64,000 bases of DNA from Bifidobacterium tsurumiense. GTDB taxonomy: Bacteria > Actinomycetota > Actinomycetes > Actinomycetales > Bifidobacteriaceae. The position numbers and the translations under genes are program-made. Under the pieces are notes generated by a model. It worked only from the letters and a program-made list of their open reading frames with translations, was not told the DNA's origin and made no database searches. The stretch's first letter is position 1; each line of letters begins with the position of its first letter. The DNA is taken from NCBI RefSeq assembly GCF_000741765.1, contig NZ_JGZU01000004.1, forward strand, positions 1 through 64,000. Reading direction: 5' to 3'. Shown here piece after piece: positions 1 through 64,000 of the stretch.

Positions 1-209
1 CCACCAACGCACCGAACATCCCGAACCCGCATCCTGGACTGGTGGAAAACGCGTTCACCGACCAGAAAATCGAGGAACTCCACAGGCTGGCATGGGAAAG
101 GAGCCCCCAAGGCGCATACGAAACGTTCGGCATACCCAACCGATACGGAACCGGCATCGACTGGAACGAATTCCACACCAGCACCAGATACCCAAACGCC
201 ACCGAATAA
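1..209 (+). CDS. 3' end of an unrecognised protein gene (partial)
   Basis: An open frame runs from the window edge (codons in phase with position 3) to a TAA at 207-209, giving about 68 residues. The visible tail contains ENAFTDQKIEELHRLAW and, further on, GIPNRYGTGIDWNEFH, rich in aromatic and charged residues, with no membrane segment. I do not recognise a family. The start lies outside the window. The gene points towards the 3' end of a tRNA gene 118 bases away, a position where integrated elements often end, but no integrase or attachment repeat is visible, so mobile origin is only a possibility. Confidence 0.5.
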   Translation, partial: TNAPNIPNPHPGLVENAFTDQKIEELHRLAWERSPQGAYETFGIPNRYGTGIDWNEFHTSTRYPNATE

Positions 210-291
210 AACCACCACCAGACACACAATTTGGCCTATAACCCAGAATTTGTCCAAATCCGCATTCTAGCGTAGGACAAGAGGAAAATAA

Positions 292-323
292 AAAGCCTAG
301 AAACCGCATGATTTCTAGGCTTT
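292..323 (-). terminator. terminator of tRNA-fMet
   Basis: A perfect 12-bp stem (292-303 with 312-323) encloses an 8-base loop. On the minus strand it follows the tRNA 3' end within 4 bases and is followed by a T-rich run (TTTTATTTT), as expected for an intrinsic terminator. Confidence 0.85.
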
Positions 324-326
324 GAT

Positions 327-403
327 TGGTAGCGGGGCATGGATTTGAACCATGGACCTCTGGGTTATGAGCCCAGCGAGCTACCGAGCTGCTCCACCCC
401 GCG
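327..403 (-). tRNA. initiator tRNA-Met (anticodon CAT)
   Basis: The reverse complement folds as a complete 77-nt cloverleaf with encoded CCA. The anticodon loop reads CTCATAA. The acceptor stem starts CGCGGGG and its first base is unpaired with position 72 (C versus T), and three G-C pairs flank the anticodon loop. Both are hallmarks of the initiator rather than the elongator. The T loop reads TTCAAATC. It serves translation initiation after formylation. Confidence 0.95.
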
Positions 404-428
404 TCGGCTGTTCCAGACAGCTCTATAT

Positions 429-457
429 AGAGTAGAGCGGTGATATGAGATTGTCAA
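429..457 (-). promoter_or_regulatory. promoter of tRNA-fMet
   Basis: On the minus strand a consensus -35 TTGACA (452-457) lies 17 bases before TACTCT (429-434), about 25 bases upstream of the tRNA. The spacing is optimal for a housekeeping sigma factor. Confidence 0.7.
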
Positions 458-606
458 ACCGAAACGCCGTTTTGCTCTGAGTAAATCGCCCAGTTTCAGA
501 TATTAAGCCGGCGAGGACCTCATAACTCGCGTTATTTAGCCCACGCCGACTTGTCCTTCCAACCAGCACGAATACTGATTACCTGATATCGACTATTGAT
601 GATTAC

Positions 607-3600
607 CTATTGCCGGCGCCTCCATTCCATAGCCAAGATAGCGGCGACCAAGGCGAAGATTCCCAGAACCACAACGGATGCAATCTCGGATCCAGTAGCT
701 GCCAAACGTCGTTGCGTTGCAACCTTCTTCTCCTTTGGTTCATTGTGCGAAAGATTTCGGTCGGAACCCGAAACACGGCCCTCGTTATCGACATTGGCAT
801 CACTGCCATTGCCGACATCGCCGCCGTCTTTCCCGTCATTGTCGCCGTTATCATCACCGCCACCGTTATTGACGCCGTCACCTTCAGACGGTTCGTCGGG
901 GGTTTCTGACGGATCAGGCGTATTCCCAGGCTCGTTCGCGATCATCACCACCGGCGCGTACACCACATCCACGGCATGGGTATCATCCAACAGATATCGC
1001 ACTGTGAACGAATCCTCACCGCGCTGAGCATCCTCAGATGCCACATAGTGAACCGAGGCTAGGCGCACCTGCCCTTGCGAAGGCACTGATATCACCTCCC
1101 TGCTTCGGGCTCCTACAACTTCCTGTGGCTCATTAAAAGCGATTTCCTCACCCGGCTTGAGTTCTTTACGAAGATACTCATATCCGACTGTAGAAGCGTC
1201 GATTGCCTTTACTTCCAGTTCCGGTTCTTGAGGATCGGGATCGGTATGATTTGCGGTCACCGTGATCGTCATGCTGCCGCCAGTAGTAGGATCGTCAACC
1301 GATGTGGCGAAGATGATAACCTGACCCGCACTTACCGCATGCACTTTGCCGTTTGCATCAACCGTGGCGATCTCTTCATTTGAAGAAGACCAAGTCACTT
1401 CTTGGTTCGTGGCATCGTTTGGAGTCACCGTTGCAGTCAGGGTCATATCCTCTCCTGCAGTGATCTGCGCAGCTCCGTCCACAGAAACCGATTCAACATT
1501 GATCTTTTCCGGCACGGACTTCTTCACGATGTCATACCGCTCACCAGCCGTGGTATCGAAGGTGATGAGTTTGTCACCGCGCGAGTTACTGACGACGGTA
1601 TATTCGACACCTTCTCCATCATGCTTGACTTCATACGAATCAGCATCGCCCTCGGTAAGCTTGACCGCAGCCTTGTTGCCCTTGTTGGACACAAGCGAAA
1701 CCGTGTCGATGGAGCCTTCAGACCACGAGATGCTTGTGGTGAAGTTCCCACGTGCCACAAGTCCATCCACACTTCCCTGCTTCCAAGCGTCCGGAAGCGC
1801 CGGAAGAATATTGGTGTAATTTGCGTATTGCACGCCGTCGGTATCCGTGAAAGTGGAATTCGACTGCAGCAGCATCTCATTGACGCCTGAGGTATTGCCA
1901 AAGTTGCCATCAATCTGGAATGGCGGATGGACATCAAAGAGATTGGGATACATCGCTCCGCTCAGTTGGAGTTTGATGAGCTTATACGCATGGTTGCCAT
2001 CACCCGTACGCGCCCAGGCATTGATACGCTGACCCACACCCCAACCAGTGGCATCATCGCCGCGGTTGGTCATAGAAACCTTGGCTGCATCCATAAAGGT
2101 CGGGTCATCGATGGTGATCAGATCACCGGGGAACAAACCGAGCAGATGCGACATATGACGATGCCTCATCTCATACCCTGGGATGTTGCTGCCATCAGTC
2201 TTCTTGCCCAGTTTGCCTTCAAAATACCATTCCTTGATCTGCCCATCGGCACCGACCTCGATCGGCTTGAGCAAGGATTGCGCACAGGACCAAGAACGAT
2301 TTGCGTTGGCAACAGAGAATGAACCGCTATCCGTTGTTGCCCAGTTATCCGCAGAGCATCCTTCCAGATTGCCGACGAGATCCTCATCTACTCCAAGTGC
2401 CTGTGCAGATTCGATAGCGTCGTTGAGCATCTGCCAAACCAGCGAGCTTTCATAGGTATTGCCATCGGTGCCCTGAGGACCATGTTCCGGAGAATATGCC
2501 ACACCGGTGGTCAGTCGTGCGCTGCCGTCAGCCGCCAATGCCGAAGCCTTGTGCAACATATAGGAAACATAGAAATGAGATTCCTCTTTGAGTAGCGGAT
2601 ATACATCATTGCGTAGCTGTTCGAGGTCTCCTGAATATTCGTATGCCTCGTAAACATTCTGCAATAGCCACGGCACAGCGGCAGGACTCCAACCCCAGGA
2701 GAACGCAAAGCCGGGAGCCGTCCAGCCATACGCCGTGTTCTCGGTATGGGCCATGAAGCCTTCACCCTCACCGATGGGCGTTCCTTCCGCGGTGCTTGCA
2801 CCGGCATAAGTCTTGGCGGTAACACGTCCAGGCTCCACCAATCCCTTTGCATACCCAATGAGTGGTTCAGCAAGTTGCGCCATACTGCCCGAATATGTCG
2901 GCCAGTAGTTCATCTGCAAATTGACATTCATATGGAAATCCGAACCCCACGGAGCACGACCATGAGCCCTGTCTCCGGAAATGGACGACCAGATGCCCTG
3001 CAGATTTGAAGGCAGTTGGCTGTTCTCGCGCGACGAACCAATGGTGAGATAACGACCATACTGGTAGACGGTGGTTTCCAGTAGGCGCTGTTGAGCCACA
3101 CTCGCGCTGCCATTCGCATATTTCTCTACCAACTTGTCAGTGGCCAATTCATTCGAGGCTTGTGCAGCGGCTTGACCCAGATCAAGATGGACGCGGTCAT
3201 ACAAGCCTCGATGATCGGCGACATGCGCCGCATTGAGGGACTTATATCCCTTATTTGCGGCAGCCTGCACCACATCGCCGACTCGAGCGTCGACATCATC
3301 CGCCGATTCACCGGTGCGGTATTGGGGATAGACTTCCTTGTAATCGGTTGCCGCAGCAACGTAAAGCGTCACAACCGTGGCATCGCTCACCACCAAGGAT
3401 GTGCCATCCGCGCTTACCCCAACGGTTCCCGAATCCACAACGGCCTTGATTTGGGAGTTGTATACCAATCCGTTATTACCCAAAGCGCCTTTCACGGTCA
3501 AGGTATCTCCATGCACAGTAGACATTTCACCCGTCTTGCTGAAGCTGGCATTGGTTTTCAGCCCAATGGTGAGATTGAGCTTTCCGGTATCGCTTGCGGC

Positions 3601-5232
3601 GAGGCGAGACACCATCACATTGTCAGGATTGGATACGAAGAATTCACGGGAGTAATCCACGCCATCATGGCGGAAAGAAACATGCGCTTTGCCTGTTGAA
3701 AGATCCAGATCACGAATGTAATTGTCGTAGGTTGCGTCGTTGCCGAAGCCATAGTCGATGGTGACATTGCCCCAGTTCTGGTATGCGCCCTGCTCATTGG
3801 CATTCTCCCCGCCGGTGAGGTTGCCGGGATTGACCGTTTCCTTACCGGATTCCAATTGCTTGTTAAGCTCTCGCAACGTTGCCCCGTCACGACCCTTGGA
3901 CTGGTTGTTACCACCGTTATATGTCGCAGTGCTGCCGGGACCACCTGTCCACAGGGTTTCTTCATTCAGGGTTATGCGTTCCGTACCCACTTCGCCCCAG
4001 ATCGTTCCGCCCAATTTTCCATTGCCTATGGGAAGCGTGGTCTGCTGCCACCTATTATTGTCTTCTTCCCTCACCGCTGCAGGTGCGCCTGAGCCCAGGC
4101 GCATATCGGTCTGAGAAGCCGGCTGGGCGTACCACATGCGGTCATCCGATGTGATATCTTCGCTATCTTCAGTCGACTCGTCGCCGGCGACATACACCAT
4201 AAATGTTGCGCTAATAGTCGGGTCATCGTTATCTTGCACGGTGATGGGGTGAGCGCCCACATCATTGGTGTCATAATCCGTCCCACTCAGTGTGTACTGA
4301 TCAGCGTTCAAAACGGTTTTCACCCCATCACTGGTGCTGACACGAGTAACAGTCAAGCCCTGAGATTGGAACGACTCCCCTTGACGATATCTTGTCTTCG
4401 TCGGGGCACCAATTTCCAAGGAGTAAGGCTTCGCCGCTTCTTGCACAATCAACTGAGGTGCCATTGAAGCTTCGGCACCGGAAAGGTTGGACGCACCTTC
4501 GGAGCTTGCGAACCGAACGTCGATATGTTTGCTTTCCCCCATTGCCAGGGTAAGGCTCTTGCGTCCTTGCTCCATCTGATTTTTGACTATGTCGGTCACA
4601 TCCACATCGACTGTAGTGGCTGATGACACGGTCATGTTGTCGCCGTATTTCGTCAAACCGACAATAAATTCATTGGATCGGGCCACCTGTCGTCCATCGG
4701 TGGCATCAAATCGAGGTCTGGTTCTCCATGTGGCAGTATTCGGCGCACATGAATCTGCATCATTGGTGCATTGGGTATCATCCACTGCAGTGATGACTAT
4801 GCTGTCCGTGCGTTGCTCATCCGTGCTGGTTCTGCCCGCATACCCCAAATACGACAGTCGCAATGTTGCTGAAACAGGTGTTGAATCGTAGCGAGACAGA
4901 TCAAAGGAGAGCAACCCCATCTTTGCGTCAGTACCGTCATTGGTATCGGTCGATTCGAACGCCTCCCCGAATTCGCCATATCCTTGAGGCTGCAGAGCAC
5001 CGATATATGACTTCGCAGCATTGTCTTGATTCTTTTCATTCTTCCATGACTGGAGAGTAGTATCCGCAGACACCAATATCGAAGAGGTATTCCCAACTAT
5101 TGTTTCGGTGTCAGCAGCACCGGCGACTGTCGCCGACGACAAGGTCACCGCAGCCAACATGCCTATTGAGGCACCGACTGCCACCCATGAACGGGCTATT
5201 GCAAATCCACCCGTCCCCGTAATCATTCTCAT
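607..5232 (-). CDS. afcA: wall-anchored GH95 1,2-alpha-L-fucosidase
   Basis: About 1541 residues. It is predicted to release terminal alpha-1,2-linked fucose from host H-antigen glycans or 2'-fucosyllactose at the cell surface, by inversion. Order: signal peptide (to about residue 40, AGAADTET), a carbohydrate-binding-like region with a DNRLRE-type look, an Ig-like domain near 285-365, the GH95 module from about 375 to 1200 beginning MWYAQPA, a Big_2 repeat, an acidic Gly/Asp/Asn-rich spacer, then a sortase-like LAATG with a hydrophobic helix and RRR tail. Catalytic candidates match the B. bifidum AfcA pattern: N769 and N771 (HMNVNLQMNYW), E916 (SPEHGP), D1108 (QIDGNFG), with similar spacing. 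ATG at 5232 was chosen because CAAGGA stands 8 bases upstream. The symbol is by similarity to the B. bifidum enzyme. The preceding gene on the same strand is another wall-anchored protein, 630 bases upstream. Confidence 0.92.
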   Translation of the reverse strand: MRMITGTGGFAIARSWVAVGASIGMLAAVTLSSATVAGAADTETIVGNTSSILVSADTTLQSWKNEKNQDNAAKSYIGALQPQGYGEFGEAFESTDTNDGTDAKMGLLSFDLSRYDSTPVSATLRLSYLGYAGRTSTDEQRTDSIVITAVDDTQCTNDADSCAPNTATWRTRPRFDATDGRQVARSNEFIVGLTKYGDNMTVSSATTVDVDVTDIVKNQMEQGRKSLTLAMGESKHIDVRFASSEGASNLSGAEASMAPQLIVQEAAKPYSLEIGAPTKTRYRQGESFQSQGLTVTRVSTSDGVKTVLNADQYTLSGTDYDTNDVGAHPITVQDNDDPTISATFMVYVAGDESTEDSEDITSDDRMWYAQPASQTDMRLGSGAPAAVREEDNNRWQQTTLPIGNGKLGGTIWGEVGTERITLNEETLWTGGPGSTATYNGGNNQSKGRDGATLRELNKQLESGKETVNPGNLTGGENANEQGAYQNWGNVTIDYGFGNDATYDNYIRDLDLSTGKAHVSFRHDGVDYSREFFVSNPDNVMVSRLAASDTGKLNLTIGLKTNASFSKTGEMSTVHGDTLTVKGALGNNGLVYNSQIKAVVDSGTVGVSADGTSLVVSDATVVTLYVAAATDYKEVYPQYRTGESADDVDARVGDVVQAAANKGYKSLNAAHVADHRGLYDRVHLDLGQAAAQASNELATDKLVEKYANGSASVAQQRLLETTVYQYGRYLTIGSSRENSQLPSNLQGIWSSISGDRAHGRAPWGSDFHMNVNLQMNYWPTYSGSMAQLAEPLIGYAKGLVEPGRVTAKTYAGASTAEGTPIGEGEGFMAHTENTAYGWTAPGFAFSWGWSPAAVPWLLQNVYEAYEYSGDLEQLRNDVYPLLKEESHFYVSYMLHKASALAADGSARLTTGVAYSPEHGPQGTDGNTYESSLVWQMLNDAIESAQALGVDEDLVGNLEGCSADNWATTDSGSFSVANANRSWSCAQSLLKPIEVGADGQIKEWYFEGKLGKKTDGSNIPGYEMRHRHMSHLLGLFPGDLITIDDPTFMDAAKVSMTNRGDDATGWGVGQRINAWARTGDGNHAYKLIKLQLSGAMYPNLFDVHPPFQIDGNFGNTSGVNEMLLQSNSTFTDTDGVQYANYTNILPALPDAWKQGSVDGLVARGNFTTSISWSEGSIDTVSLVSNKGNKAAVKLTEGDADSYEVKHDGEGVEYTVVSNSRGDKLITFDTTAGERYDIVKKSVPEKINVESVSVDGAAQITAGEDMTLTATVTPNDATNQEVTWSSSNEEIATVDANGKVHAVSAGQVIIFATSVDDPTTGGSMTITVTANHTDPDPQEPELEVKAIDASTVGYEYLRKELKPGEEIAFNEPQEVVGARSREVISVPSQGQVRLASVHYVASEDAQRGEDSFTVRYLLDDTHAVDVVYAPVVMIANEPGNTPDPSETPDEPSEGDGVNNGGGDDNGDNDGKDGGDVGNGSDANVDNEGRVSGSDRNLSHNEPKEKKVATQRRLAATGSEIASVVVLGIFALVAAILAMEWRRRQ

Positions 5233-5340
5233 ACTCTGGCTCCTTGAATGTGATGACGCCACGGGAATCCGCACCGCCAAGGATGCAACACTGCATCATC
5301 GTGTTCGCGGTCGTCATCGACCACCAACAATCAGAGTAAT

Positions 5341-5355
5341 GTTAGCACACCTAAC
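5341..5355. promoter_or_regulatory. candidate operator upstream of the fucosidase gene
   Basis: GTTAG-N5-CTAAC is a perfect interrupted palindrome about 110 bases upstream of the fucosidase start, in an AT-rich stretch that also holds the palindrome ACTTAAGT. It loosely recalls DtxR/IdeR boxes but the centre spacing does not match. The regulator is unknown. Confidence 0.35.
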
Positions 5356-5806
5356 TTAATGACTTAGAATGATTACTCGAGTGAACTTAAGTATTGAAAT
5401 CGGCAACTATCTTTGTTATTTCAGCGTTTTATGCAGTAAGCACCCGATAATTTACAAGCTTTTCCATTTGGATATTTTGATATCAATATGTGATATCAAG
5501 GGATTTGATTCACTTACCTTCCTATCACTTTGTCACTGTTCTTTCTGCATTGACAGTGCCTGAGCAGACGATTGTTCACCAGACTTCCGCGCACCGACTC
5601 GGCCAATCCAGAATTCGCAGCCCATCCATTCAACCATCCCTCCATCCAGCAAACCACCCCTCTATCCAGACTCATAGCAGTCTGAACATCCAGCGTCCCG
5701 GCTCCGACACAAGCAAACTACCTTTCCGTCCCTCATCACGAAAGCTTCTGTCTTGAGGTTTTGCCATCTCCGCCTAAAGCTGAAACTCAACCAATACATA
5801 CATAGA
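5356..5806. other. AT-rich intergenic stretch without a gene
   Basis: This lies between the fucosidase control region and the end of the next surface-protein gene. Open frames here (for example 5369-5563 and 5490-5756 on the plus strand) lack ribosome-binding sites and recognisable domains. Nothing further is seen apart from short C/T-rich runs near 5620-5700. Confidence 0.6.
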
Positions 5807-5845
5807 CAGTGCGCACGAATGGAAGCACAAATATTGCGCGCACTG
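5807..5845 (-). terminator. possible terminator of the surface-protein gene
   Basis: An 8-bp perfect stem (CAGTGCGC at 5807-5814 with GCGCACTG at 5838-5845) lies 18 bases past the minus-strand gene end. The loop is 23 bases and no clear U-tract follows, so termination efficiency is uncertain. Confidence 0.4.
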
Positions 5846-5862
5846 CCTAAAACCGCACAGCC

Positions 5863-8121
5863 TTACCGGCTCTTCAAGCTTTGCCTTCGTCGGAGCAGGC
5901 AATTGGCGGCAAGTCCCGTCCCGAGCGCGCCAAGACCGAGCACTAGCGGAAGAAACAGAGAAACTCCGGTTTTCGCCAAGGGGGCCGGCTCTTCTTTTTC
6001 TTCTTGTTCCTTCTCGTCAACCACGACCTGCTCCCCATCGACCCCGAGTTCATGATCGGCGAGCACATCACCCTCAGACGACCACAGCGTTGCCTTCCAA
6101 TACACAATCCCCGGTGAATCCGCTTGCACTTCGGGAGAGTCCACACGAGCCCGTCCACTAGTGCAATCAACATCCACCCTTGCCTCATCCAGCAACTTCT
6201 CATTCATTCCCGGAATCGCACCCTCCTCAACAGGTTGGTACGCGCTGAAGGTCACATACGAACCCGTGTCACATGACCCGGTAATCGTGGCCGTATCTTT
6301 GAAAGGCTCCCCCACAAACACTTTGTCCCGATTGACTTGCGTCACTATGCTCGGCTTTCGAGGTGACTCGACACCCACCACTCTGGTACGCTCCCAAGCA
6401 TCGTTATAGGCGCTGGAAGCCGGCATCACCCGGTCATCCCCTGCAAATTTCCATACGAACACATACCAACCGGGAGTTTCCGCCACAATATGCACGGGCT
6501 CTCCGGAAAGATCCGGCACACCTCCGCCCACTCGTATGACGCCGTTGACCGCAGCATAGCGCCACGTTCCCAAAAGGCGATGATGTTCGTCTTCCTGCGG
6601 CTCTTCGATGATTTCAGGTCGATACTTGGCATCATTGCTTGGGGCAGCAGCATCACCCGACCACCACACGCTTACTTGTGACTCAGCATTGTCTGCTTCA
6701 AATCCAAACCGCGCATCACCCAGGAATGAGCCATGGTCATCTGGAAAACCCGACACAGTAATGGTGTCGCTTAATTCAGAACCAACGACTGCACTGTGTT
6801 CGGTAACCGAGGAATAAACTTTCACCCTATTGCGATTGACATTGGTTTCCGAGACCTCCATCAGCGGACTCACCACATCCTTGAGCACATATTGCTTTGC
6901 CTGCTCACTGAGTCGTTCACGGTCAAAAGCCCAGACCCAGGTGCCGAAGCCTCCGGATTCCGGAGCACGATACACTTGTTTGCCATCCTGCTGAGTCGTT
7001 GCAGTCACTTCTACCCGTTGTCCAGGAGCCGTGAACGAAGCCCGACCATACGCCACCGGTCGATAGCCCATGCGTGTCAGCCTTTCCAAGAATGATTGAG
7101 CGCCTTCCCCCGAATTTGGCTCTACCGTCTCGCCCAATTGATGCCTGTCCAATGAGAAATACCAGCCATAGGCCTGCAATTCCAAACCAGGAACCCAATG
7201 ATCTTCAGCGCTTTGCACACCAGAGGTGACGGTGTCCACCACTTCCTCCTCAGCATCATTCACCACATCACGAACCGTTGTGCTCAGCGACGGTTGGAAA
7301 CTTTGCTTGACTGTCATGGTGAGAGCCTCACCACGCGCTTGCTCAGCGGTTGCCGGATGCGCCAAATCCTGGGGGCCCAATACGCGACCCATGGCCATGA
7401 TGTTGTAATCCACAGCAACATTGACCGTTCCATCCCCCGTTGCTTTCCACGAATGCTTGATCACATGATCTTGAGAAACACCGGAAATACGGGATTCGCC
7501 ATTCTCGAATTGCGCCGGCCCTTGCAAAGTCACCGAGTATTCAATGCCGCGTATGACATTTCCTGACGAATTCACCACCGAAACATCGATATTGCCTTCT
7601 CGCAAGCCCTGGGTGAAAGTACTTGAAACCCGACCCTGTGACGGAGCATGCTGCCCAGCCTCATGCCATAATCCATCAACCATTGTCGGCAATTGAGGAT
7701 GCGTCTGCACAATAACCGCCTTGTGCTGAGCCCACACACTGGGATTGGCATCAAAATGATCATGAGCCAAAATGCCAATGGCTGCATGTTTTGCCGGATC
7801 CTGATCGTGCTTGTATCGCTGCATAAGCCAAGCAATCCGCCGTGCAGCATCAGAATCGGGAATGCGCTCGTCGGCACCGTTCACATAGCTCACAGGACCG
7901 CCGGCCTCAACGCAATAGTAATTGTTCCCGTCATTGTCTTTGGCCAACACACCAATATGCAGCACCTCACCATTCACCCGATATTGCAAATACCAGCCGA
8001 TTGTCGGGGCATGAAGCGTCGCAGCCGAAGCCTGCGCAGGCAATATCGCCAAAGTCAGCATCGCTATGACAATAAGTGCTCCCAGCCGAGTTGCACGCTT
8101 GAAAAACCGTACGTCAGTCAT
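5863..8121 (-). CDS. wall-anchored multidomain surface protein
   Basis: About 752 residues, predicted exported and sortase-anchored. There is an N-terminal signal peptide (hydrophobic core LIVIAMLTLAIL, then AQASA), several beta-rich domains, a Lys/Glu-rich spacer (DEKEQEEKEEPAP), then an LPXTG-like LAKTG, a hydrophobic helix and an RRR-containing tail. The first domain has a conserved-looking YYCVEAGG and a later ILAHDHF, reminiscent of thioester-type adhesin domains, but I cannot place the partner glutamine, so this is tentative. Similar multidomain proteins in bifidobacteria are usually called adhesins. The start at 8121 (MTDVRFF) is chosen because GGAAGG ends 6 bases before it. The other ATG at 8127 abuts that site. 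The gene is divergent from glgE. Ligand and function are unknown. Confidence 0.75.
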   Translation of the reverse strand: MTDVRFFKRATRLGALIVIAMLTLAILPAQASAATLHAPTIGWYLQYRVNGEVLHIGVLAKDNDGNNYYCVEAGGPVSYVNGADERIPDSDAARRIAWLMQRYKHDQDPAKHAAIGILAHDHFDANPSVWAQHKAVIVQTHPQLPTMVDGLWHEAGQHAPSQGRVSSTFTQGLREGNIDVSVVNSSGNVIRGIEYSVTLQGPAQFENGESRISGVSQDHVIKHSWKATGDGTVNVAVDYNIMAMGRVLGPQDLAHPATAEQARGEALTMTVKQSFQPSLSTTVRDVVNDAEEEVVDTVTSGVQSAEDHWVPGLELQAYGWYFSLDRHQLGETVEPNSGEGAQSFLERLTRMGYRPVAYGRASFTAPGQRVEVTATTQQDGKQVYRAPESGGFGTWVWAFDRERLSEQAKQYVLKDVVSPLMEVSETNVNRNRVKVYSSVTEHSAVVGSELSDTITVSGFPDDHGSFLGDARFGFEADNAESQVSVWWSGDAAAPSNDAKYRPEIIEEPQEDEHHRLLGTWRYAAVNGVIRVGGGVPDLSGEPVHIVAETPGWYVFVWKFAGDDRVMPASSAYNDAWERTRVVGVESPRKPSIVTQVNRDKVFVGEPFKDTATITGSCDTGSYVTFSAYQPVEEGAIPGMNEKLLDEARVDVDCTSGRARVDSPEVQADSPGIVYWKATLWSSEGDVLADHELGVDGEQVVVDEKEQEEKEEPAPLAKTGVSLFLPLVLGLGALGTGLAANCLLRRRQSLKSR

Positions 8122-8251
8122 GACCATCCTTCCATCATTGAAATCCGCTAACTACGGACAGTGATGAGCCTGTCACACTCGGTCATTTGGTCGACGCGAA
8201 TACCACCTATGTGGTCAGAGGATTGCCCCGACACCTGAGCTCCGCCGCCCC

Positions 8252-8327
8252 ATTGACGCTCCATCTCCTATTTCCATTTCATTTAAGGAGACGGCAAACA
8301 ATGCTTTACAAAAAGCCCATACAATGA
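8252..8327 (+). promoter_or_regulatory. glgE leader with a possible 8-codon leader peptide
   Basis: A -35-like TTGACG (8253-8258) is followed by a weak -10 region, then AAGGAG (8285-8290) placed 10 bases before ATG 8301. That frame codes MLYKKPIQ and stops with TGA at 8325-8327, overlapping the ATG of the longest glgE frame (ATGA at 8324-8327). The layout allows translational coupling, but expression of the leader is unproven. Confidence 0.35.
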
Positions 8328-8497
8328 GAGACATGGAAGTAGTTAGAAGAAAACGCAATATATCAACGAAATCCACAGCATCGGCAGCCAAGTCGACGGT
8401 GACCTCCGATGCCTTAACTTCATCAACCTCACAACCGCCACAACAACATAGCAACGTAAAACCCAGCCAGGTCGGCATCAAGGAGACATCAGCAACC

Positions 8498-10690
8498 ATG
8501 TCACAGCGACCAGCTTCTCAAGCACACTTCTCTCGCAAAGCACAATCTTCTGTCGAAAATCTGGCAAAACACCAACCCCGCCGCACGGCCAAGGCCAAGG
8601 ACATCGAGCACAGTGGAGAAGTTGCAGCCCCGAGCATTCCCACAACTACTTCCGGGGAATTCGGACGCATCGTCGTTATGGACATCACGCCCAGCCAAGA
8701 AAACGGAATCTACCGGCACGGGGTTGAATTGGGCGAAGCCTTCACGATCACCGCGCAAGTATTCATAGAAGGTCGAACCAAAGTCGGAGCCACCGCAGTA
8801 TTGCGCAATGCAAGGGGCAAGGAAATATCCCGCACCCCCATGCACTGCACCAATCCCGGTCTGGACCGTTGGGAAGTCACGCTTCGCGCCGGTGACCACA
8901 GCGATCTCACGCCTTGGGAAGACGGCTATTCCAGCATCAAACGCCAGTTTGGCGACTGGACCGTAACTCTTGAGGGTTGGGAAGACACCTACCTGTCATG
9001 GCTGCACGACGCACGTATCAAGGTCAAAGTCAACGACGACACCGAAAACGCACTACTTTCAGGCGCTCAACTGCTCACTCGCTGGGCGGAGACCAAGGAC
9101 TCCCATCTCAAGTCTCATGAACGCCATATTCTCACTTCCGCCGCAAAGATCATGGCAGACACATCGCTCACCCCACAGGAACGACTCGGTGCGGCAGACA
9201 ATGACGAAGTGTCTGCTTTGCACGCCGCAAAGCCTTTGCGCGATGCCATATCCGCATCTCAGCCACAGACGATTCGCGTCGAGCGGCCGAAATCAAGCTT
9301 CACCGCTTGGTACCAGTTCTTCCCCCGTTCCGAAGGCGCATATTACGACACAGAAAACCACACCATCGTGCAAGGAACACTGCGCTCCTCGGTCGCCGGT
9401 TTGGAACGTGCAGCCGCTGAAGGCTTTGACGTCGTGTATCTTCCGCCCATCTTCCCGATCGGTGTCACCAATAGAAAAGGCCGCAACAACACACTTGTCG
9501 CAGGACCGAATGACCCCGGATCCCCCTTCGGCATCGGTTCGCCACTGGGAGGCCACGATACTGTCGATCCGCTCTTGGGCACTATGGAAGATTTCAAGGA
9601 ATTCGTCGCCAAGGCCCATGAACTCGGCTTGGAAATAGCACTTGACTTCGCACTTCAATGCTCTCCGGATCATCCTTGGGTCAAGCAGCATCCGGACTGG
9701 TTCAGGCATAAGCCAGATGGAACCATAGCCTTCGCCGAGAATCCGCCGAAGAAGTATCAAGACATTTATCCTATCGATTTCAATGCAGATATGCCGGGTA
9801 TTGAGCGCGAGGTCGAGCGCATACTCAATCTGTGGATCGACGCAGGGGTCACCATTTTCCGCGTCGATAATCCCCATACCAAGCCTGTGCGATTCTGGCA
9901 GGATGTCATTGCCTCCGTGACCAAAAAACATCCTGAAACCCTCTTCTTGGCCGAAGCCTTCACCCGTCCTGGAATGATGCGAGCGCTCAGCTATGTCGGG
10001 TTCACTCAGTCGCACTGCTATTTCCCGTGGCGAAACACCAAGGAGGAGCTGGAAGAGTATTTATCGGAGTCAAATGGCAACGATGCATACTATCAGCACA
10101 ATACGTTCTGGCCGACGACTCCGGACATCCTCACTGCATATGTGCGCGACAACGGCATCGCAGGCCATGCCGTTCGCTCCGTGCTGGCGGCCATGGGCTC
10201 GCCTTCATGGGGCATCTACAACGGATATGAGCTCATCGAGAACAAGCAGCGCGACGGCTTCGAAGAACAAGTGGACAATGAAAAATATGAAGTGAAGGTG
10301 CGCGATTGGTCAAAGGCCGAGTCGTATGGCATTGCGCCGTTGCTGACCTCATTGAATGCCATCCGACGCGAGCATGCCGCCTGCATGAGCTATCACAGCC
10401 TGACATTGTTGGAGAGCTCCGATCCAAGCATTCTTGCCTTCGCACGCCATATCCCTGCGCATGCCAATGCGCAAGGCACGGATGACACCGTAATCGTCAT
10501 CGTGAATCTCGACGGCCATAACAATCATCAGGCGATGATTCATATCGACCGCGAACAGTTGGGGTTGGGAAGCGGTGAAATCCGCTTGCATGAGGAATTG
10601 ACCGGGCGCAATTTCACTTGGGGTGACGATAACTTCGTGTCATTGTCTCCTTGGGAGGATGTTGCGCACATCTTCACCATCCGCGACTGA
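8498..10690 (+). CDS. glgE: GlgE, alpha-1,4-glucan:maltose-1-phosphate maltosyltransferase (GH13_3)
   Basis: About 730 residues from this start. It transfers maltose from maltose-1-phosphate to growing alpha-1,4-glucan in the cytoplasm (GlgE pathway of alpha-glucan synthesis). The N-terminal beta domain starts near GRIVVMDITPSQ, followed by the GH13 barrel (FTAWYQFFPRSEGAY). The nucleophile is D457 in FRVDNPHTKP and the acid/base is E486 in LAEAFTRPG, spaced 29 apart as in Streptomyces GlgE. The start is uncertain. ATG 8498 has AGGAG 12 bases upstream and gives a typical length. The frame stays open to ATG 8324, adding 58 Ser/Thr-rich residues and linking to a short upstream leader. No treS, pep2 or glgB is adjacent. 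Confidence 0.93.
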   Translation: MSQRPASQAHFSRKAQSSVENLAKHQPRRTAKAKDIEHSGEVAAPSIPTTTSGEFGRIVVMDITPSQENGIYRHGVELGEAFTITAQVFIEGRTKVGATAVLRNARGKEISRTPMHCTNPGLDRWEVTLRAGDHSDLTPWEDGYSSIKRQFGDWTVTLEGWEDTYLSWLHDARIKVKVNDDTENALLSGAQLLTRWAETKDSHLKSHERHILTSAAKIMADTSLTPQERLGAADNDEVSALHAAKPLRDAISASQPQTIRVERPKSSFTAWYQFFPRSEGAYYDTENHTIVQGTLRSSVAGLERAAAEGFDVVYLPPIFPIGVTNRKGRNNTLVAGPNDPGSPFGIGSPLGGHDTVDPLLGTMEDFKEFVAKAHELGLEIALDFALQCSPDHPWVKQHPDWFRHKPDGTIAFAENPPKKYQDIYPIDFNADMPGIEREVERILNLWIDAGVTIFRVDNPHTKPVRFWQDVIASVTKKHPETLFLAEAFTRPGMMRALSYVGFTQSHCYFPWRNTKEELEEYLSESNGNDAYYQHNTFWPTTPDILTAYVRDNGIAGHAVRSVLAAMGSPSWGIYNGYELIENKQRDGFEEQVDNEKYEVKVRDWSKAESYGIAPLLTSLNAIRREHAACMSYHSLTLLESSDPSILAFARHIPAHANAQGTDDTVIVIVNLDGHNNHQAMIHIDREQLGLGSGEIRLHEELTGRNFTWGDDNFVSLSPWEDVAHIFTIRD

Positions 10691-10720
10691 ATGCAATCCA
10701 TAACCGAGCGATAAGTAAGC

Positions 10721-10761
10721 AAAGCCGGCGCACGGAACGACGCATTCGTCGCGTCGGCTTT
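10721..10761 (+). terminator. probable glgE terminator
   Basis: AAAGCCG...CGGCTTT arms enclose a further GC-rich self-complementary section (CACGGAACGACG / CGTCGCG) about 30 bases past the glgE stop. No long U-tract follows. Confidence 0.5.
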
Positions 10762-10875
10762 CGTTGTGATGCCGACATCACATTCTGCACTTTGGATTCC
10801 TCCGCGGCCTTTCGAGTTCGTACTGCGAGGTAAGGTGATATCTGTTAGCATCAACCGTTCCAAAAGGAGCATGAT

Positions 10876-11370
10876 ATGGCTGAAACCTTCAACGTCGTCG
10901 TGGAGATTCCTCGCGGCTCAAAGAATAAGTATGAAGTCGACCACGAGACCGGTCGCGTCTTCTTGGATCGCACCCTGTTCACTGCCATGGGGTATCCCGA
11001 TGATTACGGATATATTGAGGGCACCTTGGGCGAAGACGGCGATCCTCTGGATGCATTGGTCATGATCCCGAATTCGGTATTCCCCGGTTGCGTGGTCGAA
11101 TGCCGCGCTGTCGGCTTGTATCACATGGTTGATGAGGCCGGCGGAGATGACAAGGTGCTGTGCGTGCCTGCTGACGTGCGTTTCGATGACATCAAGGACA
11201 TCGAAGATGTGAGCGAATATCACAAGGCTGAAATCAAGCACTTCTTTGAGCAGTACAAGGCTCTTGAGCCAGGCAAGGAAGTCATGCCAGGCGATTATTG
11301 GACCGGTGTCGCCAAGGCGGAGGAAGAGATCGTCGCAGCACGCAAGCGTCTTGAGGAATCCGAAAAGTAA
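10876..11370 (+). CDS. ppa: inorganic pyrophosphatase (family I, soluble)
   Basis: 164 residues, the normal length. It hydrolyses pyrophosphate to phosphate in the cytoplasm and so drives biosynthetic reactions. The sequence shows the type I pattern: [17 protein letters not shown] near the N-terminus, [15 protein letters not shown], and the metal-binding signature DGDPLDALV near residues 55-63, with [14 protein letters not shown] later. AAAAGGAGC lies 6 bases before the ATG and makes this start secure. It is followed by a strong terminator, so it is probably a single-gene transcript. Confidence 0.97.
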
Positions 11371-11415
11371 GCTCTGCATGAGCATATTCCGACCGATATA
11401 GGCGGAACATGAAGC

Positions 11416-11459
11416 AATAAGCGGGTGTGTATGTTTTGCATGGTACACACCCGCTTATT
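11416..11459. terminator. strong bidirectional-type terminator after ppa
   Basis: A perfect 16-bp inverted repeat (11416-11431 with 11444-11459) with a 12-base loop, about 45 bases past the ppa stop. The arm ends are A/T-rich. Confidence 0.85.
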
Positions 11460-11478
11460 CGTATGCGATGCCCGATCT

Positions 11479-11648
11479 GATAGAATACATCGGGTAAGTT
11501 GACGGCATGCGAACAGCATTCGCTTGGAATTCAAAGCCCGGCCGTGTTGTCTGGCAGTTCTCTATGTCGGTGTCCGTAAGGCGTAGGCGGTCAAACCGTC
11601 GAGGCCCATCCCCGCGGAACCGATGGGGATGAACCTGTAGCACCAGCA
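11479..11648 (+). promoter_or_regulatory. mntP promoter and structured 5' leader (candidate Mn-responsive RNA)
   Basis: An extended -10 (TGATAGAAT, TAGAAT at 11481-11486) precedes a leader of about 155 bases rich in stems: CTATG...CGTAG, GGCGGT-CAA-ACCGTC (near 11587-11601) and CATCCCC/GGGGATG (11607-11613 with 11625-11631). CCGTCGAGGCC (11596-11606) resembles the CGGCGAGACC core of yybP-ykoY manganese riboswitches, which control mntP elsewhere, but the GGGGAGUAG half is not clearly present (only GGGTAAGT at 11492-11499). The gene itself lacks an obvious Shine-Dalgarno site. Confidence 0.4.
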
Positions 11649-12215
11649 ATGATCATCGAAATTCTGCTTATTTCACTATCCGTTTCCATGGATGCTTTTG
11701 CCGTGTCCATCGGCAAAGGCTTGGCGGCACGCCGTGTCAGACCAATTGATACCTTGAAAACCGCATTGTGGTTCGGCGGTCTCCAAGCACTATTCCCACT
11801 TGTCGGTTTCTTCGCAGCGGCGACGCTCACACGATACATCACTTCAATAGATCACTGGATTATTCTCATCCTGCTTTCCCTTATCGGCGGCAATATGATT
11901 CGCGAAGCATTCAAGGAAGAAGAGAATGATGAAACCATCGATGCACAATTCGACTGGCGTCATATGATGCCTCTAGCGGTGGCATGCAGCATTGATGCCT
12001 TCGCCGTTGGGGTCAGCTTCGCATTCATGGATGTCAATATCCCCTTCGCCATCACAGCGATTGGCATCGTCACCGGTGCAGCATCGGCAATCGGACTGCA
12101 TGCGGGGCATGTTTTCGGCTCGCGATGGCAAAAGCCCGCACAGATCGCTGGCGGGCTTATTCTGATTCTTATCGGCCTCAAAGTATTTTTGGAACACATG
12201 GGCTTTATCGGGTGA
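11649..12215 (+). CDS. mntP: manganese efflux pump MntP
   Basis: 188 residues, the standard MntP length. This inner-membrane exporter lowers cytoplasmic Mn(II). Six hydrophobic helices are apparent, in two halves that each carry the family motif with an essential Asp: SMDAFAVSIGKG near residues 13-24 and CSIDAFAVGVSF near 115-126. GGNMIREAF and GLHAGHVFGSRW are also typical. ATG 11649 is chosen because the N-terminus (MIIEILLISLSVSMDAF) aligns with known MntP starts even though the ribosome-binding site is weak. It faces a membrane-protein gene that ends 9 bases away on the other strand. Regulation probably comes from the long leader upstream. Confidence 0.95.
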   Translation: MIIEILLISLSVSMDAFAVSIGKGLAARRVRPIDTLKTALWFGGLQALFPLVGFFAAATLTRYITSIDHWIILILLSLIGGNMIREAFKEEENDETIDAQFDWRHMMPLAVACSIDAFAVGVSFAFMDVNIPFAITAIGIVTGAASAIGLHAGHVFGSRWQKPAQIAGGLILILIGLKVFLEHMGFIG

Positions 12216-12224
12216 GTTCCGGAA

Positions 12225-12977
12225 TCACCAACCAAAAATAATCAACATGGTCAGGCTCATACCGTACGACACCAGACCAAACAGCAAAACCGGAATCAAT
12301 GCAAACCCGACCCAAGGTGCCGGCATCAGAGGATCCGGATCTGCTTCCTTCCACCACAGGCATGAAGCCGCCGCCATCGCAATGCCGAGTATCAACCCAA
12401 CTCCGATAACGATGGTAAGGGCAATATTCACTTTCTGAGAGCCCGATTGCACATAGACCATCAGATCAGGCAGGAATACCCAACCAGCAACACTTGCAGA
12501 TACCACTCCGCTGGTCAAGCTGTGTGAGAGTGCGCGCACCAAATGAGTCCTGTGCTCGCGTGCCATTTGCCGAGCAAATCCAACTATGGTGAGCACTACC
12601 AGCAAAATCACAAAGGCGGCAGCCCATCGTCCATATGGATACAAAATGGCCTTTGTGATATTGCGCATGGCCTCCTGGGCGCTCACTACCGGATACATCG
12701 TGATTTCGCCAAGGATTGTAGTCGCCATTGCCACTGACAACACTGCAGTGACAAGACTGATAATGCGGTCAACCATGGTTCCACGCAGTGGCCAACACAC
12801 CAAAAAAACAACCACAACTGCCAAAGCGGCTACAACCACAGCTTCAATGGGCACTATGCCCAACCCAACAAAAACCGACAAAGAGATCAACAGCACGTAG
12901 GCAACAGCTTGCACGATGAGCAGACCGGCAATGCCTCGTTCGCTCCTGCGAGTCTCCATCGTGAGTGCATCTGTCAT
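12225..12977 (-). CDS. polytopic membrane protein of unknown function
   Basis: About 250 residues with roughly seven hydrophobic helices (for example LLIVQAVAYVLLISLSVFVG, VVVAALAVVVVFLVCW, WAAAFVILLVVLTIVGF, VNIALTIVIGVGLILGIAMA) and short loops. No catalytic or transport motif is recognised. ATG 12977 is chosen because AGGAGG ends 7 bases upstream. An ATG at 12983 abuts that site. It is convergent with mntP, whose stop is 9 bases away, and divergent from the GlnR-type gene. I do not know its function. Confidence 0.75.
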   Translation of the reverse strand: MTDALTMETRRSERGIAGLLIVQAVAYVLLISLSVFVGLGIVPIEAVVVAALAVVVVFLVCWPLRGTMVDRIISLVTAVLSVAMATTILGEITMYPVVSAQEAMRNITKAILYPYGRWAAAFVILLVVLTIVGFARQMAREHRTHLVRALSHSLTSGVVSASVAGWVFLPDLMVYVQSGSQKVNIALTIVIGVGLILGIAMAAASCLWWKEADPDPLMPAPWVGFALIPVLLFGLVSYGMSLTMLIIFGW

Positions 12978-13196
12978 AGTCATTCCTCCTCGCATGCACG
13001 ACGTCCACCATTCGCCGCCAATCGGCGATTTACAACGGATCAACCCAATATCTAGGAATAAATGTAGCCGTACGTGTCCACAACCTGCGTCTACAATCTG
13101 CACTACGGGACCAGGTTATGGTATTTACGCAATACACTTGTCACTAACGCTTCACACCATTGCATGAGACCCGCGCCATCCACGAAGGGAGGTAGC

Positions 13197-14089
13197 GTGA
13201 CTGATTTGACGCTGATGACATTCGCCAGCGACCCAGCCACCGCTCTGCCATCCCTTGCCTTGCTTTCACACCGTGTACGCGTATTGCCGATGGATGCCTC
13301 GAGTTTGGTGAAAATGCCGGAGAACACTGTTCTCTTGCTCGACGCCCGCGATGATCTTGCTTCAGCCAAGACCCTATGCAATCTCGTCCATGCATCCGGA
13401 CTGCCCACTCCCATAATGCTTATCGTCACCGAAGGTGGTTTCACAGCGGTCAACGCTCAATGGGGCATTACGGATATGGTGGTCACTTCAGCCTCTCCAG
13501 CCGAGGTCGAAGGCAGGCTCCGACTTGCATCGGAACAAAGAACTTCGCCAGTTCCTATTCGCGGCACCGCTCAGGATGTGACTGCCGAAACCCCATCAGG
13601 CAGATTCGTTCCGGCGACCTTGTGGTGGACACCGATGGATACACCGCAAATCTCCACGGCAAACCCATCGATTTGGCATACAAGGAATTTGAACTCCTGA
13701 AATATTTGGTTCAACATCCGGGTCGTGTATTCACACGTGCCCAGCTCCTGCAAGAAGTGTGGGGATACGACTATTACGGCGGCACCCGAACCGTTGACGT
13801 GCACGTTCGCCGTTTGCGCGCCAAACTCGGCAGCGAATACGAGCAACTGATCGGCACTGTGCGTAATGTGGGCTATCGTTTTGACCCTCCGCATGCCTCG
13901 CAGGTTGGATCAGATGATGATGGCAATGGACACAATGCCGTCGGCAACAGTGCTGAAGAGCGGAGAGGCGGGCATTCCGATTCTGCGGACGGGCATCACG
14001 ACGCTCATAAAACTCTTCCAACCGCCCATTCCCATAAGTCCCAGCCGCACACCACGCAATTCCAACGACATAACACACCGCGAGATTAG
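13197..14089 (+). pseudogene. glnR: GlnR-type winged-helix response regulator split by a frameshift
   Basis: The first frame (GTG 13197, with AAGGGAGG 4 bases upstream) encodes an atypical receiver domain like actinobacterial Gln[49 protein letters not shown] and [12 protein letters not shown]. It then runs out of homology and stops at 13700. The OmpR-type DNA-binding domain continues in another frame from about 13600: [52 protein letters not shown] and TVRNVGYRF. One base is missing somewhere between about 13520 and 13610 (a CCCC run sits near 13592). A His-rich tail ends the protein. An intact version would control nitrogen-assimilation genes. Sequencing error, true decay and recoding cannot be separated here; no canonical slippery site is seen. 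Confidence 0.85.
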
Positions 14090-14091
14090 TC

Positions 14092-14757
14092 ATGCCTCGC
14101 GAATCACGTGCTCAACAAAAAGCTCGCATGCAACAGGAATATGCACTCCTGTGTGAAGAAATCCCAGATCCTCAGTGCGCGCTGGATTTTACGAACCCTT
14201 TCGAATTATTGGTCGCCACCGTATTAAGTGCCCAAACCACTGACAAGCGCGTCAATATGGTAACTCCCCCGCTATTTGCCTCATATCCAAGCCCTGAAGA
14301 ACTCGCAGCAGCCAATCCTGAAATCGTGGAGAATATCATTCACTCCTTAGGGTTTTATCGAAGTAAAAGCCGCAATATTATTGCCCTGTCCCATGACCTC
14401 ATGGAGCGCTTCGATGGAGAGGTGCCCTCCAATATGGAGGATTTGGTCACGCTTCCCGGAGTGGGCCGAAAAACCGCCAATGTCGTTCTTGGCAATGCCT
14501 TTGGCATCCCGGGATTCCCTGTCGACACCCATGTGATTCGGGTCACCGGCAGGCTTCGTTGGCGCGAAGATTGGAAATCCACGAACCCTGATCCGGTTCA
14601 TATCGAAAAGGAAATAACCAGCTACTTTCCTGCCGAAGAGTGGACTGATCTTTCACATAGATTGATCCTCCACGGCCGTGCTATCTGCCACGCACGCACA
14701 CCTGACTGCGCGCATTGCCCCTTGCAGCAAACCTGTCCCAGCGCTTTTCATATCTAA
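14092..14757 (+). CDS. nth: endonuclease III (DNA glycosylase/AP lyase)
   Basis: 221 residues. A base-excision-repair enzyme that removes oxidised pyrimidines and nicks abasic sites. The helix-hairpin-helix LPGVGRKTANVVLG carries the catalytic lysine near residue 126, and the catalytic Asp lies in GFPVDTHVIRV. The C-terminal 4Fe-4S ligands follow C-x6-C-x2-C-x5-C (CHARTPDCAHCPLQQTC). The ATG lies 2 bases after the stop of the GlnR-type gene, so the two probably share a transcript. The start MPRESRAQQ has no strong ribosome-binding site, which fits coupling to the upstream gene. Confidence 0.96.
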   Translation: MPRESRAQQKARMQQEYALLCEEIPDPQCALDFTNPFELLVATVLSAQTTDKRVNMVTPPLFASYPSPEELAAANPEIVENIIHSLGFYRSKSRNIIALSHDLMERFDGEVPSNMEDLVTLPGVGRKTANVVLGNAFGIPGFPVDTHVIRVTGRLRWREDWKSTNPDPVHIEKEITSYFPAEEWTDLSHRLILHGRAICHARTPDCAHCPLQQTCPSAFHI

Positions 14758-14971
14758 CAAAGACGATGCGATATCGTTGCATAAGACTCACAGGAAGTCG
14801 ATGCGACTCAGCAGCCTTATCGTCTTGCACTTGCATTAACGCGTGCACATCCATATGCTCATCTCAATCACATGCATATGCGCAGACACTTGCATCTACA
14901 CTTGCACATAAGCCGAGCATATTTCCCTTTGCACTGGCACCCAAGCCACACCACAGGCTAAACTCACAAGC

Positions 14972-16504
14972 ATGCGTATGAAGAAGCAAAGTTCATGGCT
15001 ACGTTGGCTGTTATTTGTCGCAATCTCCGCCGCCCTGTTCGTCATCATCTGGGTGGCATGGTCGATTACTCAGCACCGCAGCATAATTCCTGGAGTCAGC
15101 ACTCTGCAATCGGACACCACCGTTTCCGTTGGCTTGCGCACCGCTCCCGAATCCTTGGACATACGCACACAGGAAGGCACCGCCGTTGAACAGGCATTGC
15201 TGGGCAATGTCATGGAAACGCTGGTGACACGGGATCAGTCCAATACCATTCAACCCGGTTTGGCCAGCAAATGGACGATCTCCGATGACGGACTGCATTA
15301 CTCCTTCACGCTGAATGCCAATATGCGCTTTTCCAACGGCCACACCCTGGATGCCAATGACGTCGTATGGTCGCTGCAACAGGGTGTGAATGAGCACTAT
15401 CTCGATTATGATCAGCTCACCAATCTCACAGCTGTGGAAAACGACGGAGCGAACACCGTGAATCTCACCCTGTCCGCTCCGAATCCACAATTATTACGTA
15501 CGCTAAGCAGCCGTGCAGGCATTGTGTATGATTCACAAGCCAACCCCGATTATGCAAAGGCTCCCATAGGCTCCGGCCCATTCACCGTGTCCGATTATCA
15601 ACAAGGTTCTTCGCTCACGCTGCAGCGCAACGAACAATATTGGAGGCAACAAGCCAAATCCTCGCAAGTGACGCTGCGGTATTACGCAGATGACGACTCA
15701 TTACTCCAAGCGGTGCAGCATAACGATATCCAATTGGCCTTACCTCAAACGGCACCCGATGTGGAGTCATTGTCAGCAGATCCATCCTTGTGCATATCGA
15801 CAGGCATGGGAACTGAAAAAGTGCTCGTAGCATTCAACAGCGGCACCGATTCCATATTCTCTGATGAACAAGCACGCAAGGCAGCTCGATTCGCCATTGA
15901 CGCCGCATCGATCGCCTCTTCACGCTCCGACGCCCGCACAGGCACTCGGCGGACCGATAAGCCTCTGGAGCCTGGCTTCGAAGATTTGACCAATCTCTTC
16001 CCGTACTCCCCGTCCACGGCAAGTTCGATGTTCTCCTATTTCTCGTCGTCATATCTGGGAACGGCAACTTTCCTGGTGCCCAATGAGTATGCCGATCTTG
16101 GACAGACCATAGCCCAGCAATTGCAATCAAATAGCGGCTTCACTGTGGATATGCAAGCCGCGGATGACTCCACACTGCATACTCGTATGCAAAGCGGCGA
16201 TTACACCTTGGCTCTCTACACGATGGACGGCACGACAGATGTCAGTGCCTTCAGCAGTGCTGATTCGGTATTCCATTATCAAAACGGCAGCACCCAAGAT
16301 GCCTATACCAATGCACTTGCCGCCACAAACGACAAGGATTATCAGGATAGGCTCAATGCCTATGCCAATCTTCTCAGCCAAGATGCCGCTTCGCATTGGC
16401 TGTATGTGCGCAAGGATTTCATAATCGCTCAATCCAAACTCGATGGATACACAACCAATATGACCACTCATATGCTGCCGCTACGCGATGTGGCTACACG
16501 ATAA
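14972..16504 (+). CDS. orphan ABC solute-binding protein (family 5, oligopeptide type)
   Basis: 510 residues of the peptide/nickel-binding fold: GLRTAPESLDIRTQEGTAVE, LASKWTISDDGLHYSFTL, NANMRFSNGHTLDANDVVWS and GSGPFTVSDYQQGSSLTL are typical SBP_bac_5 segments. It should lie outside the membrane and capture peptides. The N-terminus (KQSSWLRWLLFVAISAALFVIIWVAW) is an uncleaved-looking anchor without a lipobox cysteine, which is unusual for a Gram-positive binding protein. No permease or ATPase gene is adjacent, so it is an orphan that may serve a distant transporter. ATG at 14972 is followed by a second in-frame ATG at 14978. The real ligand cannot be told. Confidence 0.85.
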   Translation: MRMKKQSSWLRWLLFVAISAALFVIIWVAWSITQHRSIIPGVSTLQSDTTVSVGLRTAPESLDIRTQEGTAVEQALLGNVMETLVTRDQSNTIQPGLASKWTISDDGLHYSFTLNANMRFSNGHTLDANDVVWSLQQGVNEHYLDYDQLTNLTAVENDGANTVNLTLSAPNPQLLRTLSSRAGIVYDSQANPDYAKAPIGSGPFTVSDYQQGSSLTLQRNEQYWRQQAKSSQVTLRYYADDDSLLQAVQHNDIQLALPQTAPDVESLSADPSLCISTGMGTEKVLVAFNSGTDSIFSDEQARKAARFAIDAASIASSRSDARTGTRRTDKPLEPGFEDLTNLFPYSPSTASSMFSYFSSSYLGTATFLVPNEYADLGQTIAQQLQSNSGFTVDMQAADDSTLHTRMQSGDYTLALYTMDGTTDVSAFSSADSVFHYQNGSTQDAYTNALAATNDKDYQDRLNAYANLLSQDAASHWLYVRKDFIIAQSKLDGYTTNMTTHMLPLRDVATR

Positions 16505-16558
16505 TCGTGGGCAATAGGTCCTGGTTGCTTGTCACCAACGCTTTCTACTATTGCGAGT

Positions 16559-19327
16559 ATGACTGATCAGGACAAAAATGCAGGTATTGAGGCACATTTG
16601 ACCCCTCTTCCTGACAAGGTTGGCGTGGACGGCCTTGAAGGTAAATGGCGCGAACATTGGGATGCCGAGCAGACGTATGCATTCCGCAACACTCGGGATC
16701 GCGCTTCGGTGTATTCGATTGATACCCCGCCACCAACGGTGAGCGGACATCTTCATGTCGGGCACGTATTCTCTTACACCCATACCGATATCATCGCCCG
16801 TTTCAAGCGTATGCAGGGCTTCGATGTGTTCTATCCGATGGGTTGGGACGATAACGGTCTGCCTACTGAGCGCCGTGTGCAAAACTACTATGGCGTTCGC
16901 GTGGATACTTCGTTGAAGTATGATCCTGATTTCAAGCCACCTTTCGAAGGCACCGACGGCAAGAAGATCGATGCCAAGGATCAGGTGCCGGTGAGCAGGC
17001 AGAACTTCATCGAGCTATGCGAACGACTCACGGCTCAGGATGAGAAACATTTTGAGGAATTGTGGCGCCAGCTGGGCCTGTCCATTGATTGGAAGCAGTC
17101 CTATCACACGATAGGCGAGCATCCTCGCCGTGTGGCGCAAAAAGCGTTCCTGCGCAATCTGGCTCGTGGCGAGGCATATCAGAAAGATGCCCCAGGTTTG
17201 TGGGATGTGACTTTCCAGACAGCCGTTGCACAGGCCGAGTTGGAATCCCGCGAATATCCCGGTTTCTACCACAAGATCGCCTTCCGTTTTGAAGACGGCA
17301 CTCCGTTGTATATCGAGACCACTCGTCCGGAATTGCTGGCGGCCTGCGTGGCTTTGATTGCCAATCCTGAGGACGATCGGTATAAGAAATATTTCGGACA
17401 GTACGTGTATTCCCCGTTGTTCAAGGTGAAGGTCCCTGTCCTGGCCCATGCAGCGGCAGAAATGGACAAGGGTGCCGGCATTGCCATGTGCTGTACTTTC
17501 GGTGATGTCACCGATGTGGAGTGGTGGCGTGATCTCAAGCTGCCAACTCGTTCCATAATCCAGCGCAATGGCCGCATTGTGATGACCACTCCTGATTGGA
17601 TTGAGGATGAAGGCGGCCGCGAGGTATTCGCTGAGACTTCAGGCAAGACCACATTCTCCGCTCGCAAGGTAATCGTTGATCGACTGCGCGAGTCCGGCGA
17701 TCTTGATGGTGAGCCTACTGCTACCAAGCGTATGACGAATTTCTATGAAAAGGGCGACAAGCCTTTGGAAATCGTCACGTCACGTCAGTGGTACCTCAAG
17801 AATGGCGGAACTGACAAGGCTTTGAACGCCGAGCTCATCGAGCGAGGCAAGCAGCTGGAATTCCATCCAGATTTCATGCGCGTGCGCTACGAGAACTGGG
17901 TCCACGGTCTCAACGGCGACTGGCTGATTTCCCGCCAGCGTTTCTTCGGTGTTCCATTCCCCCTGTGGTATCCGCTTAACGCCGATGGTGAGCCTGAGTA
18001 TGAGCATCCGATTACCCCGAGAGAGGATCGACTGCCTATCGATCCGACTAATGACACCCCTGAGGGATATGACGAATCCCAGCGCGATCAGCCCAATGGC
18101 TTCACCGCTGAGAATGACATCATGGACACGTGGGCCACTTCTTCTTTGACGCCACAGATCGTGACGCATTGGGAAGAAGCAGGAGAGGAAAACCAAGCGC
18201 TCTTCAAGTCAACATTCCCTATGGATCTGCGTCCGCAGGGTCAGGATATTATCCGCACCTGGCTGTTCAGCACTGTGGACCGCGCTCATCTTGAACATAA
18301 TTGCCTGCCTTGGGCACATGCCGCTTTGTCTGGCTGGATTCTGGATCCTGACCATAAGAAGATGTCGAAGTCCAAGGGCAACGTGGTCGTGCCGAATAAG
18401 CCTATCGAACAATTTGGTGCAGACGCAGTGCGTTACTGGGCGGCATCCGCACGTTTGGGACTTGACGCCACCTATGACGAAGGCCAGATGAAGATCGGCC
18501 GTCGTTTGGCCATCAAGCTTTTGAACGCCACCAAATTCGCCCTGGCTATTGGTCGTGAGGACGAGCAGCATCATGTTGGTGAATCCGCGAGCGCGACCTG
18601 GAATCCTGCCGATGTGACCGAGCCGCTGGATCGCGCAGCAATGGCGAAGATGGCTATGGTGATTCGTCAGGCCACCGATGCGCTTGATTCCTATGAACAT
18701 TCCAAGGCTTTGGAGGCTATTGAGAGCTTCTTCTGGCAGTTCTGCGATGACTATATCGAACTGGTGAAGAACCGCGCATATGGCACCGCCGACTCCACTG
18801 GTCACACTCCTTTGGATGCTGCTGTGCTCTCAGCGCGTACCACCTTGGGGCTTGGTCTGGATGCCTTCGCTCGTTTGCTGGCACCATATCTGCCTTATGC
18901 CACTGAAGAAGTGTGGTCTTGGATGCATGAAGGCGAAGGCTCAGTGCACCGTGCAGCATGGCCGGATCCCATGATGTATGCTCAGGCTGCGTTCAAGGTG
19001 TCTCCTGAAGTATTGACCCATGCGGGAGAAGCTCTGGCAGCTCTGCGCAAGATCAAGTCCGAAGCCAAGGTTTCTATGAAGACACCTATTTTGTCGGTGA
19101 CCTTAGGCGCTTTGGATGAGGCAGCAGAGGCCATTCAGAGTACGATGAGCGATATTGCCGAGGCCGGTCGAGTGGTTGGCAAGATCACTTTGGTCAGGGC
19201 TGCCGCAGCGGCTCGTGCTGCCAAGGAAGCGCTTGATACCGCCGCCGAGGATACGGAAGCGGTTATGAACGTGATCGTTGAGAACAGTGCTCTGGGCGAA
19301 CCTCCGGCAAAGCGCAAGAAGAACTAA
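16559..19327 (+). CDS. valS: valyl-tRNA synthetase
   Basis: About 922 residues. A class I synthetase charging tRNA-Val in the cytoplasm. The HIGH-type motif is HLHVGHVF with PTVSG before it, and the KMSKS loop is KKMSKSKGN at 18357-18383. An editing (CP1) domain lies between them, and the anticodon-binding domain follows (DDYIELVKNRAYG). The Ala/Glu-rich C-terminal end lacks a long coiled coil. ATG 16559 (MTDQDKNAGI) is preferred over a TTG at 16529. Neither has a clear Shine-Dalgarno site, suggesting a short or leaderless mRNA. A strong terminator follows 20 bases after the stop. Confidence 0.97.
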   Translation: MTDQDKNAGIEAHLTPLPDKVGVDGLEGKWREHWDAEQTYAFRNTRDRASVYSIDTPPPTVSGHLHVGHVFSYTHTDIIARFKRMQGFDVFYPMGWDDNGLPTERRVQNYYGVRVDTSLKYDPDFKPPFEGTDGKKIDAKDQVPVSRQNFIELCERLTAQDEKHFEELWRQLGLSIDWKQSYHTIGEHPRRVAQKAFLRNLARGEAYQKDAPGLWDVTFQTAVAQAELESREYPGFYHKIAFRFEDGTPLYIETTRPELLAACVALIANPEDDRYKKYFGQYVYSPLFKVKVPVLAHAAAEMDKGAGIAMCCTFGDVTDVEWWRDLKLPTRSIIQRNGRIVMTTPDWIEDEGGREVFAETSGKTTFSARKVIVDRLRESGDLDGEPTATKRMTNFYEKGDKPLEIVTSRQWYLKNGGTDKALNAELIERGKQLEFHPDFMRVRYENWVHGLNGDWLISRQRFFGVPFPLWYPLNADGEPEYEHPITPREDRLPIDPTNDTPEGYDESQRDQPNGFTAENDIMDTWATSSLTPQIVTHWEEAGEENQALFKSTFPMDLRPQGQDIIRTWLFSTVDRAHLEHNCLPWAHAALSGWILDPDHKKMSKSKGNVVVPNKPIEQFGADAVRYWAASARLGLDATYDEGQMKIGRRLAIKLLNATKFALAIGREDEQHHVGESASATWNPADVTEPLDRAAMAKMAMVIRQATDALDSYEHSKALEAIESFFWQFCDDYIELVKNRAYGTADSTGHTPLDAAVLSARTTLGLGLDAFARLLAPYLPYATEEVWSWMHEGEGSVHRAAWPDPMMYAQAAFKVSPEVLTHAGEALAALRKIKSEAKVSMKTPILSVTLGALDEAAEAIQSTMSDIAEAGRVVGKITLVRAAAAARAAKEALDTAAEDTEAVMNVIVENSALGEPPAKRKKN

Positions 19328-19346
19328 AATCTCAGCATCGATATGA

Positions 19347-19386
19347 AAAGGTGGCTGTCAGCTTGAGTTAGCTGACAGCCACCTTT
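19347..19386. terminator. strong terminator after valS
   Basis: A perfect 17-bp stem (19347-19363 with 19370-19386) with a 6-base loop. The arms begin with A-runs and end with T-runs, so it can serve valS on the plus strand and transcripts arriving on the minus strand. The 235 bases between it and 19622 show nothing else. Confidence 0.9.
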
Positions 19387-19622
19387 GATATTTCTATTCA
19401 CTTGAGTTAGATAAATGGTTCGCAGACTCATAGCTTCGGATTTCAAAGTGATGTAACAACGCTGATTTGTTATCGAATATGGCAATTCGCTTTGCATACA
19501 ATGGTGTCTTCAACCGATATCGGGCGTCGTATATTTATGAAGACATAGACATTTTTGAAATGCAATTGCACTAACAAATATCCTCAAGCCATATTCCCGA
19601 CAGCGCTATTGGGCATATTCAC

Positions 19623-20036
19623 TCAGGCAAAAACATCGAGAACGCCAGCGTCTCCCCCGGCTTCGGCAATGCGCTGATGACGCTTCTTTGCCTCACTCAC
19701 CACGAACATCCTGTACATATCGGCGATTTCAGAATCGAGACCGGCATCCTGGGCAATTCGACGCAGCCGATCCATCTGATAATCCTCGCGATGATAATCC
19801 GCAGGGGCAAAACCCGCCTTTGCCTTGAGTACCCCGACCTGGGCGGTGGTTTTGAACCGTTCGGCAAGCAATGCGATTATTGCCATGTCGATATTGTCAA
19901 TGGATTGTCGCAATACCTGAATGCGCGCCACAATACGCGCGGTTTCATCATCCTGTTTGGCTTGCGAACTGTCAATAAACGTGTTTTGCCAGTCGCCTGC
20001 CTCGTTGGTCTCCGATTCGTTCATATGATTCACCAT
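19623..20036 (-). CDS. chorismate mutase (AroQ class)
   Basis: About 137 residues from ATG 20036 (MVNHMNES). It converts chorismate to prephenate for Phe/Tyr synthesis in the cytoplasm. The helical AroQ pattern is clear: VLRQSIDNIDMAIIALLAER, then AQVGVLKAKAGFAP with the catalytic-site lysine, then REDYQMDRLRRIAQDAGL and AKKRHQRI. A non-conserved N-terminal extension of about 35 residues precedes the domain. The start is uncertain (ATG 20036 or 20024, or TTG 20057); no strong ribosome-binding site is present. It stands alone, not next to pheA or aroA. Confidence 0.88.
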   Translation of the reverse strand: MVNHMNESETNEAGDWQNTFIDSSQAKQDDETARIVARIQVLRQSIDNIDMAIIALLAERFKTTAQVGVLKAKAGFAPADYHREDYQMDRLRRIAQDAGLDSEIADMYRMFVVSEAKKRHQRIAEAGGDAGVLDVFA

Positions 20037-20342
20037 ACCCTGAGATTCAGCCCGCAATACGAGAAAATATCAATGATCAAGATTAATCATAATGCGACTA
20101 TTTTGTCTTATCCGTGAGCGTTTTTGATCGTGACGAATGCTCGAACAAACCAGATTCCTGCGGCAACTCATCTACAATAGGACTTATAGCAAAAATCATC
20201 GCCAGGAGAGGAAGCAAAGGATACATATATCGCAAATCAAACCCTGCCAAAATAAAACTGCTGTCCAAATCAGCAGCCGAGTTCCAAGTTAAAACAAACA
20301 GTGATCATCCTTGCCCTTGATTAGGTAAGCACCCCTACTATC
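20037..20342. other. intergenic region upstream of chorismate mutase
   Basis: No convincing gene. It must hold the minus-strand chorismate mutase promoter, but no unambiguous -35/-10 pair was found. The plus-strand frame at 20114-20320 has no family resemblance. Confidence 0.5.
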
Positions 20343-20382
20343 GAAGAGGCCAGACGGAGCGTTACCCCCGTCCGGCCTCTTC
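20343..20382. terminator. rho terminator
   Basis: A 15-bp stem with one mismatch (20343-20357 with 20368-20382) and a 10-base loop stands 28 bases beyond the minus-strand rho stop. No pronounced U-tract on either side. Confidence 0.65.
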
Positions 20383-20409
20383 ATCATTATCAGTTGTATT
20401 ATGGCCTAT

Positions 20410-22341
20410 TCAGTTCGTGCCGCTTGAAGTATTTCCGCTCTGCTGAATAATCGCGGCAAGGAAATCACGGTTGGAAGCGGTCTTCTTCAGACGAGGCACC
20501 AATGTCTGATAAGCCTGTTCGGCATCCAAACCACCGAAGAGACGGCGCAAACGATAGATAATAGGCAACTCATCGGCTGCAGTAATCAGTTCCTCACGTC
20601 GCGTGCCGGAGGCATTGATATCCACTGCGGGGAACATCCTCTTATCCGCGAGCTCTCGGCTCAAGCGAAGCTCCATATTTCCGGTGCCCTTGAACTCTTC
20701 GAAAATGACCTCATCCATCTTGGATCCGGTCTCCACAAGAGCAGAGGAAATAATCGTCAATGAGCCGCCATTCTCGATATTGCGTGCGGCACCAAAGAAC
20801 TTCTTCGGAGGATACAATGCCTGAGCATCAACACCACCGGAAAGGATACGACCTGAAGCTGGAGCTGCGATATTGTAGGCGCGTGCCAATCGAGTCATGG
20901 AATCAAGCAGCACCACAACATCCTGTCCCAATTCGACGAGTCGCTTGGCGCGTTCAATAGCCAATTCAGCGACTGTCGTGTGATCAGAAGCTGGACGATC
21001 AAAGGTTGAGGAAATGACCTCGCCCTGAACCGTGCGTTCCATATCGGTAACTTCTTCGGGGCGTTCGTCGACAAGCACCACCATCAGATGCACCTCAGGA
21101 TTATTGGTGGCAATCGCATTGGCGATATTCTGCAAAGTGATGGTCTTGCCAGCCTTGGGCGGAGATACAATCAGACCACGCTGTCCCTTGCCGATCGGGG
21201 CAACGATATCGATCAAACGACCAAGAATCTTGTTCGGAACGGTTTCCTGTTTCAGACGCTCCTGTGGATACAAAGGCGTCAACTTGGAGAATTGCGGACG
21301 ATTCGAAGCCGTTTCCACACTCATGCCATTAATGGCATCGATGGATTGCAGGGGCACAAACTTCTGACGCTGATTGCGGCGTTCTCCTTCACGCGGGGCG
21401 CGGATGGAACCATGAACGGCATCGCCCTTACGAAGTCCATATTTCTTGACCTGACCCATGGATACATACACATCATTGGGGCCTGGCAGATATCCGGAAG
21501 TGCGGATGAATGCATACGAATCCAAAACATCCACGATGCCAGCCACCGGCACGGTGTTCTCTTGTGGCTCTTCGCTGCGACGCTCCTCACGCTGCTCGCC
21601 ACCGCGCTCTTCATAGCCGCGGCCGCGCAAACGACGTTGATGGCCGTTGCCGCGTTGCTCATCCCCATTCGAATGTCCACGATCGTTGCGCTCACTGCGG
21701 TCATTGCGATCGCCAGAACGGTCACGCCTGTTACGACGAGGTGTCTCGCGCTCGTTCGTGCCCTCAGCAGACTCATCCTTCTGAGTTGGCAACGAGGCCA
21801 GAATATCATCCAGATCACGGACGGCTTCTTCGGCAGTCTCATGTTGCTGATCGTCATTGGCATTACGACGGCGACGGCGCTGATCCCCTTCGACATTGCG
21901 TTCCCCATCGCGACGCCTACGAATTCGCATACCATCGTCGGACTTCGGCTTGGCCGATGCATTGTCCGTCAATCCAAGCTCTTCCAACAATGTTGACGGT
22001 TCAATCGTTTCCGTCTCATGTTCGACTTCCTGCTTACGACGTGTACGCTTCACAGGTTTCGATTCCTGAACCGCCTGTGATTCCTGCTGTTCGTTTTGCA
22101 CGGGCTGGTCCTGCTGAACAGCCTGCGCCTCAGCGGTAGTGTCACGTGCAGTTTTTTCATTCGCTGCCTTTGGTGCGCGTACGGTAACGCCTTCAGGGGC
22201 TTGCCCTCCGGAGCGCGCAGCCTGCAAAGTCGCAAGAAGCTCGGGCTTACGCATCGTTGACGTGCCACGAAGTCCCATTTGCTTGGCGAGCTCCTTGAGC
22301 TCAGGCAGCTTCATATCCTCAAGATTTTGGCTAGTTGCCAC
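20410..22341 (-). CDS. rho: transcription termination factor Rho
   Basis: About 643 residues. An ATP-driven hexameric RNA helicase ending transcription. Order: Rho_N helical domain (MKLPELKELAKQMGLRG), a disordered region of roughly 200 residues rich in Arg, Asn, Asp, Gln and Gly (typical of actinobacterial Rho), an RNA-binding cold-shock-like domain (GIVDVLDSYAFIRTSGYLPG), then the ATPase core with P-loop PPKAGKTITLQ, VLVDERPEEVTDM, the Q-loop area and LLDSMTRLARAYN. GTG 22341 is chosen since AAGGAAAGG stands about 9 bases upstream; the frame upstream of it does not look like Rho. Transcribed alone between two hairpins. Confidence 0.96.
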   Translation of the reverse strand: MATSQNLEDMKLPELKELAKQMGLRGTSTMRKPELLATLQAARSGGQAPEGVTVRAPKAANEKTARDTTAEAQAVQQDQPVQNEQQESQAVQESKPVKRTRRKQEVEHETETIEPSTLLEELGLTDNASAKPKSDDGMRIRRRRDGERNVEGDQRRRRRNANDDQQHETAEEAVRDLDDILASLPTQKDESAEGTNERETPRRNRRDRSGDRNDRSERNDRGHSNGDEQRGNGHQRRLRGRGYEERGGEQREERRSEEPQENTVPVAGIVDVLDSYAFIRTSGYLPGPNDVYVSMGQVKKYGLRKGDAVHGSIRAPREGERRNQRQKFVPLQSIDAINGMSVETASNRPQFSKLTPLYPQERLKQETVPNKILGRLIDIVAPIGKGQRGLIVSPPKAGKTITLQNIANAIATNNPEVHLMVVLVDERPEEVTDMERTVQGEVISSTFDRPASDHTTVAELAIERAKRLVELGQDVVVLLDSMTRLARAYNIAAPASGRILSGGVDAQALYPPKKFFGAARNIENGGSLTIISSALVETGSKMDEVIFEEFKGTGNMELRLSRELADKRMFPAVDINASGTRREELITAADELPIIYRLRRLFGGLDAEQAYQTLVPRLKKTASNRDFLAAIIQQSGNTSSGTN

Positions 22342-22534
22342 TAGTGTTGCCTTTCCTTGGCCCCCGACGAACACCGCCGGAGAGCTGTATGAAAAAGATG
22401 CGGAAAAACCGCTATGAATGTTCGGCACCTTTCCATAGGCTCACGCCGAACCTTCCCACACAATACAACGCTGTCACGACCTGTGCAACACGACCACGCC
22501 GTATTTTGCTACAAGTTTGCTGGGAAAACGAGAA

Positions 22535-22605
22535 GCCCGCAAGCCATTCGATATCCGTACCGCACATTGACACAATGTGACGGATACCAGATTCAGCTTG
22601 CGGGC
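22535..22605 (-). terminator. long hairpin terminator of the FAD oxidoreductase gene
   Basis: GCCCGCAAGC (22535-22544) pairs with GCTTGCGGGC (22596-22605), with further imperfect pairing inward (ATATCCGTACCGCACATTG with AATGTGACGGATA). On the minus strand it follows the gene stop within 25 bases and is followed by TTCTCGTTTTC. Confidence 0.75.
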
Positions 22606-22628
22606 CTCGACCAAACTATTGTTGGCTA

Positions 22629-24242
22629 TTACTTCTTTTCGTGATAGGACTTCTCGGTATTCACCGACCACACATTGCGCTTGGAAGTCTTACCGGTCTT
22701 GATATTGTTCACGGCTTCGATAGAAGTTGCCATGGAATGATCCTGGTTGTTGTATCGGTGCTGTCCATTGCGTCCGACGCAATAGAGATTGCCGAAGGAA
22801 TCCAAGTATTCCACCAATTCAGGCATATGCTCATAGGTATCGAAGTAAGCAGGATAAGCCTTGGGCACACGTTCGCGATGCGAATCAAGCACATCCTGCT
22901 CGCCATTGATGATATGCATGCGAGTGAGCTCTTCGATGGCAAATTTCGTCGCCTCTTCATCGCTCATATTCCAGAAATCATCGCCCTCGGCGCAGAAATA
23001 CTCCAAGCCGACCCACACGGTATTGTCAACATCCTTGACCAGATACGGGCTCCAGTTGTTGAAGACCTGGATACGACCGACCTTGTAACCGGGATCCTGC
23101 ACATAAATCCAGCAATCCGGCACGATCGGAGGATTACCCAATGTCGGAATATCAGTGGTGTTCTTCAAACGCAGACGCTTGACCAACAAACCGACTGTCA
23201 CAAAGTCGCGATAAGGCAGACCATTGGCCACCTTGGTCATATCGGCAGGAACAGCCACCTTGTGCTCGTTCTCTTCGTTCTTACCGGCGGCGTCCAAAGC
23301 GTTGACCAGATCCTTCACCGGCATTGAGGAGATGAACTCATCTGCATGCAGTTCAGTGCGTTCACCGGCAGCGTTCTCGTAGACCACAGAAGAAATCTTG
23401 CCTTGATCCTGACGGATCTCCACCACATGGGCATCAGTGATGACATTCGCGCCAAGTTCACGGCTATTGCGTTCGACGGTTTCCCACAACTGGCCGGGAC
23501 CAAGCTTTGGATACCAGAACTCTTCAATCAGAGAAGTTTCGACTTCCTTATTGCTGCGCTTCTTGGGCAACAACTTGGAGAACGCATTCTTCAGAACCTC
23601 GATGATGCTCAAGCCCTTGACGCGCTGAGCACCCCAGTCAGCGGAGATCTCGCTCGGATGCCGTCCCCACAGCTTCTCGGTGTATCCCTCAAAGAACATC
23701 GAATACAGCTTGCGTCCGAAACGATTGATGTAGAAGTTTTCCAGATTATCTTCTGGCAACTTGTGCACCATGGACTTCAGATAGCTGAACCCTGCCTGCA
23801 TGGTGAGCTTGAAGCCCAAGGAGCGCAGAGTGTTTGGTGAAAGGGAAATAGGGTAATCGAAGAAGTGGCGATTCCAGAAAATACGAGAAACGCGATGACG
23901 CTTCAACATGACTTCATCTGTGGTCTCAGGATCAGGGCCGCCTGGTTCCAGATCATGATGGCGTCCGAGCTTCTTGTCATCGTAGGAAGGTGCGCCTTGC
24001 AATGGCAGAACATTCTTCCACCAATCCATGATGCGATCGTCCTTGGAGAAGAAACGATGGCCACCAATATCCATACGGTTGCCATTGTGCTTGACAGTAC
24101 GCGAAATACCACCGAACTGCTTCGTGGCCTCCAGTACCGTCACATCATATTGCTCGGATCCCCCATCCTTGACGAGTTCCCATGCGGCGGTAAGACCCGC
24201 AGGGCCGCCACCGATGATGACGACGGATTTTTTCTCTGTCAC
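22629..24242 (-). CDS. NAD(P)/FAD-dependent oxidoreductase, UDP-galactopyranose-mutase-like
   Basis: 537 residues. The FAD-binding Rossmann start is [18 protein letters not shown], followed by [15 protein letters not shown] and a conserved [16 protein letters not shown]. The mid-region [18 protein letters not shown] and the late [22 protein letters not shown] are typical of this amine-oxidase/UGM-like group, often found with surface-polysaccharide or lipid-linked sugar genes. The exact substrate is not evident. The start is well supported: GGAGG lies 8 bases before ATG 24242. It is monocistronic here, between the rho and acetyltransferase genes. It is not a classic GLF mutase by length (about 370-390 residues). 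Confidence 0.8.
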
Positions 24243-24445
24243 TTTGACCTCCTACATGCAGTACCAGAGATTTGGATTAACAAGTTCGAGAACTCAACAA
24301 GCTCTCTAAGCTTCGGTACGCGTTGCGATTCGGACACAGTATAGCATTACGAAACGTATCCAAACTGCAAATACACACCTGCACAAAGAACCAGCCCTTC
24401 GATGCACCGTTGAACCGAAGAGCCGCAATTACTTTCCCTCCCCTT

Positions 24446-24760
24446 TTAGGGCAAGGCGTCAGGGATATCGATATCGGTTTTCTGCACTTCTTCGACATTG
24501 ACGTCCTTGAAGGTAACAATCCGCACATTTTTCACAAAACGAGAGGAACGATACACATCCCACACCCACGCATCAGTGAGCTGAACATCGAAATACACGT
24601 CCTGCCCGGCGGAACGCACGTTGAAATCCACCTTATTGGCCAGATAAAATCGGCGTTCCGTTTCCACTACATATGTGAAAAGCTTGATGACGTCACGATA
24701 TTCCTTATACAGGGCGAGTTCAGCGTCGGTCTCGTAATTGTCCAGATCTTCGGCGCTCAT
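24446..24760 (-). CDS. possible internal start giving free DUF2469 protein
   Basis: Inside the fused gene, ATG 24760 opens exactly at the usual first residues of DUF2469 (MSAEDLDNYE) and is preceded by GGAAGGGG seven bases upstream, a better ribosome-binding site than that of the full-length start. The product would be 104 residues, the normal length of stand-alone DUF2469. Both forms may be made. This is inference from the sequence layout. Confidence 0.45.
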   Translation of the reverse strand: MSAEDLDNYETDAELALYKEYRDVIKLFTYVVETERRFYLANKVDFNVRSAGQDVYFDVQLTDAWVWDVYRSSRFVKNVRIVTFKDVNVEEVQKTDIDIPDALP

Positions 24761-25822
24761 TATTTCCCCTTCCGAGCCGCGTTTACGGCTCCGCCCCAGT
24801 GTGCGCCACCAGGCGTCCTTCGATCCTTTTCGATCCTCCGAAGAGAACGGCCAATTGCTGACATCCGACTTGGAATCATCCTGTGCTTCCTGCGTTTCGG
24901 AAGTAATTTCGGATTGCACGGATTCAAAATGGGACTCAGCATCGTGAGCTTTGCTGCCATCGAAATCTGACTTGGCCGCACGATTATCATCGTGGTCTTC
25001 TGTGCCGGCGGCATTCTCCCGCTTGGTCTTTTGCTTGATGGCGATCGAGTGTTCCCGCGCGCTAAGGGCTTCCTGCACACCGGGATTATCTTCGATCATA
25101 TGCATGCCGAAGGCATCCAATGAACGGATGGGATCATATTCGTCAGCCAAGGTATCCATGACGATAAGGTCCTGGTATTTGCCCACTTCGGCATCCCACA
25201 GTCCGTCACGAGCAGTGCCTGAAGGCACAAATCCCAAGGACTGGTAGACGGATAGCGACCGCGTATTCTTCTCAGGCACAGACACCCATATGCGATGCAA
25301 CCCCAATCCTGCAGGAGTCGAGGCAAAACCATAGGTCATCACCCTGGGCATCGCATCGCGAGAATACCCGCGACCACGGTAATCCTTGCCCAAAATAACC
25401 TGGATACGAGCAGAACGCGCCCAACCGTCAATGTCTATGAGGAAAATCATTCCGATGACATTATCGGTATTCGCCGCATCAATCTGGCCGTCCGCATCAT
25501 GATCGGCATCGGTGAGAATCGACCAAGCGATGGTACGTCGCGCCTCCGGATCACCGACCCCGGAATCGGATGGTGCCAGTCCCTTCGACCATGCCACGGA
25601 GCGTTTCACCCATGTCTGCACGATCGCCCGCTCGGAATGAACATCCTTGCCTGTTATTCCTGACGCGTTATAAAAAGCTTCCAATTCATCCAAGCGTGAC
25701 AAATCCTCAACACTTGCCGGCCGCAGATGGACCATTTCCCCTCGAATAGGCGGAATAAACAGCTGAGCCGGTAACTGTCGTAGCTCGGACTGTACTAACG
25801 GAGGTTCAGAACTCACGGACAT
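24446..25822 (-). CDS. GNAT acetyltransferase fused to a C-terminal DUF2469 domain
   Basis: About 458 residues. The N-terminal half is a RimJ-like GNAT domain (MVHLRPASVEDLSRLDELEAF, acetyl-CoA loop VILGKDYRGRGYSRDAM, then GLHRIWVSVPEKNTRSLSVY and LGFVPSG), so it probably transfers acetyl groups to an amine or protein N-terminus. A charged linker of about 150 residues follows, then a full DUF2469 domain (MSAEDLDNYETDAEL, ETERRFYLANKVDF, TDAWVWDVYRSSRFVK, VRIVTFKDVNVEEVQK). In other actinobacteria DUF2469 is usually a separate protein of about 105 residues. ATG 25822 is chosen because TGAGGAAA lies about 10 bases upstream; ATG 25858 abuts its AAGGA. The role of DUF2469 is unknown. Confidence 0.85.
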   Translation of the reverse strand: MSVSSEPPLVQSELRQLPAQLFIPPIRGEMVHLRPASVEDLSRLDELEAFYNASGITGKDVHSERAIVQTWVKRSVAWSKGLAPSDSGVGDPEARRTIAWSILTDADHDADGQIDAANTDNVIGMIFLIDIDGWARSARIQVILGKDYRGRGYSRDAMPRVMTYGFASTPAGLGLHRIWVSVPEKNTRSLSVYQSLGFVPSGTARDGLWDAEVGKYQDLIVMDTLADEYDPIRSLDAFGMHMIEDNPGVQEALSAREHSIAIKQKTKRENAAGTEDHDDNRAAKSDFDGSKAHDAESHFESVQSEITSETQEAQDDSKSDVSNWPFSSEDRKGSKDAWWRTLGRSRKRGSEGEIMSAEDLDNYETDAELALYKEYRDVIKLFTYVVETERRFYLANKVDFNVRSAGQDVYFDVQLTDAWVWDVYRSSRFVKNVRIVTFKDVNVEEVQKTDIDIPDALP

Positions 25823-25947
25823 TCGTTTGTGTTTCCTCACACGGTTGCAATCGGACATTCCTTCGTTCCATGGTACTCCGCAGCCCCTATGAAAGTGCAG
25901 TCCCAGCGATTGCGCAATTCATATCGAAGCCGACTGGATATGTCACA

Positions 25948-25978
25948 GGTGCATACGTCACCAACGAACGTATGCACC
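25948..25978 (-). terminator. gatCAB operon terminator
   Basis: An 11-bp perfect stem (25948-25958 with 25968-25978, GGTGCATACGT arms) with a 9-base loop lies about 40 bases past the gatB stop on the minus strand. No strong U-tract. Confidence 0.6.
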
Positions 25979-26018
25979 CTGCTAAATGCACCTTATGCGG
26001 AGTATCTAAGCCACTGAA

Positions 26019-27515
26019 TCAGTGCAGCTTCTCCATGACGATCTTGGTCACGGCCTTGGCATCGGCCTGTCCCTTCGTGGCACGCATAACAGCGCCGATA
26101 ATCGCTCCCATCGGCTTCATATTGCCGCTCTTGAGCTTCTCCACCACATCCGGATTGGCGGCAAATGCCTCATCGACGGCAGCCACCAAAGCACCGTCAT
26201 CGGAAACCACCTGGTATCCGTGTGCCTTCACCACGTCTGCAGGATGACCTTCGCCTGCCAGGACTCCGGCAACCGTCTGCTTTGCCAACTTATCGTTGAG
26301 CTTGCCGTCTGCGATCAGCTTTTCGACTTCAGCCACATCTTCAGGGGTGATATCCAACTCTTCGAGAGACACGCCCTTTGCATTGGCCTCACGCGAAAGC
26401 TCGCCCAGCCACCACTTCTTGGCACCGGAAGCGCTTGCTCCAGCGCTTACCGTCGCCTCAATGGTGTCCAAAGCATCGGCGTTGATGACGTCGCGCATTT
26501 CCAAATCGCTGAACTGCCATTCCTGCTGCAGGCGATTGCGACGCTCACGCGGCATTTCCGGCATTTCCTTCGAGATCCGGTCGATGCGATCCTTCGTGAT
26601 ATGCAGCATGACAAGATCGGGATCAGGGAAATAGCGATAGTCATCGGCATCGGACTTCACACGGCCACCTGCCGTGGTCTGTGTTGCCTCATCCCAATGG
26701 CGGGTTTCCTGCAGGATCTCGCCGCCATCAGCCAAAATAGCCGCCTGGCGACGGATTTCGTATTGCATGGTCTTCTCAATGCCACGGAAGGAGTTCACGT
26801 TCTTGGTCTCCGAACGTGTACCGAATTCCTTGGAACCCATTGGGCGCAACGACACATTGACATCAGCGCGCATATTGCCCTGCTCCATACGAGCATGGGA
26901 AATATTCAAAGCACGCACGATATCGCGAATCGCCCGCATATATGCTCCTGCGATCTCCGGCGCACGCTCTCCCGCACCCTCGATCGGCTTGGTGACGATT
27001 TCGATCAGAGGCACGCCTGCACGATTGTAATCGACCAGAGAATGATCGGCGCCTTCGATACGTCCATCGGCACCACCGACATGGGTGTTCTTTCCCGCAT
27101 CATCCTCGATATGCGCGCGTTCGATCTGCACGCGGAACACCGTGCCATCTTCCAGTTCGACATCCAGATATCCATTGCCGTTGGTCGGCTTATCGTACTG
27201 GGAGATCTGGTAATCGCGTGGCATATCCGGGTAGAAATAGTTCTTGCGAGCGAACTGGCTCCACTCCGCTATTTCGCAGTGCAATGCAAGACCGAGCTTG
27301 ATTGCATAATCCACTGCGGTCTCATTGATAACCGGAAGAGAGCCGGGCAATCCCAAACTCACAGGTGTCAGCTGGGAATTCGGTTCGCCGCCGAATTCAA
27401 TGTGCGCCGGGCAGAAGAGCTTGGTGTTGGTGCTCAGCTCAACATGGGTCTCCAAACCGAATACCGGATCGAATTGCTTGACGGCATCGGCGTATTTCAT
27501 CAGTTTTTCAGCCAT
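26019..27515 (-). CDS. gatB: Asp-tRNA(Asn)/Glu-tRNA(Gln) amidotransferase subunit B
   Basis: 498 residues, full length. It binds the mischarged tRNA and supplies the kinase/transamidation site that turns Glu-tRNA-Gln (and Asp-tRNA-Asn) into the amide. The family signature is present early ([28 protein letters not shown]) and the central [17 protein letters not shown] is diagnostic. The C-terminal YqeY-like helical tail ([21 protein letters not shown]) is complete. AGGAACA before ATG 27515 supports the start. It is the third gene of the gatC-gatA-gatB operon, 21 bases after gatA. Confidence 0.98.
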
Positions 27516-27536
27516 TGTTCCTATTCTTTCCGACGC

Positions 27537-29078
27537 TTATTTGGTCAAGCCATCCAGCCAAGGCGTATTCATTGACTGCCACATCGGACCGCCCCACTTG
27601 TCATTCAATGCCGCTTCCAATGCTGCTGCAGGCTTGTACAGCACATCATCTCGCTTCTGCGGCGCAATGAGCTGGAAGCCTGTCGGCAGACCGTCGTCAG
27701 ACAATCCCGAAGGAATGCTCATCGCCGGCACACCGGCAAGATTTGCTGGGATGGTGGCGATATCGTTCATATACATCGCCATCGGATCATCCGTCTTCTC
27801 GCCGAAACGGAAAGCCGTGGATGGTGAAGTAGGAGAAACCAGCACATCGACCTGGTCGAACGCCTTGTTGAAGTCGTCGATGATCAAGGTGCGTACCTTC
27901 TGGGCTGAGCCATACCAGGCATCGTAATATCCAGCCGAAAGCGCATAGGTGCCAAGGATGATACGACGCTTGACTTCATCACCGAAACCGGCTTCACGAG
28001 TGTAGGCCATCATATTGGCAGCGGTTTGTGGCACATCAGCAGGCGGCATGACCCGCAGACCATAGCGCATACCGTCGTAACGAGCAAGGTTGGAGCTGAC
28101 CTCGGAAGGCATGATGATGTAATACGCACCCAAGGAGTAGGGGAAGTGAGGACAGGACACTTCAACGACCTCAGCGCCCATTTCCTCGAGCATGGATACC
28201 GCCTCATTGAAGCGAGCCTCGACGCCTGGCTGGAATCCCTCACCGGAAAGCTCCTTAACCAGTCCGACCTTCATGCCCTTGAGATCGCGCTTTGCACCTT
28301 CTCGTGCAGCTGCGGCAAGAGCCGGGACATCCATTGGGATCGAGGTGGAATCGCGGCGATCATGTCCGCCGATGACCTCTTGCAGGAGTGCGGAATCAAG
28401 AACCGTGCGAGAGACAGGACCAATCTGATCCAATGAGCTTGCCATGGCGATTGCACCAAAACGGCTCACTCCGCCATATGTTGGCTTGACACCGACTGTG
28501 CCGGTCAAAGCACCCGGCTGACGAATCGAACCACCGGTATCCGTTCCCAAAGCCAAAGGAGCTTCGAAAGCTGCGACTGCAGAAGCGGAACCACCGCCGG
28601 AACCGCCTGGGACCCTCTCGGTATCCCAAGGATTGTGAGTGGTCTGATATGCGGAATGCTCAGTGGAGGAACCCTGTGCAAACTCATCGAGATTGGTTTT
28701 ACCCAACAATGGCATACCGGCAGCCTTGAGCTTTTCGATAACAGTGGCATCGTAGGGAGGGACCCAACCCTCGAGAATTTTGGATGCTGCTGTTGTCTGG
28801 ATGCCTTTGGTGACGATCATATCCTTGATCGCAATGGGCACGCCGGCCAACTCCGGTGCATCCTCAGCCTCGCCTTCTGCGTGGCGTTCATCAAAAGCAT
28901 CGGCCTGCGCCAACGCCTCTTCGCCTGAAACGGTGAGGAAAGCCTGAATGCTCGGCTCGGCTTGTTCGATCACAGAAAGATGCGCCTCGACCAATTCACG
29001 GCTGGAGACTTCCTTCGATTGAATCTTCCCAGCCATCTCAGCGGCGCTGAGCTTGACCAATTCTTGAATATCGCTCAT
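27537..29078 (-). CDS. gatA: Asp-tRNA(Asn)/Glu-tRNA(Gln) amidotransferase subunit A
   Basis: 513 residues. An amidase-signature enzyme releasing ammonia from glutamine for the GatCAB transamidation. It shows the Ser-cisSer-Lys triad context: [10 protein letters not shown] (Lys), [12 protein letters not shown] and [18 protein letters not shown] (Ser nucleophile region), and ends with [15 protein letters not shown] 29078 ([10 protein letters not shown]) is chosen because GAGAGGAG is placed 6-8 bases upstream within the end of gatC. The gatC stop and this ATG are one base apart, which implies translational coupling. Confidence 0.98.
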
Positions 29079-29079
29079 C

Positions 29080-29376
29080 TCACTCCTCTCCCAAAATGCG
29101 CGGCGCAACGAACATACCGGACTCAGATACCGGAGCACCGGCCGTGGCCTCCTCCTGAGTCAAAGGAGTCTCAGCCACATCGGGGCGCAGATACGCTTCA
29201 AGCGGGACCGGATTCGCAGTGGGGGCAACATCGTCACCAGCCACTTCTTGAACCTTGTTGATGGATTCTGCGATGACATTCAATTCACCCTGCAAGCGGG
29301 TGATTTCCTCATCGGTGAGCGCAATCCTGGCCAAATCGCCCAGGTGCTCGATTTCTTCACGTGTGAATGTTGGCAT
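29080..29376 (-). CDS. gatC: Asp-tRNA(Asn)/Glu-tRNA(Gln) amidotransferase subunit C
   Basis: 98 residues, typical of this small subunit that wraps GatA and GatB and stabilises the complex. [21 protein letters not shown] is the usual N-terminal helix and the end [16 protein letters not shown] carries the conserved tail. ATG 29376 fits the family N-terminus (MPTFTREEI), although no strong ribosome-binding site precedes it, as for other operon-leading genes in this window. It is the first gene of gatCAB. Confidence 0.95.
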
Positions 29377-29548
29377 GCTTGTAACTATATGAGCCGTATA
29401 TGACGTTGCATAGACCAACCGTCATTTATTCGCAATGAATGCGTTACAAGCAATCAGCAAGGAAATGAAAGCGTTTCAATCGTGGGAAGAACGCTTAAGC
29501 CATGCGGAAAAAGAGTGCGCTCAAAACCGGCGTTGAAGATAGCAATAT

Positions 29549-29592
29549 GACGTCTGAAATCTCATGTTCAGATGAAGGAGACCTCAGACGCC
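29549..29592 (-). terminator. terminator of the ABC exporter operon
   Basis: An imperfect hairpin of 15 positions per arm (CGTCTGA with TCAGACG as the perfect core, and TCTC with GAGA inside) lies about 32 bases after the minus-strand permease stop. Confidence 0.5.
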
Positions 29593-29623
29593 AATAACCC
29601 TGTCTTGAAATCTGGACAGCAGC

Positions 29624-30553
29624 CTACTTGATATCGCTGCGCTTCACTATCAGCATCCCGATTGCATAGATCACCACTGTCCATGTAAGCAAGACCAAAC
29701 CGCTCACCCACCACACTGGCATGCCCCATCCCAAATCACTGGAATCTGCGTATGCGATTTCAGCTGCGGGCGATCTTCCTAAGACGAAATTCGACAGCGA
29801 GTATGAAGGCAGATAGTAGCCTGCTGCACCAAGCCAGCGAATGTTAACGGCAAAAATCGAAAGCATTTGGAATATCGATGGCAATATGCTCAATAGACCA
29901 ATAAGAGCCAATACGCCACCGATAGTCGATCGGCATATCGCTCCCAGTCCGCAACCAATCAGGCAAATGGCCGCAACACCCGATGGAGCGCCAAGAATAA
30001 CCAGATACGGCAGCCCTGCCTGCCCTTCAGGCAAGGCTCCTAAGCTCATGCCTGCACTCGTTATATAAAATGCTCCAATGGCGAGCAGTACTCCAACAAG
30101 CGTGGTGACCCACACAATCCCAACCAAGGCAACGCATTTTGCGAACATGGCCGACAGACGTCGCGGATTAACCGTCAATGTCGATTGAATTGATGTCGTG
30201 GTGTATTCAGTGGTGATATTCATGACGCCGAATATCCCCAGAACGAAAGCGGCCAATCCGCAAGCGCCCGCTATGTTGTTCCACAACAATGTCATGTCCA
30301 TGGAGAACATCTCGTCCTGAGGAGCCTGTTCGCTCATCCAACGAGTCAGACCGGTTTGCAACGCAGTGAGCGCGGGGAACAGAACGATGGCAATACCTAT
30401 CATCCACCATGTCGACACCAGACTCATTGATTTGATGAATTCGGCACGTACGCATCCCCAGAAATTGAGCCGTATGCGCCTTGACGACATGCGACGACCC
30501 GTGGTGTATCCGCTCGATAAAGAAGAGTTCATATTCGAATGCATCTGGCTCAT
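29624..30553 (-). CDS. ABC-2 type transporter permease
   Basis: 309 residues with six predicted membrane helices (for example WWMIGIAIVLFPALTALQTG, ACGLAAFVLGIFGVMNITTE, CVALVGIVWVTTLVGVLLAI, PSGVAAICLIGCGLGAICR and a final VSGLVLLTWTVVIYAIGMLI). This is the integral-membrane half of an ABC-2 exporter. Its ATG overlaps the TGA of the ATPase gene (ATGA), so the two are coupled. The N-terminal 35 residues are polar, and ATG codons at residues 4 and 8 are alternatives. Substrate unknown; such pairs in bifidobacteria are often linked to antimicrobial or lipid export, but nothing here shows which. Confidence 0.88.
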   Translation of the reverse strand: MSQMHSNMNSSLSSGYTTGRRMSSRRIRLNFWGCVRAEFIKSMSLVSTWWMIGIAIVLFPALTALQTGLTRWMSEQAPQDEMFSMDMTLLWNNIAGACGLAAFVLGIFGVMNITTEYTTTSIQSTLTVNPRRLSAMFAKCVALVGIVWVTTLVGVLLAIGAFYITSAGMSLGALPEGQAGLPYLVILGAPSGVAAICLIGCGLGAICRSTIGGVLALIGLLSILPSIFQMLSIFAVNIRWLGAAGYYLPSYSLSNFVLGRSPAAEIAYADSSDLGWGMPVWWVSGLVLLTWTVVIYAIGMLIVKRSDIK

Positions 30554-31581
30554 CGGGAATCTTTCCCTTCGGTCTGTGTTAGGGGCGAGACGTTGTTGTT
30601 TTGGTTCTGCCGAATGCTATTGCCGTATTGCACAGGTGCTTGTCCAGGAACTTCTCTGGTCACATATTGCACCTGCGAGTGGGTGAGCGTCATATAGGCA
30701 TCCTCAAGTGAGGCATGCTCTTGAGTCATGCTGTACACCACCAGCTGCGCCTGCGCGAATACTTGAGCCGTGGCTTTCAAATCGGCGCCGGTAATGCGCA
30801 CTGCGATGCCGTCTTCCGGTTCGCCAGCACGCAAAGCGTCAGGTTGAATCTGCACTTCCGAGGCATGGGCAAAAATTGCGCGAAGCAAATCAGGGTTGGG
30901 CGTCACCACTCGCAAAGCGTGTGAGGAATGCTCATTGATGAACTGTTCCACTGTGATATTCGCCAGAATATTTCCTTGTCCGATTATGACGAGGTTATCC
31001 GCGGTTTGCGCCACTTCGCTCATGAGATGCGAGCTCAGCAGCACCGCGCGTCCTTGTCCGGCATAGAAACGGCATAGCTCGCGAACCCATTTCACGCCTT
31101 CCGGGTCGAGTCCGTTAACCGGCTCATCAAGAATGAGATTATGTGGGTCGCCTAGCAACGCGGCAGCAATCGAGAGCCTCTGGCTCATCCCCAACGAATA
31201 AGCGCCTGCTTTTCGCTTTTTTACCGACTCCAACCCTGTCAGAGCGATCACTTCGTCAACTCTGCGGGTTGGAATGCCATGTGTGGCAGCCAATGCCTTG
31301 AGATGAGCATATGCCGATCTGCCTTTATGAGCAGATTTTGCATCCAAGACCGCTCCAACGGCAGTCATTGGCGAAGGATTTTCGACATACGGTCTTCCGT
31401 CAATGAAGGCCTGACCCGAGTCGGGTCTGATCAAGCCGAGCACCGCCCGCATGGTGGTCGACTTGCCCGCTCCATTAGGACCCAAGAATCCCGTGACTTT
31501 GCCATCTTCGGCTGTGAAACTCACGTTTCGAAGAGCAACTTTGTTCCCAAACGATTTAGTGAGATTTTGTATTTCAATCAC
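30550..31581 (-). CDS. ABC transporter ATP-binding protein
   Basis: 343 residues. The ATPase of the exporter encoded with the next gene. Walker A is GPNGAGKSTTMRAV, the signature is AYSLGMSQRLSIA, Walker B is NLILDEPVNGLDPEG and the H-loop is LLSSHLMSEV. A C-terminal extension of about 110 residues after the ATPase core ends in a Gln/Asn-rich tail (NSIRQNQNNNVSPL), which is not part of the core fold. The start MIEIQNLTKSFGNK is typical. It has the form of DrrA/CcmA-like drug or peptide exporters; specificity cannot be read from the sequence. Confidence 0.93.
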   Translation of the reverse strand: MIEIQNLTKSFGNKVALRNVSFTAEDGKVTGFLGPNGAGKSTTMRAVLGLIRPDSGQAFIDGRPYVENPSPMTAVGAVLDAKSAHKGRSAYAHLKALAATHGIPTRRVDEVIALTGLESVKKRKAGAYSLGMSQRLSIAAALLGDPHNLILDEPVNGLDPEGVKWVRELCRFYAGQGRAVLLSSHLMSEVAQTADNLVIIGQGNILANITVEQFINEHSSHALRVVTPNPDLLRAIFAHASEVQIQPDALRAGEPEDGIAVRITGADLKATAQVFAQAQLVVYSMTQEHASLEDAYMTLTHSQVQYVTREVPGQAPVQYGNSIRQNQNNNVSPLTQTEGKDSR

Positions 31582-31646
31582 AGTCTCATTGTACAGCGGC
31601 CTTACAATTGAGCGCCGTTATCAAACCTTTTCTGAGACAAGACATC

Positions 31647-32345
31647 TCATGCGGCATGTTGCGCAATCCAGCAATGCATGGCGACCGCAGCTGCAGCACC
31701 TGCATTGATGGAGCGCACCGAACCGAATTGGGAAATATAGACCACATCATCAGCAAGTTCCAAAGCCTTTTGAGAAAGGCCAGGCCCTTCCGCCCCGAAC
31801 AGCATCAGACAGGTCTCGGGGAATTCATACCGCTCAATGGGTTGTGCACCATCAACGATATCCAAGGCAATAACGCGCCCTTGAGGATGGCTCTGTCTCC
31901 ACGTGCTCACCAATTCACTGATCGAGGGATGATTGAACACATGTTGGTAGAGCTCGGTCATCAATGAGCCCTTGCGGTTCCATTTATGCGGCCCGACGAT
32001 ATGAACAGCGCGTGCGCTAAAAGCGTTTGCGGTGCGCACCATGGACCCGATATTGAAATCATGGGTCCAATTTTCAACTGCCACCTCGAATCCGTGGCGA
32101 CCACGTTGATCGAGATCATCTTTTATGGCTTCTACTGACCAATACCGATATCGATCGAGAACATTGCGACGGTCGCCTTCATCGAGCAATGCCGAGTCCA
32201 GGCGAGTGTCGAAATTGGGTGACTGGGGATCATCGGGACGAGGCTCTCCGGGATGGGTTTGAGACCACGGACCGACACCCACTTCTCTGAACACGGGTTC
32301 GCCAGAGGCTTTGGCAGCTATGTCGATGGGATTCGGTTCATGCAT
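31647..32345 (-). CDS. TrmH/SpoU-family RNA 2'-O-methyltransferase
   Basis: About 232 residues. A SPOUT methyltransferase that should use S-adenosylmethionine to methylate a ribose in tRNA or rRNA. Motif 1 is NIGSMVRTANAF, motif 2 is LMLFGAEGPGLSQKAL and motif 3 is SVRSINAGAAAAVAM. An N-terminal extension of about 75 residues precedes the knot. ATG 32345 is chosen; it overlaps the last eight bases of the upstream PyrE-like gene, and AAGGAAA within that gene can serve as ribosome-binding site. The same order, pyrE next to a SpoU methyltransferase near clpB, is seen in mycobacteria. The exact target is unknown. Confidence 0.88.
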   Translation of the reverse strand: MHEPNPIDIAAKASGEPVFREVGVGPWSQTHPGEPRPDDPQSPNFDTRLDSALLDEGDRRNVLDRYRYWSVEAIKDDLDQRGRHGFEVAVENWTHDFNIGSMVRTANAFSARAVHIVGPHKWNRKGSLMTELYQHVFNHPSISELVSTWRQSHPQGRVIALDIVDGAQPIERYEFPETCLMLFGAEGPGLSQKALELADDVVYISQFGSVRSINAGAAAAVAMHCWIAQHAA

Positions 32346-32994
32346 GGCGCAGTTCGTTTTCCTTATAAATCTCCACGAATGGGAGTTCATGGCGCTCACC
32401 ATTCACTGGATTGACGATTTCCACAACAGGTTGTGCCATGTCAACGCCACCGATCAAGGAGGCTACAGCCACAACCTTTGCCTGTTCACGTTCCATAACA
32501 CCGAAATCTAGCCCTAATTCATTGCCATTGCGCAGTGTGACAAGCGAAGATGTCTGCACATAGGACTTTTCGGACAACCAGGCGTCTAATAGAATGACAC
32601 GTTTCCCAGCGATCGAGGGGCCTTTGATAGAGGGATACACAAAATCCATGACGAAGCCATCAAGATCTTCGCCGCGGGAAGCAGCAGCATGGATCACCGC
32701 ATCCATAACAGGCACAGCTGCTGCCGTCAATGCCCCTATGGCGTCGAAGTCATCCACTGAATATCCGCGTTCCTCCAAGGTGTCGAGCACCACATGGCCG
32801 ACTATTGCCGCGCCTTGATGCCCATACAGCACATCCGAAAGCTCACTGAAGGGTTTGTCTGCCATAGAAGCATTCAGCAATCTCGCGAGCTGCTCCCGAG
32901 GATCCAGCATTGCAAATGGCGTGTTCTCGTCGGCGGTCACCGGTGCGGCATTGACCACACCACCGGTTTTGCGGAATTCCTGATTGTCGCTCAT
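32338..32994 (-). CDS. orotate-phosphoribosyltransferase-like protein (PyrE family)
   Basis: 218 residues with the type I phosphoribosyltransferase layout. LARLLNASMADKPFSE, then VVLDTLEERGYSVDDFDAIGALTAAAVPV and the later KRVILLDAWLSEKS at the place of the PRPP loop. In active PyrE this loop normally reads V-x-DD-x-x-TTG-x-S/T; here the second Asp and the TTG are absent. It may bind a nucleotide or act as a regulator, or be a divergent transferase. It overlaps the methyltransferase gene by 8 bases and is probably co-transcribed. ATG 32994 is well placed, with a polar N-terminal extension. Confidence 0.7.
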   Translation of the reverse strand: MSDNQEFRKTGGVVNAAPVTADENTPFAMLDPREQLARLLNASMADKPFSELSDVLYGHQGAAIVGHVVLDTLEERGYSVDDFDAIGALTAAAVPVMDAVIHAAASRGEDLDGFVMDFVYPSIKGPSIAGKRVILLDAWLSEKSYVQTSSLVTLRNGNELGLDFGVMEREQAKVVAVASLIGGVDMAQPVVEIVNPVNGERHELPFVEIYKENELRHA

Positions 32995-33168
32995 GGTTTC
33001 AGCCTAATGCCTTGGCTCGTCAACCAATGTGATCCGAAGCAAGTCGATCGGCTGGAACCTGAGTTTTTCAACAATCGTAGTGCCGTCAGAGACAGGAATT
33101 CCTCATGTTTTGTGCTGCATCCTGACTGAACGCACTTCATAAAACACCTAGAACACACAGAACACACT

Positions 33169-34515
33169 TCAGTTGGTCTCACCCGCAGACTGCACTTCCG
33201 GGGCAGTCAACTCCTTGACATCAGCTTTGTCCGAATCGATTATTTCCAATGGTTCGATAACTTTGTTCTGGTCGATTTTCTGCAGTTTTCTCGCTGTTAC
33301 CAATACACGTGATTCAAGCGAAGAGGCAAAGGCATTGTATGAGGCGACCGTGCGCGTGATCGCAGAACCCAGCTTCTGGGCTTTGTCTCCCAGCACCGCA
33401 AAGCGTTCATACAATTCTCGAGACAGATCGAAGAGTTGTTTGGCGTCATCGGTCAGACTCTGCTGTTGCCAAGCATAGGCCACGGATTTCAGCACAGCCC
33501 ATAGGGTTACGGGCGACGTCAGAGCGACTTTCTTGGAAAAAGCGTCATCCATAAGTGCAGGATCAGTTTCCATGGCAGCTTGCAGCAGTGCTTCGTTTGG
33601 AATGAACGCCACCACGAAGTCAGGAGCCGTGTCGAATGCGTTCCAGTATGCCTTGTCGCCCAATACTTTGACATGATCACGCAATGCCTTGGCATGCGAT
33701 TTCAACAATTGCGAACGCCTGGCGAGCTCCTCCTCGGAGGCGGTATCAGGAATGGCACAAGCCCGCTGATAATCCGCATAGGGCGCTTTCGCGTCAATAG
33801 GAATGGATTTTCCTCCCGGCAGATGAACCACCATATCCGGCCTCTGCGTGCGTCCGTTGTCATCCTCCACGACAACCTGTGTGTCAAAATCGACATGTTC
33901 CAGAAGCCCTGCGGACTCGACAATGTTTTTCAGCTGAGCTTCCCCCCAAGCCCCGCGAATGGTGTTATTGCGCAAAGCCGCCGATAATGAACTTGTCTCT
34001 TTGTCGAGCCTCGATTGCTGCTCGCCCAACCCTTTGAGCTGCTCGCCCAAAGCGCCCATCTCCTGTTTACGACCCTCTTCAATTTGCGTGACTTTGTGTT
34101 GCAGGGCATCCAGATTCTTCTGAACCGGAGCCAACGCTTCCAATACCTTGCTTTGCTCAGCCATGGTTTTGGCGTCCTCATGTCGCCTACGCTCTGCCTC
34201 AGCCTCCGCACGTTCTCTTTCTCGCTGCAAACGCAGCTGTTCCGCTTGTTGCGACTGGGCGAGCTGTGACTTCACGAATGCCAATTGCTGACCCAAACCA
34301 TCGCTTTGAGCCCTGCTTTCCGCATGCGCCGCCGCAAGATCTGCAAGCTGTTGCCGCAAATCATCACGTTGAGCGGTCAGTTCTTCCAAATCGGCATTCT
34401 TTACCGACCGCGCCAATTCCTGACCCTTGGCCTTGCCGAGGAGAAAGCCGATTGCGCACCCCAACGCTGCGATAACTATCAATATGAATATGCCAACAGC
34501 CACATTATCGAACAT
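33169..34515 (-). CDS. rmuC: DNA recombination protein RmuC
   Basis: 448 residues. RmuC limits inversions at short repeats and is thought to be a membrane-tethered nuclease-like factor. One N-terminal helix (VAVGIFILIVIAALGCAIGFLLG) is followed by a long coiled coil (about residues 35-150, repeated Gln/Glu/Arg heptads), then the RmuC domain: NNTIRGAWGEAQLKNIVES, GRTQRPDMVVHLPGGKSIP, IDAKAPYADYQRA and the PDFVVAFIPNEALLQAAM core. The downstream helical tail is normal. Monocistronic, 110 bases from csoR. Confidence 0.93.
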   Translation of the reverse strand: MFDNVAVGIFILIVIAALGCAIGFLLGKAKGQELARSVKNADLEELTAQRDDLRQQLADLAAAHAESRAQSDGLGQQLAFVKSQLAQSQQAEQLRLQRERERAEAEAERRRHEDAKTMAEQSKVLEALAPVQKNLDALQHKVTQIEEGRKQEMGALGEQLKGLGEQQSRLDKETSSLSAALRNNTIRGAWGEAQLKNIVESAGLLEHVDFDTQVVVEDDNGRTQRPDMVVHLPGGKSIPIDAKAPYADYQRACAIPDTASEEELARRSQLLKSHAKALRDHVKVLGDKAYWNAFDTAPDFVVAFIPNEALLQAAMETDPALMDDAFSKKVALTSPVTLWAVLKSVAYAWQQQSLTDDAKQLFDLSRELYERFAVLGDKAQKLGSAITRTVASYNAFASSLESRVLVTARKLQKIDQNKVIEPLEIIDSDKADVKELTAPEVQSAGETN

Positions 34516-34625
34516 ATGTTCTATCTAAGCCGATGGGCTGGACCCTCCACACTGGGCCACCACAAAGAGCTCAGCCAGATCAACTCAGACAACTGGAGCG
34601 AACCAGCTTGAGGCACCCGCAATCA

Positions 34626-34907
34626 TTACGACTTCACCAAGCGAGCGATCGCAGCTGACGCCTCGGCAACTTTCTCGTCGGCAACATCTCCGCCTTGCTC
34701 AACCGCCTGCTTAATGCAATGCTGCAGATGATCATCGAGCAATATCTGCGCAACCGATTTCAGAGCAGAAGTGGATGCGGAGATTTGCGTGAGCACATCG
34801 ATGCAATACGCATCATCCTCCACCATTTGCGACAAGGCTCGAACCTGGCCTTCGACCCGCTTCAATCTCGCCACGACCTTGGCCTTGTCTGCACTATATC
34901 CCTGCAT
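34626..34907 (-). CDS. csoR: CsoR-family copper-sensing repressor
   Basis: About 93 residues, all helical (DUF156). Cu(I) binding releases the repressor from DNA. The ligand set is visible: Cys in DAYCIDVLTQ, then His and Cys in LLDDHLQHCI, matching the C-H-C triad of CsoR. ATG 34907 is used, with AAAGGA about 7 bases upstream. It is divergent from the copper ATPase, with a palindromic operator between them, so it most likely represses both that gene and itself. Cu(I) rather than Ni or formaldehyde is inferred from the ligands and the neighbour. Confidence 0.92.
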   Translation of the reverse strand: MQGYSADKAKVVARLKRVEGQVRALSQMVEDDAYCIDVLTQISASTSALKSVAQILLDDHLQHCIKQAVEQGGDVADEKVAEASAAIARLVKS

Positions 34908-34989
34908 AACCAATCCTTTCTTGCACTTTCGGCGTTTCCATACTGCACCAACGACATAAGTTATGCTGAATGGTTAAATTATATACCCA

Positions 34990-35006
34990 ATACCCCCATG
35001 GGGTAT
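34990..35006. promoter_or_regulatory. CsoR operator in the divergent csoR/copA control region
   Basis: ATACCCC-CAT-GGGGTAT is a perfect palindrome with a G-tract/A-T flank pattern typical of CsoR sites, plus an extra half-site TATACCC at 34983-34989. It lies 83 bases upstream of csoR and 71 bases upstream of copA. Confidence 0.8.
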
Positions 35007-35077
35007 ATTATGAAGCCGTCAACGAAATCAGGAACGTTCCAACGGGAACGCAATACAGCGAGAATAAGGAGCATGAT

Positions 35078-37756
35078 ATGACACCTCAGGTTTTGGTCGT
35101 CATAGCAACATTCGTCATCGCTGCCGTACTGACTTGGGCGATACTTGCCTTCTTTTTCGGCAAGCAGCGTCAAACTTCAGGAACTATGCACGACGGTATG
35201 CAAACAGCAACCATCACGGTTAAGGGAGGGTATTCGCCGGCAAATATTGCCATACAGGCCGGGGTTCCCACCACTTTGACCTTCGACCGCCAAGAAGAGG
35301 GCGAATGCACTTCTCATGTCGTCTTTTCGGACCTTGGCTTGGACACATTCCTCCCGGGACACGAACGCACGGATGTGAACCTCCCTGCACTGGAACCGGG
35401 AATGTATTCCTTCGCTTGCGGAATGAATATGGTGCACGGTTCGGTGACTGTGCTTCCAGCCGATCAGAATGCACAGCAAACAACTACGAATACGTCAGAA
35501 CGATCCGCGCAAGTCGCCGCAAAGCAGCATCACACGAACGACTCCACCAAGACAACCACCTCACACGCATCCGCCACAGCAACTCTCGGCAGCAACGCCC
35601 TGAATAGTGAGCAACGAGCCAGTGAAGAACGCCGCAAAGAGATAGCACAACTGACCCGACTGGTCATCGTAGGAGCCATTTTCACCCTGCCGGTATTCGT
35701 GGCAACCATGCTTCATATGGTGAATCACACGTGGGTCCCCGCATGGATGGTGAATCCTTGGTTGCAAGCGGTATTGATAACACCTGTGATGTTCTACTCC
35801 GGCGCACCGATTCATCGAGTCGGATGGCCGGCTCTGCTTCACCGCTCCCCCGACATGAATTCTCTTGTCGCATTGGGTTCAACAGCAGCATATGTCTACA
35901 GTCTGTTGATCTGCATCGCACCAAATATCATGCCGGCCGGTTCGCGTAAGCCTTACTTCGAATCGGTAGGCGTTATCATCACGCTGGTCCTGCTGGGTCG
36001 ACTGTTGGAAAGCCGCGCTCGCGAAGGCACCGGAAAAGCGGTGCAATCACTAATCAAGCTTCGCCCTCGTACGGCACATACCATTGACCAGAACACTCTG
36101 GATCAGGGACAGCAAGCTTGGTCCAATCCGAACAATGCACGCGATATCGATATCGATCAGCTCACATCGGGTGCCATTATTGTGGTTCGCGCAGGCGAGC
36201 GCATCCCCACCGACGGCATCGTGTTGGCAGGTAGCGCCCATATTGACGAGTCGATGATTACCGGTGAATCACGGCCTGTTCAGCGCACCACTGCAGAAAC
36301 CGTCACGGGAGCAACCATTCTGCTCGACGGTGCCTTGGCCGTGCAAGCGACGCATGTTGGAGAGGACACTGTGTTGGCACAGATCATCACCATGGTGTCC
36401 AAAGCACAGGCAACCAAGGCTCCTGTCCAGCAACTTGCCGACAAGATTTCTCGCATCTTTGTGCCAGTGGTGTTTGTCATTGCAGTCTGGACTTTTGCGG
36501 TCTGGTTTGCACTCGGCCCAGATCCTCGACTTGCACATGCCTTGGTTACTGCGGTGAGCGTATTGATCATTGCCTGCCCTTGCGCCCTTGGTTTGGCCAC
36601 CCCTCTTTCAGTGACTGCGGCTATGGGTATCGGAGCTACCAATGGCGTATTGGTCACTTCGGCCAAGGCACTCGAACAGGCACGTCATATTCGCACTGTG
36701 GTCTTTGATAAGACCGGCACCATAACGCGCGGCGTTATTGATGCGAATGCCGATTTCTCCAAGCCATCGTATGACGACGATCCCATTAAAGAAGGCTCCA
36801 AGGAGGCCATTGCCGCCTTGCATCAGGCCGGTGTTCGCACGGTTATGTTAAGCGGCGACAAGGCCGAAGTCGCAGAGCGAATTGCGACTGAAGTCGGCAT
36901 CGATACGGTGATCGCTCAGGTGAAACCGGATGGCAAGGCGTACTGGATCGAACGGCTCCAAAACGAACGCGATCAGAGACATGCCGAAAATGAACTGGTC
37001 GCCATGGTCGGCGATGGCATCAATGATGCTCCCGCTCTTGCACAGGCGGATTTGGGATTGGCCATAGGAACAGGAACCGATGTGGCGATGCAATCCGCTG
37101 ACGTTACTTTGATGAGCGGCGATCTTCGCGGGGTGCTGCGCACTATCAACCTCTCCCATGCAACCATGCGCAATGTTCGCGAAAATCTGATTTGGGCGCT
37201 TGGATACAACGTCATCGGCATCCCAGTGGCAGCAGGCCTTCTCTATCCGTTCACCGGATGGCTCCTCAGCCCGATGATCGCCGGAGCTGCGATGGCATTG
37301 TCTTCTGTCTGCCTGGTATTGAACGCCAATCGTCTGCACCGTGCACGTATCAGCGGCGAAACCGTGAGCACGACCTCCGGCAGGAATCATGAGGCAGGAG
37401 GCAGTGACGGACTGCACCACGAAGCCTCGACTGGCAAACCGCGTGTCATAATCGACACCCGCATCTCGCAGGACAGCACCGAATCATCGCATGGCAGCAT
37501 GCCTCACACCGCATCCAACGGCGTTGAGCACAGCCATCACACCACCCATGAAGATCATCATCACAATCACAAGGAGCACAATATGAATATGGAATCATCC
37601 ACTGATGCGTCCACCGCAATCGATCCGGTTTGCGGAATGTCCGTGAGCGTGGGCGAAGGCACACTCTCCAAGGAATTTGACGGCAAAACATATTATTTCT
37701 GCAGCGAACACTGCGCTTCCTCATTTGAGAAGGAACCACACAACTTCGTACACTGA
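35078..37756 (+). CDS. copA: copper P1B-ATPase fused to cupredoxin and YHS domains, nucleotide-binding domain apparently missing
   Basis: 892 residues from ATG 35078 (AAGGAG upstream; the longer frame from 34970 would start upstream of the operator). Order: one membrane helix (4-26), cupredoxin-like domain (about 45-126) with C77, H80, H95, C114, M116, M118 and H120, then the P-type core: membrane helices, actuator TGES (T395), copper site C500-P-C502, phosphorylation D544 in DKTGT, GDGIND (D646), final helices, a His-rich linker and a YHS metal-binding domain (about 847-892, DPVCGMSV...YYFCSEHC). Only about 100 residues separate DKTGT from GDGIND; CopA-type pumps normally have about 200, including the HP-containing nucleotide-binding domain. 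No SEHP or CGVG-like motif is present. Unless ATP is bound in another way, the pump may be inactive. It is controlled by CsoR. Confidence 0.85.
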   Translation: MTPQVLVVIATFVIAAVLTWAILAFFFGKQRQTSGTMHDGMQTATITVKGGYSPANIAIQAGVPTTLTFDRQEEGECTSHVVFSDLGLDTFLPGHERTDVNLPALEPGMYSFACGMNMVHGSVTVLPADQNAQQTTTNTSERSAQVAAKQHHTNDSTKTTTSHASATATLGSNALNSEQRASEERRKEIAQLTRLVIVGAIFTLPVFVATMLHMVNHTWVPAWMVNPWLQAVLITPVMFYSGAPIHRVGWPALLHRSPDMNSLVALGSTAAYVYSLLICIAPNIMPAGSRKPYFESVGVIITLVLLGRLLESRAREGTGKAVQSLIKLRPRTAHTIDQNTLDQGQQAWSNPNNARDIDIDQLTSGAIIVVRAGERIPTDGIVLAGSAHIDESMITGESRPVQRTTAETVTGATILLDGALAVQATHVGEDTVLAQIITMVSKAQATKAPVQQLADKISRIFVPVVFVIAVWTFAVWFALGPDPRLAHALVTAVSVLIIACPCALGLATPLSVTAAMGIGATNGVLVTSAKALEQARHIRTVVFDKTGTITRGVIDANADFSKPSYDDDPIKEGSKEAIAALHQAGVRTVMLSGDKAEVAERIATEVGIDTVIAQVKPDGKAYWIERLQNERDQRHAENELVAMVGDGINDAPALAQADLGLAIGTGTDVAMQSADVTLMSGDLRGVLRTINLSHATMRNVRENLIWALGYNVIGIPVAAGLLYPFTGWLLSPMIAGAAMALSSVCLVLNANRLHRARISGETVSTTSGRNHEAGGSDGLHHEASTGKPRVIIDTRISQDSTESSHGSMPHTASNGVEHSHHTTHEDHHHNHKEHNMNMESSTDASTAIDPVCGMSVSVGEGTLSKEFDGKTYYFCSEHCASSFEKEPHNFVH

Positions 37757-37766
37757 TTGATAGATT

Positions 37767-37865
37767 AGCGCCCACCGATCCTTCGTTGGACCGCTCCCAT
37801 TGTCGGACTGAAGAGATTCAGATTCGATGATCGGATGTGTAGCCCTCATAGAATCGGTGGGCGCT
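37767..37865. terminator. large stem-loop between copA and clpB
   Basis: AGCGCCCACCGAT (37767-37779) is the exact reverse complement of ATCGGTGGGCGCT (37853-37865), 11 bases past the copA stop, enclosing a 73-base loop with further small pairings. It probably terminates copA transcription; the long loop is unusual. Confidence 0.55.
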
Positions 37866-37914
37866 TTGCTATGCTCCGTTGGTCTTTGAGATTGCATTTC
37901 GCGCACTAACACGA

Positions 37915-37996
37915 AAGGCCTCGACCATTCCGGCTGCACCATTGAATCGATGATTCAATCCAATACATCTGCGCAGTCAAGAATGGCCGAGGCCTT
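37915..37996 (-). terminator. clpB terminator stem-loop
   Basis: AAGGCCTCGACCATTC (37915-37930) pairs with GAATGGCCGAGGCCTT (37981-37996), one G-T/A-C mismatch, just past the clpB stop. An inner hairpin TTGAATCGATGATTCAA sits in the loop. On the minus strand the stem ends in TTTCG. Confidence 0.65.
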
Positions 37997-38006
37997 CAGT
38001 CACCTA

Positions 38007-40631
38007 TCACTCAGAGGATTCACCCTCTTGTCCGATCACGCTGAGCTTCAGATGTTCATCGCCGACATGGTCAGCCAGCACGCGGTCACCATCATGCACT
38101 GTTCCTGCCAGCAGCATGCGGGCTAGTTGATCGCCGACCTCGGTTTGCACCAGTCGACGCAACGGACGCGCACCGTATGCCGGATCGAATCCCATATCCG
38201 CAAGCCATTCGCGTGCCGCCGCGCTGACATCCAAGCGAATGCGACGTTCGGAAAGGCGGGCAGCCACTTGTGCCACCTGAATATCCACGATGCCGCCCAG
38301 CTCTTCTCTTGTGAGAGGATGGAATATCACCAACTCATCAAGACGGTTGATGAACTCCGGCTTGAACTGCATATGGACCGCATTCATCACGGCATTGCGC
38401 TTGGCGTTCTCGTCCAGTTCAGGCTGCACCAAGAATTGTGAGCCCAGATTCGAAGTCATGATCAAGATCGTGTTTCTGAAGTCCACGGTCCGTCCCTGAC
38501 CATCCGTCAAACGACCATCGTCAAGCACCTGCAGGAGCACGTCAAATACTTCAGGATGAGCCTTTTCCACCTCATCGAAAAGCACCACCGAATACGGGCG
38601 ACGACGCACGGCTTCAGTAAGCTGGCCGCCTTCCTCATATCCGATATATCCAGGAGCAGCACCGATGAGGCGACTCACGGATGCCTTGTCCATGTATTCG
38701 CTCATATCGATGCGCACCATGGCCTTCTCATCATCAAAGAGGAAGTCTGCCAAGGCCTTCGCCAATTCGGTCTTTCCGACACCGGTTGGTCCGAGGAACA
38801 GGAAAGAACCCGTTGGCCTATTTGGATCGGAAATGCCGGCCCTTGAACGACGCACTGCATCCGAAACGGCACGAATTGCTTCCTTCTGGCCAATAACGCG
38901 ATGAGAGAGATACTCCTCCATGTGGAGCAGCTTCTCATTCTCACCTTGCATCAAGCGTCCAACAGGAATGCCTGTCCAATCCGCCACAATTTCCGCGACG
39001 GAATCGGCATCCACATGGTCAGGAACCATGGGCTCACTCTGGACGGAACGACCGGACTGCTCATCCTCAGCGCTTTGCTCTGCAAGCGCCAATTCACGTT
39101 GGATTGCCGGAATTTCGCCATAGAGAATGCGGCTTGCTTGCTCAAGATTTCCTTCGCGAGTGAACTTATCTGCCTCAACGCGCTTGGCATCCAATTGCGC
39201 ACGCAAATCGCCGACCTTGTTATGTCCGGCCTTCTCGGCATCCCAACGGGACTTCAAGCCACTCAAGCGTTCACGAGTATTGGCAAGATCAGACTGCAAC
39301 TTCTCCAGACGCTCTTTGGACGCAGGATCCTCAGCCTTGCTCAGCTGCATTTCCTCCATTTCCAGTCGCGTCACCTTGCGCTGCAATTCATCGATTTCCT
39401 CTGGCTGTGAATCAAGCTCCATGCGAAGATGCGCCGCTGCCTCATCAACCAAGTCAATTGCCTTGTCAGGCAGCTGACGACCGCTGATATAACGGTTCGA
39501 CAAAGTCGCCGCCGCAACCAGGGCATCGTCACCTATGGTGACCTTGTGATGCGCCTCATACCGCTGCTTCAAACCACGCAAAATGGCGATAGTGTCCTCA
39601 ACGCTTGGCTCACCGACGAATACCTGCTGGAATCGACGTTCCAAAGCGGGGTCCTTCTCGATGTTTTCGCGATACTCATCCAGCGTGGTCGCACCAATAA
39701 GACGGAGTTCACCGCGAGCCAGCATAGGCTTGAGCATATTGCCGGCATCCATGGATCCCTCGGCAGCGCCAGCTCCCACAATCGTGTGAATCTCGTCGAT
39801 GAAGGTGATGACCTGGCCTTCGGCACTGCGGATTTCATTGAGCACTGACTTCAGACGCTCCTCGAACTCACCGCGATATTTCGAACCAGCGACCATCGAG
39901 CCCAAATCAAGGCTTATCAACTTCTTATTCTGCAGGGTCGTGGGAACGTCGCCTGCAACGATTCGTTGAGCCAATCCTTCAACCACCGCAGTCTTACCGA
40001 CACCAGGTTCGCCAATCAGCACCGGGTTGTTCTTCGTACGACGGCTCAGGATCTGGATAACCCTACGGATTTCACGATCTCGGCCGATTACCGGGTCAAG
40101 CTTGCCTTCCTTTGCAGCGGCTGTGAGGTCGGTGGAATACTTTTCCAAAGCCTTGTAACTGCCTTCTGCATCAGGACTCGTGACTTTTGCGCCGCCTCTG
40201 ATCTCAGGCACGGCCTTGCGCAAAGCTTTGGCCGTCACGCCGTTGGCTTCGAGTATTTCAGCACCCTGATTCGGCTTGCTGGCTGCGATGCCGATCAGCA
40301 GATGCTCTGTGGAGACGTATTCGTCGCCCATTTCCTGCATCTCTTTTTCAGCTTGAGCCAAAGCGGTTGACAATTGCCGACTGGCTTGGGGCTGTGCAGT
40401 GGTCGAACCACTGGCGCTAGGCAATGCCACCAATGCATTGCGCACCGCAGCACCTATCTGCTGCGCGTCTCCCCCAGCTGCCTGAATCAGTCCTGCTATG
40501 ACACCATTTTCCTGGCGCAGCATTGCATCCAAGACATGCAGGGTTTCAACCTGAGCATTCCCTGCGGCGGATGCACTTTGAATTGCATCTCCAAGAGCTG
40601 TTTGCGCCATGGTGGTGAAACGTTGTTCCAT
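38007..40631 (-). CDS. clpB: ATP-dependent disaggregase ClpB
   Basis: 874 residues, full length. A hexameric AAA+ chaperone that works with DnaK to dissolve aggregates. It has the N-terminal Clp repeat domain ([22 protein letters not shown]), NBD1 with Walker [14 protein letters not shown] and Walker [16 protein letters not shown], the middle coiled-coil domain (about 410-530, [20 protein letters not shown]) that sets it apart from ClpA/C, NBD2 with Walker [14 protein letters not shown] and [12 protein letters not shown], and a C-terminal D2-small domain ending in an acidic tail. A HAIR operator lies 116-136 bases upstream, so HspR control is expected. Confidence 0.98.
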
Positions 40632-40746
40632 ATCATCCTCCCAATTGGCACATCCTTAGGATTGCGAGGTTTTGCAGTCCAACATGATGCGCCCAATTTC
40701 TTGCGTCTGATATGTCCAACCGCTCCCACCGGTCGCTTATTCCAAA

Positions 40747-40767
40747 CTTGAGTCTCATTCACTCAAG
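40747..40767. promoter_or_regulatory. HAIR element (HspR operator) upstream of clpB
   Basis: CTTGAGT-N7-ACTCAAG, a perfect match to the HspR-associated inverted repeat known in actinobacteria. It lies 116 bases upstream of the clpB start on the minus strand and predicts heat-shock control through HspR and DnaK. Confidence 0.92.
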
Positions 40768-40927
40768 TTTTGTTTTTATGATAATTGATTTGCTTTCTTC
40801 AAATGCATTTCGATCAATGCTGTGTCCTCAGGTGGCCGAGCCCACAACCTCTGGTGATCGAGCCCACAATACGATATGCGACCAAGGCCATAGTGCAGCA
40901 CATAGTGAAACTGAAACCGTAACAATA
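40768..40927. other. intergenic stretch between clpB and a hydrolase gene
   Basis: No gene is seen. Two direct copies of CGAGCCCACAA occur near 40837 and 40859, 12 bases apart from end to start. Their meaning is unknown. Confidence 0.5.
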
Positions 40928-40955
40928 AAGGCGCATGACACCTGCCATGCGCCTT
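40928..40955 (-). terminator. terminator of the FAH-family gene
   Basis: A perfect 10-bp stem (AAGGCGCATG 40928-40937 with CATGCGCCTT 40946-40955) and 8-base loop, followed on the minus strand by TTATTGTT, 67 bases past the gene end. Confidence 0.8.
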
Positions 40956-41021
40956 GTATAGAAAGTTTCTCTTATTGTCATGGCATTGCTGCTAGCGACT
41001 CATGAAACCGCATATCACAAA

Positions 41022-41837
41022 TCAGCCACGAACCACGACATTACGCAGCGAACCGATACCCTCGACATGAACCACGGTCTCATCTCCCGGCTTCAACTGA
41101 CCCGAAGCATGAGGCGTGCCCGTCAGGATCACATCGCCAGGCAGCAGCGTCGAGAATGCTGAAATACTTGCAATCTGTTCAGGAATTCCATGAATCAGAT
41201 TCGCAGTGGTGCCGCTTGCTTCAGGAACATCCTCGCCATTGAGCGTGAAGGATATGGCCGCGTCCTTCCAATTCAACTCAGTTTCAATCCACGGCCCCAA
41301 TGGACATGAGGTATCGAATCCCTTGGAACGTGTCCACATCGGATCCATTCCCTGCAAATCACGCAAGGTCACATCATTGACACAGGTGAACCCAAGCACA
41401 TATTCCATGGCATGCTCGACCGGCACATTCTTGGCGATGCGGCCGATAACGACGGCGACTTCGGGTTCGAAATTCATATTATTTGAATACGAGGGCATAA
41501 CAATCGGATCATCCGGGCCAATAACCGAGGTGCTGGGCTTGGTGAATACCACCATCTCCGACGGCGCCTGTGCCTGATCGCTTTGACCCTGCTCATGCAT
41601 GAAACGCGCATGTGCGTCATAATTCTTCGCCAAGCCAAACACTTTGGAAGGAATGACCGGGGAGAGCAGACGAATGCCATCCCCGTCCAAAGGATACCGC
41701 TCACCCGTGGGAGCGACAGGACGCCCTCCCAAAGGATAGCCATCCAATACCACGAGATAGTCTTTGCTATCGTTCTCGTCTTGCTGCACAAAGGCATACT
41801 TCGGAACATCGTTCAGTGAAAAACGCGCGATTCTCAT
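41022..41837 (-). CDS. fumarylacetoacetate hydrolase-family protein
   Basis: 271 residues. The family includes fumarylpyruvate and acylpyruvate hydrolases and oxaloacetate decarboxylases, cytoplasmic metal enzymes that cleave C-C bonds of dicarbonyl acids. The C-terminal FAH fold is clear: SKVFGLAKNYDAHARFM, PSTSVIGPDDPIVMP, metal ligands in FEPEVAVVIG, GFTCVNDVTLRDLQ, SKGFDTSCPLGPW and the closing ASISAFSTLLPGDVILTGTP. No aromatic-catabolism genes are nearby, so the substrate is unknown; a role in oxaloacetate or acylpyruvate clean-up is possible. It is probably co-transcribed with the YggS-type gene 80 bases upstream. Confidence 0.9.
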   Translation of the reverse strand: MRIARFSLNDVPKYAFVQQDENDSKDYLVVLDGYPLGGRPVAPTGERYPLDGDGIRLLSPVIPSKVFGLAKNYDAHARFMHEQGQSDQAQAPSEMVVFTKPSTSVIGPDDPIVMPSYSNNMNFEPEVAVVIGRIAKNVPVEHAMEYVLGFTCVNDVTLRDLQGMDPMWTRSKGFDTSCPLGPWIETELNWKDAAISFTLNGEDVPEASGTTANLIHGIPEQIASISAFSTLLPGDVILTGTPHASGQLKPGDETVVHVEGIGSLRNVVVRG

Positions 41838-41915
41838 ACTTCCAAGGTTACGACCATCGGCACATATGCGAAAGTCAATACATGCCGAATCTCATGTGAC
41901 GGCAATCTTCACGCT

Positions 41916-42761
41916 TTATTTATATGCACGCTCTCCAAAAATCGCAGTCCCCACACGCACGATAGTCGACCCCTCAGCAATGGCGATGGCCATATCCGAG
42001 GTCATACCCATGCTCAGTTCCGTGCACAATTCGGTACCAGGTGCACCCGAAGCGAGAATCGCCTCACGGGTTCGACGCAGATGGGCGAATCCAGCAGCCA
42101 CCACACGCTCATCATCCACATGCGCGCCAACAGTCATCAACCCCTGTAAGCGCAGACCTCCCATGGACGCAATACGTTGCGCCGTCATCACTGCATTGGC
42201 CGGATTGCAGCCGGACTTGGATGCTTCGCCTGATTCATTGACTTCCAGCAAAACACCCACCTCAATGCCGCGAGCAACCGCCCGACGCGCAATTTTCTCA
42301 GCCAGCTCCACTGAATCCACCGATTCGATCACATCTGTTACGGGCAATACTTTGCCGATTTTATTGGATTGCAATTGACCAATGAGGTGGAATGGGATAT
42401 GTTCTCGGCTTCCTCCAGCCGGCTCACCTTCTTCACCGTCTTCTCCGTCTGCTTGAGCCGCTCCCAAAGCAAAGCCGCGCTCAGCGCATAATCTCAATAG
42501 CCCCTCGGCCTTTGCCGTCACCTCTTGGGGGCGGTTTTCCCCTATCATGCGCACACCTGCGTCGATGGCAGCCATGATTTCACCGACATCCCTTGTTTTC
42601 GTTGCCGCCAGCAATTGCACATTGCCAACATCGCGTCCGGAACGCTCACACGCTTGCTCAATGCCATTAAGAACTCTGTGCACGCCATCAACAATGCTCG
42701 TTCTCCTTGCATCATCAATATCAGTGTTGGCCAGATTCTTACGTTCCATATACGTCGCCAT
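41916..42761 (-). CDS. YggS-family pyridoxal-phosphate homeostasis protein
   Basis: About 281 residues. A PLP-binding TIM-barrel protein that tunes free PLP and amino-acid pools, without known catalysis. The PLP lysine is in QLLAATKTRD, then IGENRPQEVTAKAE, IPFHLIGQLQSNKIGKVLP, VLLEVNESGEASKSGC, GLMTVGAHV and the phosphate-binding ELSMGMTSDMAIAIAEGSTIVRVGTAIFG. An extra stretch of about 30 acidic residues (QADGEDGEEGEPAGG) after residue 105 is not usual. ATG 42761 is chosen since AAGGGG lies 5 bases upstream; GTG 42767 abuts it. The gene precedes the FAH-family gene. Confidence 0.92.
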   Translation of the reverse strand: MATYMERKNLANTDIDDARRTSIVDGVHRVLNGIEQACERSGRDVGNVQLLAATKTRDVGEIMAAIDAGVRMIGENRPQEVTAKAEGLLRLCAERGFALGAAQADGEDGEEGEPAGGSREHIPFHLIGQLQSNKIGKVLPVTDVIESVDSVELAEKIARRAVARGIEVGVLLEVNESGEASKSGCNPANAVMTAQRIASMGGLRLQGLMTVGAHVDDERVVAAGFAHLRRTREAILASGAPGTELCTELSMGMTSDMAIAIAEGSTIVRVGTAIFGERAYK

Positions 42762-42984
42762 ATTCACCCCTTGTCGCTCAATGCATCACCAATCCTAGCT
42801 TTGCACCGACACAACACCTCGGCAACGACATAACCATATTCAATGGCCGGTTATTCATATTCCAACAATCCACACGAAGAATCACAATGGAAAAACTCCA
42901 GCACAACAATCGCCGAAACAGGCGGATTCCAAATCTTAGGAGATGCGCAAGGACCATCACAAGCCGCTATGAATCAAATCATGC

Positions 42985-44181
42985 TTATTTAAGCAATATG
43001 TCCGACACATCATCCGGCACATTCCGATCCTCAAGCCGGCTTCGAACCTTCGACCAAGCAAACACTTGCAAGACATCGTCCGCCGACATCGGGACAGGTT
43101 CCTTCTCTTGCTGCAGGCCGAGAAGCCAGGCGCAGTACCCAATGACTCTTTCCGGCGCAATGCCATGCTCCCGCAGAGTCCCAAGATCCAGCGAGCGCTC
43201 ACGCTTGGCCAGTCGCCGCCCTGCGGCATTGTCGATTAACGGCAGATGCGCATATTCAGGATTGAATGGAGAGGCTTTGCCCAAGCCCGCATGCTCGGAT
43301 GTTGCCGGCAGATCTAGGGTCGCTTCTCCACATCTTGTATGACCTTGATCTTTATGACCTAGTTGCTGACCATGACCTTCATCGTGCGAGAGCACCTGTT
43401 GCGCGACCGGATATCCCTTTTCGCGGGCAGCCTTCACGAAACCGCCCGATACCAAGGCATCACGGATCCACATTTGCAATGCCGTCGAACGCAATAAATC
43501 GCGACCACGCACGATGTCATCCACACCCATCAGCAAATCATCCACCACAACGACCAGCTGATAGGACATCAACCCATCCGACCTTCTCACAATCGAATCG
43601 CCGATCTGGGAATGCAAAGAATACCGCTGCAGCCCAAAAACCCGATCGTCAAAAACAACTTTGTCATATCCGCTGCTAGCTGTCGGCATAGCTATTCGCA
43701 ATGAATGCCTATCGCCATTGCGGACACGCATTTCCGATTGCTCCGCATCAGTCGATATCAACTCTCTGCACGTTCCTGGATATACGTTGAATCCATCACC
43801 TTCCTGTGGCGCCGACGTCGCTCGGATATCCGCGCGCGAGCAGAAGCACGGATACACCAAAGGCATGGAATTGTGATCATCATCGCTGTGCAAACGCATA
43901 TTTTCAAGGGTTTTCAGAGCCAGCTCATATATCGCTCCGCGACGGGACTGATACTCTGGGTCACCTTCCCAATCAAGACCCAGCCAATGCAAATCATCCA
44001 TGATCCATTGGTCGGCATTTTTCACCACACGCGGCATATCTATATCTTCGATGCGCAACACAATCTGCTGTTTCCGCGCTCGCGCAGATAGCCACGCAGC
44101 AAGCATGGCATAGGCATTGCCGATATGCATGCGTCCCGAAGGAGTCGGAGCGAAGCGTCCAGTCAAGTCATCTCCAATCAC
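42985..44181 (-). CDS. gluQ: glutamyl-Q tRNA(Asp) synthetase (GluQ-RS)
   Basis: 398 residues. It is a GluRS catalytic-core paralogue, lacking an anticodon-binding domain, that attaches glutamate to queuosine at position 34 of tRNA-Asp. HIGH motif is [10 protein letters not shown], and a zinc site CFCSRADIR...YPGTC follows the YELA helix. KMSKS equivalent is [12 protein letters not shown]. It is longer than typical GluQ-RS (about 300) because of insertions, including a His/Gly-rich one near residues 265-295 ([15 protein letters not shown]). Start codon GTG 44181 has no clear ribosome-binding site. A true GltX is ruled out by size and the missing C-terminal helical domains. Confidence 0.85.
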
Positions 44182-44226
44182 TGCATTGCGGCGTACTGCA
44201 TATTGGCTTATGCCGCAGACGAATGA

Positions 44227-45360
44227 TCAGCTCATCCACAATTCGCTGTCCAGAGGCCATTCATTGGGTGTGCATCCGTCGAGCCCCATGGATTGTTGCA
44301 GCATAACCGGGGCCGGATTGCCGGGGCCTGCGCATGGCGTCTCATTATCAATATGCCCCAATCGGTGACCGACTTCATGATTGATCACCAATTCACGATA
44401 TCTGCCCAAGGTTCCCCCACCCTGAATCCATGAAGGAGTAGCCCCGTTCCAACGATCCGCATTGATGATGACGTCATTGCCGACTCTGCAACTGTATTCA
44501 TCGGAGCATCCATCGGAGAATGTTGTCATATATTGCGCTTGAGCCAATGTAATCGTCATATCGCAAGCCTGCCCTGCAGACTGGTCCGCCAGAGTAAAGG
44601 TCGCCCCCGCGCGAGGCCATCCTTTGGGATTATTCAATGTGCGGAAAATCATATCCTCAAAACCGGCTGTATCACCCACATCACCTGTTGTGGAAACACA
44701 ATAGGCATATTGCGCTTGCGCCTTCCCGCTCTGCTGAGCGGTTTGTTGAGCTTGGGCGAACAGTGCGGAGCGCTCATCGCCGTTCAACACATTGGCAGGC
44801 ACATCGTCTGAGGCCGCAGCATCCGAATTTTGCGCTGAGGCATCTGCGTTTGCTTCGCCTTTCGATGCCGAGGAACTGCCATCTCCATCACGGTGCTTTG
44901 CATCCGATGACGACGCACCGGATTGCGAAGCACTGGACTCGGGCAGAGCTCGTGACACCCGTGCTGCCGTGGCAGCCTGGGATGCAGTGCGAATCAATCC
45001 CCATGCTCCCCACACACCGACACCGATTATCGCGAGTAACACCAAAGAAGTGAATGCGACAATAAGACCGCGTCGCACGGTGAACACCCGTTCAGGAACC
45101 GTGGTATTTGATGCGGGATCCACCAACCGATGAACCTTACGAAACCACCGACCGATCCGAAGCTTCGATGAGGAGCCAAAGCCAAGCAATGCCACAATAA
45201 CGGAAGTCCACCAACGCCCCAGGGCATGCAGTGCACGCGCCAACCGATCCATCACCGCAATGCCCAATCGCTTCGCCTTGCCCAATTGCTCGTCATGAGT
45301 ACTCGGCGGTAGCGGAGGATCCTTGGGAACATTGCTTTGCGGGTTATTGGCAGAAACCAT
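44227..45360 (-). CDS. membrane-anchored DUF3152 protein with a zinc-metalloprotease motif
   Basis: 377 residues. A cytoplasmic N-terminus (about 110 residues, Lys/Arg-rich), one membrane helix (GLIVAFTSLVLLAIIGVGVWG), an extracellular Ala/Ser/Asp-rich linker and a C-terminal DUF3152 domain. That domain contains INHEVGHRLGHID, an HExxHxxGH zinc motif, plus disulfide-capable Cys pairs (CSDEYSC, GLDGC). DUF3152 proteins are found widely in actinobacteria and are unassigned. The motif suggests a secreted peptidase but no activity is established. The gene is 45 bases upstream of gluQ in the same direction and may share its transcript. Confidence 0.8.
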   Translation of the reverse strand: MVSANNPQSNVPKDPPLPPSTHDEQLGKAKRLGIAVMDRLARALHALGRWWTSVIVALLGFGSSSKLRIGRWFRKVHRLVDPASNTTVPERVFTVRRGLIVAFTSLVLLAIIGVGVWGAWGLIRTASQAATAARVSRALPESSASQSGASSSDAKHRDGDGSSSASKGEANADASAQNSDAAASDDVPANVLNGDERSALFAQAQQTAQQSGKAQAQYAYCVSTTGDVGDTAGFEDMIFRTLNNPKGWPRAGATFTLADQSAGQACDMTITLAQAQYMTTFSDGCSDEYSCRVGNDVIINADRWNGATPSWIQGGGTLGRYRELVINHEVGHRLGHIDNETPCAGPGNPAPVMLQQSMGLDGCTPNEWPLDSELWMS

Positions 45361-45660
45361 AATCGCTCCTCAGACTGAATACTGACTCACACATTAGTCA
45401 AGCAGAATCACAAATGCCATGCGTATGGCATATGCGATTGTGATATGAAGAACCGCACTGCATCGAAAGATGACTGGCATACGCGAACGGGGACGCAGAG
45501 ATGAAAACGGCTCCTGCATTCAATTGTGCAGGAGCCAGTGGCAATAGCGTTGGCAGTCACGAATTTGCATTACCTGCAACATTCCGCTGAGCCTACGCGC
45601 CAATCGCCAAACTATCCATCGATGAGGCTGCTAGCAAGCGATTGCCGGCAGCTATGAAGA
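45361..45660. other. intergenic region between the DUF3152 and facilitator genes
   Basis: No gene. It must carry the DUF3152 promoter and holds the terminator at 45509-45536. Nothing else is recognised. Confidence 0.5.
45509..45536 (-). terminator. terminator of the glycerol facilitator gene
   Basis: A perfect 10-bp stem (GGCTCCTGCA with TGCAGGAGCC) and 8-base loop; on the minus strand it is followed by GTTTTC. Confidence 0.75.
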
Positions 45661-46437
45661 TCATGCTGCGAATAGCATCTTGAAAATGAATACGCCAACT
45701 ATGGCACCGAGAATCGGAGCCACAACCGGAATCCATGCTTCGTTCCAACGTGAAGAACCCTTGTGGGAGATAGGCAGCAGCTGGTGAAGGATGCGAGGCA
45801 TCAAATCACGTGCAGGATTCAGGCCTGGACCGGTGGGGCCTCCCATAGAAGCTACCAAACCCCACACGATGAAGCCCACCACGATTGAGGCGGCAGCCGG
45901 ATCCTTGGCTCCCCAAGGGAGCGTCAGGCAGCACAGTGCGCCCAAAACCAGCATGAGCGTTCCGAAGAACTCGTTCAGGAAATAGTTCATGCGGCTATTG
46001 GATGCGTCGGTGGTGCAGAAGGAAGCAAAAATGGCATTGGCGTCGTCGGTATCGCGATAATGCGGATAATACGTGACAAACACAATGAGCTGGCCGACAG
46101 CCGCACCCAGAAGTTGAGCGATGATATACGGCAGCACAAGAGACCAGCTGAACATGCCATTCACCGCCTGCGCTATGGTCATGGCCGGATTGATATGCGT
46201 GCCGGAGATTGACCCGAACATCAACACAGGGAACATCACACCGAAGCCGTATCCCATGGCAATGTTCAGCCAACCCGCACGATGCCCTTTGGTATTCGCC
46301 AACTCAACGTTTGCTACTGCACCATTGCCGAACACCATCAGCATGGCAGTTCCGATGAATTCTGCCGCCAACTGAGTAATCAGAGGATATTGCACTGTCC
46401 TACTCTTCCATAACTCGTATCCTTGCCTGATATTCAC
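45661..46437 (-). CDS. aquaglyceroporin / glycerol uptake facilitator (MIP family)
   Basis: 258 residues. A six-helix channel that lets glycerol or small neutral solutes (and water) cross the membrane. The two half-helices bear the NPA boxes GTHINPAMT and GPGLNPARDLMPR; the Asp after the second NPAR is a mark of glycerol facilitators. The C-terminal helix GAIVGVFIFKMLF closes the fold. The start is uncertain: GTG 46437 gives an N-terminal extension, while GTG 46392 (QYPLITQLAAEF) has GGAAG about 8 bases upstream. No glpK or glpD is adjacent. Confidence 0.93.
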   Translation of the reverse strand: MNIRQGYELWKSRTVQYPLITQLAAEFIGTAMLMVFGNGAVANVELANTKGHRAGWLNIAMGYGFGVMFPVLMFGSISGTHINPAMTIAQAVNGMFSWSLVLPYIIAQLLGAAVGQLIVFVTYYPHYRDTDDANAIFASFCTTDASNSRMNYFLNEFFGTLMLVLGALCCLTLPWGAKDPAAASIVVGFIVWGLVASMGGPTGPGLNPARDLMPRILHQLLPISHKGSSRWNEAWIPVVAPILGAIVGVFIFKMLFAA

Positions 46438-46785
46438 CCAAAGTCGACCTACTTCCCAATATGACGCACTTCACCGGCGCAATCGATTCTTCAACGGAAC
46501 GATTCGGGCAATTAGAAAGCAAGTCCTGCGAGTATCAGTGGTTCTGCATCTCTGCCCTGAGCGAACACAGGGACATGTTTGAGCATCTCCAAAGAAGTAC
46601 TTTACGGCAAGGTATCTACTCAGCATGCCTCAGATCGCCGGATGTGTCGAGAACCTGAAAGGTTGGAAAATCGTTGCGAGACAAGTGATTCAACGGTATT
46701 GCGAGCGCGGTTTCGGGATGGGATGCCACTCAAATACCCGGGTTAATAGTATTTATTCCTTGTACATCCGAAACGACACGCCGAG
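46438..46785. other. intergenic region upstream of tRNA-Lys
   Basis: Between the facilitator start and the tRNA-Lys promoter. No gene and no clear repeat; it should contain the facilitator promoter on the minus strand, which is not evident. Confidence 0.5.
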
Positions 46786-46813
46786 TTGCACAACGCACAA
46801 GCTTGAGTATAGT
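46786..46813 (+). promoter_or_regulatory. tRNA-Lys promoter
   Basis: TTGCAC (46786-46791), a 16-base spacer and TATAGT (46808-46813), ending 27 bases upstream of the tRNA. Confidence 0.65.
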
Positions 46814-46840
46814 AGTCACTCGGCTCAAGAAATGACCAAC

Positions 46841-46914
46841 GCCCCTTTAGCTCAGTTGGTTAGAGCAGCTGACTCTTAATCAGCGTGTCCGGGGTTCGAA
46901 TCCCCGAGGGGGCA
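46841..46914 (+). tRNA. tRNA-Lys (anticodon CTT)
   Basis: A complete cloverleaf of 74 nt: acceptor GCCCCTT paired with AGGGGGC, D-loop with AGCTCAGTTGGTTAGAGC, anticodon loop CTCTTAA (CTT, reads AAG), T-arm GGGGTTCGAATCCCC. No encoded CCA (followed by CTTTTT). Confidence 0.95.
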
Positions 46915-46921
46915 CTTTTTA

Positions 46922-46943
46922 AGCTCGCTGGAAACAGCGGGCT
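46922..46943 (+). terminator. tRNA-Lys terminator
   Basis: AGCTCGCTG-GAAA-CAGCGGGCT forms a 9-bp stem (with a G-T pair) capped by a GAAA tetraloop, followed by TTTGTTTTTT. Confidence 0.88.
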
Positions 46944-47289
46944 TTTGTTTTTTCACGAATAACACCGCAGCACAGATATTGCATGCGCGACAGCAGAATC
47001 GTCCGGAACTACTTCACCTTTGTCTTTGACACTTGAATCTGCCCTATTACTGAGGTCATGAGACGTCTCTGCGCTTGTCTCGATAGATTGCGCTGAGCCT
47101 TTTCCATCGACTCCTTGCGCATATTCTCTAACTGACGGGTCCGACTGAGTCCCGGTATGGCCATAAGCCTTGTCGTGTTTCTCATTTATTGCTATGCAAA
47201 CAATAAACAATATTGCATAAAGATATTGATGCGTCTCGATCGCCTCGACCCTTTACGCGGACCGCCGGCATAGGGCGTCGTGCAGGCTA
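46944..47289. other. intergenic region with no supported gene
   Basis: A minus-strand frame (46953-47210, TTG start) shows no ribosome-binding site or known family. Otherwise nothing is seen. Confidence 0.5.
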
Positions 47290-47352
47290 GTGAACCGCAC
47301 GTCCAATCGTTGAATCCAAAGTCTTCAGTCCAACAATCTGAGTGCGGTTCAC
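47290..47352 (-). terminator. stem-loop after the GH110 gene
   Basis: GTGAACCGCAC (47290-47300) and GTGCGGTTCAC (47342-47352) are perfect reverse complements separated by 41 bases, 36 bases past the minus-strand stop. Probable terminator with an unusually long loop. Confidence 0.5.
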
Positions 47353-47387
47353 AAAGCAAGCACGCTATTTACTTCATGCGTATGGGA

Positions 47388-50300
47388 TCACTTTGTCTTA
47401 CGACGCAGAGTCATCAAAACGATGCCTCCAGCAACAGTGGCCAAAGCCACGAGCACCACAAACGCCCCGTTTGCGCCCGTTGAGGCAAGAGCACTTACAC
47501 GGCGTTTCACCGCTTCCTTGCCGCCCTTGTCGCTTTCAGACGTGTTGCCTTGGTCGCTATCGGCTGTTTCGGACTTGTGGTCTCCGTTGTCGGATTGTTC
47601 TCCACTCTCCTCTTCATGAGCGATGATGGTGATAGCGCTTTCAACACTTGCTTCACCACTACGTGCAACCACAGCATGCGCGCCAAGCGCATAGTCCGCA
47701 GGAACTGTCCACTCAGTCGATGCGACGCCCTGTTCATCTGCTGCGACAGTAGGCAGCGTAACCACATCGGAATGGATTTCGAACGTGACTTCAGCGTTAG
47801 GAGTTACGCCACTCAAACGAAGCTTCACTACCTGACCGCGCTTGAATTCCGTCGCAGCATTATTCTCGCTTTCCAGAATCTCCAAGGTCAACGCATGGTC
47901 TTCACCTGGATTAGCCGGATCTGTAGGGCCAGTCGGATCAACCGGTTCTGTCGGATCGGTAGGACCTGTCGGATTGGTCGGATCCGTAGGATCAGTAGGG
48001 CCTGTGGGCTCAGTCGGATCCACCGGATCAACTGGGTCCACCGGTTCGGTTGGGTCAGTGGGCTCCTCGGGATCGGTTGGATCAGTAGGTTCAGTCGGCT
48101 CTTCTGGATCCGTAGGGTCAACAGGGTCAGTCGGCTCTTCTGGATCTTCTGGCATCACCACATTGCGGATCTCGGAATCCGACATCGTCGCCCACCGATA
48201 TACCTTCTGCTGAACACCATCAGGCGCCGTGCCCCAAATATCCATCACATTGATGCCACGAGTAACCGGCACGGTGATCTTCCCGGTTTCTGACGATTCG
48301 ATCCAAGACCCGTTGAGCCGCGCACGAACCATTGCACCATCGGCAGCAGCCACCGGAGTGATCGAGAACTCTGTAATCGATGGATCCAACATGCCCACAA
48401 ATGCCGTTTGTCTAGAAAGATCAGCATCGGCGGAACCGAAATCTGCACCTCAACAACGGCACTTGAAAGATTCGCATTTCTGCCGGATGCTTCCCGATCG
48501 ACCTCTTCAAGGCTTTCTTCGGCCCACGCAACCTGAGCGGCATCCGGAGCTTGGCCGCCCACGAGCGCCACGCCACGATCTCCAACCTTCAAATCGCTGA
48601 ATCGATATGTCGGTGGATTCTGATTGGAACCGCGGTGGCCCGTTGCCATCAGCACAACGCGACCGGCATCGGCAATCGCCGGGATGTTCACCGGGCTGCC
48701 GATATCCTGGAACGTAGCTCCATCTTGAGACCACGAAGCTTGCATGCCCTGATCACCGCGTGAAAGGCGGAGCCAGATCGCCTGAGCATCAGGACCGCTC
48801 ACCTTTCGGCTTTCTTCAGGGCTTGCATTCCGCTCGGTGACCACTGTGATTGTTGGCCTGCCGTTATTATGTTTGCGTTGCGATGCGATGTAATTATCGT
48901 CATCGGCATACAACAGCATGCCGACCTCTTCGTAGAAGTCCTGAGTCTTTCCTTCCATACGAACCGTCACGGACTCCCCTTGCGCCAAGGAAACATTACG
49001 CACAGCCTGCAGGTTATTCGGGGGCGTGCTTCGAGCCCATAATGAGGTGTTCGATGCGGAACGGACCACCAATGCATCACCGTCAGTCCAGGAATCCTGT
49101 GTCGGGCGAATGGCATCTATCGGATTGGTTGGAACGTCATTACCCGATTCCGTGATGGTCACTGCAACCGGATCGCCAACAATGATTCCGTTACCGGTAT
49201 CGTAAATCGGACGAACCGCTACTGTACCTGCAGCGAGCGCTTGCAGTACGCCTTCTTCCGAAATGCTGGCTAAGGAGGGATCAGAAAGCACCCAGCGCAC
49301 ACTGTTGTTGGCATCGGCTGGATGATCACCGTTGACTACGAGACTATCTTCTGCATTCACTGTTGCGTCATCAGAATTGTTCGTGCGCACCACTCGGTTC
49401 AAACCGGCATCATGTGCGTTGTCGCTGAATGTGATGTTCCGAGAGCCCTGTAACGTGAACAATGTGCGCGATCCTTGTGTTCCCTGATCTGTGACTTTCA
49501 GTGTGGTGGAGGAGCCCACCGGCATGGTCTCCAAGGACGCTGTGGTCGTTAATGAGGAAGAAGCGTCATACTTGCGGTTCATGTTATTCGAGAATGTGGT
49601 ATCCGCAACGTTTTTTGCGGTCAATATGCTTGCCTGGCCAATCGGGAAGGTGTTGTTTTCGATGGTCACATTATGATGCTCCGCTTGAGCCGGATCGTTG
49701 CCATCGGCTGTGGGGTCAAACCAAATGGTAGGCATGGGATTGCCGGCATAATAGCTAGGGCGGATGAATGTGTTGCCTCGGATGGTGATATCGCGGCTCA
49801 TCGAGGATTCGAGCCAACTATTGGAATCGCCTGAAATATAAATGGAAGATATCCACATATTGTCAAAGACATTATCTTCAATCAGCACTTTGCCGCGTGT
49901 GGTCACTAGCAGGCCTCGCGTAGGGATTGATTCGAAATGATTGTCACGCACTACGACCTCTGGCTGATGAGTCAGATTGTCAGCAGCAACATTATTGATC
50001 TGCGCATCCTCAGGTAGATCACGATCGAAGGTGACAGTGATATCGGTAAGGCTGCGATTGTGTGAACGTTCATCCGGACCATCCACCGACACGACCTTGC
50101 TCTGCCATCCCGTATCAAGCATCGTGGAACGATCCACCAGAGCCACTTCGTCACTGGGATAGAGCTGCGGGAATCCAGCGGTTTCGTTGTGCTTGTATGA
50201 GGAAGTCGCGGTATTGCCGTTTTTGGTTGTCATTACCAAATACGTTCCGTGAATATTGATCGGATCATCGTGAACATAACCGAAATTGCAGGTTTCAATG

Positions 50301-51410
50301 GTCACTTTGCCCTTGTTGCCGGAGACCTGCACCAGATCGGCAAATGCGGCGGTGGTTCTCCATGAATCTGCCGGAGCGCGGAAATTTACGCCGCTCAAGG
50401 TCAGTCCATCACTTAAACTGCGAGACCAAGCCAAATCCGTGCTGATAACCCACATCGACATTGCTCAGAGTCGTGTTCTTTGACTGCCAGATGAAGAATC
50501 CAGGGGTATCGCGAGTGGTTGTGCGAATCTGATACGAGGTGCCAAGTTCAGCAGGTGTTGTTGAACCTGCGGCATAAGTGACGCGCACATGACCCGGTGA
50601 GGTTATGGCGACGTCACTGGCTTGACGGAATGGAATGGCTGTATTCCTCGCGGAACTTCTGGTATTACTGCCGTTGGCGACACTATATGTCTGACCTATG
50701 AAACTGGTCCTGCCGCTGCGTAAATCATCGTATGTCCAATATGGCGTGCCTGTCACTGGGCTGTTTTCAGAAGATACGGTGAATTTGCCTCCATCCGTGG
50801 ATAGCTGATATCCATCAGGAATGCGGAGATCCTGCCATTGCGTGCCATCTTCGTTGGTTCCCTTGCCGACTATCGTTATGTCGACAACGCGAGGGGTGGT
50901 CCAATCAGTGGAAAAGTTCTGCATCTGGACACTGCTGGAATCGATGACTGCGAGCGTGGTTTGCTGACCATGGAGTTGAAAATGCGATCCTTGACCATCC
51001 ACAATCACGTCAGAAACACCTTCCAGCAATATGGCAATGGTCTTGTCTTTGTATCGTCGGTCTGCACCGACAGTATTGGACACATAGAGTTCACGTACTT
51101 CCGCGGATTCAGGATAGAGCTGGTAGGTGCCTTGGGGGAACACCAGTCGCGATGGTGTACCGGCGTCAGACAATGTCTTGACTTCGGCTATGGCGGACTT
51201 CACTGCCTGAGCCGAATCCTTAACACCTTGAGGATCTGCACCAAAGTTGACGACATTTACCACTGATCGCTGTGCGTCATCCTGCGCATTGGCCGATAGT
51301 CCGTCTGCAGCCAATGCCATATGCGTGACAGGCACCATGGCAAGACTGACGAACATCGCTGCGACACCCAATAGGCGCCTAGCCACCCTATGAGGGACAG
51401 GCGATGCCAT
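47388..51410 (-). pseudogene. wall-anchored GH110 alpha-1,3-galactosidase gene broken by two frameshifts
   Basis: Three consecutive frames together spell one protein of about 1340 residues. Part 1 (51410-50409): signal peptide, then VVNFGADPQG, LVFPQGTYQLYPESAEVREL, YVSNTVGA and a beta-helix, as in bifidobacterial AgaBb. It stops early after GYQHGFGLVSQ at a TTT run (50415-50417) where one extra base shifts the frame. Part 2 continues LSDGLTLSGVNF with many beta-helix repeats and a LamG/CBM-like domain. Near 48436-48450 one base is missing and part 3 resumes with DADLSRQTAFVGMLDPS. It then has a Pro/Thr/Glu/Asp repeat stalk, an Ig-like domain and LASTG sortase signal with a membrane helix. 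Intact, it would cut alpha-1,3-galactose from blood group B glycans. ATG 51410 has AAAGGAA upstream. Confidence 0.85.
47898..48152 (-). repeat. short tandem coding repeats (Pro-x-Asp/Glu wall stalk)
   Basis: About 85 codons of PTDP, PEEP, PVDP and PTEP units read on the minus strand (GGATCAGTAGG-like 9-base units). The stretch encodes a Pro-rich spacer that lifts the catalytic part off the wall; such arrays expand and contract by slippage. Confidence 0.85.
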
Positions 51411-51463
51411 GGGTTATTCCTTTCGAGAGTGCCTGCATCATCGCGGGCACGGTCAATAATCAA

Positions 51464-51492
51464 TATTCAGTTATTGAAGACAGCATTGTCAA
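51464..51492 (-). promoter_or_regulatory. probable GH110 promoter
   Basis: On the minus strand a perfect TTGACA (51487-51492), 17-base spacer and TGAATA (51464-51469), about 55 bases upstream of the GH110 start. Confidence 0.55.
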
Positions 51493-51691
51493 CATTCTTA
51501 ACATTATGAACTAAGGATTCTACAAACTCATTTCCTTTGACATATATAGGTTTTGAGGCCTTGCATTGACGGTGAAATTGATTGAAGCCAGTTTTAGTTC
51601 ATATTATTGTCTTTTGGTTGATTATTCGAAAGGGTTCTCCGGGAGCGGCGGTTCACACCACTCCGCAGCTACGTCTTTATGACGCGAAATA

Positions 51692-51735
51692 CCAGTGTGG
51701 CCATCTCCAACTATTTGTGGAGATGGCCACACTGG
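51692..51735 (-). terminator. terminator of the thiamine operon
   Basis: A perfect 18-bp stem (51692-51709 with 51718-51735) and 8-base loop, 15 bases past the minus-strand stop of the last gene, then TATTTCG. Confidence 0.88.
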
Positions 51736-51749
51736 ACTCTCTGTTCTGC

Positions 51750-52718
51750 TCACCCGACGTCTGGCAGGCTCATGGGCTTCGGCACCTGCTCTCCCCCATG
51801 TGGGAGGAATGCATTCGTTACGCATTGATTGTCTATGGCCCGTATTGCATCATCTAAACCGACGCTAAGATGGCCATGCTCCCCCATCCATTGAGTATAA
51901 GAACGCACCATATCCAAGTCAGCCGTTCCCCAATTGCCATCCCCATCAAACCAAGATGGAAGCACCGCCTTCAGTGATGCTTCCAGCACTTCGGGATCGA
52001 TGTGGCAAAGAGCGGGCTGGAGTGCTTGTACGCCAGCTTGCAAGTCTTCACGAACCATTGCATAACCTTGGACCGTTGCCTCAACAAAATCGCGCACCAA
52101 GACTGGATTACGGTCCAGAAATTCACGACGCACGCACACATAATATGAATGGTGTGGCGCCACATCGATGGAATCAAAAGGAAGAGTCACTGTCTGATCG
52201 AACGGTTGAGAACCTTGGAATGGCTCCCACCAAGCAACATTGATAAAGGCATCAAATTTGCCACGTTCAACTGAACGAATATCCGGCTCCCACTCACCTG
52301 GATCGATAGTAATGACTTTAGAGAAATCTCCACCATCCTTCGCAACTGCTTGCTCTAGCTCTGTATACAGACGCTTTACGCCCATGGGAATGCACACTCG
52401 TTTTCCCTCAAGATCACGAAAACGCGTAATACCAGTCGATTTGTTCGTAATGATGCCACCAATTTGGCATTGGTTCATCACCGCCACTGAAATCAGCGAA
52501 GCCTCACCTTGTTGATGGAACAGTAGCTGATTCAGGCGTACCAGAGCGATGTCATATTCACCTCTTGACAAAAGATATGCAGGATCACCGCGGAAAAAAT
52601 CACCACTGGTGAACTCGACATCCAACCCTTTGTCCTTATATAGACCACGTTCTCGTGCAAGATACATTCCCGCATGGTTCGTCCATGGATGTACATATTC
52701 CAATCGAACATTAAGCAT
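51750..52718 (-). CDS. NMT1/THI5-like binding protein lacking a signal peptide
   Basis: 322 residues with the fold of ThiY/NMT1 pyrimidine-binding proteins: MLNVRLEYVHPWTNHAGMYLARERGLYKDKGL, GRGDPAYLLSRGEYDIA-type binding segment, VRLNQLLFHQQGEASLISVAV and RDLEGKRVCIPMG. Unlike ABC solute-binding proteins, it starts directly with the domain; no signal peptide or lipobox exists, and AAAGGAGC before ATG 52718 makes that start firm. It is therefore predicted cytoplasmic. It ends a TPP-riboswitch operon with ykoE and a kinase. It could bind a thiamine precursor inside the cell, act with a transporter in an unknown way, or be a THI5-type HMP-phosphate synthase. The CCCFC motif of yeast THI5 is not evident. 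Confidence 0.75.
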   Translation of the reverse strand: MLNVRLEYVHPWTNHAGMYLARERGLYKDKGLDVEFTSGDFFRGDPAYLLSRGEYDIALVRLNQLLFHQQGEASLISVAVMNQCQIGGIITNKSTGITRFRDLEGKRVCIPMGVKRLYTELEQAVAKDGGDFSKVITIDPGEWEPDIRSVERGKFDAFINVAWWEPFQGSQPFDQTVTLPFDSIDVAPHHSYYVCVRREFLDRNPVLVRDFVEATVQGYAMVREDLQAGVQALQPALCHIDPEVLEASLKAVLPSWFDGDGNWGTADLDMVRSYTQWMGEHGHLSVGLDDAIRAIDNQCVTNAFLPHGGEQVPKPMSLPDVG

Positions 52719-52855
52719 GTCCGCTCCTTTGTTTTTTCACTATTGCTAATTAACATCTATTGGATCAGTGAATGACAATGACTTTCCAATGTCACTTGCA
52801 GCGTATTTACCCATAAGTCGGGGCGCGCACCGCTGTACGGTAACGATTACGGATA

Positions 52856-54010
52856 TCAATCCAATGCTCGACGAATTCCATCGAGCAAATCCCGCCCAGG
52901 GATTGTGTCAAACCATTGCATATGAGCCAAGAAACAAGAGTCATAGCACCATGCGGCATCTTCTAATCGTCGAGTACCGTTCATGTAATACTGGAGCCAA
53001 TTCAAACCAGCCTCCGCTTGCGCCAAACGCAATACATCAGGCAGTATCTCTTTCTCGATATCACTTAAAGGCCGGACCTCTGCATAGCCCTTCAGTATCG
53101 CCTCTGCAACATCCAAACGATAAGCGTCAAGTTTGCCAGCACTCACTTCCACCCACTGAATAGCATGACGTTCAAGTGCCATAACTAGATCAAATAATGC
53201 TGTATTTCGATCAGCGAGACCAAAATCAATGACGGCACATGGACCATCATTTTCCCACAGAAAATTCGATATATGGGGATCTCCATGTATCCAAGTCGAC
53301 TCAAGCTGTTCATAGGCATGCGCAATACGAGAGGCATACGGCCTTATAGCTTCTAGGTCATGAACAATATCGCGCTTGGTCATGCTTAGATATTCCGACA
53401 CAGATGGTCGTTGAGCAATCCACTGTTGCCACTGTTTGTCAAGATCTGGTGTTGCAAATAAACCAAATGTATTTGTCATTCCATTCGGCACCATCCTTGG
53501 CTCATTGAATCCAGACGAGGCCAAATCAATGGATGCCAACATCTCGCCTAAGCAATACGCTTCGCTCAGGGTTGCCGGAGGATCCCAAGTAAGCGCCTTC
53601 CCATAACGATCCTCGCCTTCTGCAGCAGAGTATACTTCATATATGTCGTTACCGCGAATAGCTGTGGTATCGCCCGTTTTTTGCACTACCACGTCACTAT
53701 TGCTGCCGGATGCAAAAGGCAAGAATATCGGAGTACAGATCCCCTTATTTGCCAAATAAGCGACATATCGATGGTATGGCTCGATGGTTTGAACATCGCG
53801 TACCGAACGTGCATAACGTTTCATAAACATCAGCCCATAATCGGTATCAATTAAAGCAGCTGCGGCCGTAGGCCTGCCACTATTCGACACAATAGCTCTT
53901 GCCCGTACTGGAGATTGAAGTAGATCGAAGACCGACTGTGCTTCTTCCAACTGAATATCCGGCCATCGTTGAATCACGATATCGAGCTGACTGTTTCCAT
54001 TCGTATCCAT
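52856..54010 (-). CDS. APH-family small-molecule kinase of the thiamine operon
   Basis: About 384 residues. A choline/aminoglycoside-kinase-like fold with the catalytic loop TWIHGDPHISNFLWEN and the metal-binding VIDFGLADRN. The N-lobe lysine may be in LMFMKRYARSV. It lies between ykoE and a pyrimidine-binding protein under the TPP riboswitch, so it probably phosphorylates thiamine, hydroxymethylpyrimidine or a related salvage compound rather than an antibiotic; this is inferred from context. The start is uncertain: ATG 54010 (MDTNGNSQLD) has only a weak GGGG ahead of it, and the frame stays open to a TTG at 54097. 137 bases separate it from the next gene. Confidence 0.75.
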   Translation of the reverse strand: MDTNGNSQLDIVIQRWPDIQLEEAQSVFDLLQSPVRARAIVSNSGRPTAAAALIDTDYGLMFMKRYARSVRDVQTIEPYHRYVAYLANKGICTPIFLPFASGSNSDVVVQKTGDTTAIRGNDIYEVYSAAEGEDRYGKALTWDPPATLSEAYCLGEMLASIDLASSGFNEPRMVPNGMTNTFGLFATPDLDKQWQQWIAQRPSVSEYLSMTKRDIVHDLEAIRPYASRIAHAYEQLESTWIHGDPHISNFLWENDGPCAVIDFGLADRNTALFDLVMALERHAIQWVEVSAGKLDAYRLDVAEAILKGYAEVRPLSDIEKEILPDVLRLAQAEAGLNWLQYYMNGTRRLEDAAWCYDSCFLAHMQWFDTIPGRDLLDGIRRALD

Positions 54011-54160
54011 ACTGTTCTTAACCCCGTCGCCATGAACACAACGCTCTTTGACTTCCACAATTCCGTAAAGTTGCAGCGGCGGGAAGATGACAGACAATCT
54101 GCGACGATTGCATTCATAAAAATCAGCTGAAAATCCTTCCCGCTCGCTGTCAACGGCGTT

Positions 54161-54817
54161 TTATTCTTCTTGCATCAGCGAACGTCCGGATTCGAACTGC
54201 TCGAGTATTCCAGTTTTTGCAATCGCCGTGAACAACCACCACATCAAGGCACCGGAAATCACAATGCCGGAGACAAGGTTGGCGGCGAAATAAGCTGCAA
54301 GATACATTCCATCAACAGGCATACCTATGTATTCCGTCACTGCTGTGTAGACGAATCCACCGACCGCTGTGCTAGCGCCTGCAACCATCGCAATCCAGAT
54401 ATTCCAGATGCGATAAGCGGCGATGAGAAAAACGATCTCTGTAAAAGCTCCTTGAATAATGCCCGTAACCAATGAGCCGCCAGCTCCCCACTGATTACCA
54501 AGGAGTAGCTCCAAGGCAGCGCCTAGGGTTTCTGCATAAATAGCAGCTCCAGGCTTTCGCACAATAAGCATTGCAATTACGCCGCCTATATACCAAAAAC
54601 CATTCAAGGTACCGCCCAAACCAGGGACAACAGCGGACAAAAGCGCATAAGGGGCAGGAATAAGAAAATCAACAATCCAGAATACGAGACCCGAGGCAAC
54701 CGCGATAAGCGAAGCTGTGGCAATATCAACGGTCCGCCAGCGCATTGATCGCCGAATCGAGTTCAGCCAAGTTGAAAAGACGTTTTCTTCCATGTTCATT
54801 GGTTGTGTTGCAGCCAT
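54161..54817 (-). CDS. ykoE: YkoE-type ECF transporter S component (thiamine/HMP)
   Basis: 218 residues with six predicted membrane helices, of which the last conserved ones read SGLVFWIVDFLIPAPYALLS, GGTLNGFWYIGGVIAMLIV, GAAIYAETLGAALELLLGNQ and ALMWWLFTAIAKTG. This matches the YkoE substrate-specific subunit that binds thiamine or HMP for an energy-coupling-factor transporter. ATG 54817 (MAATQPMNMEE) is chosen with GAAAGAG upstream. It directly follows the TPP riboswitch. The usual ykoD (ATPase) and ykoC (transmembrane) partners are absent from this operon, so it may share a general ECF module encoded elsewhere. Confidence 0.88.
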   Translation of the reverse strand: MAATQPMNMEENVFSTWLNSIRRSMRWRTVDIATASLIAVASGLVFWIVDFLIPAPYALLSAVVPGLGGTLNGFWYIGGVIAMLIVRKPGAAIYAETLGAALELLLGNQWGAGGSLVTGIIQGAFTEIVFLIAAYRIWNIWIAMVAGASTAVGGFVYTAVTEYIGMPVDGMYLAAYFAANLVSGIVISGALMWWLFTAIAKTGILEQFESGRSLMQEE

Positions 54818-54904
54818 GACAATCACTCTTTCAATGAGGCCCGTCCGTTTCGCCAACGACCGGGGCAAATTGTCACGGAAGGTATGCATGACTATGCGAG
54901 AAAT

Positions 54905-54992
54905 CGATGACTCCGTTCGACGGTACTAACCGCGTCACGTTCAACGGTCGGAGACTTTCGTCTCCCTCTCAGCTTTGCAGCTCCCGTGCATG
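54905..54992 (-). ncRNA. TPP riboswitch (THI element)
   Basis: On the minus strand, GGGAGC is followed by GCTGAGAGGGAGACGAAAGT, then CCGTTGAACGTGACGCGGTT, AGTACC and GTCGAACGGAGTC. These are the conserved pyrimidine-sensing (CTGAGA) and pyrophosphate-binding (ACC/GCGAAGGGA) parts of the THI box. It lies about 90 bases upstream of ykoE and should shut the operon off at high TPP. The closing P1 helix is not clearly paired in this stretch. Confidence 0.9.
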
Positions 54993-55154
54993 TACGTTTA
55001 TGAGGCTACGGATGGGGTGGGACATGGATAGATGGAAAACAACCACACAACGGTTCCAATTCCCACGCGCGTTAAGTCGACACATGAACTATGCTCCGAG
55101 AATCAATTACAATATGGACGAGAACGTGGAAGACAAATTGAAAGAGGGCCATTC

Positions 55155-56399
55155 GTGAAAGTAGCAGTTGCCGGTACTGGATATGTAGGCTTGTCAATCG
55201 CTTTACTCCTTGCCCAACACCATGAAGTGCACGCTTTGGATATAGTTCCTGAGAAAGTTCGCTTGCTCAATGAGGGTAAGAGTCCGATCGTTGACAAGGA
55301 AATCACGTCGTTCCTCGATGACAATACGAATGGAAAACGACCTCTAAACTTTCACGCAACCGTTGACCCTGCTGAAGCATATTCAAACGCAGATTTCGTG
55401 ATCATTGCCACGCCAACGGATTATGACGAACAAAAGAATTATTTTGACACATCAAGCGTGGAAAGCTCCATTCGTGCCATAAGGTCATATTCACCAGATT
55501 CTTGGATTGTCATCAAATCCACAATCCCAGTTGGTTACTCAGCTTCGCTTCGTAACCAACTGAACGACAATCACATTCTGTTCTCGCCTGAATTCCTTCG
55601 CGAAGGACACGCTTTATACGACAATCTCCACCCTAGCCGTGTGGTAGTCGGAGCACCTCAAGACGATCTGGCATCAGTAGATGCAGCTCATCTATTTGCC
55701 AACATGCTCGTTGAAGGTGCTGCAGACAAAGAATCCCAAAGAATCAATCATGATGGTTCGCGTGGAATACCTACACTTATCGTTGGTACTACCGAAGCTG
55801 AAGCCATAAAACTTTTCTCAAACACTTATCTTGCTCTGCGAGTTGCCTACTTTAATGAATTGAATACATACGCAGAAAGCCGCGGATTAAATGCCAAGCA
55901 AATCATTAGCGGCGTTAGCTTGGACCCACGTATCGGCGATGGATACAACAATCCCAGCTTCGGATATGGAGGTTACTGCCTGCCAAAAGATACCAAGCAG
56001 CTACTGGCGAATTATCAAGATGTCCCCCAAAATCTCATTGAGGCGATTGTCGCCGCGAATTCAACGCGTAAAGAGTTCATCGCACAAGAAGTCATCAAAC
56101 GAATAAACGGCTCGCCATCTCCCACCGTCGGCATTTATCGACTGACTATGAAAACTGGATCTGATAACTACAGGCAGTCCGCCATTCAAGACGTCATCAG
56201 AAACCTCAAGGCTGAAGGCATCGCAGTCATTATTTACGAACCGACTTCAGACGAGCAAGCCTTCTTAGGCAGCAAGCTTATTGCCGATCTCGCTGAGTTC
56301 AAGCAAATGTCGGACATCATCGTTGCCAATAGGTGGAGCAGTGATCTTGATGACGTCAGGCAGAAAATCTACACTCGAGATCTGTTCAAACGTGACTGA
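55155..56399 (+). CDS. ugd: nucleotide-sugar (UDP-glucose) 6-dehydrogenase
   Basis: 414 residues. It oxidises UDP-glucose (or a similar sugar nucleotide) to the uronate, with two NAD reductions, in the cytoplasm. The NAD fold opens [20 protein letters not shown], followed by [10 protein letters not shown] and STIPVGYS. The catalytic cysteine is in [18 protein letters not shown] 55155 is chosen because the domain begins exactly there and AAAGAGGGCC sits upstream; the earlier ATG 55032 gives unrelated residues. Its product may feed the surface polysaccharide made by the following genes. Confidence 0.93.
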
Positions 56400-56413
56400 T
56401 ACATCATATGTGT

Positions 56414-56457
56414 TGGAGTGTGTTTGGAGAGACAGGATGAACTTCCAGACACACTCC
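56414..56457 (+). terminator. terminator after the sugar dehydrogenase gene
   Basis: A 15-bp stem with one G-T pair (56414-56428 with 56443-56457) and a 14-base loop, 15 bases past the stop. Confidence 0.75.
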
Positions 56458-56633
56458 ATCGCGAGCATCGGGCGATACTCTGAGTAACACTTCCGAAGTA
56501 TGCATCATTGAATCTCATTTCACGGAAAGTTTGACAATCGGTCAGATCACAATGACTAAAACGCAGTTTCAGCAGAGTGCGCTACCCCAACAGATTAGGC
56601 TGCTGTTTTGCATTCCAAGGTACACTTAAGCCT

Positions 56634-57662
56634 ATGACACAAGAACCCGAACCATTGGTTTCAATAATCGTGCCCGTTTATAATGCGGAGCGATATTTGC
56701 GCTATTGCCTAGATTCGATTCTCAGTCAATCACATCGCAACCTAGATATCATCTTGGTGGACGACGGCTCCGATGATTCTTCTCCACAAATCTGCGACGA
56801 ATACGCTGCATCCGATTCCAGAATTTCAGTCATCCATCAATCAAATGGCGGCATATCGAAAGCACAGAATGCAGGACTGGATGCTGCAGTTGGACAATAT
56901 ATAGCCTTTGCGGATAACGATGACATACTCGACCACCACAACATACAATTCCTGCTGCATGCTTTGGAAACAACGGGGTCAGATATGAGCAAGGCCCGCT
57001 GGCGTCAATTCGGTATCTCTTCGATTGATCAAATCGCGCAAGAGGCACAGGAAGGTGCCCACAGCCCCGGAAAGGTCACAGTTTTTACCGACCCTCTCCG
57101 CGCCTATCAGACCGTGTTCTGCAAGAGCCTCCGTATCATCGGCAATTTGCTTGGCAAGAACACAGAGGCCAAATACTTCAATGAGGCTAATTGGTGCCGC
57201 TTATATCGCCGAGATCTCTGGGAAGGTATTCGTTTCCCAGAGGGTATGTACGCACAAGACGTGATGGTTGCAGGCCAGCTGTATTCAAGAATGAATAAAG
57301 TCGTTGATATTGACGTCAACCTATACAACTGGTTGCAGACCCCAAGTTCTGTAACACATCAAGAACGTAGATTCAGCTTTTATCGAGATAACATGAATGC
57401 CGGAATCACTAATTTTGAACTCTGCATCGAAAAGGGCATTATCCCCGCACGGAGTTACTACACCATAACGGGCGCGGTCACCGATGAAACCACCTCAACC
57501 GATTTCAATACTCACAAACATGACCACCTGAGTGACAAAATACTAAGAAATAAGATGATTAAACAACTTCCATTGAGACAACGTGCAATCTGTGCCATTT
57601 TGAGGCGCATCCGATTGCTAGAAAAAATGGTGTATGACCGTCGTGTCAAAAACATGAAGTAG
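56634..57662 (+). CDS. family 2 glycosyltransferase
   Basis: About 342 residues. The GT-A fold is clear: LVSIIVPVYNAERYLRYCLD, ILVDDGSDDSS, GGISKAQNAGLDAAVGQYIAFADNDDIL with the DxD metal motif (DNDD), then the acceptor region with NWCRLYRRDLWEG. It probably adds a sugar to a lipid-linked oligosaccharide at the inner face of the membrane. ATG 56634 is chosen; the upstream part of the frame lacks family likeness. Donor and acceptor are unknown. It is flanked by hairpins, so it is likely a single-gene transcript. Confidence 0.9.
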   Translation: MTQEPEPLVSIIVPVYNAERYLRYCLDSILSQSHRNLDIILVDDGSDDSSPQICDEYAASDSRISVIHQSNGGISKAQNAGLDAAVGQYIAFADNDDILDHHNIQFLLHALETTGSDMSKARWRQFGISSIDQIAQEAQEGAHSPGKVTVFTDPLRAYQTVFCKSLRIIGNLLGKNTEAKYFNEANWCRLYRRDLWEGIRFPEGMYAQDVMVAGQLYSRMNKVVDIDVNLYNWLQTPSSVTHQERRFSFYRDNMNAGITNFELCIEKGIIPARSYYTITGAVTDETTSTDFNTHKHDHLSDKILRNKMIKQLPLRQRAICAILRRIRLLEKMVYDRRVKNMK

Positions 57663-57669
57663 TCAGATA

Positions 57670-57720
57670 CATGTTGTTCGTTTTGCACTGCCTTAATGGC
57701 TGCGTAAAACGAACAACATG
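57670..57720. terminator. bidirectional terminator between converging genes
   Basis: A perfect 15-bp stem (57670-57684 with 57706-57720, CATGTTGTTCGTTTT arm) with a 21-base loop, between the plus-strand glycosyltransferase and the minus-strand ABC ATPase. Confidence 0.85.
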
Positions 57721-57762
57721 CGGCATTATTCATCGCATCTTGTTTGACGCGCTACGAACTTA

Positions 57763-59019
57763 TTATTCCTGCACAAAATCCAATACGCGCTCACTAATTA
57801 ACGCATAATCCTTGTTTTTTGCATTACGGATAGCAAAAGAACATGAATTCTCTTCATTCGTGAATGCAACCATATCGGTAGGCCCTTCAGGAGTTGCACC
57901 ATCAACCCTCAGAGACACTAACAATTTAAAATCGCTGTTATTGAAACTTGCGACGGGGATATTGAATCGTACACGCTGTCTTCCTGTCTTGAACATACGC
58001 ACAGACCCAGAGTCGCATACTACTCCCCCACGCTTGCGATCAATCAATGAGATAGCCAAATAGAACGGGCATTCTTCATGGAACTCGTACTCTACTTCAA
58101 AGCGGAAAGGTTGCTCTCCATCACTCAACTGCTCTGAAATCGGCCACACTTTCAAGAATGGTACACGCTCGTTCAATCCAGCGGGGTACTTCTCCACTTC
58201 GTCATTCTCATCATCAGAAGGCTGTTTCGCATCAGACGGCTTAACTGCGACGTTCTCCAAGGTGTACCTATCTGCAACAGTATCTTTGTCGCCGCTTTCG
58301 ATTATTTCGCCGTCTTTTATTAAAATTGCTTTATTACAATATTTTTTGACCGAATCCATGGAGTGGGTAACCAATATAACGGTTTTGGTCGGATCCTTCT
58401 TCACTTCAGAGAAGAAATTGTCGCACTTCCGCTGGAATGCCTCATCACCAACTGCAAGCACCTCGTCAAGCACCAAAATATCTCCCTGTGCTTTGATGGC
58501 CACAGAAAAAGCAAGTCGAACTTGCATACCAGAAGAGTAATTCTTCAGCTTCTGGTCCATGAACTCCTCAAGCTCCGCAAAGGCAACGATATCGTCATAC
58601 ATGCCGTCAATTTCTTCACGGCTAAATCCAAGCAATGCTCCGTTAAGATACACGTTTTCTCGGCCGGTAAGCTCCGGATTGAAACCGACACCCAGTTCGA
58701 TAAATGGGACCAGTTTTCCGTTCACTTGAACCGATCCATGTTCAGGAACATAAATCTGTGAAATGATTTTCAGCAGTGTCGATTTTCCTGAACCGTTTCG
58801 GCCCACAATGCCGAAGAAATCGCCTTGATGCACATCAAATGTGATATCGCGAAGTACCTGTTGCTCGGTGTATCCCTTGATTCCCCTAGCCCAATTCAGG
58901 AAAGCCTGCTTAAGTCCAGAAGCCTGCTCAGTTGGGAGCCGGAACGATTTTGCAACATGCTGTACAGAAAGAACTACTGGGCTCTGCTCAACCTCTTGAT
59001 TCATATCCACCTCAGCCAT
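57763..59019 (-). CDS. polysaccharide ABC exporter ATPase (Wzt-like) with glycan-binding tail
   Basis: 418 residues. The ATPase of a Wzm/Wzt-type exporter for surface glycan. Walker A GRNGSGKSTLLKI, signature NYSSGMQVRLAFSVA and Walker B ILVLDEVLAVGDEAF. The C-terminal 170 residues after a Ser/Asp/Glu-rich hinge (KQPSDDENDEVEKYPAG) form a beta-rich domain like Wzt-C, which recognises the terminal structure of the exported chain. The N-terminal ATPase part has the teichoic/O-antigen type (SVQHVAKSFRLPTEQASG). It is 6 bases after the permease gene and shares its transcript. Confidence 0.93.
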   Translation of the reverse strand: MAEVDMNQEVEQSPVVLSVQHVAKSFRLPTEQASGLKQAFLNWARGIKGYTEQQVLRDITFDVHQGDFFGIVGRNGSGKSTLLKIISQIYVPEHGSVQVNGKLVPFIELGVGFNPELTGRENVYLNGALLGFSREEIDGMYDDIVAFAELEEFMDQKLKNYSSGMQVRLAFSVAIKAQGDILVLDEVLAVGDEAFQRKCDNFFSEVKKDPTKTVILVTHSMDSVKKYCNKAILIKDGEIIESGDKDTVADRYTLENVAVKPSDAKQPSDDENDEVEKYPAGLNERVPFLKVWPISEQLSDGEQPFRFEVEYEFHEECPFYLAISLIDRKRGGVVCDSGSVRMFKTGRQRVRFNIPVASFNNSDFKLLVSLRVDGATPEGPTDMVAFTNEENSCSFAIRNAKNKDYALISERVLDFVQE

Positions 59020-59025
59020 GATTTA

Positions 59026-59856
59026 CTACAGTACCTCCGCAAAAGCACTCTGGCGCTTTCGGAACACATGCACTCCCAACCACAAAATGAACACAGACAG
59101 CGCATATGGAATGAGCCGAATAAAAGGATTCTGTATCATCGTCCATACTGTTGGCGTGTATTGAGGCGCCAGCAAATTATGGCGAATATCCATAATCGTC
59201 TGTGCAACAGGATTCAGCATAAGTAAGTCAGCTGCCCAACCATATCCACGTTCCGACACCATTGAAATCGGATAAATAATAGGTGTCGCGTAGAAGAGCG
59301 CCTGCATTACGACTTCCCAAATATGCGCGACATCACGGAAATATACGTATAAGGTGGCCAGGACTAGGGCTAACCCTAATCCAATTGCATACAGCTGAAG
59401 GATGCTGAACGGAACCAGCAACACACGCCAAGTAAATTGTGCGTGTGCAAAGAAACCGAAAACAATAACCACGAGCAAATTGATACCCAGCGAAATCATT
59501 GAACCCATGGTTGTGGATGCGACGATGATGTACTTAGGGAAATGAATTTTTCGGAGCAAATCGCCACGATTTACTATCGACATCATTCCCATACTCGTAG
59601 ATTCTGAGAAGAAACTCCAAAGACATGTGCCGCAAAGCAACGAAATCGGGAATGTCGGTGTTCCATCAGAGAACTTCAAGAATCTCACAAACACGACATA
59701 CATAACGGCAAACAGCATAAGAGGCTTCAACACTGACCACAGTATGCCAAGAAACGATCCTTGGTATCTGAGCTGAAAGTCAGTTTTAACGAGCTCCTTG
59801 AACACGACAATCGCATATCGATATCTATCCCGGAGACTTTTTACTACCTGCGCCAT
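59026..59856 (-). CDS. polysaccharide ABC exporter permease (Wzm-like)
   Basis: 276 residues with six helices of the ABC-2/Wzm family: QGSFLGILWSVLKPLMLFAV, VYVVFVRFLKF, FFSESTSMGMM, the conserved IVNRGDLLRKIHFPKYII amphipathic segment, and the final YALSVFILWLGVHVF. It forms the membrane channel for glycan export together with the Wzt-like ATPase. ATG 59856 (MAQVVKSLRDRY). It is followed by the ATPase gene with a 6-base gap. Confidence 0.92.
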   Translation of the reverse strand: MAQVVKSLRDRYRYAIVVFKELVKTDFQLRYQGSFLGILWSVLKPLMLFAVMYVVFVRFLKFSDGTPTFPISLLCGTCLWSFFSESTSMGMMSIVNRGDLLRKIHFPKYIIVASTTMGSMISLGINLLVVIVFGFFAHAQFTWRVLLVPFSILQLYAIGLGLALVLATLYVYFRDVAHIWEVVMQALFYATPIIYPISMVSERGYGWAADLLMLNPVAQTIMDIRHNLLAPQYTPTVWTMIQNPFIRLIPYALSVFILWLGVHVFRKRQSAFAEVL

Positions 59857-60026
59857 AAGTCACACATCCTATCAGTACCGTTAACCCGCATTATTCATCC
59901 AAATCAGAACAAGCGAGGGATTCATCGCAGTCAAGAGCTTTGAGCAGATTGCCATCGAAACTGAGATACATTGCCAGACATGACCCATGCATCTCCTGAG
60001 CATGACCTATCACTGGCCTATGTTTC

Positions 60027-61379
60027 TCAATGGCGAACAAAGCGAATGAGTCTCCGACTTATTGAGCGCAACATCTTCCTTCGCTTAGAGTCTTCAGGGA
60101 GAAGTCTGTCGACCAACTTGCGTGCACAAGTATCCTTCTTCAGCACTCTTTGCGCTTCACGTTGCTCTTCATCTAGCCTTTTTCGCTCAACTTCTTTCTT
60201 ATGTTGTTCTGCTATTTCCAGCTCTTTTTGATGACGAATGAATCCTTCAAGCTCGATTCTCTTGTTTTTGAAGTCGGTAACTTTGTCAGCGATCACGTCG
60301 TCATTGATATCTTCCAAAACCAGCTCATCATAAAGTGACATCCACCGATACAAATCATCGGAATCTGCAGGCTGGACTTGCTGGTCCAAAAAAGATTGAA
60401 CACGCGGCAACAATGGTTCAAGGATAATGAAAGCAGTGTTCTTATCACCCCACGTACTCCGAAGTACCCGAAATCCCTCAGCTTGGTCGTCTACCGAGAG
60501 CCGCATACACCACTCGCGACCGACTATTCCCAGCATGACATATTTAAACCAATTCGAATATTGTTGTACTTCGGAATGGCCAAACTGTAATGCATACTGT
60601 TCAACAGCACGTAATGTCGCATGCATTCCCTGCTGACCATTATCAAAGCGGTCAAATGACTCGATTCCGTTGCCTGACACACCTGCTCCAAACCGATATC
60701 GAAGGCCGCGATATTCAGGTACGGTAAGCATACTCATCGCGCGTGAACTCAAAACAAAGAATTCGTACGCATCCTGCATTCTTCCAAGACGCTTATCTGT
60801 CATGCCGTTGAATGCTTCACGAATGAAATCACCTTTGAATAGGCAATCAATCACAGACCAGGTATTGCGAGCAGGGAAATCTTCAGAGAACACGGAACGA
60901 ATCACATCACCCGATTTCACTCCACCAAAGGTAGTGTTCAGAGCCTTTTCTTCTGCATATGCCGTACGTTGATTATCGTCTCCCACGGCCATGAGACTGC
61001 GACCGAAACGCAATATATCCGGGTCTTTGCCACGAGCATATGACGTCATAATCTCGCATAGAGTCGGTTCAACCTCATCGTCGCCGTCAACAAACACCAC
61101 ATATTTACCGTGCGAAGAGAGAACCCCTGTACGCCGTGCCAAATGTGCTCCACCGTTCAAGGATTTATCGATCACATGGAATCTATTATCGTCTCTCGCA
61201 CATGACTCAATAATAGATGCAGTGCTATCGGTGCTAGCATCATTAACGACAATGACTTCAAAATCATCCTTGGTCTGCGCCTTGATGCTCTCAAGGCACT
61301 GCTCTATGTAATGCTCAACGTTATAAGCAATAACAACGAAAGAAAGCAGCACAGATCCGTTTTCCACTTGTATGGTCAT
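60027..61379 (-). CDS. family 2 glycosyltransferase with C-terminal coiled coil
   Basis: 450 residues. The N-terminal GT-A domain (LSFVVIAYNVEHYIEQCLES, VIVVNDASTDSTASII, VVFVDGDDEVEPTL with DGDD as metal site) is followed by about 100 residues of linker. The C-terminal third is a strongly charged coiled coil (KKEVERKRLDEEQREAQRV). The coiled coil may bind partners or the membrane. ATG 61379 lies 3 bases after the rmlA stop, so rmlA and this gene form one operon. Substrates unknown. Confidence 0.9.
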   Translation of the reverse strand: MTIQVENGSVLLSFVVIAYNVEHYIEQCLESIKAQTKDDFEVIVVNDASTDSTASIIESCARDDNRFHVIDKSLNGGAHLARRTGVLSSHGKYVVFVDGDDEVEPTLCEIMTSYARGKDPDILRFGRSLMAVGDDNQRTAYAEEKALNTTFGGVKSGDVIRSVFSEDFPARNTWSVIDCLFKGDFIREAFNGMTDKRLGRMQDAYEFFVLSSRAMSMLTVPEYRGLRYRFGAGVSGNGIESFDRFDNGQQGMHATLRAVEQYALQFGHSEVQQYSNWFKYVMLGIVGREWCMRLSVDDQAEGFRVLRSTWGDKNTAFIILEPLLPRVQSFLDQQVQPADSDDLYRWMSLYDELVLEDINDDVIADKVTDFKNKRIELEGFIRHQKELEIAEQHKKEVERKRLDEEQREAQRVLKKDTCARKLVDRLLPEDSKRRKMLRSISRRLIRFVRH

Positions 61380-61382
61380 TCA

Positions 61383-62285
61383 TTAATTCCAGTCTTCGGA
61401 ATTGGGTTTTACGATGATCTTATTATCAGCAACGTCCTTCAGATGCTTACCATATGGGCTTTTTCCGTACATTACAGCAGCTTCCATCAGCTGCTCTCTG
61501 CTGATCCACCCATTCTCGAATGCTATTTCCTCAGCAACGGCGATTGGAAGTCCCTGAGCACGCTGAACAGTGCGCACAAACTCTCCTGCCTCATACAAGG
61601 AATCCATAGTGCCCGTATCCAACCAAGCATATCCACGGCCCAATGTCTGCACATTCAAGCTGCCATCTTCCAAATACAGCTTATTTAAGTCGGTGATCTC
61701 TAGTTCGCCGCGTGCTGATGGCTTCACCTGCTTCGCGAACTCAGTCACTCGTTCGTCATAGAAATACAGACCAGTTACTGCATAATTCGATGCGGGATGT
61801 TCAGGCTTTTCTACGATGCTGATAGCCTTCTTATTTTCGTCGAATTCCACAACGCCATAACGCTCTGGATCATCAACGTAGTAACCGAATACAGTGGCAC
61901 CATGTTTGACCGAAACTGCTTTGCGCAAAGTACGGCCAAGACCATTGCCATAGAAGATATTGTCCCCCAACACCAAGGCACACGGCTCTCCGTCAATGAA
62001 TTCTTCACCAAGGATGAATGCTTGGGCAAGCCCATCAGGGCTCGGCTGAACTTTATAAGAGAAATTCACCCCATACTGGCTGCCGTCACCAAGCAATCGC
62101 TCAAAGTTTGGCAAATCATGAGGAGTGGAAATGATGAGAATATCCCTTATGCCGGCCATCATCAAAACACTCAGCGGGTAATAGATCATGGGCTTGTCAT
62201 ACACCGGCAGCAGCTGCTTCGACGTCACCGTAGTCAAGGGGTAGAGCCTGGTACCAGAACCACCCGCGAGGATGATGCCTTTCAT
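61383..62285 (-). CDS. rmlA: glucose-1-phosphate thymidylyltransferase (RmlA)
   Basis: 300 residues, typical size. It makes dTDP-glucose from dTTP and glucose-1-phosphate, the first step of dTDP-rhamnose synthesis. The nucleotide-binding start [52 protein letters not shown], the VLGDNIFYG metal segment and [14 protein letters not shown] are all standard. The ATG at 62285 is at the conserved first residue. It probably shares the operon with the glycosyltransferase that follows; rmlCD precedes it, separated by a hairpin. Confidence 0.97.
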
Positions 62286-62358
62286 AGTGTATTACCTGCT
62301 TTCTTCACCATACACATCTATAAACATGTCCAGCTTAGCCGCTGAAGCACTTGACCGA

Positions 62359-62388
62359 GAAACCGCGCAGAACTATCTGCACGGTTTC
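62359..62388 (-). terminator. hairpin between rmlCD and rmlA
   Basis: GAAACCG and CGGTTTC arms with inner GCAGA/TCTGC pairs and single-base bulges, 46 bases past the minus-strand rmlCD stop and followed there by TCGG. It may attenuate rather than fully stop transcription into rmlA. Confidence 0.55.
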
Positions 62389-62433
62389 ATCGCAATGTGT
62401 GCTGCATTATTACAAGCTGAGCTTAAGGTGCTA

Positions 62434-63885
62434 CTAACGTGCGCTCAATTGCTGCTCAACATATTGGCGCAATTCCACTTGCCAATCCGGCACTTCAAAT
62501 CCTGTCGCCTCGATCTTATGCAAATCGAGGGCGCTGTTGGTCGGACGAGGACTTACTGGAGACTTTGCATTCGCGAAGTACTCTGCTGTGCTAATTGGAC
62601 GAACTGCTGATCCGTTGCCGTTGGTTTGTTCAAACACTGCAGAAGCAATGTCTGCCCAGCTTTGCACCTTACCGGAACCAGTGAGGTTATAGGTGCCATA
62701 CGGTGAATCCGAGTCGAGCAGATGGAAAATAGCCTCAGTCATATCAGCAGTAAAGGTCAAGCGACCGAACTGATCATCAACCACGGTGATTTCATTGAGA
62801 CCGTCTTCGGGATCAGCGACCTTGTTCGACAAAGCCATCATCGTCTTGACGAAGTTCTTGCCATCACCGATAACCCAGCTAGACCTCACAATATAATGCC
62901 TCGGCGCATTGCTTACTGCAATGTCTCCGGCCGCCTTGGTCTGGCCGTATACGCCAAGCGGCGCAAAGGCTTCTTCCTCGGTGTGCTCTTGCTGAGTACC
63001 ATCAAAGACATAATCAGAACTCACATGCACCAGTGTGATGTTGTGTTCAGCAGCCACCTTGGCAAGCAAAGCAGGCCCTTGGGCATTGGCTTTCCATGCG
63101 ATCGGCCGACCTTCTGCCGTCTCTGCCTTGTCCACAGCCGTGAAGGCGCCGGCGTTGATGATAGTCCCGTACAAACTCCAGTCGAACTGGTCATATTGCT
63201 GTGGATCCGAGAAATCGAAGGTGTCAATATCGTGGAACTCGAATCCAAGGAGCCCATGCTTCTCCACATACCGTTGGACGGCTTGTCCCAATTGACCATT
63301 GCTGCCGGTAACCAAAGTACGTCGCGGACTCATCGGCTTGGCATCGCGAAGCATCGGATGATGCAAATCTGCCTCAGAACGTTCGGATTTCTCGAGAGGA
63401 ATAGGCCATTCGATACCAAGTTCAGGATCTGCCAGATTGACGAATGTGTAAGTCTTCTTCTGTTCCAAAGACCAGTGCGCATTCACCAGATATGTGTATG
63501 CGGTACCGTCTTGCAAGGCCTGGAAACTATTGCCCACACCACGTGGAACATAAATTGCCTTGGAAGGATCGAGTTTGGTAGTGAATACCTGGCCGAAGGA
63601 TTCACCGGGCCGTAAATCAACCCATGCACCAAAGATTTCTCCTGTTGCCACGGAAATATACTTGTCCCATGGTTCGGCGTGTATTCCTCTGGTCACGCCT
63701 TTCTTGGCATTAAAACTGATATTGTTTTGCACCGGTCCGAAGTCCGGCAGGCCAAGAGCAGTCATCTTCGCGCGCTGCCAGTTCTCCTTGAACCAGCCTC
63801 TGTTATCGCCATGAACTGGCAAATCAAATACCAGCAACCCCGGAATATTAGTCTCGGTTACTGCCAATTCTTTGGAAAAATCCAT
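62434..63885 (-). CDS. rmlCD: bifunctional dTDP-4-dehydrorhamnose 3,5-epimerase / reductase (RmlC-RmlD fusion)
   Basis: 483 residues joining the last two steps of dTDP-L-rhamnose synthesis in one chain, a form common in bifidobacteria. N-terminal RmlC cupin: LLVFDLPVHGDNRGWFKENW, the catalytic His in VTRGIHAEPWDKYISV and the later YVPRGVGNSFQAL. From about residue 190 the RmlD Rossmann domain: RRTLVTGSNGQLGQAV, TLVHVSSDYVFDGTQ, the YxxxK pair in LGVYGQTKAAGD and a closing sugar-binding part. GAGGAG before ATG 63885 supports the start. rmlB is not in the window and may lie past the right edge. Confidence 0.97.
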   Translation of the reverse strand: MDFSKELAVTETNIPGLLVFDLPVHGDNRGWFKENWQRAKMTALGLPDFGPVQNNISFNAKKGVTRGIHAEPWDKYISVATGEIFGAWVDLRPGESFGQVFTTKLDPSKAIYVPRGVGNSFQALQDGTAYTYLVNAHWSLEQKKTYTFVNLADPELGIEWPIPLEKSERSEADLHHPMLRDAKPMSPRRTLVTGSNGQLGQAVQRYVEKHGLLGFEFHDIDTFDFSDPQQYDQFDWSLYGTIINAGAFTAVDKAETAEGRPIAWKANAQGPALLAKVAAEHNITLVHVSSDYVFDGTQQEHTEEEAFAPLGVYGQTKAAGDIAVSNAPRHYIVRSSWVIGDGKNFVKTMMALSNKVADPEDGLNEITVVDDQFGRLTFTADMTEAIFHLLDSDSPYGTYNLTGSGKVQSWADIASAVFEQTNGNGSAVRPISTAEYFANAKSPVSPRPTNSALDLHKIEATGFEVPDWQVELRQYVEQQLSAR

Positions 63886-63950
63886 AATTCACTCCTCAGT
63901 AGTTTGAGTGATGCCTTACCTATTACGACTGAAGTCTGTAACGTAGAAAA

Positions 63951-63985
63951 GGTCTAGGATTCGGAAACTTGCCAAACCCTAGACC
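63951..63985 (-). terminator. terminator of a minus-strand gene beyond the right edge
   Basis: GGTCTAGG (63951-63958) pairs with CCTAGACC (63978-63985); on the minus strand it is followed by TTTTCT. It implies that a further minus-strand gene ends just outside the window. Confidence 0.7.
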
Positions 63986-64000
63986 CAACTACTCACTGGC

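Follow-up and report, generated by a model that had tools for sequence, protein, structure and literature searches.

A copper-ATPase homolog of Bifidobacteriaceae that has lost its nucleotide-binding domain and may be phosphorylated by acetyl phosphate

In all P-type pumps characterised so far, to our knowledge, transport is coupled to ATP that is held by a nucleotide-binding (N) domain. For the sarcoplasmic reticulum (SR) Ca2+-ATPase, acetyl phosphate is reported to drive Ca2+ transport as ATP does (PMC7961605), and hydrolysis of acetyl phosphate and pNPP is described as possible for the FITC-blocked H,K-ATPase, whose N-domain site is blocked (PMC4215238). CopA of Streptococcus pneumoniae is described as a copper-exporting P1B ATPase with a cupredoxin-like N-terminal site (PMC7558416). 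In this study, we analyzed a stretch of 64,000 nucleotides from Bifidobacterium tsurumiense (here called the window) and closely examined a gene for a copper-pump homolog without an N domain. The genome holding the window comprises 2.16 Mb in 25 contigs. We refer to forms of the pump gene without the N domain as N-less and to forms with the N domain and an SEHP motif as N+. In the titles and abstract openings of the open-licence PMC literature, no N-domain-less, catalytically conserved P1B family was recognised.

The features of the locus are listed in Table 1. Since the open reading frame starts at 34970, upstream of a palindrome, the ATG at 35078 is the better start. Pfam assigned Cupredoxin_1 (residues 21-125), E1-E2_ATPase (343-520), Hydrolase (565-658) and YHS (848-892) to the 892-aa protein and no HMA domain; the NCBIfam model TIGR01511 matched in two stretches with 522.2 bits (cut-off 397). 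The parts follow each other in the order anchor helix, cupredoxin, copper-pump core and YHS. The anchored cupredoxin, the P1B core motifs and the C-terminal YHS domain of the original prediction were thus all recovered, by Pfam, by a match to pneumococcal CupA and as an anchor helix in an AF2 model. A FACGMNM stretch with the Cys and Met ligands of the cupredoxin is common to CupA and the 892-aa protein (E 1.7e-17). The likeness to CupA that had been seen in the fusion therefore stands; its novelty does not, since 4f2f is itself a domain of a cation-transporting ATPase, and pneumococcus already provides an example of a copper ATPase with a cupredoxin. Y710, N711, M739, S742 and S743 are invariant in an alignment of 25 sequences, and the protein contains YN in M5 and MxxSS in M6, which we take to be motifs of P1B-1 Cu(I) ATPases (CopA).

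Table 1. Features of the N-less pump locus (window positions)
Feature	Position	Strand	Basis
rmuC, left border of the slot	33169..34515	-	PF02646
CsoR-type metal-sensitive repressor gene	34626..34913	-	PF02583, E 9.4e-29
Palindrome ATTATATACCCAAT-N6-ATGGGGTATATTAT, inner ATACCCC/GGGGTAT	34978..35011		inverted repeats I1, I4
Ribosome-binding site AAGGAG, precedes ATG 35078	35066..35071	+	sequence
N-domain-less CPC-type copper P-type ATPase homolog, 892 aa	35078..37756	+	uninterrupted frame, domain profiles, CopA alignment
N-terminal anchor helix, residues 3-27	35084..35158	+	helix in AF2 model
CupA-like cupredoxin domain with ECTSH and ACGMNM, residues 36-126	35183..35455	+	CupA 1.7e-17, 4f2f 2.8e-12
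TGES, A-domain dephosphorylation motif	36260..36271	+	kept in 56/56 N-less
CPC copper site, residues 500-502	36575..36583	+	kept in 56/56 N-less
DKTGT phosphorylation motif, residues 544-548	36707..36721	+	kept in 56/56 N-less
Short linker at N-domain gap, residues 554-567	36737..36778	+	CopA 436-551 unmatched; SEHP 0/56
SGD, residues 592-594, T to S typical of N-less clade	36851..36859	+	S 56/56 N-less, T 54/54 N+
Lys620 to Trp623	36935..36946	+	K620 56/56, W623 56/56 N-less
GDGIND, residues 645-650	37010..37027	+	G, D, G, N, D 56/56; I 55/56
YHS domain, C-terminal	37619..37753	+	PF04945, 4.2e-13
clpB, right border of the slot	38007..40631	-	ClpB_D2-small and other Clp domains

Alignment with CopA of Legionella pneumophila (3rfu) paired residues 182-553 with CopA 71-435 and residues 567-756 with CopA 552-734, and CopA residues 436-551 (116 residues, the N domain) have no counterpart. 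The starts of DKTGT (544) and GDGIND (645) are 101 residues apart, a distance that is 195-299 in relatives' N+ pumps; this bears out the short link originally noted between the two motifs. In a set made up of the query and 120 homologs among the matches listed (121 sequences; 7993 scored), the spacing was 97-131 residues in all 120 measurable sequences. Together with the open frame, this agrees with the proposed clean in-frame absence. Across the 56 N-less sequences described below, SEHP is missing throughout and the spacing reaches from 97 to 223, the larger values being due to insertions in the loop before GDGIND in some of them. In L077, L078, L079 and L068, the loop that corresponds to residues 628-640 of the 892-aa protein (window 36959-36997) holds long, variable and partly repetitive insertions.

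The absence of the N domain is real, in frame and conserved. A recent deletion, or bases missing from one assembly only, had been considered at the outset; the probability of an assembly error or private deletion is now practically nil, as the form is shared by 56 genomes from four genera, whose genes group in one clade and mostly have the same neighbours, and as all 120 measurable sequences have the short spacing. An assembly error is ruled out.

The N-less form was found in 56 of 189 Bifidobacteriaceae genomes, counting one genome per distinct sequence. Within the genus, 98 of 112 genomes gave a match at E<=1e-60, of which 47 were N-less and 51 N+ with SEHP; 50 of these N+ forms were read as genes, and that of G060, split over contigs, was judged from its matches. 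Three N+ genes (G082, G090, G092) have stops inside the match. The family survey of 189 genomes added nine further N-less genes in genera g3, g11 and g15, and the N-less sequences include proteins named B. longum (P0106, P0111). None of the 112 genus genomes carried both forms at E<=1e-60, with up to eight candidates scored per genome and a limit below which weaker N+ pumps could fall, while 21.4 such genomes would be expected under independence, kinship ignored.

A FastTree phylogeny of the core regions (113 sequences, 552 columns) placed all 56 N-less sequences in one clade together with the dead homolog L143 (support 0.87); its sister group is formed by the N+ bifidobacterial pumps. Outside the family, the survey covered Actinomycetota in overlapping samples. 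No N-less form was present among the matches listed for the order (396 genomes, E limit 1e-26) and the phylum (386 genomes, E limit 1e-27), or in the class sample (394 genomes, E limit 1e-30). Six genomes outside the family with hits into or near the DKTGT part (G458, G254, G511, G1057, G1066, G1152) proved to have N domains. Among the best 5000 plasmid records, 111 cover at least 80% of the query; two of these 111 were examined, and the N domain is present in both.

Loss of the domain is accompanied by strict conservation of the remaining machinery. TGES, CPC, DKTGT, SGD, Lys620 and the G, D, G, N and D of GDGIND are invariant in the 56 distinct N-less sequences, and the cupredoxin motifs ECTSH (56/56) and ACGMNM (55/56) are nearly as constant; SEHP occurs in none of them and in all 54 N+ sequences. 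Changes specific to the N-less clade cluster in the P domain. The residue after the SGD/TGD motif is Lys or Arg in 52 of 56 N-less sequences and Asn in 49 of 54 N+ sequences, and position 623 is always Trp in the former, the four commonest residues in the latter being E, V, I and R (52/54). The median pairwise dN/dS of the P domain is 0.18 (776 related pairs), the lowest of five regions, followed by the cupredoxin (0.19), the first membrane part (0.20), YHS (0.21) and the A domain (0.32); these values come from at most 777 pairs, which are not independent.

An AF2 model of middling quality, built with 25 sequences, reached a mean pLDDT of 63.7, with mostly 75-87 in the A and P domains and about 57 in the TGES block. 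Its predicted P domain covers 128/128 residues of the CopA P domain 2voy_I at 1.3 A and fits only 161/273 residues of the CopA P+N structure 3a1c_B, and its predicted A domain covers 113/113 residues of 2hc8 at 1.9 A, in a fold search that compares folds only and excludes no family. An intact P-domain fold and the retained phosphate-handling residues are what would be expected of a copper pump that is still driven by ATP, with the P domain alone binding the triphosphate weakly and millimolar cellular ATP being enough. We regard this as unlikely, as the N domain and SEHP are gone and the junction is a short linker with no replacement domain.

The N-less gene lies between rmuC and clpB, and this slot is informative in genomes of both kinds. 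We located rmuC in 98 of the 112 genus genomes and read the slot in 37 genomes with an N+ pump (35 N+ genomes as well as L061 and L062, which come from genomes matching G023 and G092). A shortened relative occupies it in 32 of these 37, and the other five slots hold none; a slot remnant is also present in one of five genomes that gave no copper-pump match at E<=1e-60. Most of the genomes read thus show a decayed slot copy if they have an N+ pump and a strictly conserved one if they lack it. This pattern is our main reason for thinking that the N-less protein does the pump's work.

The remnants differ in how much they retain. L143, from a family mate, carries at 4734-6854 between rmuC and clpB an intact frame for a P1B pseudo-pump of 706 aa in which DKTGT, TGES, TGD and GDGIND are all altered and CPC is kept; no cupredoxin or YHS part was seen in it, and its genome also has an N+ pump. 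Across 28 remnant open frames (L143, L061 and L062 included), DKTGT, TGES and GDGxND are found in none and CPC is missing in 23, and all 28 score higher with N-less proteins than with N+ ones. The majority consist of membrane parts alone, with CPC and more retained in L061, L199, L201 and L205. Frames in the dN/dS set of 31 are 281-480 aa long, 30 of them under 430. A database search with a stub returned 18 proteins, query included; the 14 with a source name all come from Bifidobacterium, 12 of them are called hypothetical protein, and none has a Pfam domain. As a separate observation, the stubs L062:5803-6858, L167-L191 and others keep the MB/M1-M2 platform region, most of them without the A, P and N domains and CPC.

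That shorter same-slot relatives keep open frames after losing their A and P domains or catalytic motifs indicates that the lineage can persist without catalysis. It lends some weight to a protein that burns no fuel at all, a copper chaperone, sensor or gated conduit in the shape of a pump, phosphorylated at most by inorganic phosphate. A chaperone or sensor had been among the original suggestions, and for the 892-aa protein it now appears unlikely: the catalytic residues are invariant in all 56 sequences, none of the 47 N-less genus genomes has an N+ pump at the limit given above, and decay of the slot is seen where an N+ pump exists (32/37 read) and in one of five genomes with neither form. 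Moreover, the remnant core evolves faster (median dN/dS 0.47, 253 pairs) than the N-less P domain, although the regions compared differ.

The surroundings of the gene match the layout of a CsoR-controlled copper operon, with a csoR gene and an ATACCC/GGGTAT palindrome adjoining it as a putative regulatory pair. The palindrome lies between csoR and the pump gene and is presumably of the CsoR operator type (ATACCCC/GGGGTAT). The pattern TACCC-N3-9-GGGTA precedes 35 of 56 N-less genes; random windows drawn from these loci contain it in 49 of 1120 cases. For the N+ genes the corresponding figures are 14 of 53 and 40 of 1080. Near the 56 N-less genes we counted rmuC in 48 cases, csoR in 40, clpB in 27, all three in 15, and rmuC or trmH in 54, in fetched stretches of which many are short. 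N+ genes sit away from the slot in most genomes and near rmuC in four (G006, G030, G046, G060). Elsewhere in the window, positions 47388-48398 (minus strand) encode a surface-type protein that carries a long DPTDPEEPT-like repeat and ends in a C-terminal membrane anchor; this frame overlaps the open reading frame 48245-50461 on the same strand in another frame, and the two are perhaps one gene split by a frameshift.

The window genome has five PF00122 matches, among which the 892-aa protein is the sole CPC pump. Its second P1B pump, on contig C8, carries CPHAL and a complete N domain with SEHPLA and 195 residues from DKTGT to GDGIND. Such a CPH-type pump might supply its N domain in trans within a mixed dimer, a very unlikely arrangement on the evidence at hand. 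An N+ N-domain query matched only the CPH pump and no free N domain in this genome (E<=1), and 40 of the 47 N-less genus genomes give a single P-domain-fragment match (E<=1e-25), which means that at this limit most of them lack a close partner pump.

Among the original suggestions, a pump that uses ATP differently fits best, given the invariant catalytic residues and the lack of genus genomes with both forms (E<=1e-60). We propose, at a probability of about 40%, that the protein is a copper-ATPase homolog which has cleanly lost its N domain, likely exports Cu(I) and is probably phosphorylated on its Asp by acetyl phosphate instead of N-domain-bound ATP. The proposal of an acetyl-phosphate-driven pump arises from three points taken together: the phosphate-transfer parts are kept without the N domain, other pumps accept acetyl phosphate, and the family has phosphoketolase. 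Cu(I) would pass from the CupA-like cupredoxin, which helix parity would place in the cytosol, to the membrane platform. Asp544 would be phosphorylated by a small acyl phosphate, for which an adenine pocket is unnecessary and in whose binding Lys/Arg595, Lys620 and Trp623 might take part, roles guessed from conservation. The usual E1P-E2P switch would then move copper out, and TGES would clear the phosphate.

Bifidobacterial fermentation is described as running via phosphoketolase, and XFPK as yielding acetyl phosphate (PMC5315409). Of the 189 family genomes, 179 have phosphoketolase, among them the window genome and all 161 with a completeness of 90% or more and a contamination of 5% or less; the ten without a match are all less than 90% complete, and two of them are N-less (G097, G172). 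As the enzyme is equally common in N+ genomes, its link to the fuel is permissive rather than diagnostic. Some findings count against the preferred reading: csoR stands beside only 40 and the palindrome before only 35 of the 56 N-less genes, shorter relatives without catalysis persist in the slot, and the window genome retains a second P1B pump, the CPH pump, with an N domain. More tentatively still, this may be the first natural P-type pump run on acetyl phosphate instead of ATP. Bifidobacteriaceae would have discarded the N domain because their phosphoketolase pathway provides an abundance of a small, energy-rich phosphate usable by a bare P domain, and the slot would show a stepwise stripping that begins with the N domain, continues with cupredoxin and YHS and then takes the A and P domains, until a membrane stub is left.

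An N-less family with all phosphoenzyme residues would offer a direct test of whether pumping needs an N domain and of whether metabolism can swap the fuel of a pump, and common gut bifidobacteria are among its carriers. With its graded remnants, the slot is also an unusual record of the dismantling of a large transporter. P-type ATPases of B. longum are reported to be induced by oxygen or peroxide and are discussed there in terms of Mn2+ uptake (PMC10530004, PMC6244367); one of them could be the N-less copper gene.

Among known systems, P1B-1 CopA of L. pneumophila (3rfu) and Archaeoglobus fulgidus (3a1c/2voy) shares with the N-less protein CPC, TGE, DKTGT, GDG-ND, YN in M5, MxxSS in M6 and the P-domain fold, but has in addition the N domain (CopA 436-551) and SEHP; no HMA domain was found by Pfam in the N-less protein. 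Judged by the N domain, the 892-aa protein is not a full P1B-1 member, although the remaining features that were compared are like those of one. The pneumococcal CopA/CupA pair (4f2f, 4f2e/2mry) has the same type of N-terminal cupredoxin, which, as described for CopA, sits on its own ATPase. The N+ CPC pumps of other bifidobacteria (e.g., L091, L144) share the CPC core, with ECSSH in 34/54 and a YHS-type motif in 49/54; they differ in having a complete N domain with SEHP, in their genome position in most cases, in ECSSH instead of ECTSH, and in TGD followed by N where the N-less proteins have SGD followed mostly by K or R. Finally, the SR Ca2+-ATPase and the gastric H,K-ATPase are described as using a small acyl phosphate in vitro, as proposed here for the N-less pump, but both keep the N domain and have ATP as their natural fuel.
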